A stretch of DNA of 64,000 bases from Holtermannia corniformis (Eukaryota; Basidiomycota; Tremellomycetes; Holtermanniales): the NCBI GenBank assembly GCA_001599935.1, contig BCIJ01000019.1:231296-295295 (forward strand), written 5' to 3'. Shown here piece after piece: positions 1 to 64,000 of the stretch; the stretch's first letter is position 1; each line of letters opens with the position of its first letter. The notes beneath the pieces were generated by a model. The model made no database searches, was not told the origin of the DNA, and worked only from the letters and a program-made list of their open reading frames with translations. The position numbers were made by a program, and so were the translations under genes.

Positions 1-443
1 TGGGAGTGATTTTGGAGGATCGGGTAGTGATGTGGGGACGCCCAAGAAGAGGCGGAAAGCCGGTAGTGGTGGTGGAGGTGGAGCGTTCAACAAGGGGATG
101 CAATTGAGGTATGTACTTGGGTGCTATCCGGACTGGGATTCACGGTCACAGCCCCGCACTGGCAGCCCTTGTCGCGTCTGGCAGCCCGGCAGAGGACCCT
201 TCGCCTACGCAATGCTCTCGCCCGCAGACTGTCAAGCGGATATGGACGCACATCAAGGCGAACAGCTTACAAGATCCCAACGACAAGCGATACATCCAGT
301 GTGATGACCTGATGTATGCCGTCTTCAAAACGCACCGGTTGCACATGTTTACGTGGGTAGCAGTACCCCTGCACAGCTTAGACTGAAGACTGTACAGGAT
401 GAACAAGCTGCTCGGAAAACACTTTACGCCTGTAGACGAGTGA
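1..443 (+). CDS. SWIB/MDM2-domain protein, 3' part (5' end outside window)
   Basis: The gene enters from the left edge in frame from base 2. Exons are <2-108, 152-352 and 398-443, with introns 109-151 and 353-397. The first exon encodes a basic, Gly/Ser-rich linker (KKRRK followed by a glycine run). The rest is one SWIB/MDM2 domain: FNKGMQLSPALAAL, then CSRPQTVKRIW, HIKANSLQDPNDKRYI, CDDLMYAVF and a final MNKLLGKHF before the stop. Those blocks match the order and spacing of the family. SWIB domains occur in chromatin remodelling subunits and in fungal Uaf30/Tri1-type nuclear proteins, so a nuclear transcription or chromatin role is likely. The missing N-terminus, where Uaf30/Tri1 relatives carry a DEK-C domain, prevents a finer name. 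Confidence 0.85.
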
Positions 444-512
444 CAAACCCCCGAGATCAAGATTGTGACATTGCTTGTACTATACAAAGGTTGCATGCAC
501 CACTGCCGCGCC

Positions 513-995
513 TCACTTCTTCTTCGCCGAGGCCTTTTGCCTTCCCTGCATCTCCTTTGCCGACACCGTCTCGGCTTTAGCGCCCTCGCTCATCCAATCG
601 AAATCGCTCTCTCCGAACCCGGTCGCCTTTTCAGCCCCCGTCCCGTCCGCAAACCTCGCCTTGAACCGTCCGACCCGTCCTACGCCCTCACCGCCTTCAC
701 CCAGTCCTCGCTTCTCCTTCCCGGGCGCCCACAGCGGGTTATTCGTCACGTCGCGCGTCAGCCGAACGATCGCGGGCGTCGGAGCGGTAGTGTAGGATGT
801 AAACGTCGAACCGTCGGACAGCAGGATCTTTTGCGGGTAGATGGCGGGGAGCGGGTTTGGGATCGATGGTGCTGGCTTCATGTGGTATTTTGTGGGCCAC
901 TTGAGCGATGCTGTGCGCGAGGACGTGGACGCTTGGCGGGAAGAGGAAGGGAAGGAGCGGAGGATGCGGACGGGGTGGAGAGTGGATGTGGACAT
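513..995 (-). CDS. mrpl36: Mitochondrial large-subunit ribosomal protein bL31m
   Basis: Single-exon gene of 160 aa. I start it at the ATG ending at 995. The frame stays open further upstream, but the residues after this ATG form a typical mitochondrial presequence, rich in Ser, Arg and hydroxylated residues and without acids for about 40 residues. The mature part carries the fungal bL31m signature LLSDGSTFTSYTT, then VRLTRDVTNNPLW, followed by a lysine/glycine-rich tail ending in KKK. The product is expected in the mitochondrial large ribosomal subunit at the central protuberance. It converges on the SWIB gene with only 69 bp between stop codons. The longer 232-aa version starting at 1211 is less likely because its N-terminal extension is cysteine-rich and unlike the family. 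Confidence 0.85.
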   Translation of the reverse strand: MSTSTLHPVRILRSFPSSSRQASTSSRTASLKWPTKYHMKPAPSIPNPLPAIYPQKILLSDGSTFTSYTTAPTPAIVRLTRDVTNNPLWAPGKEKRGLGEGGEGVGRVGRFKARFADGTGAEKATGFGESDFDWMSEGAKAETVSAKEMQGRQKASAKKK

Positions 996-1355
996 TGTGG
1001 AGTGTTTTGACAGGCTGTAGGCAGTATGTCGACTGTGTACCGTCCTCTGCTCGTGCGTATGACCCTTGTGCTGCTGGTCGTTGATCGCAACGCAGGTACC
1101 CAACTTTTGGGACGCACCTCGAGACAGCCTGCGACCCGTGGGAAAGCAAACAATCTCGAATGTGGCAGCCATGCATGCATCGCATTTCAGCGTCCTCTCA
1201 ACGAATGTCAACGATCAATGATATGATTACGGGTGGGTCAGGGCCAGGTAGCTATGATAAGACCGTGTAAAGGCAGAGCCGGGCTTCGTCCAGCAAAGCG
1301 AGCAGCGAACAGCGTCCAAGATGTAGGTAACAATGCAAGAGTGGGATGGTGGGGA
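996..1355. other. Intergenic, bL31m 5' region
   Basis: This 360-bp stretch lies upstream of the bL31m start and downstream of the copper radical oxidase stop. Open frames here are short or antisense, and I see no RNA gene or repeat. Confidence 0.5.
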
Positions 1356-3682
1356 TCAAACGAGAAGGTATGCGAGGACGGCGCTGGCGCCTGCTACGAG
1401 GCCCGACAGTCGCGGCGAGAGGGTCAAGCCGGCGTTCTTGGTTGATTGCTCGGCGCTGGCGGCGTTGGCGGTCGCGGAGCCGGTCGGGCTGGCACCGCCT
1501 TCAGAGGTTGACGAGGATGAGACAATGACTTCGTCATCGGGCAGGACGGTCGCGGTCGATGTTGGCTGAGTCCCAAGCTGGCCGTTACCGATCATGATGA
1601 TCTACGCGAGTCAGCAACTGTCCCATTACCCTTCAATCACGCACCTCGCCAAGCGATGGAATGCCATCGACGACGTAGAAGATGAGTGCCGGACCCGGCG
1701 TGAACAAGTTGACGTTGATCGGCATCTGCGAGACCGAAACCGTCGTGACACCCGTCTCCTTGTTGTGCGAGTACGAGGTCGCGAGCTCGAGGAAGCGCTG
1801 GCCCATGTTCATGGCGTGCGTCGAGAAACCGGGACGGATCACGACGACCTTGCCCTTTGTGTAGTCGGCCGTCGTGTTGGTCGTAAACGTCCAGGCGTCA
1901 CCACCGTACGTGAGGCGTTCGGGCCAGGCAGAGACGTCGGGTCGCTCCTCGTCGTACCACAGAGGGTACCAACGCTCGACGGCATAGTTGGTACCCCACT
2001 GGACGTTGGTGACATCGGCGTTGGGGTTGCCTGCGGTCCATCAGCATGACTCTGCAAGTCAAGTCGAAGCTACGCACTGCCAGAGACAAGGATACTGCCG
2101 TCAACGAGCAGCATGGCCGTCGAGTGGTACATGCGCTCTTGGTCACTCTGCGTCAATCCGTCGCGTGAGAAGCGCGAGCCGGCGGCGGCGGTCGGGTTGT
2201 AGACAGCGGGAAGGTAGAGCGGGTCCTGGCCGTATGACTGGCCCTGCGACCAGATCTCGTTACCGTAGCCGGCCGTGCCCATGCCGACACCGTTGCCCAT
2301 CCACAGGGTACCGTCAGGCAAGTAGATGAATTGACCCATGCTGCGACCCTCGGGGAGCGAGTCGTCATCCTCGTACTTCGGGTTGTCATCTTCGGGTGAG
2401 ATCCGGACGCAGGTCGCATCGGCTGGCACAGCAGTGATGTTGAAGCCGGCGCCGCCGTCCGTCGACTTTTGGATGTCGGCCGCCGAACCACCGCAGAACA
2501 GCAAAGTGACCTTGTAGTTGTTGTCCGGAGTCAACGGCAGGATGGCAGTGGCGGCAGAAGCGGGGTAAACACGGATCGCGTGCGGCATGTCGGGTAATGG
2601 TGTCTCGGTCTTGGTGTCCATGTCGTAGATGATCGTCTTGTAGTTTGCCTGCATGAACAGCTTGCCGTTGGACAAGAGCCAGGTGAGCGGGTACAGGTTG
2701 ACGGGGACAGTGTCATTGAGGAACGCCATGTTGATCTGTGTGCCCTTGGACGGCCAGTACTCGTACGTTGGGTTGTTTTGGGCAAAAGTAGAGACGTAGC
2801 TGCAATTATCAGCGAAGAGGATGCGAGGTGGAGGCAGGGACTGACCCTCCGTTGTTGTCACCACCGATGATGATGACCGAGCCATCTGCGAGACCCTCGA
2901 CGGTCGGGTACCAGCGTTTGCTCTGTATGGTATTAGTATCGGTGGAATCACGGTCGTCAACTCACCTGCATGGTCAGAGCCGCACCACCTTCACTCCATG
3001 GGCATTGTGTCTCGACATTGCTGCCGCCATCGCACGGGTCCACGACACGGATCGCGTTACCGCCTTCAGTGTCGCCAAAGACGTTTGTGCCTGTTGGGTT
3101 CCACTGCTTGTCGTTAACGGCTGTGCCGTTGGTCGTGACAGGCTGGTTACCGCCAAACAAGGCGAGTGTACCGTTACCCTATGCACGTTAGTTGTGGTCC
3201 AGGCTGCGCACAGCCAGTCGTACCATGTGGTAGCCACCAGCGCAGAACGAGTTTGAGGCGACAAACTGGGGCGTGGCCGTGTTGGTCAAGAGGTCGTACG
3301 AGACGGCCCAGGCGGCGTGAGTAATGTCACCTCGTGAGACCTGCATCTCGTTGCCTTCGGCCTCTGTGGACGATGTAAGCACAGACCGGCTTGACAGCCA
3401 CGCTCATCAATACTCACTGTCCACAAAGATGGCCGTCGTCTTTGTACCCATAGCCATCATCTGTACGCTCACGCCACTCTCGCCAACATACTCGTAGCCG
3501 CCGAGTGGGACGGTGCCCTTTGGCTTTTTGAGCGCGGCCGCGGACCGATCGGTGGCCGTGCTGGCCCTTGCGGCCTTTTGGTGGGTTGCTCGCTTGACCA
3601 GGCGGGTCTCGAGGCCTGGTGCTGAAGCAGCGGCCGAGCCTGCGAGCAGGAGTAGTGAGAGGGCGGTCGAGGTTGTAAGCAT
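1356..3682 (-). CDS. Glyoxal-oxidase-type copper radical oxidase, probably GPI-anchored
   Basis: Seven exons: 3418-3682, 3224-3363, 2966-3178, 2846-2922, 2078-2799, 1645-2030 and 1356-1601, giving 682 aa. A signal peptide (about residues 1-19, Leu/Ala-rich) is followed by a glyoxal oxidase N-terminal kelch domain and a C-terminal DUF1929-type domain. The radical site is complete: the Cys of SFCAGG (Cys129) and the Tyr of NPTYEYWP (about Tyr244) are the expected thioether pair, the YH of ERMYHSTAMLL (about 456-457) gives the axial Tyr and a copper His, and FSTHAMNMGQ (His544) gives the other His. The family oxidises aldehydes or alcohols to acids with release of H2O2. The last exon is a Ser/Thr linker ending in a short hydrophobic tail with no cytoplasmic residues, which suggests GPI attachment to membrane or wall. 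Substrate cannot be told from sequence. Confidence 0.9.
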
Positions 3683-5023
3683 GCTGATGGGAGGGGTGAG
3701 TGGTCGAGGAAGGGGATGGGGGAAGCGAGAGCTCGAGGGCCCTCTGACGGTCTAAAGAGTGTCGATGGTCGGCGTGAGACGAGGTAGCGTCGGGCAGGAG
3801 GGGAGGCTGCTCGGGAAGAGTAGGAGGGGACGGGAGGGAGAGGTGAATGCCCAGAGAAAGGAGGGCTCGAGCACCGGTAGAGTCTTGCGCTGGCCTCCTC
3901 TAAGATTCTGAAACGAGCGTGTTGTGCGAGCGTTCCAAGCCGTTGACAGAGTCTTGACTGGTTCGGTCGAGAGGATGGCTACGTGCGCTGCGTTTGACGT
4001 TGCCGCCGCTTTGTGTTGTGATGCTACAGTCGCTCGCTACTCGCCGATGGCCAGTGCTGCGTACATCAGGAAACCGAGCTGGCGCACGGGATGGGAAATC
4101 ACGCACGCGACGCGTCCCTTTTGCTGCCGCACCGCCGAAAACCAAAACTCCTATCCGCTATTCCTGGCGAGCGCTCTTCAATCCAGCCAGCAGTGCTATT
4201 GTCGTGCTGTCTACAGAGGCTACGGCGCACACTGAGCGGCGCACGACAACAATGGCCGCGAGCCAACGTCTTGCTGCATCAAAGGATCGCCACGTGAGAG
4301 ACAAAACGCCAAGTTGCTTGGGCGACGAACCCCTTTGTGGGATGAAACTGGGCACAGCCAAGGTCCCGCCCAGTCTGTGCGAGATCAAAGGGTGTTCGAG
4401 TGAGAGCTTGGCGGCTCATGACCCGTCGATTGCGATTCACATGGACGATCAAAGGTGTTTCACGACACGGCCGAGGAGCCGTCGTACTGGCTGCAGCGCA
4501 GCACGGCCGTCCGGCTTTGCGTCGCCGCACAAACAAGCCTATGCAGGCAGGTTGACTATCGCGCTTTGTTATCTTGCGCCATTCCGAGCACAGGTGATGC
4601 CGATGCAAAGCCTATTGCTGGCGTCAGGGCTACTGCAGTGCACTGCCCGGCGCCAAACTCGACGCAATCCAAACTCGTGCTATCTCCGGAACCGTACGGC
4701 GAATTCCTCATCGTATGATCGATCGGTACACCTCGGAGCCGGTCGGATCGGGACGAAAGGGCGATGCAGAGCCACGACGTGTCCATGCTGAACACAACTG
4801 ACGTTGATGCCGATCGACAGCCGTACTGACAGCCGTACTGACAATCTCGCTGAATTCCGAGCTCCTTTCATCAAGCCCACTGACAGAGCCAAAATCCACA
4901 GAGACAGCAGAAAGACCAAGCAGCAGCAGTCCTTTGTCCGGTCACCCTTTGTCAATCCCAAGACCACCGTTCTACAAGTCCAACTCGCACCGCAACAATG
5001 TCCACCGATACCGAGTCGACAGC
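3683..5023. other. Long divergent intergenic region
   Basis: About 1.3 kb separates the oxidase start (minus) from the membrane-protein start (plus). A 265-codon frame at 3994-4791 has no recognisable domain, no splice context and random-looking composition, so I do not call it. A 12-bp unit (gacagccgtact) is repeated in tandem at 4817-4840. A CACGTG E-box lies near 4290. Nothing else stands out. Confidence 0.5.
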
Positions 5024-6411
5024 ATGTCAGAACAGGAACGTAGGAGATCCAAGCCGACCGACCCTACAAAAGTCGTGCGGGATGCAGCGCGCACGGCGGA
5101 AAAGACTGTCAGACCGGTGATTGATGCCGGTGTCCAGGCGCTCGGAGGGGTGCGTCCGATCGATCTCTCGGTAGTATAAGGACGGACACTGATGGGCTAT
5201 AGGCTGAAAGTATCAACCGTACAGTGAGCTCGCAGAGTAGATGACCTTGAGGGCGCTGACGATAATTGGCAGCTCAAGGACTGGAATCCGACAGTGTATA
5301 CTTACCTCAAAGACACGTACGCTACGACCGACCCAGCGAAATATGTCGTGACTCTCATCCCGGTCATGGTGCTTACCTCGTCAGTTCATTGCATGCCTCA
5401 AAGCACCGCTGATATACTGCTGCAGCCTCCTACCCGCTCTCGGCACCCCGATCAGCATGATAGGCTCCCTCCTATCTTCCCACTTCCTTCTAGTGACAGG
5501 CAAATCCACCATCGTCGCCTCGCTGCACCGCTCCTCTTCAGAGCCACCGCCAAAAGCATTGTCCCTCACGACGGCACTCACACTCTTCCTCGTCATCGGA
5601 GTGTTTCAGTTATTACCGAGCTTTATTCTCGATGTGCAATATCACTTCACGGCACTCTGGACCGTGATCGTACCTGGGGTACTGACGACGCGCTTGCCGA
5701 CGGGGAAGAGGGAGACGGTGGCGGATTGGGTGGCGAGTACGGCGTTGAAGCCGTTTCATCTTTTCTTAAAGGAGGTGCTGCCCCAGGTGCGCGTCACTGA
5801 TCGGGAGAGCTATATCGATAGTTGACGGCTCAAAGGCGCTCTCTAAACCCGGCAAGGGACCAGAACTTTCACAAGTCAGTGTGGCGCCAAGCCTTTGCTC
5901 ATATGCTGACCTAAGACTTGCAGATCCTCATCTTCGGTGGCGGTGTCGTTCTGCTACTGTGACTCGCTTTCCAGTCGTCGGATAGCGGCCAAAACTGACT
6001 TTCTCAGCCACATGGGGATCATCGGTGGTCTCTCTGGCTACCTCCTCATCTTCCTGTTCGCCGCTAAAGCGACCCTGTCCTCTCTTTCCCAGTCCCGCGA
6101 GAACAACCCGCTTCTCAAGGTCGAACAGATCGATCTACTCGCATTCTGGGTTCTGACCTGGTTCCTCTCCGTCTTGGAGAGCTTGCCGTTCATCAGCGAC
6201 TCGGTCATGTACCATCTCCCGGCCTGGTATCTCTGGAAGACGATCGGGATGGCGGCGATGCTCGCTGTCAGATCGAACAGCAAGGTATGCTGCGGGGTCC
6301 GGATCAGAGGGAATGAGGACTGATATCTGCATGTAGGAGAAACAGGCACCGTACACTGAATTCTTCTTCAGACCGGCCAGGAAATCGTCCTCGTCGAGCT
6401 CTCGAGAGTGA
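5024..6411 (+). CDS. Multi-pass membrane protein with TB2/DP1/HVA22-like C-terminus
   Basis: Eight exons: 5024-5149, 5203-5223, 5273-5379, 5426-5786, 5836-5874, 5924-5958, 6008-6284 and 6337-6411, giving 346 aa. The N-terminal 40 residues are charged. They are followed by several hydrophobic segments (around YVVTLIPVMVLTSLL, TALTLFLVIGVFQLL and ILIFGGGVVLLL). The last hydrophobic region contains FWVLTWFLSVLES and YHLPAWYLWKTIGM, which resemble the W-V/L..E and PFY..KT pattern of TB2/DP1/HVA22 (Yop1/REEP) proteins that shape ER membranes. The short C-terminus is serine- and basic-rich. Two frames that look like separate genes around 5825 and 5937 join cleanly through three short introns. The family call rests on the C-terminal segment alone and could be wrong. 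An alternative in-frame start lies at 4934. Confidence 0.6.
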
Positions 6412-6530
6412 TGCGTTCGCACTTGTGTCCGAGCGCTAAGCGTGTTCAAGCTGCCCTGCCAGTCCCTCGTAGCACACTGTACACGATGCATAGACACTAT
6501 CTGACATGGAGGACTGAACACTTTCAAAGC

Positions 6531-8573
6531 TCACTGCAAACTCCTCCTCGCCCTCGTCAATGGCCACGTTGCGAATAGCCCACGCCAGGCTCCGATCGGC
6601 TGCCGGCCAATGTGAGGGTCGTCCGAAGTGCTGGTAACTCCCCCACTGATCGCAACCCCGAACGGCGCCATGGCGAGCGTTGGTTCACCATTTTCCTGGC
6701 TGAGGTTGGATCCGAGGCTGCTGGCGGCTTCGGCTTCGGGGCTGCTGGCGGCTTCGGGGCTACTGGCGGCTTCGGGGCTGCCGTTGGGCCGGGCGCGCTT
6801 GTCAGCAAAACGGTCGTCTGCTACTCGGTTCACGATTGAGCTCCGTACAGGCCCACCTGGCCATGTCTACAGGACGTTTGAGCATGCTAGCCAAAAAAGC
6901 ACACGCTACTGACCGTACGGTGACTCCACTTCGCCATCATATCACGCGGCGGCCAGGCGCCTTCGAGTGCCACGTCTAACATGCTGTCGGTATCTGCCAC
7001 TCTGTCGATCGTTGGCGCAAGCGATGGCGCTTGAGAGGTGTACTTGGGGGTCTGCAGTCTCGATGGCAACCTTGATGTCGCATTGGATGAGGATGCACCC
7101 TTGGTATCTGCCGCCCATGTCGAGCGCCTGGATGACTGCGAGACATCGCGACGAGTGTTGAGCTGCCTCTGGGCGAATGGATCGAGTACGTCTTCTGCGT
7201 CTGAAAGACTCGACGAAGGCAGAAAGCTTCTCGAAACGTCCAAGTGACTACGTGTCAGCCTCTCCCGGCCCAACCACGAACCCGTCGTTTGAGCATCGTA
7301 GGGCGAGAGGCTGCTGTCGGACGCGTCGTGATGCGCTGCAGATGGCACTGTAATGGTCCGCATTTGCCTCATGAATCGGGGCGAGCTTCTGGGTCCTTGA
7401 CCTAGGATGTCTGCCCTTGACTCCGCAGGGAGGGGGCGCGGCAAGGGAATCGGTATCGGCGAGGATAGCGCTGTGTGCGAAAGCGGTGGTGTCTGCTGCG
7501 GAACATCGATCTCTGTATCATCGGGAGTTGAAAGGGTAGGGTAGGGTACCAGCACCAATTGCGGATCAAAGGCGTGTTGGCGGTTCACTACCAGTGCAAG
7601 TCAGCTATCTGGATACGCTCAAGGAAGGCACCCCGCCACTGACCCCAGACCCAAACGAACACTACCACCAACCACGCGGAGACGATGAACTGGCTGATCA
7701 TCTCGACACCGATGGTCCAGAGACTACCGGCCTCGGCGACCATGCGCACGACGAGTGAAAGTGCTTCGCCGAGTAGCGCAAGGACGGTAGCCAAGATGAG
7801 CGGGATGACCAGATTAAAGACCCTGCGGTGTCTGCCTTGGGGACTGATGGTGAGCGAATACGCCATGGCGACAAAAAGTGCATGCGCGAGGATGCCGAGG
7901 CAAGTACCGAGCATGTCCAGTAACTGAGTTGAAGGTGGGCACGCCAGAATGATGGCTGAAGCAATGCAAGGTCAGTAAGGATATACCTCCCAGAGCAATC
8001 GAGCAGGACGTACACAAAAATAGGAAAGGAGCAACGGCAGTCGTACCATATGTCAGCTTGTCACGTTGTCGAGCTATCTGCTCTCGGACACTGGGCTCGA
8101 CCCAGTCCTCGACATCGACCTCTGGGCCGAGGATTGCAGAAAGCGCGGTGCAAACCAGGAAGTAGACTAGGCCATGTCAATGGATAGGCTTCGAGCTCGC
8201 CTAAACTGCCGAGTACTGACCTGAACATCGAGCGATAGCGGCCAAGATTGATGCGACGTGATTGAAGACGCTAGCGCTGGCCGAGGAGACGCTTGCGCTG
8301 ACAATGACGAGGGTCCCAGTCGATATGTAAAGGAGAAGCGGGAGGCATAGCGACGCATTCACGGTTGCACTCTGCGGTCTGTGCATCACGAACGATGATC
8401 AATATGTCAGGACTGCAGTATAGCGAGAAATGCACTGACTCGCGGCGCGGTTCGGTAAGAGGGAGACTCTTTTCGATGGCCTGAAGCGTACCGCCAATGA
8501 TCGCTAGCGTGAAGGGTGCGAGGACGAGGGAGCAGCCTCCTATAGAAGTGAGGATATTGCTCAACTCAGCCAT
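6531..8573 (-). CDS. Seven-TM-like fungal membrane protein with long Ser-rich tail
   Basis: Six exons: 8440-8573, 8221-8378, 8014-8166, 7644-7955, 6914-7587 and 6531-6866, giving 588 aa. The first ~250 residues contain about seven hydrophobic helices (examples LVLAPFTLAIIGG, LPLLLYISTGTLVIV, LVIPLILATVLALL and FIVSAWLVVVFVWVWG). The remaining ~330 residues are hydrophilic, rich in Ser, Pro, Asp and Arg, and presumably cytoplasmic. The tail includes a short SPEAA tandem repeat. This is the layout of fungal receptor-like proteins, but I do not recognise the family and name no ligand or function. It lies in the same orientation as the DUF6534-like gene at 8731-10792, only 157 bp away, and the two have the same helix-plus-tail design. 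The start is the first Met before TM1; a longer frame begins at 8687. Confidence 0.7.
6718..6782. repeat. Short in-frame tandem repeat (SPEAAS units)
   Basis: On the coding (minus) strand the unit AGCCCCGAAGCCGCCAGC is repeated about three times with a small GAAGCC insertion. It encodes a run of SPEAAS-like units in the cytoplasmic tail of the 6531-8573 gene. Copy number could vary between strains. Confidence 0.7.
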
Positions 8574-8730
8574 GTTTGTCAAGCTATCTGCAGACCCGGT
8601 GGTAGTGACGGCGAGGAAACACCTGGTGGCGAGTCGCCACCCAAGACATACGACATCATTGGTGTCCGACAAGACTGTATGAAACATGATACATGTATGC
8701 TACGGCTTGGTATCTGGCACATGGTCGCCA

Positions 8731-10792
8731 TTATCTGTTCTTCTTCATCGGTCTACTAGACGGCTCCTCGGCGCCAAGGATGTCCATCAGGGTCAGCATC
8801 CCGCCTCCACCGCCGCTCTCCAGACTCTCACGCCCCTCCGCACCACCTGACGACTCCTGCAGTGGCCCCAATCCACTCAACCCAAGCTGCTGAGCGCCAA
8901 CCTTTGAAGGTCGTCGATACGTGTAGATCGACGATGTTGTGGCCGAGCTGGGCTCAAAGCGCTGAGCGGCGAACAGACTTTCACCTTCAGTCGGGCTCGG
9001 GGTCAGTGTCGGCTGCGAGTGGTGCCGTAGCACGGTGCGCGTGGGCTGCGGCATGCTGAGTTCTACAGGACGAGGTGGCGGCGAGGTTGCTATGCTGGAG
9101 ACCGTGTGGGCAGACGGCGAGAGGAGCGAGGTGAGTGACGTTGGTACCGACGGCCGGCGAGTATCGTTGAACCCTGGTTGCGGGTAGCGATAGTCGTATG
9201 TGTCTGGGTAGGACGCCCGCTAAAGTGCTCTTCTTAGCCACGCTCGACGTCCCTTTGTACTCAGACTCACTCGGAACGGCTGATGGTACGTGGCTCCACC
9301 AAAGCGCCTCTCCTGACGCCCGCCGCGGTGCTGTTCTACACCTTCAGGGTTGAACATGACCCAACCGAACCAACCGCCCCACTTGCGCCAAGATCGACTG
9401 AGCCACCCTTCTTCGAGCTTTCGCGGTTTGCTTTTTGGACTCTGCGGTTCGACTGGGGGCGGTAGCGGCTCCGTGTGCCAGCCCTGCATGATTTCAAGGG
9501 GAAAAGGTTGGGCTGTCGAGTGATTCATCGGGGCCGAGGAAGGACCAAGCGCGCGGTCGACGGCGTCATCTTGGATCGACTGATCCAGCCGCTCAGAGGT
9601 TGCTTGAGGAATCGAGAGGGAAAGGAGGAGGGTGATTGTGTAAACTTTGGGGATCTACCGGCAGCAGAGTCAGTTTCACCGATGTTACTTTTGAGCCGGC
9701 GGCGTGAAGAGCCAGTGTCGATAATTGATATCAAGTGACTGTCGCGCTCGACTTACAGCAATAAAGATCATGTAAGCGAACGAGCCTGATGTCCACATGT
9801 CGGTGTAAATGAGCACCAGAGCTACGATCTGGATCGACGTAACGGCCAAGCCGCCATGGAAAGTGATCAACTGGCAGGCTGGGTCAGCTCGGTGCCGATG
9901 AGATCGCAGGCACTGACGATGAGCTTTGTAAGCATACCGTTACTGCCCTTGCCGCGGTTCAGCTCGCCCAAATCCTCCCCTGATCGATCGGTGAGCCTTG
10001 CGCGCGCCCACCACAGCTCCCAGCAGAGCACGCCGGCCAAGCAGACATCGACGGCCGACGAGCAAGCGAGCCATATCTGGCTGAGGCGATGAAACGTCTG
10101 CGACTCGGCGTGCTCCTTGCCTAATAGAGCGAGATTGCCGATTGCGTAGATCTGCCACGAAGCGCCGGTGCCGAGCGCGAAAGAGAGAAGGATGCCCAAT
10201 ATGACGAGTGCCGAGAGAAGGGTGCGCGTGACGGGGTGGGCGAGAAGCGGGAAGAGGAAGCGAAGAGAGGTCAGAAAACGGTGTGATCGGAGAAGCAGAA
10301 AGAGCTGCGCGATGGCCGTTGGGAACAGTCCGAAGAAGGGAGAGAGGAAGAAGGAAGTGTGTGGTGTCAGAAAGCCGAGAATGTCGAGGAACGATTCGGC
10401 AAACATCTAGGCGCTGGGAGTCAGCGAGGTTGACGACGTTGTTGACCTCGACTATAACCCACATGCCAGCCGCGAGTATAGTCTGCGCCCATCTGAACCA
10501 GATTGGTCAACAGTACGAAATGGATCAAGGCGCGCAGTTTCCAGCTGGGGCGGGGCTGAAGCCGCAAATACTGGATGGCCAGCACCAGTACGACGCCCAT
10601 TCCTGCGGATCGTCAGCTTGTTCCGGCCTCATCTCTCATCAGCCCACCCAAGCTAGCCAGACAGATCCCAAGAAAGAATGGCCCAACTAGGACGCGTCAG
10701 TCTGATCCAGCTCGCCAAGCTCACCAACCTATCCGAGCCAGATTGAACCGCGTATCCCCCACCGGCAGCGGGTCCAAGCCCAAGTCTGCCAT
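8731..10792 (-). CDS. DUF6534-like seven-TM membrane protein
   Basis: Seven exons: 10729-10792, 10648-10686, 10463-10602, 9918-10406, 9757-9870, 9271-9654 and 8731-9219, giving 572 aa. The N-terminal half has about seven hydrophobic helices. After the fifth, a basic cytosolic loop leads into GMLTKLIL, HGGLAVTSIQIVALVL and then YMIFIAIPKVYTITLLLSLS. This matches the order of the DUF6534 domain of basidiomycete membrane proteins, in which a ..RLI...G.LTS motif is followed by P..K.Y...LL..LN. The C-terminal ~290 residues are hydrophilic and rich in Pro, Ser and Arg. Function of the family is not established; receptor or transporter roles are guesses. It follows the other seven-TM-like gene on the same strand. 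Confidence 0.75.
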
Positions 10793-11322
10793 GGCCCAGA
10801 CGCGACGCTCGCCTGCGAGGTCGACTGTTGACGTCGTCGAGTGAGCGAGCTCGAAGGAAGTTTCGGCGGACCCATGCGGCCCTGTGTTGGCTCGGCCCTA
10901 GGCGCTTGTGTGTTGGCCGCGCGTCCGAGCGAGATGCGGTCCTTGTGATCATCTCCCCGCTCTGGACCGCGCTTGCCCTGCGCCGATCGGATTCCTGAGC
11001 GCTGGTCAAAGGAGGTACATTGCGATCGAGGCCAGTCGGCGCCGCAACAGTGTCAGCGAGCACTCAACCGTCAGCGTGCATCCGCTGTTTAGCTCGGCGA
11101 AACCTTGTCAGCGCACACGCGACTAGACGGTCAGTGCTCAACAGGGTGCAATCGAACGCTCAGGGGACCGCGGTGATCCGCAGAGCCCGGAGCGCGGGCC
11201 CGGCGCCGGCGCCGGCTAGCGAATAGGGGTCGGATCCATACGGTCTACAATAGTACAGCGATAGGCGGGCATCATGCGTGCGGGCGGGGCGTGTTGACAA
11301 GGCATGAGTGGCGGCACTCGAC
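10793..11322. other. Intergenic, GC-rich
   Basis: About 530 bp between the DUF6534-like gene start and the calcineurin B stop. It contains a GC-rich patch near 11185-11220 with repeated GGCGCC steps. Overlapping frames on both strands show no domain and no splice pattern. I see no gene here. Confidence 0.5.
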
Positions 11323-12590
11323 TCAGAACATCTCCTCCAGAGTCAATTGCCTGAGCGAGTGAGCATCGCACGTGATGTAGAGTTGAATGAGCTCACTTGA
11401 CAACGTCCGTGTTGGCGACCATGTTGGAGAACTCTGCGAACGAGAGCTTGCCGTCCCTGCAGTGGTGAGGTGCGTCATGATGGTCATGTAGGATACTCAC
11501 CCATCCTTGTCGGCCTCCATGATGGTCTTGTCCACGATTTGCTGCAGCTGCTGATCCTGAACTAGGAGTCAGCACGAAAACGTGGTGCGCAGCAAAACAA
11601 GGGCACGGTCGGGCTGCAGCCCTACAGCGCCAAGAGCAGTAGTCTCATCGTCAACAATCTGAGCGATGCAACACCCGCAGATACCACCCCTCAGGATGCA
11701 AGGTCGGCGGCATTGTACAAAGTCTGCCGCTCACTATCGCCTCCGTCAACTGAATAGGTCACGCTGCGTCGTAGCAACACCCTCGGAACATTCAGCGATC
11801 CACAATGATACGTGCTGCCTGTTGTTTCAAGATGCAACACCAGCATTGCGCCATGGACGGCAAGTGCGTGAGTGCCGCAGAAGCACAACACACACGTGAT
11901 GTCCATTGGCAACTGTGCCATCAAGCCGACGAGTAGATCGGCCGAGTCGTGGTGTCACACCCGCATGGATGTATAAGCGGAACAGCTTGCCGGCGAAACG
12001 CGGCTGATCGATCCACCACACGGATAGCACGAGTTGCGTCCACTGACCTTGAGGTTATTCCCAACCATCTGCTTGAGCACGAGGTAGAGCTCGCCGTTGG
12101 AGATGAAGCCATCCCGATCCATGTCGTATACCTTGAACGCAACTATCCAGGGTATCAGCCACTGCGAGTGATTGCTCCCAAGTTCCAGCGACTCACAGCG
12201 AAGCTTCTCATCCCTTCCCCCTTTACTGCTGAAAGCGCTCAAGCCACCGACAAACTCTGAGAAATCGACGGTTCCAGACCCGCTACAAGTCAACGATCAG
12301 CATCCGCGCGAGTTGAACGTCGGGCGGGGATACCGACTCCTCATCAAAGATTGCAATCATCCGGTGCGCGAGCGGGTTGTTTGCTATTTGTGGGATCTGC
12401 AGGAACTCGTCTTTATCGATCGTGCCGGACCCATCGCGATCGAGCTTCATGAAGCGTTTCTTGAGCCTGACGAGCTCGGGCCCGGAGACTGGTGGGGGTC
12501 AGCTACATAGCGGTTCAGCGGGTCGAAAGGGTCCGTACAGTTTGAGCTCTTTTCGAGGTTGTCGAACACTTGGGAGCCTGCCTGTCCCAT
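11323..12590 (-). CDS. cnb1: Calcineurin regulatory subunit B
   Basis: Seven exons: 12539-12590, 12338-12488, 12197-12282, 12048-12142, 11501-11556, 11397-11456 and 11323-11350, giving 175 aa, the same length as yeast Cnb1. It starts MGQ, giving the N-myristoylation glycine. Four EF-hands are visible: [42 protein letters not shown] and [14 protein letters not shown]. The protein binds Ca2+ and the catalytic calcineurin A helix to form the Ca2+/calmodulin-activated phosphatase that controls stress responses and morphogenesis in fungi. Between exons 4 and 5 lies a 491-nt intron, roughly ten times the local norm; the other introns are 44-55 nt. All residues expected for Ca2+ coordination are present. 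Confidence 0.97.
11557..12047 (-). other. Unusually long intron in calcineurin B
   Basis: This 491-nt intron splits the linker after the third EF-hand. It has a GTCAGT donor and a CAG acceptor. I found no coding exon or RNA signature inside; frames in it are short. Confidence 0.7.
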
Positions 12591-12782
12591 GATGAAACGC
12601 TGTTGATGGTGCTCTGCAGTGGTGGGCGCAGGTTGCAGGTGGTAGAGACGGTCGGTTGGTGCTGGAGTGCACGCTCCAGACGTCAGGCACGCTCTGTCTC
12701 ATCCGCGACCTTGACTAGCTGTGGGTATGGATACAACGATACATGGGATGCAATATGCAGAACAAGCACTCTAGCAGGCGCT

Positions 12783-14534
12783 TCACATTCTCGAGAACAG
12801 TATCTCCGAGTAGGCCTGAGCGTTGACGTCAGCCACGCACAAGTGATGGAATGGTGAACCGACCTCGTACTCTTCCGGCGTCATGTCGTCGTGGTGATCC
12901 TCTGTCACTTGCGAGAACGCCATCGGAATCCCATTCACTGCGAGGTGTGAGCTCATCAACAGTTACAACACAGCTTGCAGCTGGCTTAGCCGTCAGTGAC
13001 GGACCAAACACCATGGGCTCGCCATCTGCATCCGCCTCGGCAGACCGACTCCGCTTGCCATTCCCATTCACGGCTGACTCGTCAAACTCGTCATCTTCAA
13101 CATCTGCTACCGCGATCGGTGCAGGGACTGGTTCAGGAGGTGCGAGTTCAGCATAGTGCGCGTCGAGGTCTGCACGCAGAATGTCAGCATGCAAGCAGCA
13201 CGCAAACTCAAACTGACCGTCATCGTCGGCTTCGACGGCGTCGTCGAGCCCTTCGGCCAGTCGCCGCTTGGCCTCTTCGATTGCCTTTTTCCGCGTGTCC
13301 TCCATCCCGAGCTGCGTCTGCTTGCCCGTGACCGTCGAATGCGTGTACCAAACCGGCAACGCGTTCTGCACTCTGCCAGTGCAACACACGTCAGCACAGC
13401 ACACCAACAGCGCCCAACCACCACGAACCGCTGCTCCTCGGCAACCCTCTCCCTCTCTTTGCGCCTGCGCTCCTGCTCGGCCGTGTCCGTAATCTCAATC
13501 TTTAACCCATTCTCCTTCTTCTTCTCCTGCTCCATCTTTTCCCGCATCTCCTGATCGACCCCGACCGAGCTCTCGACGTTCCTCGCGACCCACGCCACGA
13601 CGTTGACAGTTGGGACTTGGACGTTGTCGAGTTCACGCAGGGTCGCGCGGATCCGTTCCGTCGCGGCGTTGAAGCGCGCCATGCGGTCTTCAGACCCTTG
13701 GATCGTATCGGCGTTGTCGTTTTCTTCGAGCGCGGTGGAACAGTCTTCACAGTTGAACGACGAGGTGTAGGGGTCAAACAGGACGGCAATGTACAGCGGG
13801 TCGTAGACGCGCTGGCACTTTGGGCAGAGGTACCCTTTCTTGCCGAGCTCCTGCGGTGGGCGTTGGTAATGGCCGAGTCAACGCGCACACCACGCACCTG
13901 CTTGATCTTCTCCTCAATCTTGCGCCGCATCTCTGAGATCCGGTACTTTGTCACATTATAGAAATCTCGGTAGTCGAGGCTCCAGTAGCTTCGCTCGACC
14001 GTGAGTGAGCGCGGGCCGTTGGGACCGACGTAGCCGCCTTGACGCGGAGGCGCCTTTTCCTTATTCACATGCCTGAAAGGCCATCAGCGCCGGACGTTGT
14101 GCAGGCCAACCGACGAAATGCTGACTTTCGGATCATCCGGTGCGCGTGCATTTGCGCCAGGTACTTTTGGATCTCTTTGGCCGAGAGCCCGACTTCGGCG
14201 CCAAGGTCAATCTCTTTCCACCTGGATGTCAAGTGAGCCACTGAGCACCTTTGGGAAGACAGCAGGAGGTATCGAAACAGCCGAGCGGCTGTTCGGCTCG
14301 TGCGGTGCTTGCGCAATGTCAGTCTGGCAACTCACACCTCTCTCCGCTGGAGCGTGTCAAAGATGATGACGAACGGCGCGTCGTAGAACGAGCGCGAGAC
14401 CTGATCGACGAGCTGGCGAGCGAGCCGCATTTCCGGCGTGACGCCCGACGAGTACGCCTGGTGCGAGCGTCAGCAACCGCCATTACTCATATTCATCCGG
14501 CTGCATAGGGTCGGACCAGGCGGACGCTGACCAT
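12783..14534 (-). CDS. tfa1: Transcription initiation factor TFIIE, alpha subunit
   Basis: Nine exons: 14532-14534, 14336-14457, 14126-14221, 13898-14072, 13429-13850, 13218-13372, 13005-13169, 12864-12937 and 12783-12815, giving 414 aa. A winged-helix domain (MRLARQLVDQVSRSFYD, then VWKEIDLGAEVGLSAKEIQK) is followed by the diagnostic line SYWSLDYRDFYNVTKYRI and a zinc ribbon YLCPKCQRVY ... FNCEDCSTAL. A charged helix and acidic region follow, then the conserved C-terminal VNGIPMAFSQVTEDH and MTPEEYEAY. TFIIE recruits and stimulates TFIIH in the RNA polymerase II pre-initiation complex. The coding sequence appears to begin with an exon holding only the ATG, followed by a 74-nt intron, because no other in-frame Met precedes the conserved domain. 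That point is inferred. The gene is divergent from the coiled-coil gene at 14903. Confidence 0.95.
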
Positions 14535-14902
14535 TTCGAGTCGTAGTATTATACGGGCCTGATGATGGGGATACACAGACGATCGACGGTCCCAAGGTCG
14601 ATGTCGCTGCCGTGTCGGCTCGCTGACTGCCTGACTGCTCCTTTGTGTCGCCTTGTTCCGCGCCTTTGTGAGTAGCGACCTCGGTTGCTGATCACAGAGG
14701 GCTGGTCCGTAGACGCTGCAGGTGATGCAGCGGGTCCTGCAATGCTGCTCGACGACGACGAGAGAAGAGAACAGACGAGCAGGTCGGTTGAGAGGAATGC
14801 TCGAGTTCCGGTCGATCCACGGAAACCGTCACTGGCCGCCGCCTAGCATCACTGTCCACCTATCCTGCCCTCTATCCACTGTGGACGGCTACAGATCAAG
14901 CC
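14535..14902. other. Divergent promoter region, TFIIE-alpha and coiled-coil gene
   Basis: The 368 bp between two divergent starts contain no convincing frame. Both core promoters should lie here. Confidence 0.5.
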
Positions 14903-17299
14903 ATGGCAGAGCCACAAGCCACGCACAAGACGGCAGAAGAGCTCAGGAAGGAAAAGGCGGCAAGAGCGAAGAAATTGGTGCGGGATCATAGGCGGGGCAT
15001 GCGGCTCGCTGGCACTGACGACACGAGCTAGCTGGCCAAACGTCAAGCTGCAAACGCAAAGGCGTCGACTGTCAGTGAGCTTGGAACGGAGCCGGGGTCG
15101 ACAAGGACGAGTCTCAGTATCGATGAGAGGCTTGTGGACGTGAAAGAGGACAAGGTGGAAAATGTCGATCAGCCGACCGGGGAGCGCGCCGAGGCTGTCA
15201 AGCCGTCAGAGTCGGCCGAGCCGCAAGGGAAGCCAGAGCCTACGCCTGTGGCTGTAGACGAGGCAACGACGGCACCCATCTCGAAATCGAAAGCCAAGGC
15301 GGATAAGAAAAAGGCCAAGCAAGCGGCTGTCGAAGCAGAAGTCCAGGCGCAGGTCAAGCCCGAGGCTGAGCCGGTCAAAGAGGATGACCAAGAGGAAAAC
15401 GCATCTGCCGCTATCACTCCCACAATCACCGCCGAGGCCCCAAGCGATCCACCTGCACCCGACCAGTCGAAAGACGCTCAGCAAACCATCTCGCTACTCA
15501 TCTCGGAACGCTCAACGCTCCAATCCCAACTCACAGCCCTACAATCCCAGCTCGCAGCCTCGGAATCCAACACCAACCTGCTTACAGCGGCACAAGCTCT
15601 GATCACAACACTCCAAATCACAAACGCCGACCTGTCCGAGCGCGCCGCGAGGCTCGACTCGGTTACCGCTGAAGCCGAGACAAGCCGCGCGGCGGTCGAA
15701 AAGCTAGAGAGGGACGTGGAGAGCTGGAAGCGGAGAGAGGAGGGCTGGAAAGAGGACGCAGACGAGTTGGCAGAGCTGCAGGCCAAGGAACGCGCGAGGC
15801 TCGAGGGTGAGAGTGAGAAGCAGCGGGAGATCGAGGCCCAGATCGAGCGCGGGCGCGAACGTGAGGGTGGACTCGAGGCCGAGATCTCGAGGTTGAAGAC
15901 GGTGAGTGGCTGGCCAATGCGCGGTCCGAGCTAACGAACGGACAGGTCAATGCTCAATTGACATCGACAAAGCAATCACAGGCAGAGGAGCTGGCAACCC
16001 TGAAAGCATCATCGACGTCGACGTCTGAAGCACTAGCGGCTCTGCAGGGCGAGCTTGACACCCTCCGCGCCGCTCACACGTCGACCGCGACCGAATTGTC
16101 AGATCTCAAATCAACACACTCCACCCTGCAAACCTCCCACTCCAACCTCCAATCGAACCACACCACCCTCGAGCAGTCGCTCAAATCCTCCGAAGCCAAG
16201 GTCTCTACCCTCTCAAACCAGCTTGATCAGACGCGCGCTTCGCTCAAAGCGGCAGACAAAAAGGTTGAAGCGAGCGAAAGCAAGAAAGAGAAGCTCCAGA
16301 CGGAGAATGCAGCGCTCGTGGAGCAGTTGGAGGAAGTCAGAGGCAAGGTTGTAGAGGTCATGGAGGAAAAGGTGGCACTCGCGGAGGAGCTCGAGACGAG
16401 TCAAAAGGAGCGCGCGAGGGCTGAGAAAGACTTGGAGGAGGAAAAGGCCAAGCATCAGGGGTTGGATGACGACATCAAGGTCGGTACGTGGTCATCTCGC
16501 AGACACCCGCTGATCACGCTCCTAGGCTCGAAGAGAGCGCATCACCTTTCTCGAGGGCGAAAACGTCACATTGACGTCCAGAGTCGCCGATCTCGACGCT
16601 GCCGAGTCATCACGCGACGCTCTGCAAAGTCAAGTCCGCCAAGTCCAATCGGCCCGTGAAGCGCTCGAGGACGAGCTACAAACACTGCGCGCGGCCAACG
16701 CGTCTCTCGAAGCAGATATCGCGCTTCTCCGCGAGGCCGCTTCAAACGCCGCGATCCGGACTCCTCTTCCACGCTCACCCGATCCGTCTACCGATCCGGG
16801 GACGGGAGAAACCCCAGAGACGCTGGCGTCGCTCAAGGCTCAGCACGCCCTCGACCTATCACATCACTCGCAGCAGCTCCGTGAAATGGAGGCCGAGCTA
16901 TACGCCTCGTCGTCAAAAGTCCACACGCTCTCGCGCCAGCTCACAGATCTGCAGGCCGAGCTCGCTCGCTCACGCCCAGCATACGATTACGGCACGAGCG
17001 CGAGTCCATCGGCGTCACCGAGCCGATTGACGCCGTCCCAGAGTATGCCTCTGCCTCGACGACCGAACCAGGTCGATGCTCACTCGCTGCTGTCAACGGC
17101 AACGAGGCACAAGCGTCAAGTCTCACTATCGCTGCTCAAAGCGCGTATGGAGAGCCACTCGCGGCCCGGTCTCAGCCCCGCGGCCGAATCCATCAGCGAA
17201 GCAGACGAGGCGCACGTGCACTCAAAACGGCACTTGCAATTCGGCGACGAGCTCATGTTTGCTTGCAAGAGCTGTCAGGGGGATCTCATCATGCTATAG
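14903..17299 (+). CDS. Long coiled-coil protein with conserved C-terminal cysteine tail
   Basis: Four exons: 14903-14977, 15032-15901, 15946-16479 and 16526-17299, giving 750 aa. The N-terminus is Lys/Ala-rich (AEELRKEKAARAKKLLAKRQ), followed by an acidic Glu/Lys/Pro region. About 500 residues of heptad-rich coiled coil follow, with many Leu, Glu, Ser and Thr. The C-terminus has a conserved block, HKRQVSLSLLKARMESHSRP, and ends FGDELMFACKSCQGDLIML, resembling the last residues of fungal proteins annotated as 'M protein repeat protein'. No catalytic domain is present, so a scaffold, golgin-like or tethering role is possible but unproven. The gene is convergent with CDC14 (226 bp between stops). 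Confidence 0.85.
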
Positions 17300-17525
17300 G
17301 TTAATTTTGCATTATGCATATTGCATCACATTGTCAAGCCGACAGGTCACGACCGCAGGTGTACAACGAATCGATGCATGTCATGATGTCTAAAGATTGG
17401 ACGTCGATGCTACGTGACGAGGCGTGAGATGCTTGTGCGACATGAAAAAGGACTAGTCATTATGCGATGCAAGAGAAAGGGAGATGTCGGGAAGCTCGCC
17501 GGATGCTATGTGGTTGCGCTGGAGC

Positions 17526-20500
17526 TCAGGAAGTCACGTCTTGCTTGATCAGCCCTGGTCTTGTATTGGGACGATCTAGAGGCTCACTGGTCATGGACGT
17601 TCGCCTCCGCAAACCACGCAGCATTCCTCCGGCCAAACGACCGGGGCTGCCAGTGATCATGCTGACGGGTGGCTGCGAGCCCTCGGTCAGAGGTGTTCGC
17701 ACCCTTCGTGGCGGTGTCTCCGGCCTGGGGCTCTTCTCCTTTGATTCACTTCCGCCCTGAGCCAGCCGTCGGAGCTTGCTAGTCAGACTCGAAGTGGTCG
17801 ACTCAGTCGGGGTAGCGGAGGTCGCGCGCTGCGCTTGAGGGACTTGTAGCGTGTTGACTTCGCCAAGAGGGGTTTTCGGCCGGCGCTTTGTAGGTCGCTC
17901 AGGCGTTGACTCTGGTGGTCGACTACCATGACGACGGTTCGAAGCAATGTTGAGCGGCTCGGTCTGTGCCCGGGAGCTGGGCGGCGGCGTCGAAGTTCTG
18001 ATCGGGCTTCCAACGCGCAACACGGCTGCTCGGACAGAGATTGGCTCCACTTTCGGCGATGCAGGCTGATGCAGTGGGAGGACGGGCGTGATTGTGCTTC
18101 GTGCAGGCGACTTGCGAGGTTGACCCACGGCGTCGCCGCTAGAGTGCCCTTTGGGGGGCGAAGGCGAGCACACGGCGACTGGTGATGCCGGTGCTGCAAT
18201 TGGCGATGCGGGCGTCGAGAAGTGTCCTGCTGCCTCGGCAAGTGAAGCTTTGTACTCATCGATGGCGGCCTGGTCAGACATCAGTCAAGTCAACGCCAAT
18301 GACCCCCACTCACCCAGCCGGTCCATTTCGACTGGTTGAGCGACATGTAGTGCTGCTGGTTGCCAACGACCATGCCCGGTCGGACGATGCGCATAAAACC
18401 AATCACCTCGCTGGCCGTGAAGCCGTACTTGTAAATCAGATAGGCTGAGATGATCAGCATGGGATGCAGTGTAGCAATACGACCGAAAGACACACCTCCG
18501 ATAAGCGCACCAGTCCGCCCGAGTCCAGCCTGCAAGCGTCACCACTGACCCGCTTGTGAGCGAGACCAGACCAAAACTCACCTTGCAGTGCACCGCCATG
18601 CAATGACCGGCGTTAAACGTCGACTCTGCCAAGTCGATAAACGCGCGAACAATCTCGTCAGACGGGTTCGAGCCATCATCAAAGAACATCTCGACTGTGT
18701 CGCACATCCACTCAGCTCTGCAGCTGACGAGCCACGCGTCACATACCATGAGCGATCCCTCGATCAGTCCACTCCTTCGCGTTGTACAGCGCGTCATTGA
18801 GCCTGACGACAACTTTGACGCGGTTGTTCACGAAATAGTCGAGACAATTGCTGAAAGCCTTAGGGAGCTCACGCGGCTGATGAACAGTCGAGAGCGCAGA
18901 CTTGTCGCCGGGGATGTACCCAGGGTCTTGTGGTGAGGCGAAAGCAATAAAGTGGGGAGTAACCCAATTGAAGTCGCCGTTCCTGGAGGATGAGTAGGTT
19001 GTCCTGATCACTTGCGAGACGCGCAACTTACTCTACAACCTCGTAGTAGCGGTACGCGTCCGGATCGAAATCTTGCAGGTTCAACAGATCTAAGCGCTGA
19101 GCTTTCCAGCAGCCCCAGAGAATGTCCTTCACATCAGCTTTGACTGCTATTCGCCCTTCAATGACTCACTTGTATCGTCAAGTGGTAGTCTGCAGGCAGA
19201 CCGCCTGCATCCCGGAACGGCAGGATCTCTAGCTTGGCGAGTGGTGAAAACGCTTGCCACGGCGTGTGTCGTTCTACAATGAGCTGTAGGGGGCATCAGC
19301 CGAGTTTAATCGATCGTACCACAGCGGATCACGCAGTCACGGGGTATGATATCGTTCACATACAGCCCGAGACGACGCTTGGTGACAATGGCAAATGAAA
19401 GTACTGCCTTTCGCTCGACCATCGCTATCCAAGCGAGGATGAAGAAAGGCCCACTGCAGAGGACTCTGTTGTAGACTGCCATATGGGACTTGGCGTCATG
19501 AGCGCTAAGACAGTTCGGCATGTGAACATCAATGTGTCTCCATCTCCTCATTGCGACGCACGCGGTCGCCAAGTCCAGCACCAGCAATACTAGAGCCTAC
19601 ACGGCTAACGCGCGGCTCGGTCGTTTGAACTTGACAAACAAGCGCAGATGTTGCAAAGAAACTGACACGACCGTATACTGTGATGAAAAGAGGTCGTGCA
19701 GGTAGACGGTGACTGCTTCGACTGGCGCTGGGTGCAGGTTCCTGGAGCATCTGCTACAGTGCACTCACCAGCGCGGCGGAACATCTATTGACAGCCACAA
19801 ATCATAGAGCAATGTTCTGCGATAGCGTTTAATGGGGTCATGCTTCTACCCGGATTACATTGAGTAAAGCCTCGGCAGTCGCGCTTGGCAGATGTATCGT
19901 AACAAGACCTCCAATCAGATCACGAATGCTTGCCATCGCGCAAAGCGGTATATGGTTATGTCGCAACATCTGTGAACGTTGATAGAGCGGGCGAACCGAG
20001 CAAGAGCTCGCCGTAGCTGCTGCTAGCTCGCGACGAAGCTAAAGTTCGTTGTACCACGACCATCACTCGCCCGCCACATCTTTTTCGCCAGCTGCGCGAC
20101 ATAAGGGACACAAGTGCAAATAGTTGACACTCGACGAGCGAGCATGACAGTGAATAGCACTGCAGGTGCTACTCGAAGCCCACTGGCTCGTGTGATCACG
20201 CACAGCCGTGCCAACGACTCGATACGTAGACTGACCAGATCACAACGCAACGCTCACGCTGACGAACCGGTACCGACTCGTCAAGTGGGACCGTCGGATG
20301 CGAGATGGTTGTGACACGTTCGGCCGGGGGAATTCCACCATCAAACTGCTTACTCTCAGACAGCCAGCACACATCTCAGCCAACTTGAATGAAACAACCA
20401 TGGCCCCATTGGTTGTGACATTCCATAAGTCGCTGCTCCAGCGCTCAGTCTGTGCCGACGGTCCAGACTCTAGGCAAGCTAGGTCGGATGATCTTGGTGA

Positions 20501-21324
20501 CGTGCTCGAACACGCAGGGTTCTCCAGCTGAGTCAGCTGGGCGTTCCTGTTGCTCAAGCATCACGCGAAGCTGATTTGTCCTTTGCTTTCGTTGTTATTT
20601 GACGCATCGAGTTTGCACGCGCAGACACGCGAGAAGCCATCAATGGAGCTTGGGCTGCAAAGCCAGTTCAAGCTCTTGCGGTTGAACTTGGTGAAGCCAC
20701 ATAGCTTTCTTTCCGGCAGCATCGCGTGATAGTTTATACAGCACTCGCGCCGAGCTCTCCACAAAGCCATCTGCCCAGTCAAAGCGAGCTGGAAGATTGA
20801 TACGTACATGGTAGATTGCGATCAGGGCGGCTGCGTTGCTTTTGAGCTTTGGGCACGGTCCAGAGTACAGGCACAAGGCGCGTCTCGCGTTTCTTTCGTC
20901 CTACGCAGCACGCCATTAGCTCATGGAGCCGTGTTGTATGAGGAATGGATCCCTCACAGTCACTGGTCTGTGCATCAGCAAGCGATAAGGAGAGAAGCGC
21001 ATTCATGGCAGTGCCGCAACCAAACTCACAATAGTCGTGGATCATGATACAGGCGTCATAAGTCATTGCGAGGTTGAGTGGACCGTGATCCGAAGCGAAT
21101 GGGAGATATCTGAGCTTTTCGTCGACTGCGGTGTATGAGTTCATACTAGCGTCACCGGGCGCAGCACCCCACTCACAAGTGAAGAGCTTGACAGGCCAGC
21201 CCGTCAGCGGGTGCGTATAGCACCTCCCAACATCAAACGATGCCAGAGTCGTGAAGAGCAGTCTGTCTGAGAAGACGGCGACTGGGTTCGGGAACTTTTT
21301 CGTCGGTACGGGCGCAGCGGGCAT
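17526..21324 (-). CDS. cdc14: CDC14 dual-specificity phosphatase
   Basis: Eleven exons: 21177-21324, 21030-21125, 20958-20962, 20808-20900, 19170-19283, 19032-19126, 18747-18982, 18582-18694, 18496-18529, 18314-18444 and 17526-18269, giving 602 aa. The non-catalytic A domain is visible (FSDRLLFTTL, ASDHGPLNLAMTYD, PKLKSNAAALIAIYH, ILPFRDAGG). The B domain has ENGDFNWVTPHFIAF, the active site HCKAGLGRTG (Cys299, Arg305) and RIVRPGMVVGNQQHYMSLNQ. The last 250 residues are a disordered, Ser/Pro-rich tail with many SP/TP sites. CDC14 reverses CDK phosphorylation at mitotic and meiotic exit. Two oddities: a 5-nt microexon (20958-20962) is the only way I found to keep frame between exons 2 and 4, and a 1,524-nt intron (19284-20807) divides the A domain. 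The protein alignment across that junction needs no extra residues. Confidence 0.93.
19284..20807 (-). other. 1.5-kb intron inside CDC14
   Basis: It begins GTACGT and ends CTACAG and lies in phase 0. I checked both strands: frames are short (up to about 105 codons), without recognisable domains, and none has a convincing splice chain. I saw no tRNA-like B box and no terminal inverted repeats. It could be an old insertion that is now removed as intron. Confidence 0.7.
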
Positions 21325-21840
21325 CTTGCTTGATCACTCGATCGAGTCTTGCGAGTCGCCGTCGTCGGTGTCGTCGTTGCTGCAGTCACACTCACTTGCC
21401 CGTACGCCTTTGCCGCGACACAGCGACCGCAGCACGTCTTCGCGGCCAGGCGGAGTGCACCCGTGTCAAAGGGAGGTCGAGCGGTCTGAGCTCACTGTGA
21501 GATGCGGGTGGTGCGGTCGGTGCGGTCGGTTGGGTGAGACACCACCACCGGCCGCCACCCCCAACTCTGACACGGTGCGGCCGCTGCACTAGCGCGCTGC
21601 CCTGACCGGTCGGTGTGTGCAGTGTGTGTGTAGCGGATCGGCGCACAGTCGACGCATTGTCCTTCTTGGAGAGCGGGGCCCGCACCGGGTGAGAGTTCAC
21701 CCCTGTCCACCCCACGTGGGCGGCAGTGGCGCCGACGGCCAGGTGGCAGACCAAGTATCCCCATCGGCAGAAACAGTGTATGCATGCTGTATTCAGGCAG
21801 TCACTATGCTATGAGCGATGATCAGTGTGAATGCTTGCAC
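21325..21840. other. Intergenic, CDC14 promoter region
   Basis: 516 bp between the CDC14 start and the stop of the ABC transporter, both on the minus strand. Frames present are short and low-complexity. I see no gene. Confidence 0.5.
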
Positions 21841-24749
21841 TTAGTTGAAGCCTCGCGCCGAGATCTCAAAGAGCTCCTTGTACCGTCCAGCCTTGGCCAT
21901 CAGCTCGTCATGGGTGCCAAACTCGAGGATTGTCTAAAGGCGAGGCGATCAGTCTCGCTTCAGTGCGCGTGAGCACTGGCAAATGGACTCACCCCGTCTT
22001 CCACGACGGCAATCTTGTCCGCTTGGCGCACTGAGAACAGTCAGCGATCTCACCTCCGGATGTATAGCAGGGTGGACGGCCATATGACCGACCAGTACAC
22101 GTACCGGTAGCAAACCGATGCGAGACGTAGATTGTCGTGGCGCGATGGCCGTCAACTCCGTGCGCGAGGTTGTGAATCCGCTCGAACAAATCGGCTTCAG
22201 CTTTCGGGTCGAGTGCAGAAGAGGGTTCACTATCGCGCAGGTGGGTCAGCATTGACTGCAGCTGAGAAGAAGACGAGATCGAGGTAGAAACAACTCACTC
22301 GAAAACGACCAAATCCGCCGTCTTGGCCTTCAAGAACGCCCGAGCCAACGCGACGCGCTGCCACTGCCCTCCCGAAAGCGACGAACCCTTGACTAGCGCA
22401 GCAGCGGCAGCTGCATCCAGCTTGTCCACACCCTTGTCCTTCTCTGCCTCGCCACCAGCAGCAGCAGCGGTCGGGCTGGGTGCAGCGGCGGCCTCGTAGT
22501 CCTGTACATCCGTCACGTTCAACCTCCCCTCGAGCCCAACTTTCTCCAATACGCCCTCAGCACCGCCTTTGACGATGGCATCGTGGAGTAGCGGGAGTGC
22601 TGCTGGATCGGTCACGTCCGGTAGGCCGAGCCCGACGTTCTCGGCGAGCGTGAGTGGGTATTTGGAGAAATCCTGGAATAGACAAGCGGTGCGCTTGTGC
22701 AGGTCGACGGGCGAGATGGAAGTAGAGGGGACAGAGTCGTACAGGATCGTGCCAGTGTGCTTGTACCTGGGTCGTGTTAGCCCCAATTCAGCTCAAAGCC
22801 AAATCCTGCAGAGGGTCCGGCGTAGCCACTCACAGTCCCATCAAGACCTTGATCAGCGTCGTCTTGCCTATATCCCAGGGCATCAGTATCCTGGTACCAC
22901 TGACGACTTGTAGACGTACCACCACCGTTGAAGCCAACGATCGCCACGCTCTCTCCAGGCTCAATCGTCAAGTTGACATTCTTAAGCACCAGCTTGTCAG
23001 TCCCGGGGTACGCAAAGCAGAGATCGTGGGCTTCGATCCGGATCGGACCGCGGCGCGTCTGCTCTTGCCCTTGTCCGACAACACGGTCAGTTGCCTTTTC
23101 GTCGACGCAAGTGCTGCGGTCGCCCGTGATCGTCTCAATAGCATCCTCATCCTTGGCATAGGTGGGCTTTGCCGCATTGCTCGTGACAGTAATGGAATGC
23201 GCCGCGAGAGCTTTCGGGGTCATTCGCGCAACGAGAATGAAGGCGGTAAGGACGAAGATGTACTGATAAGCGCGCTTGAGGAAGAAAGTAGTGCGCCAGA
23301 CGTTGTGGCTGAGCCGTTCGTTCAGGGATTGGTAGAGTCGAAGCGATCCAAGCGTGACGTGGAGCTGATTGTGGTATAGCGCGATCAGTGACTGGAACAA
23401 GCTCAGCCTAACACCGCCGGAAAGAAAGTACAAACGTAAAAGCCGACGCTACACGCGCTGTTGAGCACTTCAAGCGTTGTGAAGAGTGGTTCATACTTGC
23501 GCGATTCGACCTGCTGCTCTTCACGCCGCGCCCGGAGCTTCCTCCAGCGGTCAAGCACAAACTGTTGCAGTGAGTAGATGAGGACCTCTTGCTTGTAAGG
23601 CCCATTCTTGCCGAGATCCTGGACGAGACTCGACTCTGCCTTGAGCTCTTGTGAGACCCCGGGACTGGACCCCTCAGGCTCGTACATCCGTGCAATCCGA
23701 CTGGTGAGATCCAACACCACGGGGCCAATAGCGAGCACAGTAAAGAGTAGGGAGCTTTTGGCTGTCGGATCACTCACGATCGTCCCGCGCAATGTCCAAA
23801 CCATCAAGCCGATCGCAAGGCTAGCCTCGAGCAAGCTTCCGATACCAAGAAGTATGCGGTGAATGTGCATGTATGCGCCTTCGGATGACTTGCTGCCAGT
23901 CGGGTTTGACCACTCAGATAGGCCAACCATGACTTCGCTTTCGTAGAAGACGGCTTTGGTGTATGTGTCGGAGAGCGTCATCATGTCGGCATACAGCTGA
24001 CGCTCGAGGTACAGCTCTTGCATATTCCGAATGATTTGGTTCTGGTGTGTGTCAGCTGTGCTACTAGTCTTAACGAGGCAAGTCAGCGCACCCTCACACC
24101 ACACCGTACTGTGTAGTAAGCAAAGTTCCACCACTCGCGCGAAACTTGCACAAGTAGCTGAATCCAATTAGCCTCTAACTCCTTTCGCCTCCGATAGACA
24201 TACCGCTGGTCCAGCTACCTCGAGTACCCTCTGCTTGTCAACAACCGTGCCAGTCAAGGCATCTTGGACGAGATCGAACAAGCGGGAGAAGCTCCACATT
24301 GAGTAAATCGGAGACACAGCATACACCAGCTGACCAAAGAGATAGATAGTGAAGCGCAAACGCTGTCCTTTGAAGCAGATGCGTAGTGTCTCGAATGAGA
24401 CGAGGATGAGTAGTCGGAATGCCAAGAAGACGTTGCCGAAGGTGGTCGGGCGTTCTTCTCCATGTGGACGGAACGATGCCGCGTTGTAGGGAGCAGTCTT
24501 GTTGGGTAACAGACGCGAGCGCATCCAAAGGTCCGATAAGTGGCCTCTGCCGAAGAAGAGGTCATCCTGGCTTGAAGCGTTGTTGACGTCAAGCTCGGAT
24601 ACCTCGATATCAGACTCAGCGGACGATATTCCAGACACTGGCGTAGCGGGCGATGAGTCTTCTGTACCAAAGCCGCGCTGATGCGCGTGGGTCAGGTTGG
24701 GTTGCCATGCCGTCGCTTTGACGGCTCCTGAAGACTGTAGGTCAGTCAT
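21841..24749 (-). CDS. Half-size ABC exporter (one TMD, one NBD)
   Basis: Nine exons: 24204-24749, 24092-24157, 23436-24041, 22920-23391, 22834-22867, 22299-22766, 22105-22229, 21993-22030 and 21841-21933, giving 815 aa. A ~110-residue hydrophilic N-terminus precedes an exporter-type membrane domain (examples LLILVSFETLRICF, LLFTVLAIGPVVLDL and YIFVLTAFILVARM). The single NBD has Walker A GFNGGGKTT (about 559-567), Q-loop CLFQDFSKYPLT, signature LSGGQWQRVALARA (from about 705), Walker B LVVFDEPSSALD and an H-loop VSHR. The catalytic Glu and His are intact. An Ala-rich, charged insertion (about 666-698) separates the Q-loop from the signature. As a half transporter it should dimerise. Family placement and substrate are unknown; there is no clear mitochondrial presequence, which argues against ATM1/MDL types. 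It lies between CDC14 and DMC1 on the same strand. Confidence 0.88.
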
Positions 24750-24989
24750 GGTGGTGATGAGGAGAGAGAAGGACAAAGTCACCCTAATCGCCTTCGTCCT
24801 ACTTATCGCGCTTCCAGCTTCGCGAAGTCTGAAAGGAGGGCGGTCCCGCGCGGCAAAGGAGATCGATGCAAGGAAACTCGCTGCACGAGACCCACTGACA
24901 CCCATACACCCATACAGGAGTATGTACAGTGCATACAGGACCAGATACACAGATGATTGAGAAGTGATACAAATAGCCGCGCGAGTGTA

Positions 24990-27007
24990 TCACACATCTG
25001 AACACCATCAGAGAGGAGCCTTGTCGGCTCTTTTTGGCCCAGCTCACCACACCAGCCACTGTGGGTACAGCCCATCAACTCTGCTGTAGCGGCGAATGCC
25101 AGCGGGACGCACCCTGAACGAAGGCAGAAGGTTGCCTCTCCTTCCGCTTGATCCGGGCTATCGGCAAGCTTGGCAATGCGCTCTTCGCCACGACCCTTGC
25201 GCAGTTGGATTCGAGTTGCTGAGCTGTCGAAGGCGTCAGTATCTCTGGGTATATACCCTCAGACCAACGCATGTGCAAGGATGTGCCCTGAGACGGATCA
25301 GCGACTTTCATCGGGGTTGCTGGGACTCACCGCCGACCGGCTTCACGGACGCAGCAGCAAACATTGCTGCCGCCTGCAGCCGCCATAAGTCGGTCTTAGT
25401 AATTTCGATATAGGCCACCACGCACCCCTGGATCAGATTGAATCTACGTCGACTCAGCAATCGAACAGGACGCAATGATGCAAGCGGACACGTCAGCGCA
25501 CCTGGTTGGTGAGCACAACGGCAATGTTGAACTCCTCTGCCATTTTCTGAAGCTTGTTAAGGAACTGATTAAGCTTCTGAGCGCTCGAGTCAGCGCGAAC
25601 CGTACGCGACCCGTGAGAGACGAGCACTCACTTGCTGCCTCTCGCTGAGCTCGCCGCGACCGCTATAGTCCTGCCCTGGAAACGTGTCAGACGTGGCCGC
25701 AGCTCCCCGCACCGTCCGCACTGAAGAGGTTCATGATGCTATCAACGATGAGGAGCTTGTACGTGCGATCTTCGATGAAACTGTAACCGGGCATCCTCGA
25801 TTAGCAGCAACAGCCGCCACTGGGACCAACGACGCACCGCTGAGCAAGCTCATTGAGAAACTCGCACTGCTGCTCAGAGTTCCAAGCCCGTCCACACACG
25901 ACATTTTCCGATGCCATCTGGCCATCAACGCCAAAACGGTCTGCGATCGTCTTGAGGCGATCAGGCCGAAAGGTGCCCCTGGCATGGCCGTCAGTCACTG
26001 CGCTCTCACCCCACTGGCATACGTACTCAGTGTCAATCACGGCTACCTTGCCACTTGCACCACCTTGATCCTCTGGCAGCTGCGTCGCAATGCACAACGT
26101 ATGACAAAGCTGAGTCTAAGTCGAATATCAGATCGAGCCACAGGCACGGTCCGCAAACCTTTCCGGTGCGGAACTCTCCAAAGACCTCGGTGATCGACTG
26201 GGTGTTGATACCACCTGACATGTCAGTCAGTACAGAGACCCAAAGCTGTATGGAGAGTGATGACATCCGGGACCAACCTCCGAGCATTTGGTCCACTGCC
26301 TTGGATCCCGTTGTGATCGCGATGACATTTTCCCGACGGATTGAGATCTCAGTTGCTGTTGCGAAGGATGGCGGCTAGGGTCAAACAAATCAGCATATAG
26401 GCACCCCATGCTGTATGGAAACCGACGAGGAGCTTCTGTGCCGTTTCCTGCGTGAATGTCAGCTGATGATCGCAGCAGTCACCGAACAACCGACCTTGAG
26501 CTTCTCTACTTTAGCCTATGCACTTGTCAGTTCTCGATCTGGCGTCAGAGGGAGCTGTACCTCCGAAAGTCCCTGTGAAGCAGCCTCAGCAGGTGGGGTG
26601 CTTACTCGCTGATGGACGTACCTTAATCTTCGCAAGGTTCTTCCTGGTGGTCTGAGCAACGCCCAAAACTGTCACTATCCCTGCAGCCTTGAGCTGCGGA
26701 CAGCTCAGCCTCGACAGTACACGGGGCAGAAGGGTTGCGAACTTTGACGATATCCTGAACGTTGATGCCCTGATCCACGTCAACGTCAGGTCGGTGACTA
26801 CTGGGGGAGGCTAAGTGTCCAGATACGGTACCCACATGAGCTTGAAGTTCATCCACCGACTGAAGAGGAAGTCAGAAATCTCGAAATCACAAGTGACCAT
26901 CACTCACTTCGAAGCTGCACGCTACCTCCTGGGGGCGAGTATCAGTCCACCAAGCCAGGCATCTTCTATTCGAGCAACCTCACCTCGTCGTACTGCTCGG
27001 TTGACAT
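24990..27007 (-). CDS. dmc1: Meiotic recombinase DMC1
   Basis: Twenty-one exons: 26984-27007, 26908-26928, 26836-26859, 26743-26769, 26622-26693, 26561-26572, 26495-26515, 26427-26447, 26278-26374, 26159-26214, 26027-26115, 25838-25978, 25722-25780, 25632-25675, 25502-25576, 25426-25443, 25331-25373, 25269-25287, 25113-25223, 25048-25058 and 24990-24997, giving 330 aa, the usual DMC1 length. The N-terminal helix-hairpin-helix region reads [17 protein letters not shown] and [14 protein letters not shown]. The core has Walker A GEFRTGKT (119-126), [15 protein letters not shown], Walker B LLIVD (211-215), [13 protein letters not shown], loop L2 with an Ala-rich variant, and [28 protein letters not shown] and FRTGKTQL favour DMC1 over RAD51. 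DMC1 forms filaments on resected DNA and pairs homologues in meiosis. The last two exons (the end of the protein) are the least certain. Twenty introns in under 1 kb of coding sequence is extreme. Confidence 0.94.
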
Positions 27008-27164
27008 TCTCACCTGCAAAGCGTACTCTGCGGGATGAATGTGGATGTGACGGTCAGCAAGGTTGTCGAGCACAGACAACCCTGCGCACGGGCCGCGTGA
27101 GCAGGTCACGGTCTTTCGCGCCATAGACATGAATCAGAGGCATACACGCCCGAGCGACTACAAT

Positions 27165-28686
27165 CTACATCACAAACTTGCGACTGCTAGCCTGCTGAGG
27201 CTGGTAGAACCCGCTCAGCCCCGCTTCAACCTCCCTTCCACGCGGAAGAGCCGCTGCTCCGAAACGAGGACTGTTGCCGCTGCTGTTTGACCTAGCATAC
27301 TCGCCGCTGAGGGTACGAGATGCAGAAGTTTGGTGCAGCATGTTGGATTTGAAGCGTTGGGCATGGTTTGGAGCGTCGAAAAATGTCGGTGGGGCGACAT
27401 CGACTGGCTTGTATTGGTACTGAAGGGACGTCAGTGTACGGCCCAGAGTCGTGCTCGCTGTTGCCAACCGCATATGCCTGATGGCTACTCTTGTTCAGCT
27501 CCGGTCGCTGACCCGGATACCCATGAGGCTGCGCTTTGGTGTGTATCTGCTCCTCCACCGCTTCGTGCACTGCATTGGAGGGTGTCAAAGCAAGTTTGCG
27601 CTTGAGCTGCATAATAATAAGCCACTTCACGTCCAAAAGAGTATTGGCTGGACTCACCCGATCACAGATTGCGCGGAGCTTTGACATTTCCTGGTCTTTA
27701 TTGCGGTTCTCCTCGACGAGAGCGGTCTTCTTCTGATTGACGTACGCGAGCTCTTGCTCCAAAGCTACACCACGTCAGCCGAGCGTTCAGTCTCGGTTCC
27801 GCTTGCCTACCGGTGGTTTTGCTGCGTGCGACTGATGCATACTCATGAGTCATAGCCATTGCGCTGCCGACTTGGCTCACGCTGCAGCTCGCCCTCAGCT
27901 ATTTGCAGTCTCAGCGCTTCACATGCAGCTTTCAACGACCCTAACTCACCGGTATCCAGTTGGCGCTGCATACTAGTCAGTCTATCTTGAGCACTCTTGG
28001 TGATGAGCCGCTGAAACGAGCTGGTGAAGGAGTGTGAGCCAGTCCCTTCGATCTGCGATACCCACCTCTCCTGCGCGATTTGATACTGATAGAAGCTGAT
28101 CGCCCTATCGAGACATTAGTCAGACCTTTGTGCAGTGCTCCAGGCAGCTCTAAATACCTAACCGCAACCTCGAGCACGACGCTGGGCGCCAGACCGGACA
28201 GAATTGACTGATTAAGCCTTGTCAGTCTTCTGATGTGCTCGGAGGCTTGAACGCACCGCTTTGTACTCGTTGGACGGGTTCAACGAGCTCAGCTAGCGTT
28301 TATGAGATCAGTGCTGCTTGGTCTCGGCATGTAAGTAGCGTACGACTATGTCATCACTACGAGCGTCAGTCATCCCATCTCCAGAGCACCGGCAGGAAGT
28401 ATCACGCACGGGTCCGACAAAGCCTGGTCGCACGCTGGACAAGCTTGCGAGCTGCCAAAGCTGGTATTGGCGCATGGTACTTTTTCGTGTCACGTATGTG
28501 CATGCTGGGGCTACCTTCCAGCTCACCGCAAAAGATGTCTACAGCGGAGGTCAGGCCGATGAAAATTCTACTTGGGAGCGTCCCAAGCGACGTACGGGAA
28601 CAAGACGTGACGACAGCTTTGCCTTCGAGACCTAGCTGGGCTCGGCACTTGAGGTTGTTGCATCTGAGATCATTCTCGGAAGACAT
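27165..28686 (-). CDS. hei10: HEI10/CCNB1IP1-family RING E3 ligase (meiotic crossover factor)
   Basis: Thirteen exons: 28596-28686, 28527-28538, 28410-28479, 28344-28356, 28257-28292, 28158-28207, 28066-28104, 27950-28020, 27881-27898, 27811-27831, 27658-27764, 27521-27606 and 27165-27477, giving 308 aa. The RING sits at the N-terminus: LRCNNLKCRAQL, CSHIFCVPCANTSF and ACPACDQALSDPDDIV. Next come SLNPSNEYKASILSGL, AISFYQYQIAQE and a coiled coil, the order known for HEI10/CCNB1IP1. The basic, Ser/Arg-rich tail is variable in the family. HEI10 marks future crossover sites along the synaptonemal complex and acts as a ubiquitin or SUMO ligase. The gene starts 108 bp from the SPO11 stop and ends 157 bp before the DMC1 start, all on one strand. 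The acceptor of exon 3 (AAAAAG) and the donor of exon 12 are the least certain junctions. Confidence 0.9.
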
Positions 28687-28794
28687 GTCAAGAAGTGTAC
28701 TTGAAAAGAGTGATGGGTATGGTGGATGTTTGGTGTCTGTGCAAAACGCGGCGTCGCCGGGTGGCAAATGCACGCCGAAACATGTAGTGAACCA

Positions 28795-30893
28795 TCAGTG
28801 CATCATCAGCTTGAACACAATGTAATCGACCAGTTGCCGTCGTCCTGCCCTCAGAGCTCCATCATCTTCGTCAACATCCATCATAAGATCCGAATCCACC
28901 GGGGCTGTCGAATTTGTCAGGATCTGAATCTCGGCCTTGCGCTGAGTGTGTAGCATGATTGAAAGCTCGCGCCTGAATGTAATCAGCCATCGTCGTGTAC
29001 TGAGGAAATCCTACCGCCAATCGTCTGGCAAGCTGGGCTCGTTGCGCAGCATTGACAGACACTGGTTGGCGTGAGCTCATAGAAGGATACACGATGGATT
29101 GCTCACCAGTGTCCAATCTGCCACTGTCAATGGGAGAAGGCGGTCTTTTTCAATGCCGAAGCTACAATGACTTCGATTCAGCTGCGCGTATGCGTCCAAA
29201 CTTCAAACTTACTCGACAAGTTCCGACACTCTCACGCCAATCCACCTCAATCGCTCTTTCAGGCCCAGGCCAGCGTAGTCCTCGGTGTACTTGGTTGCCT
29301 TCGAGCCGTTCGCATAGACCGAGTAGATGCCGAGGCCGTGTGGATCCGCATCCACGAGGGCGTAGAAGGGAAGACTTGGTCGAGATTAGTAGCAGATCGA
29401 AGCACATTGAAGCACGTACTCTTGAAACGTGTCGGCGAGCAGACGCAGCAGTTGCAGCGTAGCCAGATCCGGGTAGCCTTTACCCTGAGCAGCTCAGCAA
29501 TCCCATATTCTCGAACGCCGGTGAGTGACTTACGGTGACAATCACGCCATGCCCGATCCTCTCGTCATCAACTAGCAAAGCTTGGCACAGGTCATTGAAG
29601 ATCGCCTGCGTCTGGGTCAGTGACTGCAACATGTCAAGTCCGCGAGCACTGACGTCCTTTTCGACAATCAACGCCCAATGCAGTTGTTGACTTGAGCTCA
29701 GCGTCCTGATCTTCTCAGCCGGTGGAATCAACGCCGCCTGGCATTGCGTCAATAACCTCGCTGCTGCCATATATCCTATTGGCTAACGGTATCCCCTGTC
29801 AAGACCAGGTCGGTGCCATTCGCTAGCGTGATGGCAAGGCAGCTTGAGGCGATGAGCCCTTTTGATGAGGCGCACTGGCATGATTCAGCGAAACAACCCG
29901 ACGTAATGAAGGCTGCGCACCACGTTGAAGTCGCGTCGACGCAAACCAGCGTCTGCGACGAGGTCATCTACCAGCTTCTCGCCGTCGTTAGCGAGAATAG
30001 CATGCCGGTGTCTGCGACATACTTTGTCCACGACAGTCTGTGTTTTGAAGAGCTCCACGTCGTGGTAGAAGAGATCGCTGAGTCTCGTTAGTCTAAAGAA
30101 AAAGAGACATCACGCATTGCTCACCGTTTTGTAATCGTGACGTTCTCCGTAATGGCCTGAATCAGACACTCGACCACTTTCAGGATGCGTGCTAGCCGCT
30201 AGTCAGTCCTCGGCAATTCCTCGAACATTAACGAACCCAGACGACGTGCGGCTTCGCGCCCAGATGGGTAGGTGACGAGGCTCTTAGCTCTGAGACAACA
30301 TCAGCACCGTACGGCATCCTGGGTCCACAGCGCACCCCGTCTTGCGGTCTTGCAGACTGAGGCTCAGACCCAAATTCTGTTCCGACGGCTTCACCGCGGT
30401 AGGATACGCGGAAGGACCGGCGTTGGCGGCATCCTGGGCGACTAGAGCCTCCATCGACAAGCGCAGCTGATGCACAAGCAGGGTTGGAATGGCGTGAAGG
30501 TAAGTGAGCGCTTTCTCTCTTTCCAGACGAATCAGCGGCGAGACGTGCTTGAGTCAGCATCATCGCTCACCGAGTCGAAGATACCATATCAGCAGCATCT
30601 TCTCTGCTGGTATCGCAGCTGTCCGCTATGTCGAGGTCATCGAGGTCATCCAAGTCTACCCGTTGTTTTGCGGAGTCATCGGCAGTAACGTTTGATTCAG
30701 CACACGGCGATACCACCTGCTCCCCACGTCGCGGCTTTGAGCATGAGCTGCTTGCACCCATATCAGACACGGCCTCATCAAGGAGAAGCTCGACCGAGGT
30801 GAAGCTTGGAGGCATCGCCGCGTATACTTCATCGTCAACATCGTCCATCAGCATGTCGCAGGACGCAGCATCCTCGAGATCGGCTTGTTGCAT
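28795..30893 (-). CDS. spo11: Meiotic double-strand-break endonuclease SPO11 (TopoVIA-like)
   Basis: Fourteen exons: 30571-30893, 30336-30518, 30237-30289, 30125-30191, 30023-30077, 29921-29974, 29788-29874, 29654-29737, 29534-29605, 29420-29484, 29213-29374, 29107-29161, 29015-29037 and 28795-28972, giving 486 aa. An acidic N-terminal extension of about 110 residues precedes the winged-helix domain with ITKRDLFYHDVELFKTQTVV; Tyr213 is the expected DNA-linking tyrosine. The Toprim part has LIPPAEKIR, LIVEKDAIF (Glu300), VTGKGYPDLAT and LVDADPHGLGIYSVY (Asp356/Asp358 for Mg2+). The C-terminus shows WRRELSIMLHTQRKAEIQIL and a final LVDYIVFKLMMH. The usual tyrosine pair is Phe-Tyr here. SPO11 makes the breaks that start meiotic recombination. 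Exon 13 is entered through a GAG acceptor, the weakest junction. The gene is divergent from the MEI4-like candidate at 31119. Confidence 0.95.
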
Positions 30894-30920
30894 GGTCGGT
30901 AGCTTGTATGGTCTAATCGC

Positions 30921-30958
30921 AGCTCAGCAGCTTAATTGTAGCTCAGCAGCGTAATTAT
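30921..30958. repeat. Two imperfect 19-bp tandem repeats in SPO11 divergent promoter
   Basis: The unit agctcagcagcttaattgt at 30921-30939 is repeated at 30940-30958 with three changes. It lies 28-65 bp upstream of the SPO11 ATG and about 160 bp upstream of the opposite gene, so it could be a regulatory site for either. No known meiotic factor motif is evident. Confidence 0.7.
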
Positions 30959-31118
30959 GTTGGCTTTGCAAGTCTGATGCAAGGGTAAACAGACAAAACC
31001 AGTCGCATCAGCACAGATCTGACGACGCATGACCGCGCACGTGATCAGGAGAGACGTCCGTGCTCAGCTTCCCGTTCCCTTGCTCACGTTCAGAGTGTCC
31101 TTAGGTGATCCCAGTAAT

Positions 31119-32365
31119 ATGGGCGGGCAGTCTGACATCAAGGATCGATTGAGGATCGCGATGGTCAGTCCTTTCCGCGCTCAATGCGGCGAGATTTGAA
31201 TTGGGGACCGATCTCTGACCATCTCGTGTTGCAGGCTTTCAGCGTGCTAGCCGGCAAGCCGTCGATGATCCCATTGCAGGGTTAGCATATCATAACAAGG
31301 AGTACTCGAGGTCGACTGACGAGCTGTCGCATCTATCAAGATCATATCGACCAACTACGCACGGACGCTCGCAGCATGGGCCAGACCCACAGCTATCAAG
31401 TGGTCCCCGACGTGCCAGACTCAACTGTCGAATGTGATACAGTACGGCAATGTGTCATATCGCTGCAAAACTATCTACACTCGTCTGTCACGGGTTAGTT
31501 ACAAAGTTCGTGCGGCCGACAACTGAACAAATCCGTAGGTATTGCAGACAAGCACAGAAGTCAACTCATTGCGACCACCAATGTCCTTCTCACGTCTGTC
31601 AACCTCGCGCCACCATCAACAATCGACATTCGTACACTTCTAGCCGATCTGACGCCGTTATGGTGCCCGTCTGCACTGGACGAAACGCCGCTGCATGCGC
31701 ACAGACCGCAGAACGCCGCAAGCCTGCTTTCGTTCGTCGTCGAAGTCGTTGACGCAGTCGCTCAAACGGCGTCTACGTGTGTGTTCTCTTCGTCTCAGCC
31801 ACTCGCGGCGCAGCTTTGTGCTACCAACGTGGTCGACCCTTTGCTCCGCCTCCTCGCCATTGACGCCGTCAACCGCTGCTGTAGCTTCGAGCGACAACCT
31901 GACGACGTATGCTGCGTGATAGGAGAAGAGTCTTCAGTGATGACGACATCACTAGCAAACGCCCTGACCAAGTTGCTCAACTCCTACTGCGGCAATGTCC
32001 ACTGTGACTTTGTTTGCGCCGTAGCTATGACAGTCGAACGATATCTGACAGGGCTCGAGCCGTTGCGAGGCTACACTGTAGCGCGTACAAACTTTGATGC
32101 CGAAGGATGGCTAATTGCATTGCAAGACATCGACTCAATCCTCGTCGCTTGCCTTCACCATCTGATTCTCCCAGCAATGCACCGCCAAGGAGACGAACGT
32201 ATGGACTCACCCTCGGCGCATCAACTACGAACCTCCATGCAACGAAGCTGTGATTTGCTCCTCCACGCCTCAAGCTCTTCGACTACGCACCGCATAGCTG
32301 TGGCATTGGATGTCGCACTCGCCAGTGCCATGGGCACGGCGAATGAGCGGTGCACGACTGTGTAG
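31119..32365 (+). CDS. Helical protein, candidate MEI4/Rec24-like DSB factor
   Basis: Four exons: 31119-31163, 31235-31280, 31341-31493 and 31539-32365, giving 356 aa. The body is predicted helical, with many Leu, Ala, Val and Cys residues spaced like stacked helices; there is no membrane or catalytic motif. The N-terminus reads DIKDRLRIAMAFSVLAGKP and is followed by a basic amphipathic stretch, DHIDQLRTDAR. From memory of the family, MEI4 begins with a helix of the pattern K.A.A.AII..KP followed by a similar amphipathic helix, and MEI4 proteins are all-helical, of comparable length and poorly conserved. The gene shares a 225-bp divergent promoter with SPO11. I therefore propose MEI4 as a hypothesis, not an identification; otherwise it is an unknown protein. 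Confidence 0.5.
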
Positions 32366-32525
32366 GGTGAATGTACGAAGCTGTTTGTAGTCCACCATGC
32401 CACGTAGCTTTCCGAGGTAGCGTGTCTCAGCAGGTAACACGGATATTCACCACCCACCCGAGCTGCAAACACGATTGCTCTCGCCATCAACGACCGGCAT
32501 CGACATCTTGAAGACATCAGCCGAC

Positions 32526-35138
32526 ATGACGACCTTTGATCCCTTCGGCCCATCTTTACTCACAGACGACATCATTATCCCACTTGATCTCGCCAAGGGT
32601 AGCAAGCGCAGCTCACCTGCAGTGTCGGACGCTGGCACGAGTGCGACTGAGCTGATCACAGCGCCGGTCGTTGTTGCAAAGGTGGTCCTTGGAGAATCGA
32701 ATGTTCAGCCAACGGTCTTTACTCATCCGCTGATATCGTGAGTGAATTGCTGACACAGTCCTGCATAGGTGCAAAAGGAAGCGAAGACCAGTCGCCTTAG
32801 CAAGTGGGTTCCAGGAGTCCCGCTACTTGGATCCACCATCAATCGCCCGCTACTCAAGCCCACTGCATCATCTGAACGCGGGATCAGTCACGTTGCATCT
32901 TTCTGGAAGCCGAGCAGTTCATTGACCGATCGCAAACTTGAAGAGGTACGTTATGAGAACGATCGGGATGCTCTGATATTGTGATTGGCAGGTGAAAGCG
33001 AAGCTGAACGCGACAACGCTGTGCATGCGGCAGCTCAAGAAGGAGAATGAGTTGCTCAGCGCCAAGCTCAAGATCTTCGAGTTGAGCTCGGTATGTCCTG
33101 CTGTGGGATCTGCTGAAGGGTTTTTACATTGGATTAAGCTGAGGCCTAATCAGAGCTTGCAAGAGTCACCAGACCCGTCAACGTCTGCTCCAACTTCTGC
33201 GGCTGAGCTCGGACCGCACCTCACGGACGATCTTGAAGTCGCACCCGAGGCGTTCAACCTCAATGACATCGATTATCTGACCCAGTCTCAGGTATGTCCA
33301 TGCTGCAGTATCGACAGCAAGCATGCAACACAGAGCTGATGTGCACAGGATGGCGGTCCTTACGAGCCACCTTTGGAGCTCATCTCTGTCCTGCTGAGTG
33401 GCCGTACTGACTTTGCCGAGCTTCACCCGCGCGACTATCGTGCCGTGGTCTGGACGGTGGCCAATTGCATCCCAAACGGCATGGTGGAGAAGTGAGTAGG
33501 CTGTCCGTTCTGCCTACTGGACAAAACTAAGCGCGCTCGCTCCAGCAACAGCATCAAGTCCGCTGTTAACTACTTGGCGGTACGTGTCAACCATATGATG
33601 TGCTAAGCGTGCTGACGACTTACTCAGAATGAGATGACTTACGGAGAGCGTACGCCGGCTATTGCTCTCATCAACTTCTTCATCAACGAGTTCGGCGTCA
33701 AGCTATGCAAGACTGCGTCCGGCAACTATCTGTGCCAAGTCATGCTGGACACGGCACCTGCAGAAGATTGCAAAGAGTTTGTCCTGACCATCAAGTGAGT
33801 CTTCGACTGCTTAGAAACGTGCCCCGTCATTGATAGCCATGGGACTTGATAGACCCTTCATCATCGAGATCGCCAACCACAGGTTTGGGTGTCATGTGCT
33901 CAACAAAGCGCTGGAAAAGGAAGACCTACAGGTACGGGACATGTCCTTGTCCAATGATGACGGTTGACACCCTGCCAGACGATCGTCATGCAGCAGCTGA
34001 ACTCTGTGGGCATCGCCGAGTCGATGCAGTCTGGAGCTCGTCGCGTCTGGAGAGCGGTATGTGAACGACCAATCGACAGCACCACTCAGAAGCTAATCAG
34101 GGCAATCTAATAGTACATGGAGGTCCGTGAGGCTAGCGCTGAAAGCCAGACTACCTAAGCAATTGTAGATCTGCCGCAAGAACAAGAAGAGTAGCGCATT
34201 CGAGCTGTGAGTCCTTCTCGCTTGGTTTGCTGCATCGCTGATGGATTGTTATAGCATCAACGAGGGTATGGAAGGCCGATGGGTGGGCACCGCTTTGGCC
34301 AACGAGGTTCGCATGGCTGCTCGTTTACCGTGCTTGGCTGACAGCAGATCAGCACGGGAGCATTGCGTGTCAGCAAGTCTTCGAGGTCTACCCCACCCAA
34401 GAGTTGATGGTCAGTGTGACTCACTCCGTTATTGTCAGTCGATGCCGGACTGACGACTTGGACCAGGACCCCTGCTTCGTGGAGGTCTGTGTTTACACCG
34501 AGATGTTGAGCGGCGCACTGATCTGTCGCACAGATCATCGGCAGTATCGACCGCGTTGCCAACTCTGCATTCGGCCAGTAAGTCGGCTTTCGACAATTCC
34601 AATTCGCCGCTTAAGATTCAATAGCTTCCTCATCTCCAAGCTCATCTCGCTTCCAAGCTTCTCTCATCGCACGTTCACAGCCGTCTTGACCTCCCGTCCA
34701 CCGGTCGCGGTGACACAGCACGGAAACAGCTTCGTCAGGGCGAGTCTGAATCGTCGCGGTCGGGACGGCATCGCAGTGTACATCGAAGCCCTGTGTCGCT
34801 ATAAAGAGGGGTGAGTAGCGCAGCGGAGCCTACTTGCCACTCAAGGACTGACTCCGATGCAGAGAGCCGGCGGGACTCATCGACGTCGCGTCTTCGAGCA
34901 GCGGGCCGGCTCATCTGAGTAAGTAGATTCAGCCGACGTCGTACAGATCACTAACCTTGTAATCACCACGTAGATGTACTGCTCAACATGGTTTGTGGCA
35001 GACATCAAGGTGACTTTGACTCAATTCGTTCCGCAGGCGTCACCAGCAGAGAAAGCCACGATCCGCAATACTTGCAAGGCCTTCTCGACGACACTGCGCA
35101 TGTCACAAAACGGCAACGACTTCCTTCGTCTCCTGTGA
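32526..35138 (+). CDS. Pumilio-family (PUF) RNA-binding protein
   Basis: Nineteen exons: 32526-32737, 32792-32945, 32992-33090, 33154-33291, 33349-33491, 33546-33579, 33628-33794, 33853-33931, 33979-34056, 34114-34122, 34169-34206, 34255-34306, 34353-34409, 34467-34484, 34534-34577, 34625-34810, 34863-34918, 34974-34990 and 35037-35138, giving 560 aa. The N-terminal ~200 residues are disordered, with a short coiled coil (LKKENELLSAKLKIF). The C-terminal ~330 residues carry divergent PUF repeats, visible as SGNYLCQVMLDTA, NHRFGCHVLNKALEKED, EHGSIACQQVFE, SAFGQFLISKLI and QHGNSFVRASL. PUF proteins bind 3' UTR elements and usually repress or localise mRNAs. Five clear repeats is fewer than the classical eight; others may be too diverged to see. 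Exon 10 is only 9 nt. Which PUF subfamily it belongs to is unclear. Confidence 0.8.
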
Positions 35139-35333
35139 GAGATTGTTCTCATATGCATCCCCAACGACTGACGGACTCTATCAGCGGTCTTGTAACAGCA
35201 CCTGGCGTCGGAAAGCGCACCATTCGTCGCCTGTAATGTCACCCATCCTTGTTTGAAACTCATTTGTGTATTATCGTCGTTGTACAGTCATGTCATATAG
35301 CCACCACTACAGAAACTCAGATACTCAAACCGA

Positions 35334-36443
35334 CTATTCTGTCATGCTCTCCATGCTTTGATCCAGCCTGCGCTTGCGCCTACCAGGCAACTGACTTGAC
35401 CCTGCACCTCGCTGTGGGATCCTCGAGCCAGTATCCCACCTTGGACCACTGTCAGCCCACTGACACATGGAGGGATTTCCATTTTGCTGTGTTTGAGTTT
35501 CAGGTATCGGCAGTCGCAGGTCTGCAGCGCGCACATAACGCTTGCGAGCCTTGTGAATCGGTGCGAGGGGCTCGGATGTGTCTTCCATTACGCTCTCAGC
35601 GTCTTGCAGCAACTTGCGCTTCTTGCGTATCGGCTGCGCGGGTGGCGCCATGGGTGTGGGTGGGGCAATCGCTTCGATCACCAGTTGATCAACCTGCGTT
35701 TGCGTTTCCTTCTCGGCCAACGAGCTGTGTGCGAGTGCGGTGGGCTCTGCATCCGACACAGCGGTACTGGAGGTTGACAGAGACAGTGTGTGTGCGGAAA
35801 AGCCTCGAGCGTGCGGCTGTGCAGGCTTGGGACCTGTGATCGGTTGCACGGACGCCTTCGCAAGCTACCATTAAACATGAGCTGCGCGTCTGGTATAGGA
35901 AGAGAGCAGCGCTTACGTTGACTTGACGTTCAATTTGATCCAAAGAAGCGCTGAGCGTGTGTTCGACCTTGGCGACGCCTTCCTGGATGATTGTCTTGAC
36001 GCACTCCTCTAGGCGTTCTTGCCGTGCTTGGAGTACCGAATCAACTGGGGATGATGTGTCAGAGCGCGATACGCTATACCCTAAGACTACTGACGCAGGT
36101 CGCCTATATCTTCTTCGAGCTCTCCGCGGGTCGGGAGAGCTTTCTGTTGCTCTCTCAGGCTGTTGATTGCCGTCCAAACCCCTGTCAACTCGGTCTGCAC
36201 GGTTTTGAGCTCGGTTGTGATGCCTGCACTGTAGTCAGTGGGTGAACACTAATTGGAACATTCGGACTCGCTCCGCAAAGACTCAACGACCTCCCCTTCC
36301 TGCTCTGGCGCGCGTCTCGGCCGTGCCAAAGGTGCGGCAGTGCCGCCCAAAGTGATTTGAGGGAGTGGGATCTTCTGGAGAAAGTGGTATAGAGGGTGAT
36401 TGGGATCTTGCTGGGGCGGCAGTCTACTCGCAGGGTTCTTCAT
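35334..36443 (-). CDS. Short central-coiled-coil protein, unknown (Mer2/IHO1-like layout)
   Basis: Four exons: 36260-36443, 36095-36223, 35917-36044 and 35334-35864, giving 323 aa. A disordered Pro-rich N-terminus (about 60 residues) is followed by a coiled coil of about 90 residues (ITTELKTVQTELTGVWTAIN, then ARQERLEECVKTIIQEG and SASLDQIERQVN). The rest is disordered, with basic clusters (RKKRKLL, RKRY, GRRKRRL). The first intron is only 36 nt. I do not recognise the family. A short coiled coil between disordered regions with basic patches is the layout of Mer2/IHO1/Rec15 proteins, and its neighbours are meiotic, but layout alone is weak evidence. It converges with the PUF gene (195 bp between stops) and diverges from the DUF3669-like gene. 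Confidence 0.65.
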
Positions 36444-36607
36444 GGTTGCTATACTCTACAGCGCGAGGTGAAGCTACTCCTATTGCTGATGCGCCACGTG
36501 GCGATGAAACATAGTGATGGACGGTGAGAGCATGTGTTAGCGAGGCGCTAGGAGCTTGCCATCAACCATCAACATCGCCAACGTCTTCGGCAACGTCCCA
36601 GACCAGT

Positions 36608-39190
36608 ATGGAGGCTCACTCGAGGTCTCTGACTAAGCCTATGGCTGCAGAACAAGCTCCACGTCCACACCGTGGCCGCGGGATCTCAACGGCGCTCTCC
36701 GATTTCACGTTCAGCTCGCCGTCTCAGTACCCTCTCGCCGCGTTTCAGTCTGACGACTATCCGGCCTCAGTCGGAGGTGATTCCCCACTCGTTGATGCGC
36801 TCAACAAATTTGTGCGTGATTATCACCTGCAGCACCCACGCTGACGCTGGTCAACGCACAGGCCCGTAATCTCACCCTCGTCGGCGAAGGCTCGTACGCC
36901 GCGATCTGGCTCGATTCTGATGGCTCGACGGTCTACAAGCAGCCGCACAAGGTCGTATCAACCCGCATCGAAGACGACTCGAGTGAACCCTCGAGCATCG
37001 GCGATTCGTGCTACGATGCGTTAATGCAAGAGCTGTCTACAATGTTTCGACTCCGGCATCATACCCTGACGGATTGCCTGGTTCAAGTGCCGACAACCAA
37101 GGGGGTTCTCTCAAGCAACGCCTCACTCGAAGCAATGTACCTCAGTCCATCGTCGACCGCGTCGGACCATCCGACATGGGATCACTCTCAGCCAAGTTTG
37201 AGCATGAGTTTCATTCAGCCAGTCAGTCAAGCTGTCTCGGACGCTTACCTTCAGCTGTGGTCTCCTCCGGCCATTTTGGGCGATGCGGCACGAACAATCC
37301 GTCACATCCACCTGTTCCTGGCTCACGACGTCAGCGATTACGAGCTACCGCAGCACTACGTGACCCCAATATGCTACATGGAGCTGTGCAATCAAATCGA
37401 CCGCGCTACCAAATCGCGTACGCGTCATCATACGCTCCAAGACCTTGCAAATGAAGTGGGCTACTTGTATGGGATGATGCACTGGGCGATGTGCGTCGAT
37501 GGCGTGGGTGTTGATATCGTCATGGCGGCTGGTGTTGTCAAGGATACGGATATGGCTTGGCATTCTGTACCGGCATGCTTCGGGTTCAGCAACGTACGTC
37601 TGTGTCATCGTCCTCGTGATTCTGCTAAGAGGGATGCAGGTCTCAGTATGGTTGCCCGACGGCATCGAGCCAGATGACTTCCTCGCGTGGCTCGGCACTG
37701 ACCCAGCTCCGGGTGCTCTCGACGCGTCACTGGAAGCACTCGCTAATCAATCTTTCGCGTCGCCGCATATTCCCCGCGGTAATTCGTCGCTCTTTCATTA
37801 TTTCTCGCTGGGCTATCAACGTGCCATCAATACCATTATTGTGCGAGAAGACCTCGAAGGCGGCGTCGTAACCCGCCTTTGCAGCCTTGTTTACGGCTGG
37901 TTATGCCGTCTCTTGACTCTACAGGCACGTGAGTGGGAGCAGATGCAGACGGGCGAGCCAGCAGACACTGTCGAACCGGACACTAAGCCGTGCCGCAAGG
38001 TGAATAAGCAGGTGCGCTCCAGTCTGATGTTGCTTGCATGCCCAGGCACTGTGCTAACATTGGCAGAATCGGACGACGTTGCAAGAGATCTGCAGCACTT
38101 CGACGGCGCAGCTGTTTCTGCACCAAAGTCAATCCATCGTCTACAAGACCGTCAAGGATGCTGCAGATCACAACATGATTGCTCACGAATTCATGTACCT
38201 CAACGAATTGCGCGACCTATTGCCCGCCGATCGAGTCCTCGTCATTTGCCAGCGCGCACCCGTCCTCTACGCACCCGAACACTCGAGTATCACCATGATC
38301 AAGACTGGGGCAAGACCGCCACTTCGATCGCAGCTGGACACACCCACCAGTGCGAAGCGTACTCGTGGCTCGCTCGGCATACTCGCAAGATTTGACCACG
38401 CCGCCCTCGGTATTGACAGAATCCGTCCCTTGCCCGAAGCGATCAGGATGCGCTACAAGGACTATTTTGTCACTGCAAGCTACGCGGAATGCATGTCAAG
38501 CAAGGAACCCGCCCTAGTTCATCTTCAACTCGGCTCGACGCCCCAGCGCTATCACCCGCCGTCGCGCGACGCTCCGCACTACATTACTATCGACCAGTAT
38601 CAACTGCTGTTTGACGGATTGAAGGCCGACAAGCGTGACTTCGGATACGTGATGACGCGCGAGCAGCTAGCGAACGCAGTCGGCTATGCTCTCGGTAGCA
38701 TGCACTGGGCGATGGGCATCGATGCATACGACGCGAAGATCGTACTCGGTGAAGGGACTTGGAGCGCTCTCCTTCGGAAGGGAATCGCCTTGCAGCCTTA
38801 TGTGATCAGTCTCGACAAGGTCTGTACCAGGCGCTTGCATCAATGGAAGATTCTGATGACCTACAGGCTAGGCCATGGCTCACCAACATCCCGACCGAGT
38901 GGCCGCTACTTCTCGCCTTGCCAAAGGAAGACTACGACGCGATCGAGTTTGATCCATGCATGTCCCGGCTGGCCAACGTCATCCACGCCTCCAAGACATA
39001 CCCGCCCATGAGTTCCTTGTGGTACGAGCCATTCAAGTCTGGCTACCGCAACGCCATGATCCAGTTCATCAGGGAGGACGTCCTGCCAATCGCCGGAGTG
39101 CCTGGGGCTCACAGAGCAACGGACCTGTTCGATATGGTCTTTCGAAAGCTTCAAGAGCTCGAAGCTACCAGTTTGGAAAACGAGGAGTGA
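36608..39190 (+). CDS. Tandem DUF3669-like protein (two copies in one chain)
   Basis: Five exons: 36608-36811, 36862-37593, 37640-38011, 38067-38819 and 38867-39190, giving 794 aa. After a disordered N-terminus, two homologous halves follow. The first has VGEGSYAAIWLDSDGSTVYK, FIQPVSQAVSDAYLQLW, HYVTPICYMELCNQ, ANEVGYLYGMMHWAMCVDG and WLPDGIEPDDF. The second has AQLFLHQSQSIVYK, DRIRPLPEAIRMRY, HYITIDQYQLLFDG, ANAVGYALGSMHWAMGIDA and WLTNIPTEW. The HW..(K/G/V)D pattern is typical of DUF3669 proteins of fungi. The first strand region, with G-x-G and V-x-K, looks like a kinase N-lobe, but I see no catalytic HRD/DFG. Both halves have an intron at the same place (37594-37639 and 38820-38866), so an internal duplication is likely. 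Function unknown. Confidence 0.75.
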
Positions 39191-39467
39191 TGTCGTGTTC
39201 TAGTGTCTTATGACGTCGTCCTGTAGTATGTGTGTTTCATAGGTGAATGTATCCATGTGCCATGTTATTGTGATCAGTGCATGCCAGCTCTTGGCGCCAT
39301 GAATACCTGTCAAAACACGCTCAACGCTTTTGTACACTGTACAGCGCTTGGGTTCGGCGCCTGCCACTGCCATTCCCCTGTGCTCATCCTCCTGGACGAA
39401 ACGTCCAAGTTGTGAGCGTACAATATGCACATGTACTTGACATTTCATGATCGTTTACACCAGATAT

Positions 39468-42434
39468 TCACTGCTCCTGCTTGTCAGCGTCCTCGACGAC
39501 ATCCGCCTCTTCCCCGACGGCATCCGCTTCTTCTTCCGCCTTGGACCCCTTGAACCCCTGATCCTCTCCCTTCTCAGTCAGAGCCGTCTGGTGCCAGCCG
39601 CTCGTCTCGGTGCGAGTCACTTCGCGCAGCGCCATGGTCGCGTATGCCGACGTCCCGAGCGTGAGACCAATCTGGAGCGCCCAGAACTTGCCGTCTGGTT
39701 CCGACTCGGCCGCGGGGTTGATCCCGAGCAGCTTGTCCTCGTCCGATTGGATCAAGTTGATGTCGGGATCGGTGTAACGAAAGTGTTTCCACGTGAGGTG
39801 GGATGGCAGGTGGATGATCTTGCGGTAAGATCCGGCAAGCGAGTATTCCCTGCACCCGTCAGCGTTTACTACGTCGATCGATTGGTGACTCACCTTTGAT
39901 CACGGCGCATCTGGGTCGGGTCAAGCCCATCGGCCTTCATGACCTCGTCGATAATCTCGGCTGTGCGGCCTTGCGGGTAGTCGATGTCATGGCCCGGTAG
40001 GGGGATGATGACGTCGAAGATGGTGTGCTTGCCCTCGGTGACGTCTTGATCGGTGAGGACCTTGACTTTGGCTGAGCGTGGAGCTTTCCACGACTTCTTC
40101 CCGTGGCGGCTGGGCGCTGAACATTGTGAGCCTGCAGACCAAAGTGATTAGCGGACCAGCAACCCACCTGATTCACTTTCATCCCCGGCAACCTCTGTTT
40201 CGGCCTGATACACCAGATCTCCGGCAATCGGCTGCTCGGCCGACAGCTTGATCCGCTCCGAGACGACGGCATTCCACACATAGCTCTGATAAGCATGCAC
40301 GTACATGGTCCGGAGCGCGCGCGGGATCTACCACACCATCAGTGACCACGCCAGTGCACTGCTTCGCGCCACTCACCGTGCCCAAAGCCCCAACGCGGTC
40401 GTTCGCGTCCCTGCCCGACGCCCAGAACTCGAGGAGCGCGCGCTCGGCAACGCTCCGGCGCGGCATGACTTCAAGAGCCTTTTTCGCATCCTTTTCGCGC
40501 GACCAGATCAAGCGCGCGCGCGTGCAGTCTGGGTGTTCGCCCTGGCGGACTGACATGATGAGATCAATGGCGTCTTGCCAGCGCGATTGCAAGAGGGCGA
40601 GGCCGATGGTGTGCGTGGCGACGGAAGACGTGCCGAAGCGCTGCATGCCTGTGGTTCGTTAGAGACGCGTCGCCTGCAATGGTCAAATATCAGACACACC
40701 GTAATAGTTGACAAACCCATGATCGCGCAGAGACTCGAGCGCGGTATCAACCACTTGCTGACTCTCAGCCTTGACACTCCTACAGCTTGATCAGCATCGC
40801 CCACCCTCTGAAACGCCTCACGACTGACCTGAGCGTGATCACAAAGTGATTCCCCTTCAACATGCCCAACTCGAGATACTGCTTCGAGTACTCCAGATCG
40901 CCAATCCGGATCCCACGCTCGCCCTTCTCCCTGACGGCGACCTTGTCCGTGCGCCAACCCTGCGTGATCCCATTGACCGATTTCCAAACTTGGCCCATGG
41001 TCAGTCTCCCGCGCTTGAGGGAGATGCGCTGGACGGTGACGCCGCGCTTGTCTTTGGTCCCGGCGAACGAGAGGTCTTTGCCGGGCACGCGGAGGAGCCG
41101 AGCAATGTGCTGCAACGCGTCTTGGGTGTCTCGGTTGGATTTCTGCAGTGTGAATTGGATATAAGGTGGGTGCTGGGTTGGTTTCGGACCTGAATGGGTC
41201 AGTCGTGCTGCATGGGTTGAGAACAAGGGACCTACCGGCAGGTTTGCCATCCTTTTTATCGCCAAAGCGCCGCGTCGCGCCCGTGGACCACTTGATCACG
41301 ATCCGACTCCCTTGGTCGCCAACGACATCGCGCGCTTCCGACTCAAACTTGCCGCCAAAAGTCTCGCGGATCGTCTTGTGAAACGCTCCGCGCTCTTCCT
41401 TGGTCGGGATAATCTATTGCGATCAATCAGCACAATGAACAAGCATGGATATGTGGACGGACCTCGGACACAACCTCACGGTGATCGACCGGACGGTCTT
41501 CACCGCCGGCAAAACGACCACCCCGACCGCGGGCACCACCTCTGCCACGACCTCGATCCCTGCCTTGACCTCTGCCCCTGCCTCTGCCTCTGTCGGTACC
41601 GCTCTCGGCTGCGCCAGTTGGTACAACGAGACCCAAGCTGCTCATCTCCTGCTCTTCTTCCGTCATCTGCACGCCGGTCCTCGCAGCTCTCGAGCCCCAG
41701 CCAGCGTCCGAGACTCGAGGCGGCGTCGGTCCTTCGAGCAAAAGGTTGCGAAGTGCGACAATGGCGTCGGTAGGAAGGTAGGGCTGTGCGTGCAGTGCGA
41801 GGGTGTATGAGACGGGCCATTGTGGGTTGACTGGTAATTGCAGTTCATCGGGTAACGAGGATGTGTCGGGTTCGGTGGATGCAGAAGCTTCTACAGCTGG
41901 AGGAGCAGCCTCTTCTGCCTTGTCCTCTTGCTTGTCCTCCGACTTGTCCTCTGGCTTGACTTCGGGCGCCGCCTCTTTGCTGTCTGGCGTGTCTGGACGT
42001 TCTTGCACGGGCTCCTTTGGCTTGGCAATGTTCTTCAAGTAGAGAATCTCACCGTCCATTGTGACTTCGTTGACAAGAAAGTCTGAGAACCTGCCATTCA
42101 CCAAATCAGCACCATGTCCGCTGGAACCGGCTGCGCCCACGGACCGCTGCTTGATGATACCCTCAACTTTGGCTTGACTGTTGCCGATATACGCTCTGAT
42201 GCCGACATCCCGCTCCGTCATCTGAAAGACATTCTTGCTCGAGCCATCCGTGGCGTGCTGATCATTGTACAAGGTCGTCGACGCCGGCAGCTGCATCGGT
42301 TCAAACACGACGTCGTCCATGGGTGGCGTTGCGATGCGTTGCCGCTTAGTATCGATGGTGACTGAGCTGCCTGGCGATGGCGGCTCTTTGCGCACTGTCG
42401 TCGAGCCCACGGCCGTGTCTGGAGTGAGCTGCAT
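39468..42434 (-). CDS. pus7: tRNA/mRNA pseudouridine synthase PUS7 (TruD family)
   Basis: Nine exons: 42145-42434, 41463-42090, 41236-41413, 40829-41189, 40700-40779, 40377-40648, 40168-40327, 39894-40116 and 39468-39849, giving 857 aa. TruD-family blocks are in order: RFSDFLVNEV, IIPTKEERGAFHKTI, the catalytic motif SFAGTKDKRGVTVQRISL (Asp of KDKR is the nucleophile), LGMLKGNHFVITLR, YGMQRFGTSSVATH and MYVHAYQSYVWN. Two inserts are present: an acidic, Lys/Glu/Pro-rich stretch (around 150-200) and an RGRGRGRG-type run near 320-345. PUS7 converts U to pseudouridine in tRNA, snRNA and mRNA (UNUAR contexts). Length is greater than yeast Pus7 because of these inserts. It is divergent from PRP6. 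Confidence 0.96.
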
Positions 42435-42915
42435 CGCGGTCGAGAGGATGAAACAAGACGATCTAGAAATCTCAACAAGCACGGTGGGTGGTCACGTGAC
42501 GGGACAGTGGCGAAACGACCGACGGGCCAGTGGACAGCGACAGCAGCGCATGGCGGGTGGACTGTGAGCAGTACCACTTGTGTAGACACAGTCCGCTACA
42601 CCTGACGTGGCGCTTGTTGGCTGAGAGTTCACCTTTTACACGACGCTACCAAGGCTTGCTCTGATCCGGACTATCAGATTGTACACTCTTTGTGTTCCCT
42701 CGAGTCTGCAGCACATCCCTCCATATAGATCTCCTCCCGCGTCTCTCCATGCTGCCTGCTCTGTACGGTTCGCTGGCTGTCGCGCTGGTTCCCTTGTTGG
42801 ATGCGACCGTAGTCATAAGTGGGCTGCTTACATAAGCAGGTTGGTGGCGATGGGTCGCTTTATGCGTCGCAACAGTCAACCCACCGCGGCGCTCTCACAC
42901 CGACTCTCGCTCACA
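42435..42915. other. Divergent promoter region, PUS7 and PRP6
   Basis: 481 bp between the two divergent starts. No gene-like frame is present. Basal promoters of both genes should lie here. Confidence 0.5.
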
Positions 42916-45900
42916 ATGTCGGGCCTCGGGACAGTAAAACACATCCCAAAGGAGACGCGCTACAACTTTCTGACGGTGCGTGCCGTGTTGCTCTCCTCGA
43001 AACACTGACTGACCTTTACAGCAACATGCTCCTGCTTCCTACGTCGCTGGTGCCGGTCGGTCAGTCTATCTCTCACTGGCGTAGCTTGCAGTCGCTGATT
43101 GTCAACCCTTGCCTACAGCTCAGCGTCCGGTTTCACCACCCGTTCCGATATCGGTCCCGCAAGAGCTGGTCCAAGTGAAGACGTCATTGCGTGCGTCGCT
43201 TGCTTGCCTGCCAGCAGAGTCATTGCTGATTGTCCCTCAGCGAAGCTCAGGCTCGACGCGGGGAAGAGGTAGAGTATGACCCCGACGCCATCCGGGATCC
43301 AGAAGACGACTCGAACCTGTTTGCCGGCACAACGTACGAAGCCGATGATGAAGAGGCCGACCGCATCTGGGAGTCTGTAGATGTCAAGATGGACGAGCGG
43401 CGGCGGAAACGACGGTACGCTTTCCCTTGTCACCGTCGTGACCACACATACTGAAGGCTGTCTCCACAGTGAAGCGATCGAAGCCAAAGAGCTAGCGCAC
43501 GAGCGCCGCACGAATCCAAAACTCTCGACCCAGTTCGCAGACCTCAAACGCTCCTTGTCAACGCTCACCGACAGCGAATGGAACTCGATCCCCGAAGCGT
43601 CCAACATGACGGGCAAGCGGCGCAAGGCCAACCTGCGACTCGAGGAGAACCAGAGTGGCAAGACTTATGCCATCTCGGATACGGTTCTGGCGGATGCTGC
43701 GGGGCGAAATACGGTCCTGGGTGAACTGGACGATAAGCAGATGGTATGTGCTGTGTCGTTAGCTTCACCAACGGTGACTGATAGCTCGTGCAGAACGGAG
43801 GGCTCGAGACCCCAGCGGATGGCGCGATGACAGACTTGGTGTCGATTGGGAATGCTAGAGATAGAGTATTGGGCTTGCGATTGGATCAGGTCAGATCTGC
43901 TCCGCCGCCAACGTCTCGGACTGACGACCACGCAGATCTCAAAAGACGCCGCGGGCGGAACCAGCACGTCGGTTGACGCAAGCGGCTACATGACGGCGCT
44001 CAACTCGCAGCAACTGCAGTCAGACACGCAGATCAGGTATGTCGGCCACCTTCGACTGCCATGTTAAGAGCTGACAAGCGCAGTGATGTCAAGCAAGCAC
44101 GGCAATTGTTCAAAAACTTGACAGAGTCCAACCCGAAGCACGCACCCGGGTGGATCGCGGCCGCCAACGTCGAAGGTGTGTTGCTTCATCTGTACGTGAG
44201 AGGCTGACCTCTTGCAGTGTACGCCAAGAAGATGGTGGCGGCTCGCAAGCTGATCGAGAAGGGGTGTGAGCACTGTCCGAAGAATGAGGATGTTTGGTTC
44301 CATGCGGCCGAGATCAACGTGAGTTAAGGCTGCTTGCACAGATGCAAGATCGGTACTGAGCCCATGCAGACGCCCGAGAACGCAAAGGTCATCCTTGGAC
44401 GCGCGATTCAGCATGTTCCAAAGTCGGTCAAGATCTGGAGAAAGGCTGCGCAACTCGAGCAAGACGTCGGCGCCAAGAAACGCGTGATGCGGAAAGGTGT
44501 GTCAATCACCACTGCGATATACGGCTTCACTGACTCTGAATCAGCCCTCGAATACATCCCCAACTCTGTGCAGCTGTGGAAAGAGGCCATCAACCTCGAG
44601 ACGGACCAAGACGAGGCCAAAGTCCTCCTCGCTCGTGCCGTCGAGATCATCCCGCAATCCGTCGAACTCTGGCTCACGCTCGCGCGCGTCGAGACGCCTG
44701 AAAACGCAAAAGCCGTCATCAACAAGGCGCGCGTCGCCGTCCCCACCTCGCACGAGATCTGGATCGCCGCCGGCCGTCTAGCCGAATCATCAGGTCTAGC
44801 AGCCACAGCTGTCAAAGCGGAGAATGGTGCCGAACCCGACGCGGCGGCCGCAGCGGCCGACGCCAAGCTTCGACGCAGTGTCGACAAGCTCATGGCGCAT
44901 GCTGTCGCCAAGCTTGGACAGAACCAGGTCGAGCTCTCGCGCGAACAGTGGATGACCGAGGCGGAGCGGTGTGAAGTCGATGGGAGCCCGATCACGGCGC
45001 AAGCGATCGTGCGAGCGACGATCCACCTGGATGTGGAAGAGGTTGATCGGCTCAATCGATGGACCGACGACGCCGAGCAGGCCGAGCAGAAGGGCTATCT
45101 GGAGATTGCGCGTGCCATCCACGGCATGCTTATCATTGAGTTTGAGGATGATGAGGACGTGTGGCAGGCCGCGGCCATGTTTGAGAAGAAGCACGGTTCA
45201 TCGTGAGTCCTGCGATGCGTTATGGCGACCTGACAATTGCACAGTCAAGCCGTCCTCGACGTCCTCGAGCGCGGAACCGTCAAGTGCCCGCACGCCGAGG
45301 TACTGTGGCTCATGGCCGCCAAGGAGAAATGGCAGTCGCAGCATGATATCCCAGGCGCGCGAGCGATCCTCGAACGAGCATTCGAGCAAAACCCCGACTC
45401 CGAATCCATCTTCTTGGCTGCTGCCAAGCTGTTTGCCGAAACGGGCGAGATGGAGGCTGCGCAGCAGATCTTGCAAAAGGCTCAGTCACAGGCCGACACG
45501 GAGAGGGTGGGTGCGCAGTGATGATCCCGGACGACGAGCTGACGGTCTCTCAGATCTGGATGAAGTCGGCCGCTCTGGAACGTCAAGTGGGTGAATACGA
45601 AAAGGCGCTCAAGACGCTCGACGCCGCCATTACCAAATTCCCAAAGTTTGCAAAGCTGTACATGATGCGCGGCCAGATCCTGCAAGACAACATGTCGGAC
45701 CAAGCCGGTGCACGCGACGCGTACGCAAAAGGCGTCAAGGCGTGTCCCAAGTCTGTGCCATTGTGGATCTTGTCGGCTCGGCTCGAGGAGAATGCTGGCG
45801 TCGTCATCAAAGCGCGTGCATTGCTCGAGCGCGCAAGGCTGCTCAATCCAAAGAAGCAGATTCCGAACTCGAAAGACTTTGACATCTCGGACGTGGAGCA

Positions 45901-46487
45901 TCTCTGGGCCGAGGCTGTCAGGCTCGAGGATAGACATGGTGGGGCTACGCAGGCCAAGGTGGTACTTGCGCGAGGTGAGCCATTGTTGGCGTCATCAAGA
46001 AGACGAGCTGACAACCCTTCGTAGCTCTGCAAGACTGCCCGCGGTCACCGGTGCTCTGGTCAATGGCCATCTTCATGGAGTCGCCACAAGGCCGCAAGTC
46101 CAAATCGATCGACGCCCTCAAAAAAGGTAGCGACAGTGACCCTCTGATCATCTCAGCGGTCGCTCAGCTCTTCTGGCACGAACGAAAGATTGAAAAAGCC
46201 CGGTCATGGATGGAAAAGGCGATCAAAGCCAACCCCGACTGCGGTGATGCTTGGGCCGTATGGTACAAATTTGAGCTTGATAAGGGCGAGCCAGTGAGTT
46301 TTTCGCCCCAGGGGAAGCTCGAGCTGACACACAGCAGGAACGACAACAACTCGTCCGTGATCGTTGCGCCGAGGCTAACCCGCGCCACGGCGAAATCTGG
46401 CAGCGCGTCTCGAAAGACCTTGCTAACATTGGCAAGACTACGGCTGAGATCTTGGAGCTCGCGGCTGCCAAGGTGAAGAAGCTGTAA
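42916..46487 (+). CDS. prp6: Pre-mRNA splicing factor PRP6 (U4/U6.U5 tri-snRNP)
   Basis: Fifteen exons: 42916-42975, 43022-43059, 43119-43190, 43241-43414, 43470-43743, 43794-43889, 43936-44036, 44084-44175, 44218-44318, 44370-44496, 44545-45202, 45245-45506, 45554-45974, 46025-46293 and 46338-46487, giving 964 aa. The N-terminal PRP1 domain shows APASYVAGAGRSASGFTTRS, FAGTTYEADDEEAD and RIWESVD. About 600 residues of HAT/TPR repeats follow (for example ESNPKHAPGWIAAANVE, HVPKSVKIWRKAAQLE, IPNSVQLWKEAINLE, NPDSESIFLAAAKLF). The protein bridges U5 and U4/U6 particles in the tri-snRNP. It ends in KVKKL after a last HAT helix. All introns are 42-60 nt. Neighbour COQ5 converges with only 26 bp between stops. 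Confidence 0.97.
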
Positions 46488-46513
46488 GAGGGATGCATGC
46501 ATGCATGTCACGA

Positions 46514-47714
<1,201 letters not shown>

Positions 47715-47759
47715 AAGGACTAGGACGGTGTTAGCAAGCTCGGAAAAGTCAGGATAGTT

Positions 47760-48367
47760 TACCGTGGCCCGGGAGTCTCAGGTTGAAATTCAGATTCCGT
47801 TCGCGCCGCGCGTTGCCCAGCCAAATTTCAGCACATCGACAACTCCGCTTCTAGACATACTACAAATTCAGGGGTAGGTGCAATAGATGCGTACAGATCA
47901 TGTCAATAAACCTACGTACTCAAATTGCAATCAAACAGTCTCTAGAACATAGCAAACCAGCCGAAAAAATGGTGTATCATTTCATGTGTCCAATCTCAAA
48001 GCCATGAGGCCAGTCATGTGACCTGGCATCGGATGGGTCATGTGACGCTCTGCATGCCTAAACAGCAAACCTCTAACTTAACAATCCACCACCAATCATT
48101 AGTCATCCAGTGCATGCCTAATAGGCTGGAGCAAGCGAATTGTGATGAGGTTACATCACCTTAATGCTGTGTTTGGCAGGCTCTGGGCTATACCACTTTG
48201 GTCTATGAGCCTATAGCTATCCTCTGCATGTAGTAAAACAGCCTAATGTGCAACATTGAGTGAGTTGTAGCACTCCACAATTTGGCTGGTAACTTCTCAA
48301 TGGCGCGCGGCGCCCAACGACGGCGAGCGGAATCAGAATTTCAACCTGAGACTCCCGGGCCACGGTA
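47760..48367. mobile_element. MITE-like element, copy 1 (608 bp, 45-bp terminal inverted repeats)
   Basis: Bases 47760-47804 and the reverse complement of 48323-48367 match with two mismatches; both begin TACCGTGGCCCGGGAGTCTC. The 6-bp sequence atagtt flanks both ends (47754-47759 and 48368-48373), a good target-site duplication. The interior is AT-richer than its surroundings and has no sizeable frame, so the element is non-autonomous. A related, diverged copy in the opposite orientation lies at 50943-51518. It sits 45 bp upstream of the COQ5 start. The superfamily cannot be told from one short duplication. Confidence 0.85.
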
Positions 48368-48867
48368 ATAGTTGGTTGAAACCGGTCCCAGGATGAGATT
48401 TGATTCCGCTTCGAGTCGAGCAGCGGTCGAGTGTCAGGCGAGAGGTCGTCAGCCGCAGGTCTAACCTCAGTCTGACTGTGTTCTGTAGAGTCACGACGCC
48501 ATAGTCGTGGCACTCGCGCACCCAAACTCGTCTAGACGACTTGCACCCTCGTATCGGACCAAAATTTCGAACACAGATGATAGCCGAGGATGCGATTGTG
48601 ATCGCCGAGCGGCCCAAGCGGCTCACTCGACTACCCAGCTGGATCTCACCTGCAGCACGGGGGGGAGGGGCGGGTAGTCAGCGGTGTATAGGCGGAGGAT
48701 GACTGTATGCAGCCGTCATGCATCCCATCGCCTCGCACTCTGACCAGTTCTTCGAAGCCCGCGCGACTCTCAGACACTTGAGCGATAGCAGCAATGAACA
48801 GGGCATAAGCGTGCATAGAACGTCGTGAAATCATATAGAACAGGTCATAAGGTCGTGAGGATACAGA
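48368..48867. other. Intergenic between element copy 1 and the 48868-50921 gene
   Basis: About 500 bp with no convincing frame. A poly-G patch lies near 48660. It should contain the 3' end of the neighbouring minus-strand gene. Confidence 0.5.
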
Positions 48868-50921
48868 TTATTCTTCACCACTCGACAACGTCTGAGCAGC
48901 CTCGTCGACTAAGCGCTGGAACAGAGCATCGGTGACAAGGGTGATCTTGATCGTGGTCGCCCTCAGCACAATGTCGGTCACCTCGTTTTGCTCGCGCTGG
49001 TAGTCCTCGTATGAATCTGGCTCGAGGATCGAGTTGGAAGCAGGAGGCTCCAAGGCGGTCGGACTCTCGGCCGGTGCAACCGGAATCTTGCCTTGTTCAT
49101 TCGTTGTGCCAACATTCACTGAGAACTGCAGCGACAGTGGCGAGGGAATGCTAGGACGGTCAGACGAGGAGCTCCCGTGGTCAGAGACAGATTCAGGCGT
49201 GAGGAGTGGGTCGTTGTCGAGGATCGGCGACGGTCTGCGGGTGAGGACGCCATGAAGCCACTCGAGTGCAGGATCAACTATGAGTATGTTAGCGTAGTGT
49301 CTTGATGGAACGCAGCCAGGTATGCACCTGGAAGGTAGTCATCATCCCTGCCACCGCCCGATGCCTGCGATGGATCAGGCCCTGATTGACTCTCGCTGTC
49401 CCCTTCGTTCTCTGGCGGCTGCGACCCCTCTCGGTCGTCTTCGTCCTGCCCGCGGCCATCGTCCCCGCCCGATGGACCTGTGTCAGGATCCGCCCCGTCA
49501 TCAGACCCGCCGTGGTCTGAGCCTGCCTCGCCTGGAGCGCCTTTGTCCTTGCCCTTGCCCTTGTAGCGCTTGTCGTAGATGCCACCATCCTTTTCGTTCT
49601 TGGCGGCGGCGGCGGCAGCGAGCAACTCCTTCTCAGTGTCCATTGCAAGGTCGTAGCCCTCGGCAAGCGTCCGCCAGAGGGTCGACGTCTTGTCTGGAGA
49701 CGGAATCAGGTCGAGCGGCGGCCTGACGGAGCGTTGGGCAAGTAGGGCCATGCCATGTCGGATCGGCTGGAAGAAGGCGTCGAGGGCCTGCTGGCCAGCC
49801 TCGTCCAAGAAGAGACCCTCGTCGCCGACCGAGACGTCCAGTCGCCGGCCTAGCTTGAAGAGCAGCCGAATTTCCGTGTCGAAGATGAACGCCGAGAGTG
49901 GAAGGTGACCATAGACGCCGTCCTCGCCCTGGAGCAGCGGCCAGCGCTCGCTCGGATCGCCACAGAGCTCGATCGCAATGTGGTCGTTGCCGAGGGCAAG
50001 CAGGCGGAGGAAGCGGGTAGAGATCATGGCGGTCGCAAGGTAGGTGCCGCAGGCTTGCTTGGCCAGGGCGAGGTAGAGGATCGTCTTGCCTAGAGCTTGA
50101 CGGATCTGCCCAGGCGTGTCTGAGTCAGGCTTGTACTCCAGTAGCCAAGCCGGTAGCGTCGCAAGAGTCTCTCCCGCTCGGGGTCCGGGCTCAATGAGGG
50201 TTGAGGGTAGTGGAGTGGATGTTGTCGGTGGAGCAGTCGACTGCGGGGTGGACTGCGAGAGCGCTGCCTGTAGCCGAGGATCGATGGGTTTGGGGTGCAA
50301 GGGGAGCGGCGTAGGCCGTCGGAAGCGTTTGCTGCCCCCCGGGCTGTCTGAGAGCGACACCCGCTTCAGTGGCGGCGAAGGTCCAACAATCTCAGCGACG
50401 AGGGCCAAGTCGGGCACAAAAAGAACAGCTCTCTCCGTGATAGCCTTGGTCGTCTCGTTCGTCTGAGACTTGCGTTTGCCTGAGGGTTTGCTGGCTTGAG
50501 TTGACGAGCCGGCCTGGGCTGACGAGCCAATGCTTTCTGAACGTCGAGTCAGCTTGCACAGCATATGGCCTCTGGTTGGCTGACGTTCGTGCTCCTTGTC
50601 CCAGCCTCTGATCATCTGCTGCAGCTGGCAGTCACTCAGTGTCATGTTGCCGCCAACCTGAATGTCAAAGAGACTCCAGCAGCTACGGATCCGCAGAGTC
50701 GGTGTGTTGGCCTTGACGTCCCAATCAATGGGTCTATCCTGGAAGAGCTCGTTGCAGAGAATCGCCAGGCCAGTGTGGGCGTCTGATTCCATCCTGCTCG
50801 TCCTCGTGCTGCGTGTGAACGCCCATAGATGCCTGAGCTGGGTAGCATGATCGACTGCAGCATCATGGCGATGTAGTAGGGTCTCGCCGAAAGTCGTTGG
50901 CCTCTTGGGTTCGCCTGACAT
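48868..50921 (-). CDS. Unknown protein with possible PD-(D/E)XK nuclease-like core
   Basis: Two exons, 49328-50921 and 48868-49277, giving 667 aa; it is intron-poor compared with its neighbours. The middle contains FVPDLALVAEIVG, then LPAWLLEYKPDSDTPGQIRQ and ALGKTILYLALAKQ. The spacing of an acidic residue, an E-x-K on a strand and a following Q-rich helix is what a PD-(D/E)XK restriction-endonuclease-like fold shows, but this is a motif impression only. C-terminal to it lies a long acidic, Gly/Asp/Ser-rich low-complexity region. The start is 21 bp from element copy 2. I do not recognise the family. An effector-like, transposon-associated or lineage-specific gene are all possible. Confidence 0.7.
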
Positions 50922-50942
50922 GGTACTGTCAGCGTCGCAGGG

Positions 50943-51518
50943 TACGGTGGCCCAGGTTGAATTCTGATTCCGCTCGCCGTCGCTCAGTGACCGGCCAAAC
51001 TAGGGAGTGCTGCAGCTCACTCAGTATTGCACATTACGCTGTTCTAGTGCTTGCGGATGATAGCTATTGACACACAGACTAGAATGGTATGGCCAAGAGC
51101 CTGCCAAGCATAATATCAAGGCAACGTGAGCTCATCACAATTCGCTTGCTCAAGCCAGTTAGGCATGCACCGCAAGACTAATTATCGGTGCTGAACCGTT
51201 AAATTACAAGTTTGCTGTTTAGGCCTGGGTTCGGTCATGTGATTCGGCAGGAGCTGGTCACATGACCTGCCACATGGCTTAGCGCCACTGCACACATGAA
51301 AAGATAAAAAAAAATCGGGTGGTCGGCTATGTTCTAGAGATCGTTTGATTGCAGTTTGAGTTTACAGATCTAATCACACGGCCTGTACGCATCTATTAAC
51401 CCTACTATGGACGCTGTAGCATGTCTGGACGCAGAGTTGTAGGTGTAGCGAAATCTGGCTGGACAACCGCACGGCGCGAACGGAATCAGAATTCAACCTG
51501 CCTCCTGGATTACAGTTA
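50943..51518. mobile_element. MITE-like element, copy 2 (diverged, opposite orientation)
   Basis: The left end (tacggtggcccaggttgaat...) matches the right end of copy 1, with a 9-bp deletion in the repeat. The right end, read in reverse, carries AGGTTGAATTCTGATTCCG, the core of the same inverted repeat, but its outermost ~15 bases have decayed. Internal blocks of copy 1 recur here reverse-complemented, for example the gtttgctgtttaggc and tcatcacaattcgcttgctc segments. No clear target-site duplication remains, so this copy is older. It ends 21 bp upstream of the 48868-50921 gene start. Confidence 0.75.
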
Positions 51519-51904
51519 CGGGACGGACGGCTGACGATCACGACGTCGACTGGCTGCGTCCGTATCTCATGCGCATCGAGGGACCCTGGATGCTCGGAGA
51601 TGCTACGAGAGCTACTACTGGCTGATGCGATATCGAAGCCGTGCATGGATAGCTGACTAACCTAGCTGACGTCCTTTGCCTGTGAGATCGCGCTGACCCT
51701 GATGGCCCGGGGTGCTCGAGCCTTGAGGGCTAGTCGGCCATGCGCACTTCTACACTATGCCAACACGCAGAATGTGCAGGCTCCTGTAACCTCCCTTTGG
51801 TCCCCGCGCCGCTCGACTCGGCAGGTGTGTCCCATGAGGCCGTGGCGCGCTGTTACAGCCTTGACCTCCAACATCACTTTATCGATACCACAACCCCTAC
51901 TACC
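51519..51904. other. Intergenic, 5' of the SANT-like pair
   Basis: 386 bp between element copy 2 and the first SANT-like gene. A longer frame at 51702-52226 overlaps that gene's introns in the wrong frame and is not supported. I see nothing else. Confidence 0.5.
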
Positions 51905-52345
51905 ATGCCACGCGCAGTCAAGATCTCTCTCTCCTCATCTGATGACAATGACCTGTCGACAAGTAAATCACCAGTCAAACAGGACCGCAAGGTCCGCCTC
52001 TGGCAGAGTGCGACTGAACGACACTGACCGGCTGCAGAAGTGGTCTGCGGACGAAGACGCAGCCCTTGTCGCGGCCATCACTGAGTGCCTCAAGGAAGGG
52101 CTGTGGGACAAGGTCAAAGTCTACCCTGATCTCGTCAAGCGATGCCGATCGGGCGTTCTGTCTCACACGAAATCTCTGGTAAGTCGCATTGTGACTGTGA
52201 AGTGGGACGCTAAACCTTTCAGATGAAGAAAGGCTTTGATGCGCAAATCATAGCTGCAAAATCAGGCAGTGCCAAGCCGTCTCCTCAGAAGAAGGCGAAA
52301 AAGGCGAAAAAGGATCTATCGTCAGACGTGGATCTTGACGATTGA
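51905..52345 (+). CDS. Small SANT/Myb-like protein 1
   Basis: Three exons: 51905-51991, 52038-52178 and 52223-52345, giving 116 aa. A Ser/Asp-rich N-terminus leads into one ~47-residue SANT/Myb-like domain (KWSADEDAALVAAITECLKE, then GLWDKVKVYPDL and SGVLSHTKSL), filling exactly one exon of 141 nt. The C-terminus has Lys-rich patches (KKAKKAKK) and an acidic end. Such small proteins probably bind DNA or chromatin in the nucleus. A paralogue with the same exon plan lies 257 bp downstream. Specific function unknown. Confidence 0.75.
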
Positions 52346-52602
52346 TATCCATGGCTTCAGTCTGCTTCAGCCCTTTGTACTTCTTGTAAATAGGTTTACC
52401 AGGACGGATAGCGGGAAATGTAGAAGCTCCTTCCTATTCGTGGAATTCTATCGGCACGCCCCGGCGTCTAAGTCTACCAACGTGAAACAGGGTCGTCGCA
52501 CAGGCCTCGTATTGCGAAGGCCCTCCGCGTGGGTACCCCGTTTGGGAGCGCACTGCTTAAACTTGCGTTGCTGCATGCTCCACCAGCGGCCATTTGCCAA
52601 GT

Positions 52603-53037
52603 ATGCCACCAAAGAGGAAGCGTGAGCAAAGTGAAGATGATGATGTAAAGCCAAAGAAAAAGGCGAGTTTCGCTCATCGAGTTTGCTGTGAAACTGCTGA
52701 AACTGTGCGCAAGGCATGGACTTCTGTTGAAGACGATAAACTCATCTCAATCCTCAATGATTTGATCAAGTCGCAGTTGTGGCCACTCTGCAAAGGCGAT
52801 GAGCAACTGAAGCTGCGGGGTACACACGGCTGCGTCTATCATGCGCAGATGCTGGTACGTCCGTCCTTTGTGCAAAGGCAGAGCTGCATTATCCGTCAGC
52901 TGCGCACGGGCACCGGCAAACCGCCACCAGCTACACGTAAGCAGTCACCGTCGCCCAAGAAAGCGAAGGACTCGGTGGCAATCAAAAGTAGGAAGTCTCA
53001 TGTCAAATCTGAGGCTGACAGCGAGGCGGAAGAGTGA
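52603..53037 (+). CDS. Small SANT/Myb-like protein 2 (tandem paralogue)
   Basis: Three exons: 52603-52662, 52714-52854 and 52900-53037, giving 112 aa. The domain (AWTSVEDDKLISILNDLIKS, then QLWPLCKGDE and HGCVYHAQML) again fills one 141-nt exon, like its neighbour. To obtain this plan, the first intron (52663-52713) must use a GC donor (GCGAGT) with an AAG acceptor; both introns are multiples of three and open, so retention would also give protein. The equal exon length in the paralogue and a GC-AG intron with the same GCGAGT donor in ARL2 support the splice model. Termini are Lys/Asp-rich. Confidence 0.7.
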   Translation: MPPKRKREQSEDDDVKPKKKASFAHRVCCETAETVRKAWTSVEDDKLISILNDLIKSQLWPLCKGDEQLKLRGTHGCVYHAQMLVRPSFVQRQSCIIRQLRTGTGKPPPATRKQSPSPKKAKDSVAIKSRKSHVKSEADSEAEE

Positions 53038-53141
53038 TCAAGGGCAGACAAACTCTGGCGTGTCATGTGCATAGATGTCCATACAAGGTTCAAGTCTAAA
53101 TCGCTTTTACCGGACTGCTGAGCGCACCGGCAAAACAAGCT

Positions 53142-56100
53142 CTAGGATGATGTCTGACGATGCGCCCGCGATGCCAGTCCTTTCAGCTGCGCATACTCGC
53201 CCGGTCCGGCTGCACGGCATAGAGCGCTGAAAGCTGAGTTACGGTCATCCAGCAATGCAGACGGCGAGTCTGCAACCGTGTGTCAGTCCGAGCGTCTCCT
53301 TGGGGTCCGTGTCGTTACGCACCAAACTCGGCGACTTGTCCGGCCTTCATCACGAGTACTTTGTCGCTGCGGCAGATAAGTACATAGCCATCGTCGGCAA
53401 CGAGCCGCTCACAAGTCAATAATGGTACGCAGGCGGTGTGCAACCACGAGAAGCGTTGCGCCGTGGAACTCGTTTCGAATCGTCTCGGTGATCTTGGCGT
53501 CGGTCTGTCAAGGTCAGCTTGGATAAATGAGGGCAAACTGTCACTTACATGATAATCAATCGAAGCAGTCGCCTCATCTAGCACTAGCACTTTAGATTGC
53601 TTGAGCAGACTTTGGGCAAGAACGAGCAGCTGCCTTTGACCCAATGAGAAGTTGGCCCCGCCAGAGGCAACGATTGTGTCCAGGTTGGCGAACACTGATG
53701 GAGGCGCAGCGGAAGTCTCTTGAGACGACGCTACTGACGATGTCTCGCTTGTGTCACTGTCATGTAACAAGCTGACACTATTGAGAAGGTGAGCAAATCC
53801 TGATGTTCACCAGCATGCGCACCTTTTCAGCGCTGAGAAGATCTCGGCGTCGTCGTGCTCGCCCAAGTAATCAAGCGCTGCCACACGTTTTAGCAATCCG
53901 ACTCATCTCATACAACACGTACTCGATCGAAGCGTTCCCGACATCAACACAGGATCTTGCGGCCTGACATGTGTCAGCCGTAGCGAGCTCAGAGACATTA
54001 CAATCACTTACACGATGGTCAGCCTGCTACGTAGATCGGAAAGGCGTATTCTACAGCCGGTCAATATGCTTCGCCTACCTTCAAACCTCCAACTCACTTG
54101 GATATGTCGATGCCGTCAATCTCGACCGATCCCTCTCTGATGTCGATGAGGCGAAAGAGAGTCGAAACGAAGGTGCTCTTCCCTCCACCACTGTGCAGGT
54201 GTCAGTAGCTTCGATGATACGGCGTGCGTGCGCTGACGTTGCTCCAACGATGCCGATCCGTTGACCCGACTTGATGTTCAGATTGATGCCGCGCAAGACG
54301 TCCGGTAGGCCTTCGGCGTACCCAGCTCGAAGGTTCTTCATAGCGATGTCTCCTGTGTAGGGCCAACCGGCCGCAACTTCGGCTCCCACGTTACCAGATG
54401 CTTCCACTGGCAGTTCCACGAATTCGCGCAGACGCTGGGCAGATACCATCGAAACTTCCATCGTGACCATGCGGTGCAATAGTTGCACCATGCCGGACGA
54501 AATGTCGTTTGCGAGCAACAGGGTGAAACCAACCTGAGGCGCGTTGACTTGATCGCGCTTGCATGCCAACAACACGCCCGTGGCGGATACGACGACGGCG
54601 TTCGTCATGTTCGTGATGAGATATGCCCACAATTGCGACTGATCAGGCGTCAGCTCGCCATTGGTCGGTCGGACTAAAACTTGCCGCCCAGAAAGCATAA
54701 GTGTTGGCGCGCTCGATATCTCGCACCCGCATCATCGAGATCATCAACAAGCGACTGGCACCGAAGCTAATAATGTCAATGTCACAATTCATTGACATAT
54801 GTGAAGAAGGACTCACGAGCGAAGTACAGGCGCAGCACCAAAGACGGTCGCGACCTCGCTGAAGAAGGTCATGACGGGTGCAGATGCAACCATTTCTATG
54901 CGGCGTATATCTCTTGTGCCCTTCGCATATACAGTGTAGAGGACTACCAGGATGGGCACAGCACACGCAATGACCAAGGCAAAGCCCTGTGATTGTGCGA
55001 TCAGCTCACGAGGAAAGCCCATCAAGTCTGGAGAACTCACAGGTGCAACACTGATAACAAGTGCTGCGGACGCCACGACCTGCAAGGCTTGTTTGTTTGA
55101 GTCGGTGATGTCGTCACTCAAGCTAAACAGCAGCTTTAACTCACTGTACATGATTGTTCGTCCGTAATCGTCTGGCAAGTTAGCATCGATACGGAACATG
55201 TCGGTTCCAAAACGGGCTAGGATACGCCCCTGGGGCGTCGTGTCGAAGAATCGCAGAGGCTGAAAGAGCAGTGTTGAGATTGCCTTGGAGTGAATAACTT
55301 TGGCGCCGACGTTGGTGAATCCATTGTAGAGCCAAATCCCTGTCGACAGTGAGCGAAGTGCAGTTCAATGTGGCTAAGCACGTACATCTTGCGGCGTTCA
55401 GGCCGATGCCTGACCAGACGAGAGCGGCATAAATCCCAAGGTAATAGCCCAGTTGAGCGTTTTCGGACTCCCCGGTCGTTGACGTCCATACTCTCACCCC
55501 TGCGCATACCATCAGTCGAATTGCGCTTCGAAGCACCCCCTCATCGACTACTCACAGAGCGATTCAATGATGGTCATGGCCTGCGTGCCAAGGTACAAAA
55601 TGGCGAACACGAGCCAGTAAAAGAGTCCACCAGCTGTGACGGTGACGAATACGTAGGTTGCAAAATCGACACGGCCAACAGCACGCTGCTCCACCTTGAC
55701 AAGCTTGGCGGGTTTGACGACGCGGAGTGTATCGATTTCCTTGCCTTTGGCAGATTGCGTGGACGTACGTCTATGTTGCAGCTTGCTGTCTGTGGGGCTG
55801 ACGGGGCTGTGCTGTACGTCCGTTCCGCGCGATGCTTCAGCGGACGGCTTGTAATCGGCCGCGCGACCGCTGTACTTGATGCCGCCATCTGCAATCTCAA
55901 CCTACAAGTTCAGTCATCAAAGCGATTCTTGCCCCATTTGTCCACGTACAACAAATTCGGCCGCTGGCTGACACAAGGTCACGTTGTGAGTTGCTAGGAT
56001 GACCGTCCTATGCCTGAGCAAGGGCCCTGCGGATTTGTATGTCGGCGCGGATCTCGCATCAACCTTTGGACCTACCTTGGAAACACTTCTGAACGATGTG

Positions 56101-59100
56101 GCTTGCGGTATGGGCTGAAGGATAATGAGTATCTCAGCCTGCGTTCATCTAACTACCCACCATCCACAGCAGCAAGGACGTCTTCGAGTTCAGCCGCGTC
56201 CGCCCCTGTGTTAGCTTACCATCAATGATCACTGTTTCGCAACGGCTGTAAACAGCTCTAGCTAGCGAAAGACGCGCCTTCTGCACGGGGTCAATCACCC
56301 AATCGAGGCTGTAGACGGGTGGAAGCACTCACCTGACCACCTGGGTAGCTAATCAGCGGCTAATCACGAGCCCGGTCATGCCCACGGCTCACCAGATAGC
56401 GTCACACCTTTCTCGCCAACCTCCGTCAGGTCACCGTCATCAAGTAGAGCAAGATCCGGCAACAGTGCGCATTCCTCGAGACACTCCTGGTATCTTGACA
56501 CGTTGAACGGCAGACCGAAGAGAATGTTATCCCTGCAACTGTGTCAGTGGCGACCCGTACGTCAAGACACTTACCTTATGCTTGCGTGCCGGACGTACGC
56601 AGACTGGGGCACGTACGCCATGCCGCGAATGATCCAGTGCGCGTCATCAATACCGCGAAGCTCCTCCGCGAGTGGAAGAGCGTCGGGTTCTGACAGGTTG
56701 GCGTGAATCGACCCGAGCAACGTTCGCGCTTCACCCAACATGGCTTTGAGTATGAGGCTCTTGCCACTACCGAGAGCTCCATTGATGAGCGATAGCTTGC
56801 TCTTGGGGAAGGACAGTGTGCCAAGCTTGATCGAGAAGATTGTCACGTCCTCGTCGTAGGCCGGCCAGGTGATAGTGGCATCACGGAAGAGAACGGCCGT
56901 CTCAGGCATGGATGCTGGGATGGGTTGCAGCGGTTGCAATTCTCCCCCATTCAGGTACGTGACGAGTCGTTGCAATGATACGAAGCCGGTGATGACACTG
57001 TTGATGGAGCCTGAGCCGCATGTCAACTACCATGCCTTTGTACCCGAGGGACTTACCTGGGATGTCGGTCAATGCCCCCGAGCAAACGTGGAATCTGCAG
57101 CAAGCATGATGAGTGACCGGTTCATGGACTATCAGTTCTTGACTCACACGCTGAGCGCTACAAAGGCTGATGAGGCTGTCAAAGTACGACCTTGCACGGT
57201 GGTGTAGAGCATGAAGGCGACCTATGAATCTTGATTAGTGTCACGATCGTTGCAAGCACTGATGCGCTCACGAGCTGGATTAGAACAGGCACTCCCTCCC
57301 ATGCTACGTTCCAGCACGTTCCGACTGTAAAGCGCTCACGCCGATACCTGACCGCGACCGTCAGTTGCGTCGCTGAGTGTAAGCACAGTGCGAAACGCAC
57401 GTCATTTCATCTTTCCGCAAAACTGCGATCTTCTCAAGTGCCTTGTCTTCCCAGGCATTCAATTTGATAGTCTTCTGTCGCGAAGGATCAGAGGGCGTCG
57501 GGTACTGATCGACGATACGTACGATGGCAGATACAGTCTCTTGCACGAGCGACACGCGCTTGTCCCTCGCATGGTTGTAGTTCTTATCGGTTCGGATGCT
57601 CCATTTGCCTAAAGCCGAAGATGCCGGGAACAGAACAAGTCCAATGAGCATGGCAACGAGGCCGGACCATTCCAGGATCTAAGAGCATCAATAAACGCTC
57701 CTGAACTAATCGGTCTGCCGCAAACTGACCTGGTAGACAAAGGCGCCTCCGATAGCGACTTGGTAGGGTCAATATAATTGCAACGGGCAGCCGCGACGTC
57801 ACTTACGACGGAATACGGGGATGACAATGTTCCTGAAGTGGGTCAAACCATCGGGCAGAGCGTGCGCATCAGAGGTCATCAAGTTGAGGACCTTGTTTGT
57901 TAGTCAGCTACTACTACTTCGAGCGAGGGAGGGAATGAACCTTGCTAGAAGTATGTTCTGCGTCACCACTGACACGCTCTTGCTGCGTCAAAGCCTTGTC
58001 GAACAGCACGGCCGTCAATTGTGCCTGCCGTGCGTCAGCCACCGCCCAAATTGGCTTACCGTGACTCACTCGAATCAGGGAGAGTACATAGACCTCTGCG
58101 ATGAAGCTGCAATGATGGATCAGTGCCAGAAGTCATCGCATGCGCCACACGACACCCACTCGTTATGTGTCTGCAGGATGGCAATAGCCATGAGCGAGAA
58201 GCACAAGGCACCGCACAGCAGGAAAGTGCGTTGCTGCAGGGCATCCTGCGTCTCTCCTTCCACTGTCTCAAACGACGCGATCAGAGCGTGCAGAATGAGA
58301 GGTGGTAGGAACGACAGGACAACTGCGACACACCGCAGACTGAAGTCTGTGTGCTAGCGTCAAATGCATTTCAGAGCAGTATGACAGGGTGGCTAACTGA
58401 CCGAGAAGTAGCATTCGCCAGTTCGTCTTGACGCAGAGCCAGAGCAAGAACTTCGAAGTGATTGGTTCCTGGGGGGTTCCATCGGGCGCAAACGGTTTGC
58501 GCGCTGCAGCAATCTGATAAAAAAGCGAGTTTGGCGCCAACGTCGCCGTGATACCACGAATTTCCTGAGGCAGAGCTGGGATATCGGCAGAAGCCAGTTG
58601 CGTCTTGCGATTGGCTAAAATGACGAGGTCGCTCGCCTGCATGGGGCATAAGCGACGACTCACATTCGGTGACATACTGACCCAGTTCATAAGAGCAAAG
58701 GACAAGATGCTGCTTTGGCGGATCCGAAGTACCGTGCGGTGGTCGGTTTGCGACTTGGTCTCCGTCCTTGGGTCTAGGTCGCTGTCGGGCTCGTCGACCT
58801 CTTCGTCGAGGGAAGCAATACCAAAAATACCGCTCTTTGGCGGATCAGGCATTTGCAAGCTTGGACCCCACGGTATAGTCCCGGATGATAGGAAGACGAC
58901 GACCAGCGCACAGTTGGTGAAGGTGTTGCTGACCAAATGTACGTGCTCATGCTGTCCGTTGAAGACATCAACAATGTAAAAGGTGATCACAAAGAGCAAA
59001 GAAGCAGCGGAGAGTGTAAAGTTGATGACAGTCACGCTGTGAGTCGTGGCAGTGTGGTTGCGCGCCAAAGCGATCAAGGTGAGAAGAGTATTTAGTACCT

Positions 59101-59321
59101 ACGATACGATCAGTCTAGTCACTGGACATTATGGCAGCTTGACTGACGCAGATAAGCGGTAGCAATGAGAGCACACCATGACGACCCCTTGCGCCGACAG
59201 CGTTCGCGATGGCCGATAGGGCTGCCAGGACAATGACGCCCTGTTGTACCTTGACACGTTTCTCGAATGCTCTGATGCCGACTTCGACATCTTCCTGCAG
59301 AGGAGCCTTGATCCACGTCAT
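53142..59321 (-). CDS. Full-length ABCC (MRP)-type ABC transporter
   Basis: Thirty-two exons (59148-59321, 58402-59098, 58160-58346, 58070-58106, 57941-58024, 57807-57891, 57730-57758, 57401-57678, 57272-57347, 57148-57221, 57057-57094, 56575-57010, 56393-56532, 56333-56340, 56220-56280, 56161-56181, 56076-56114, 55950-56026, 55556-55901, 55386-55499, 55041-55339, 54817-54986, 54685-54766, 54238-54638, 54098-54190, 54012-54050, 53923-53963, 53823-53877, 53549-53777, 53413-53504, 53323-53366, 53142-53269), 1557 aa. Layout is TMD0-like, TMD1, NBD1, TMD2, NBD2. NBD1 has Walker [10 protein letters not shown], signature [14 protein letters not shown] and Walker B IIDDVLAAVD, with Asp in place of the catalytic Glu. 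NBD2 has Walker A GATGGGKST, a changed signature FSLGQRQLL and Walker [12 protein letters not shown]. This asymmetry is typical of ABCC pumps. The substrate is unknown; conjugates, drugs or pigments are possible. Confidence 0.93.
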
Positions 59322-59671
59322 CTTGCGATGATGTGCTGGTTGATCTGGAAGCAGTACTTAAGCTAAGTAGCCCTGCGATGTCGACCTGAGGTCTCCCTCG
59401 CTTGCGGCCTTACGAACAACGGAGGCCAAAGGCAGCCGGGATGATCGCCGCACCTTTGCCGCAAACTCCCTTGTGCCTTGAGAGACCAAGTTGACGCCAG
59501 ATGATCTACATGAACAGTAAGGAGGGCTCATGGTCAGCGTACCAAGGAGGTGGACATTTCTGACCTCGGTTGGGCTGCCAAAGGATGTCGGTGATCGAGC
59601 ACGGCCGTTCAGGCACGACCGACGTCCACGTGAAAGGACAGTCCTCGCTCCCCGACGCTTCTTGAACAACC
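59322..59671. other. Divergent promoter region, ABCC transporter and ARL2
   Basis: 350 bp between divergent starts. A 103-codon minus-strand frame here is Arg/Ser-rich and lacks any domain; I treat it as noise. Confidence 0.5.
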
Positions 59672-60580
59672 ATGGGTAAGCTCAGCCCAGTATCTTAGCA
59701 TGCACCTGTTGATACGCGTGTTTCAGGGCTACTCACTATCATTCGCAAAAACCGGCTCAAGGAAAAGGAGATGCGCGTCCTTTTCCTGTCCGTCCTTTAA
59801 ACTACCTGCGGATTCATGCACGCTAACACCCCTCGCAGCGGCCTTGACAATGCTGGCAAGACAACAATCCTGAAGACGCTGAACGGTGAGGACATCTCGG
59901 AGGTCAGCCCGACCCTGGGCTTCAATATCAAGAGTTTTGCACGGAACGGGTCCGTGCTGAGATGAGCTACCTTGAAAGGTACTATTTGCTAACAAGTTCA
60001 GGTACACCCTTAACGTCTGCGAGTGTAATCTGGTAGCGCCAGTCGAAGAGTACTGACTTGGTAAAGGGGACGTCGGAGGACAGTCGACGCTGAGGCCGTA
60101 CTGGAGAAACTACTTCGAGTCGACCGACGCGGTCGTTTGGGTCGTCGACTCTTCGGATCGGCTGCGGATGCAAGATTGTGCGAGAGAGCTCAGAGGGCTG
60201 CTTGGAGAGGAGGTACGCCACAGATGCTGATCACATATGAAGCTATGGTTGAAGACCTCGTAGCGACTCGCCGGCGCGACACTGCTCGTGTTCGCCAACA
60301 AGCAAGACCTCGATGGCGCCCTCTCTTTGGCCGAAATCCGCGACGTGTGTCAAATCGAGATCGAAGAGAATAGAGTCTGACTTATCTGCAGGCATTGGGA
60401 CTGCCAGAGATTACGTCGCATCGTTGGCTTGTCCAACCGTGCTCGGCTTTCACGGGTGCAGGCCTTGTGGAGGGTATAGATTGGCTAGTTTGTGAGGTCG
60501 CCGGCAGGCTATACTGGAGTGGTCTGAGCGGACCCAAGGCGGATGCCACGACCGAAAACACCGCAGTGGCGGCTGTATAG
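59672..60580 (+). CDS. arl2: ADP-ribosylation-factor-like GTPase ARL2
   Basis: Seven exons: 59672-59675, 59727-59787, 59839-59949, 60002-60018, 60067-60212, 60264-60344 and 60392-60580, giving 202 aa. It begins [20 protein letters not shown], the ARL2 N-terminus. G1 is GLDNAGKTT, followed by [11 protein letters not shown]3 [20 protein letters not shown] and G4 [14 protein letters not shown]2 acts with tubulin cofactor D and BART in tubulin folding and mitochondrial function. Two oddities: the first coding exon is only ATGG, and the intron 60019-60066 has a GC donor (GCGAGT) with an AAG acceptor. Using that donor is the only way I found to restore the invariant WDVGGQ. A C-terminal extension of about 18 residues follows the last helix. 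Confidence 0.96.
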
Positions 60581-60638
60581 TAGAGCTGTATAGACGTACA
60601 ACATGATGACATGACGATACAATGGTCCTCACACCACC

Positions 60639-61821
60639 TCACCGTTTGAAAAGGTGCACCTCGCTATCCCACGAGCATGTCGCCAACAGCCCTTCGTCGT
60701 ACAGAGACCAAGCGCAGCCGATGACAAACTCGGTGTGCGCGTCGTGTACTGCCAGAGGCCCAGCCGTGGGGTTCGTGGAGATGATACGAGCCGTCATGTC
60801 GTATGAAGCGGTCGCAATGATATCGGCATTGTGTGGGCTCCATCTGTGATAACTGTGAGCGAGTTACCCTACCGTCAGATATTGACCTACTGAATCCGAC
60901 GGATGCCCATATTATGAGCCTTGACCTCGCCCACGACACCCGGTTTCCGCACATCGACAATCCGGACCACGCCATCCTTGCCAGCGGTCGCTAATACGCC
61001 TTCGCGATACTTGTTCCAATCGCAATGGATGGTCTCGCCCTCGAAACCCGGGACCTCGGCGGCCAACTGCCCAGAGCGGAGATCCCACAGCTTCAAGTAA
61101 CCGTCTGTCGCGGTCGTTGCAACATGCGCCGGGTTGTGCGGTGAGAAGATTGCAGCGCTCAGAGGATGGGCCTTGGCCGAGGCTTGGGTTGTCGAAAGGG
61201 AGGTTACGCGATCGACCGACCACTTCGTAGTTTATCAGCGTACGCTCTCAAGACTGCAACTGACCGACAATTTTGAACGTAGAGTCCCAGCTCGCCGAGA
61301 CAAACTGCCCTTTCGACAGATTACTCCAATCGACCGTCTCGACCTCGCGCGAGTGCTCGTGCCAATTTTGAACAGGAAACCCCTGTGTTTTCAGCTTCAC
61401 TCCGCGATCGCAGCTCGAGCATACCTCCAGAGTGATGTCAAATAGCTTGACGGAGCCATTCCCACATGCCGCTACGAGTTGATTCCTATCCTCGACCCCC
61501 GTCAACCTCTCACATCTCGATCCGGGCATCACAGCTCACTCGTGCGTCTCATTCCACGCAACATCATAAACGCAGTCTTGTGTCTCAAAGCTGTAGCCCG
61601 CACCATTCTCAGCACTGATCTAAAGGCGCGCGGATAGGGACTGACAACTTGACGACCCCGAGACCCTGCGGGCCATATCTCAGCACATGTACCCGGCCGT
61701 TGCCAACGATCCCAAAGTTCGCGCCGGAAGCTACCGCTATCCGATCTTCAAAGAATGGTGAGAACGCAAGCGAATAGTGTGCAAATGCTGGCGTCTTGCA
61801 GCGCACAAATGGTCGTGCCAT
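60639..61821 (-). CDS. pex7: Peroxisomal PTS2 import receptor PEX7
   Basis: Six exons: 61646-61821, 61540-61590, 61425-61485, 61269-61382, 60891-61222 and 60639-60843, giving 312 aa. It is a seven-bladed WD40 protein with PEX7 features: AHYSLAFSPFFEDRIAVAS near the start, ETQDCVYDVAWNE, LVAACGNGSVKLFD, WHEHSREVETVDWSN, FVSASWDSTFKIWSVD, VRIVDVRKPG and a last blade VIGCAWSLYDEGLLATCSWD. PEX7 binds N-terminal PTS2 signals in the cytosol and delivers cargo with a PEX5/PEX20-type co-receptor. Its start lies 172 bp from the stop of the DCAF4-like gene on the same strand. Confidence 0.95.
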
Positions 61822-61992
61822 TGCATGCTTCCTCGATCGACCAGAAGCGAGTTAAGCGACGAGAACGGCTAGCAAACGTCTAGCGCGAGCGAGCGCTATG
61901 TGGCAGAGGGACAATGGCGCCTGGGCGGATCACTCGGCCTCAGTGACCAAGATTGGGAAGCTATGCATTAGGATACCTCGAATCGCGGTACA

Positions 61993-63477
61993 TCATGCGA
62001 CGGCCCAATCCCAGAGACCCTTCTCATCCTGCCCAAACACCTCGACAACGCTCCCATTCGCCACCATGATTTCGGCGTCCGTACAAGCCATTGCCTTGAC
62101 TGGCTGGCAGTATAACTTGCTCAGTAGGCCTTGACCGCCCATACAGGTGATGGCGTCTCCAGACAAGGCGTTCCAGGCTCGGATACATGAATCAGACCCT
62201 GCGGCCAGGATGACGCGATCACTGCACGTCGAGGCGAGAGCCTGGTCCGTTAGCAAAGTTGGACGCCATCGTATGCTCTGCACTCACAAGATTGAGATGA
62301 TAGTCGTTCTTGTGGCCAGAGAGCTCGGTCACGGGTTCAGCAGGGAATCGCACGTCGTAGATCGACAACTGCTGCTAGTCAGCCTATGAGTCTATTCCAC
62401 CCACGCTCATGACCCACCTGATTCTTGAGACCCGCTACCACCAGACCGCCGACTACGCTCTCGATCTTACGTAGCCCGACTACAGGGCTCAAGCCACGCA
62501 AGAGACTATCTCGCCGTGGGACGCGAAAGTCCAGGTGCAGGATATGCCCCGATCTCTGCCCGGCATACACGTTGTGTCGATCCAGAGCGCTCAGTGATAG
62601 GACGTCCGACTTGTGTAGGGAAGGCTTGGTATAGGTGAAGCGTTCGCCGACTTGAGGTGTGTATGCGATCCAACCATTGCCGCCTGCGAATGTCCATCAG
62701 CGACGAGCAAGACGAGACCGGCAGACTGACCAAACGTGGTACCGCCGTCTTTCAAGCTAGAGCTCCATACATCCTGATGTGGGTCGAATGATCGGACATT
62801 CCGCAGGATCCTGGTGTCCTCATCGTTTACATCGTCGATTACCGTCCTGACAAGTTGGAGCGGCTTTGGACCGAATGACGTCGCAAGCATGATCCCGCCC
62901 TCGAGGTGAAGGCCAGAGATCAGGAGTAATAGTGAGTGGCGGTGTTTGATTGGAGCACAGAAACTCACAGAGCTGCCGAGAAACATGTCGGGCGAGAAGG
63001 CATGCCCTTTGCCTTTTGTCAAGACGCTGACACAGCCGCCGTTTGAGCCTGACACCATGAGGTCGCTCGTGGCCTGGAAGCTCTGATCAGTATGAACGGC
63101 ACGAAAGCAGGGCACTCACAGCTAGGGCCGTGACTTCTGGAGCGGAGTCTGCATCACTTGGCAGCACGGTTGCCGTCTGCGGTGCCGAGATTCTGGTCGC
63201 AGCTGCGGTATGACTGACGGCCCTGTCAGATCAAAGCAAAGCAGCTCGGCAGGACTGACTGGTGCATTGCGCTAGTTACATGTCGACTGCGTCCACTGAC
63301 CCGACTCGTTACTGGCCTGGCTAGCCGTGAGGAACCTGCCTGGGCCTCACCGAGCCGAATCCCGAGCTCGTGCGCTGGTTCGGGTGTGGCATGTACCTGG
63401 CGCGCTACACCTGGAAAGTATTTGTTGCGTTCTGGGTCATAGTAGAAGCCCGGGAGGACGCCGAGCGGCCCCGTCAT
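61993..63477 (-). CDS. DCAF4/WDR21-like WD40 protein
   Basis: Proposed exons: 63351-63477, 63120-63202, 62969-63073, 62731-62899, 62418-62683, 62288-62368 and 61993-62241, giving 359 aa. The N-terminus LPGFYYDPERNKYFP is the hallmark of DCAF4/WDR21 proteins. It is followed by WD-like repeats (SDLMVSGSNGGCVSVL, HNVYAGQRSGHILHLDFR, DRVILAAGSDSCIRAWN). In animals and plants these proteins are substrate receptors for CUL4-DDB1 ubiquitin ligases. The 5' part is the weakest: the second exon's start and the donor of exon 1 are chosen only because they keep frame, and the intron between them is about 150 nt. The family name rests mainly on the N-terminal motif. Confidence 0.75.
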
Positions 63478-63774
63478 CGCGGTTGTTTCAGGTGGACATG
63501 AACAAACTGGTGAAACGCGACGCGACTGACGTGTGGCACTGTTCTATCAATCGTCTGGGATCACAACCCCCAGTGACCTCCGTTCTCTCGGATTCCTTTG
63601 ATCGCTCAGCGTCTCACTGACCGGAACAAGCCCCTGCGTACTGACACACGGTATTGGCTGTACTGACAAAGCAACGCTACTGACGGTATAAAGCCCCTCG
63701 ATCCCGTACTGATCGGCCCAGAGCGACGGACATTGATCAACCCTATCCTTAGCGCGAGCCACTCTCTACTCATC

Positions 63775-64000
63775 ATGCAGACCATTCCTGTACGTATCGG
63801 ACGGCGGCACCAAGAAGGCGACGTCGACATGTTGCCCGCGGCGGCTTTCCCTCGTGAGTCCTATGCTAGTGCGAGCCACTATAGCATGCTAAAGCGCACA
63901 GACACGGCCTCGCCGCCAACGAGCTACAGCAGCCCCGGTGGATCCTACTCTCGGTCGGCACTACTTCAATTCGCCAACTCGCCACTTGCTCGTGCCCCCG
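63775..64000 (+). CDS. Unidentified protein, N-terminal part (continues past window)
   Basis: Exons 63775-63853 and 63902->64000. The encoded start, MQTIPVRIGRRHQEGDVD, is followed by a low-complexity Ser/Pro/Tyr stretch (TASPPTSYSSPGGSYS) still open at the window edge. The GTGAGT donor and CACAG acceptor are canonical. Too little is present to name it. It diverges from the DCAF4-like gene (297 bp between starts). Confidence 0.6.
   Translation, partial: MQTIPVRIGRRHQEGDVDMLPAAAFPRESYASASHYSMLKRTDTASPPTSYSSPGGSYSRSALLQFANSPLARAP

Follow-up and report, generated by a model that had tools for sequence, protein, structure and literature searches.

Why should three core genes of meiotic recombination stand in a row in one fungal genome? 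Genes for initiating, repairing and marking meiotic breaks are usually dispersed, which makes such clustering unusual. The case arises in the window, the 64,000-nucleotide stretch of Holtermannia corniformis DNA analysed here, in which DMC1, HEI10 and SPO11 had been annotated as neighbours. We favour, with a probability of roughly 0.5, the reading that the row is a derived grouping of core genes of meiotic recombination, one of three such neighbourhoods in the genome, kept for the sake of common promoters or domains.

Splice models of DMC1, HEI10 and SPO11 were built by hand, every intron being GT-AG. The complete gene models agree with the initial annotation: the three genes are consecutive on one strand, with coding gaps of 157 bp (DMC1–HEI10) and 108 bp (HEI10–SPO11). 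The agreement of a gene finder with these models is not independent, because the finder was trained on the hand models of the window. An ABC-transporter gene adjoins DMC1, and the gene finder fuses both into one prediction. The features are collected in Table 1.

Table 1. Features of the meiotic row and of the genes beside it (positions are those of the window).
Feature	Position	Strand	Description
DMC1	24990..27007	minus	21 exons, 330 aa; Walker A residue 119, Walker B residue 211, C-terminus SGGWCDV
HEI10	27165..28686	minus	13 exons, 306 aa; RING ligands C9 C14 C29 H31 C34 C37 C48 C51
HEI10–SPO11 gap	28687..28794		108 bp, SPO11 stop to HEI10 start; one PACE-like word inside
SPO11	28795..30893	minus	13 exons, 515 aa; candidate catalytic Tyr218 in RDLFY, Toprim Glu305, DAD from residue 377
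SPO11/divergent-gene common upstream region	30894..31118		225 bp; PACE-like word absent
MEI4 candidate	31119..32365	plus	4 exons, 356 aa; head-to-head with SPO11
PUF-repeat (Pumilio-type) protein	32526..35236	plus	Gene prediction; PF00806 9.2e-7; gene-finder start 32371
Gene of Mer2-like layout	35334..36443	minus	4 exons, 322 aa

Judged by their sequences, the three identities are firm. The DMC1 protein matches Pfam Rad51 at 1.2e-109 and has all the features of its class: a RecA/Rad51 core, Walker A and B motifs, an N-terminal helix-hairpin-helix and a closer match to DMC1 than to RAD51 (top solved chains in PDB, DMC1 at 4e-118; best RAD51 chain, 2.9e-103). It is at most 80% identical to tremellomycete DMC1 proteins, and a distinct RAD51-like locus lies on contig C9. 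For HEI10, the best PDB chain is CCNB1IP1 (HEI10), matched over residues 4-180 (1.6e-29; next RNF4, 1e-6). Its N-terminal C3HC4 RING (Pfam, 3e-8) has 8/8 ligands in place and is followed by a coiled coil, recognised by eye and from the extent of the match. SPO11 shows a Toprim domain (1.4e-28) with Glu and DxD and a TP6A_N domain (2e-19) with a candidate catalytic Tyr; the corresponding residues are Tyr218, Glu305 and DAD377. PF21180 was found in 34/34 SPO11 relatives, and its single locus in this genome is SPO11.

Beyond SPO11, the initial annotation had placed a MEI4-like gene with a common upstream region and, further on, a coiled-coil gene of Mer2-like layout. The distance and divergence of the first pair stand, and the long exon of the MEI4 candidate reads as coding (best of six frames, no stop). 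No MEI4 match was found for it in Pfam, in a protein database search or in PDB, and a six-frame genome search with PF13971 (MEI4 family) was empty, its controls being silent too. Its last exon alone (274 aa), modelled with AlphaFold2, is helical at low confidence (mean pLDDT 38.6). An N-terminal motif ending in KP may resemble that of MEI4. ORF length was rejected as an argument for the candidate (longest stop-free run 288 codons, versus a mean of 241 and a maximum of 438 in 50 shuffled windows). We use the MEI4 label as a lead only. The gene at 36443..35334 likewise reads as coding in the frame test, and its coiled coil was judged by eye; its assignment to Mer2 found no family match near the Pfam cut-off and no meaningful match in PDB. 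A PUF-repeat gene sits between the two.

The distance between the ATG of SPO11 and that at 31119 is 225 bp. The median intergenic gap is 243.5 bp (31 predicted genes in 84 kb, with approximate gene calls). The spacing of the row is ordinary for the genome; the unusual part is which genes neighbour each other.

Two further meiotic neighbourhoods were found in the same genome. On contig C5, SWI5/SAE3 (PF07061, 2.2e-22) lies beside HOP1, and HOP1 and MSH4 are head-to-head with 64 bp between their ATGs, a second such pair after SPO11 and the MEI4 candidate. HOP1 has a HORMA domain (8.7e-53; HORMAD1 in PDB, 1.1e-12) and a PHD finger (PHD_5, 6.3e-5; PHD, 2.1e-4; each just under the Pfam cut-offs), the two features of its class. 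The MutS protein beside it carries domains II, III and V but lacks domain I. Neither MSH4 nor MSH5 was among its 37 PDB matches at E ≤1e-10, and it is tentatively read as MSH4 rather than MSH5. On contig C43, MLH3, an ORF and MND1 (1.5e-24) stand in tandem, MLH3 having HATPase and MutL_C domains and CAHGRPALVPL near its end. SWI5 and MLH3 are also active outside meiosis. MSH5 and REC8 are isolated from other meiotic genes, as judged from their neighbours by eye. An uncharacterised gene is head-to-head with MSH5.

Family searches of the genome for HOP2, MEI5 and REC114 gave no match. Such empty results are no proof of absence, because the searches were made exon by exon and the controls were silent (PF13971, PF10376, PF03525) or never reached the cut-off (PF07106). 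A Sec63-domain search did not find MER3; its three places were read by eye as BRR2 (C1), SLH1/ASCC3 (C39) and SEC63 (C16).

A comparison covering SPO11 and DMC1 was then made with other basidiomycetes. The two genes are on separate contigs, according to locus tags and the lengths of the contigs, in 6/6 comparable assemblies and non-adjacent in a seventh, so the description of these genes as normally dispersed holds for this pair, and the expectation that their order might be conserved across basidiomycetes fails (linkage in 0/7 other assemblies). Conservation by selection is unsupported because the SPO11–DMC1 neighbourhood is absent from these seven assemblies; the row is therefore either derived here or lost there. 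Loss would mean an old cluster of an early tremellomycete lineage that disappeared in Tremellales and Trichosporonales. The DMC1 tree agrees with this, setting the genome outside Tremellales plus Trichosporonales (98/92) and leaving its fork with Filobasidiales open, and the linkage-checked tremellomycete assemblies all belong to Tremellales or Trichosporonales. However, Phenoliferia, a more distant basidiomycete, likewise lacks the linkage, and no Filobasidiales SPO11 was present among the 34 SPO11 relatives compared. We regard such an old cluster as unlikely.

An accident of drift in a compact, rearranged genome, with no effect of the neighbourhood on expression, would account for the absence of the SPO11–DMC1 neighbourhood elsewhere, for the ordinary size of the gaps and for the unclustered MSH5 and REC8. 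Its probability was approached by placement of 18 loci in the 20.2-Mb genome, taken from the seven family searches with matches (7 meiotic genes and 11 others; SWI5, MLH3 and HEI10, met as neighbours, were left out). Only two pairs lie within 10 kb of each other, SPO11–DMC1 and HOP1–MSH4, both meiotic, and none involves the 11 other loci. A single cluster among seven meiotic genes has a P of ∼0.012, and the SPO11–DMC1 row was the starting observation, chosen for looking clustered. At least two clusters, however, arise under random placement of the seven with P values that range, as the allowed distance is varied between 4 and 20 kb, from 1.5e-5 to 4.1e-4 (2.5e-5 and 4.3e-5 in two runs at 6 kb). 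Taking the first pair as given, further pairs among the other located genes were expected 0.007 to 0.035 times and one was found, which is striking but a single event, and MLH3 and MND1 form a third neighbourhood. The earlier suggestion of non-random clustering is strengthened by these results, and accident, like the old cluster, seems to us a doubtful explanation.

Could a promoter element link the genes? A PACE-like word, CGGGTGGCAAA, lies at 28758-28768 (+), 74 bp before the HEI10 ATG, and one is found 74 bp before SWI5 too. In a first count, GGTGGCAA occurred in 5/9 meiotic regions versus 0/61 controls (Fisher 1.0e-5; 1851 words tried), the meiotic regions being 151 to 421 bp long and partly over predicted first exons and the controls 150-200 bp. 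When every gene was given the same 200 bp upstream of its first ATG, the figures were 4/11 genes versus 0/61 (3.2e-4), which fails correction for the words tried. The SPO11/MEI4-candidate, DMC1 and MND1 regions lack the word, which is not common to the whole row. Genome-wide, CGGGTGGCAAM has 101 occurrences versus 16 for the reversed control, and 13 of 14 sampled stretches contained a match, near recognisable genes that by eye resemble AAR2, protein-isoaspartate methyltransferase, PMP3, photolyase, SF3B3 and an ISWI-type ATPase. The word belongs to the genome at large rather than to meiosis specifically, and as promoter evidence it is weak. In budding yeast, PACE-like sites govern DNA-repair genes, one of them at -72 of RAD52, according to the part of PMC7672625 used here. 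The likeness to that Rpn4/PACE regulon lies in the word itself, GGTGGCAAA, and in its position (74 bp before HEI10 and SWI5 here, -72 of RAD52 there; same part of PMC7672625); the difference is that none of the 14 sampled stretches showed a recognisable proteasome gene.

Read-through from the SPO11 promoter, giving SPO11, HEI10 and DMC1 as one unit, fits their common strand and short gaps and the tandem MLH3, ORF and MND1, but appears improbable, as a PACE-like word of its own precedes HEI10, gaps of that size are nothing unusual between adjacent genes in this genome, and HOP1–MSH4 and SPO11–MEI4 candidate are divergent and therefore give no joint transcripts.

In the derived neighbourhood that we favour, rearrangements in a compact genome would have brought meiotic genes together. 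The row would then cover three steps: SPO11, perhaps together with MEI4, for break formation, DMC1 for strand exchange and HEI10 for crossover designation. Placements may have been kept because neighbours can use a common promoter, as SPO11 and the MEI4 candidate or HOP1 and MSH4 might, or alternatively lie in a common domain that opens during meiosis. Transcripts would be separate for each gene, an operon being unnecessary. Co-expression would be under selection, and regulation would be common.

A wider proposal can be made tentatively: that the meiotic recombination machinery of this lineage is collecting in a few chromosomal islands, selected for timed meiotic expression via common promoters. 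If so, the first island would serve to form breaks, exchange strands and mark crossovers; the second, with HOP1, MSH4 and SWI5/SAE3, would hold axis, crossover and recombinase-accessory genes, and the third would pair MND1 with MLH3, a subunit of the crossover nuclease. This would also make new meiotic genes of three loci: the MEI4 candidate, the ORF flanked by MLH3 and MND1, and the gene head-to-head with MSH5. Genes inside islands are candidates for the fast-evolving break-formation proteins MEI4, MER2 and REC114, which sequence searches did not find here (controls of the MEI4 and REC114 family searches were silent). Core eukaryotic genes do not commonly form functional clusters, and the cause of those that exist is disputed; a clustered lineage, set beside relatives with SPO11 and DMC1 apart, provides a natural test of whether gene order is driven by co-expression.

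Among known systems, fungal metabolic gene clusters also group the genes of one pathway in one lineage and have them scattered or absent in relatives. The likeness, a one-lineage grouping, is with accessory metabolism, whereas core eukaryotic genes are concerned here. Conserved divergent neighbours in fungi tend toward related function, RAD16–RAD7 being a tabulated example, and resemble the present pairs as functionally related head-to-head genes at short distance with promoter elements thought to be common (consulted part of PMC2871058). By contrast, the present case consists of rows of meiotic recombination genes with a SPO11–DMC1 neighbourhood absent in seven other assemblies, and no meiotic pair is named in that part of PMC2871058. 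The Cryptococcus meiotic toolkit, from fungi of the same class, comprises the same genes, with no meiotic gene clustering reported in the sections of PMC9296135 drawn on here. According to the same sections, DMC1, MND1, HOP2 and REC8 rise on sporulation in C. depauperatus, which is without MSH4 and MSH5, whereas the genome described here appears to have both (PMC9296135).

The window (C19:231296-295295 of the 20,211,851-base, 55-contig genome) carries SPO11, HEI10 and DMC1 in a tandem row on its minus strand, and the identities proposed for them in the initial annotation were borne out by Pfam, solved-chain and protein matches. DMC1 matched Pfam Rad51 at 1.2e-109 and solved DMC1 chains at 4e-118, versus 2.9e-103 for the top RAD51 chain; the Rad51 family search of the genome returned three loci, the window DMC1, a RAD51-like gene on contig C9 and another on C10. 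Residues 4-180 of HEI10 matched solved CCNB1IP1 (1.6e-29), the next-ranked chain being RNF4 (1e-6). Both Spo11/Top6A domains (Pfam) and the expected active-site residues are present in SPO11, which matched 34 proteins at E up to 0.001 and is the single SPO11 locus found in a whole-genome family search.

The window genes were modelled by hand-made splicing. The five models are complete genes. Their GT-AG introns are short, in most cases 40-70 bp, and a CTNAY branch-like word is present in 41 of the 50. The last exons of DMC1 were set by comparison with tremellomycete DMC1 proteins; the model ends in SGGWCDV, and most tremellomycete DMC1 proteins end in or near SGGWED. The spacing described earlier was reproduced, with coding gaps of 157 bp (DMC1-HEI10) and 108 bp (HEI10-SPO11), and 225 bp between the SPO11 ATG and the start of the divergent gene at 31119. 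This shared region contains, immediately upstream of the SPO11 start (30920-30960), an imperfect tandem repeat in which AGCTCAGCAGC precedes TTAATTG or GTAATTA.

Genes of the window and of the other meiotic neighbourhoods
Gene	Location	Strand	Features
DMC1	window 27007..24990	minus	21 exons
HEI10	window 28686..27165	minus	
SPO11	window 30893..28795	minus	
MEI4 candidate	window 31119-32365	plus	head-to-head with SPO11
PUF-repeat gene	window, between MEI4 candidate and Mer2-like gene		
Mer2-like gene	window 36443..35334	minus	
Predicted 775-aa protein	window 36608-39190	plus	halves alike by eye (MMHWAM, SMHWAM); no Pfam match
TruD-type tRNA pseudouridine synthase	window 39468-42434	minus	PF01142 3.5e-76; ordinary neighbour
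Predicted gene	C5:579170-581211	minus	by eye like family X DNA polymerase
Sizeable predicted gene	C5:581835-583893		the one between the preceding gene and SWI5
SWI5/SAE3	C5:584071-584537		tail-to-tail with HOP1; PF07061 2.2e-22
HOP1	C5 from 587870, modelled to about 585,230		HORMA 8.7e-53, PHD finger
MSH4	C5		MutS protein read as MSH4; head-to-head with HOP1, 64 bp between ATGs; MutS domains II, III, V, without domain I
MLH3	C43 from 26467 to about 24270	minus	HATPase, MutL_C; CAHGRPALVPL near end
ORF without assigned function	C43 about 24240-23100	minus	between MLH3 and MND1
MND1	C43 23084..22213	minus	1.5e-24
Predicted 259-residue gene	C24:148025-149167	minus	head-to-head with MSH5; no Pfam match; coiled-coil-like by eye

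The divergent gene had been called MEI4-like. Its long exon scores as coding, but nothing matched it in Pfam, the protein database or PDB, so MEI4 is here a lead, drawn from position and from an apparent likeness to an N-terminal MEI4 motif. The Mer2-like identity is a lead no better supported.

In a tree of 28 DMC1 proteins, with rows presumptively assigned to orders, the genome lies among Tremellomycetes; the group without Cystofilobasidiales is supported at 98/97, the genome and Filobasidiales form an open fork, and 18 Tremellales and Trichosporonales rows exclude the genome (98/92). A tree of 16 SPO11 proteins likewise places it among tremellomycetes (100/100), leaving the order open.

Two further meiotic neighbourhoods were found, SWI5/HOP1/MSH4 on C5 and MLH3/ORF/MND1 on C43, the latter in series on one strand. 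From its sequence, the C5 MutS protein is read as MSH4; its start may be a later ATG, and the gap to HOP1 would then be about 180 bp. HOP1 probably extends to about 584,609, by an ORF. SWI5 came from inspecting neighbours and was excluded from the placement test below, and MLH3 from inspecting those of MND1. No meiotic neighbour was recognised in 10 kb around MSH5 (C24) or 9 kb around REC8 (C21), both read mostly by eye. The gene head-to-head with MSH5 is a candidate new meiotic gene.

Neighbouring genes in this genome are commonly 100-250 bp apart (median 243.5 bp among 31 predicted genes in 84 kb); which genes adjoin, rather than gap size, is what counts. The whole genome was searched with eleven families, four without hits and seven yielding 18 loci, named within families by eye: seven meiotic (SPO11, DMC1, HOP1, MSH4, MSH5, MND1, REC8) and eleven non-meiotic (RAD51-like, Rad51 paralogue, MSH1-like, MSH2, MSH3, MSH6, MAD2-like HORMA gene, RAD21, BRR2, SLH1/ASCC3, SEC63). 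Closer than 10 kb to each other are SPO11 and DMC1, and HOP1 and MSH4, with no further pair among the 18 loci. Under random placement of the seven genes, two or more clusters arise with P 1.5e-5 (4 kb), 4.3e-5 (6 kb, a threshold initially picked with the loci already known; 2.5e-5 in a separate run), 1.3e-4 (10 kb) and 4.1e-4 (20 kb). Because SPO11-DMC1 was selected for looking clustered, the fairer figure is the 0.007 to 0.035 further pairs expected by chance among the remaining genes. The arrangement is thus unusual, as had been observed, by this test and by the other neighbourhoods; accident is a possible origin.

The promoter word GGTGGCAA occurs in five of nine meiotic upstream regions (HEI10, HOP1/MSH4, SWI5, MLH3, MSH5; unequal in length, up to 421 bp) versus 0/61 regions from other gene predictions (Fisher 1.0e-5, out of 1851 words examined); in MSH5 and MSH4 it falls within the predicted gene start. 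At MSH5, a PACE-like word lies where the predicted starts of this gene and its divergent neighbour overlap. With an equal 200 bp before the first ATG, the enrichment is suggestive only: 4/11 (HEI10, HOP1, SWI5, MLH3) versus 0/61 (p 3.2e-4), and 5/11 versus 3/61 for GTGGCAA (p 1.5e-3). The word corresponds to GGTGGCAAA, the yeast Rpn4 PACE element. This element also serves DNA-repair genes, with one site at -72 of RAD52 (PMC7672625). The PACE-like CGGGTGGCAAM is over-represented in this basidiomycete genome (101 copies versus 16 for a reversed control). Given this excess, the unrelated genes that sampled copies precede or lie inside, and the absence of GGTGGCAA from the SPO11/MEI4-candidate, DMC1 and MND1 upstream regions, it is a general element rather than a row-specific one; several meiotic genes may use it, and it is no proof that the row is regulated as a unit.

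Conservation of the row's order, raised in the initial annotation, failed for SPO11-DMC1: the two lie on different contigs in all six comparable assemblies, from five species (Kwoniella newhampshirensis, Tremella mesenterica, Cutaneotrichosporon sp. HIS471, C. cavernicola HIS002 and HIS019, Phenoliferia psychrophenolica), taking an identical species name as an identical assembly and Cutaneotrichosporon chromosome numbers from tags. In K. shandongensis, a seventh assembly, they are not adjacent either, their protein accessions differing by 251 numbers. Kwoniella heveanensis and Rhizoctonia solani, with differing or unclear strains, were left out; DMC1 relatives were the best 120 of 3066 proteins, and additional species may carry both genes. 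The comparison covers the SPO11-DMC1 pair, in Tremellales, Trichosporonales and the more distant basidiomycete Phenoliferia.

Among the matches listed, no title or abstract opening described meiotic recombination genes as lying clustered on chromosomes. The row is best read as a derived neighbourhood, one of three in the genome, and shared meiotic expression would perhaps explain why its placement was kept. In Coprinopsis, SPO11 belongs to expression cluster 3 and DMC1, HOP1 and MSH5 to cluster 5 (PMC2944786), which counsels caution against assuming identical timing of meiotic genes.
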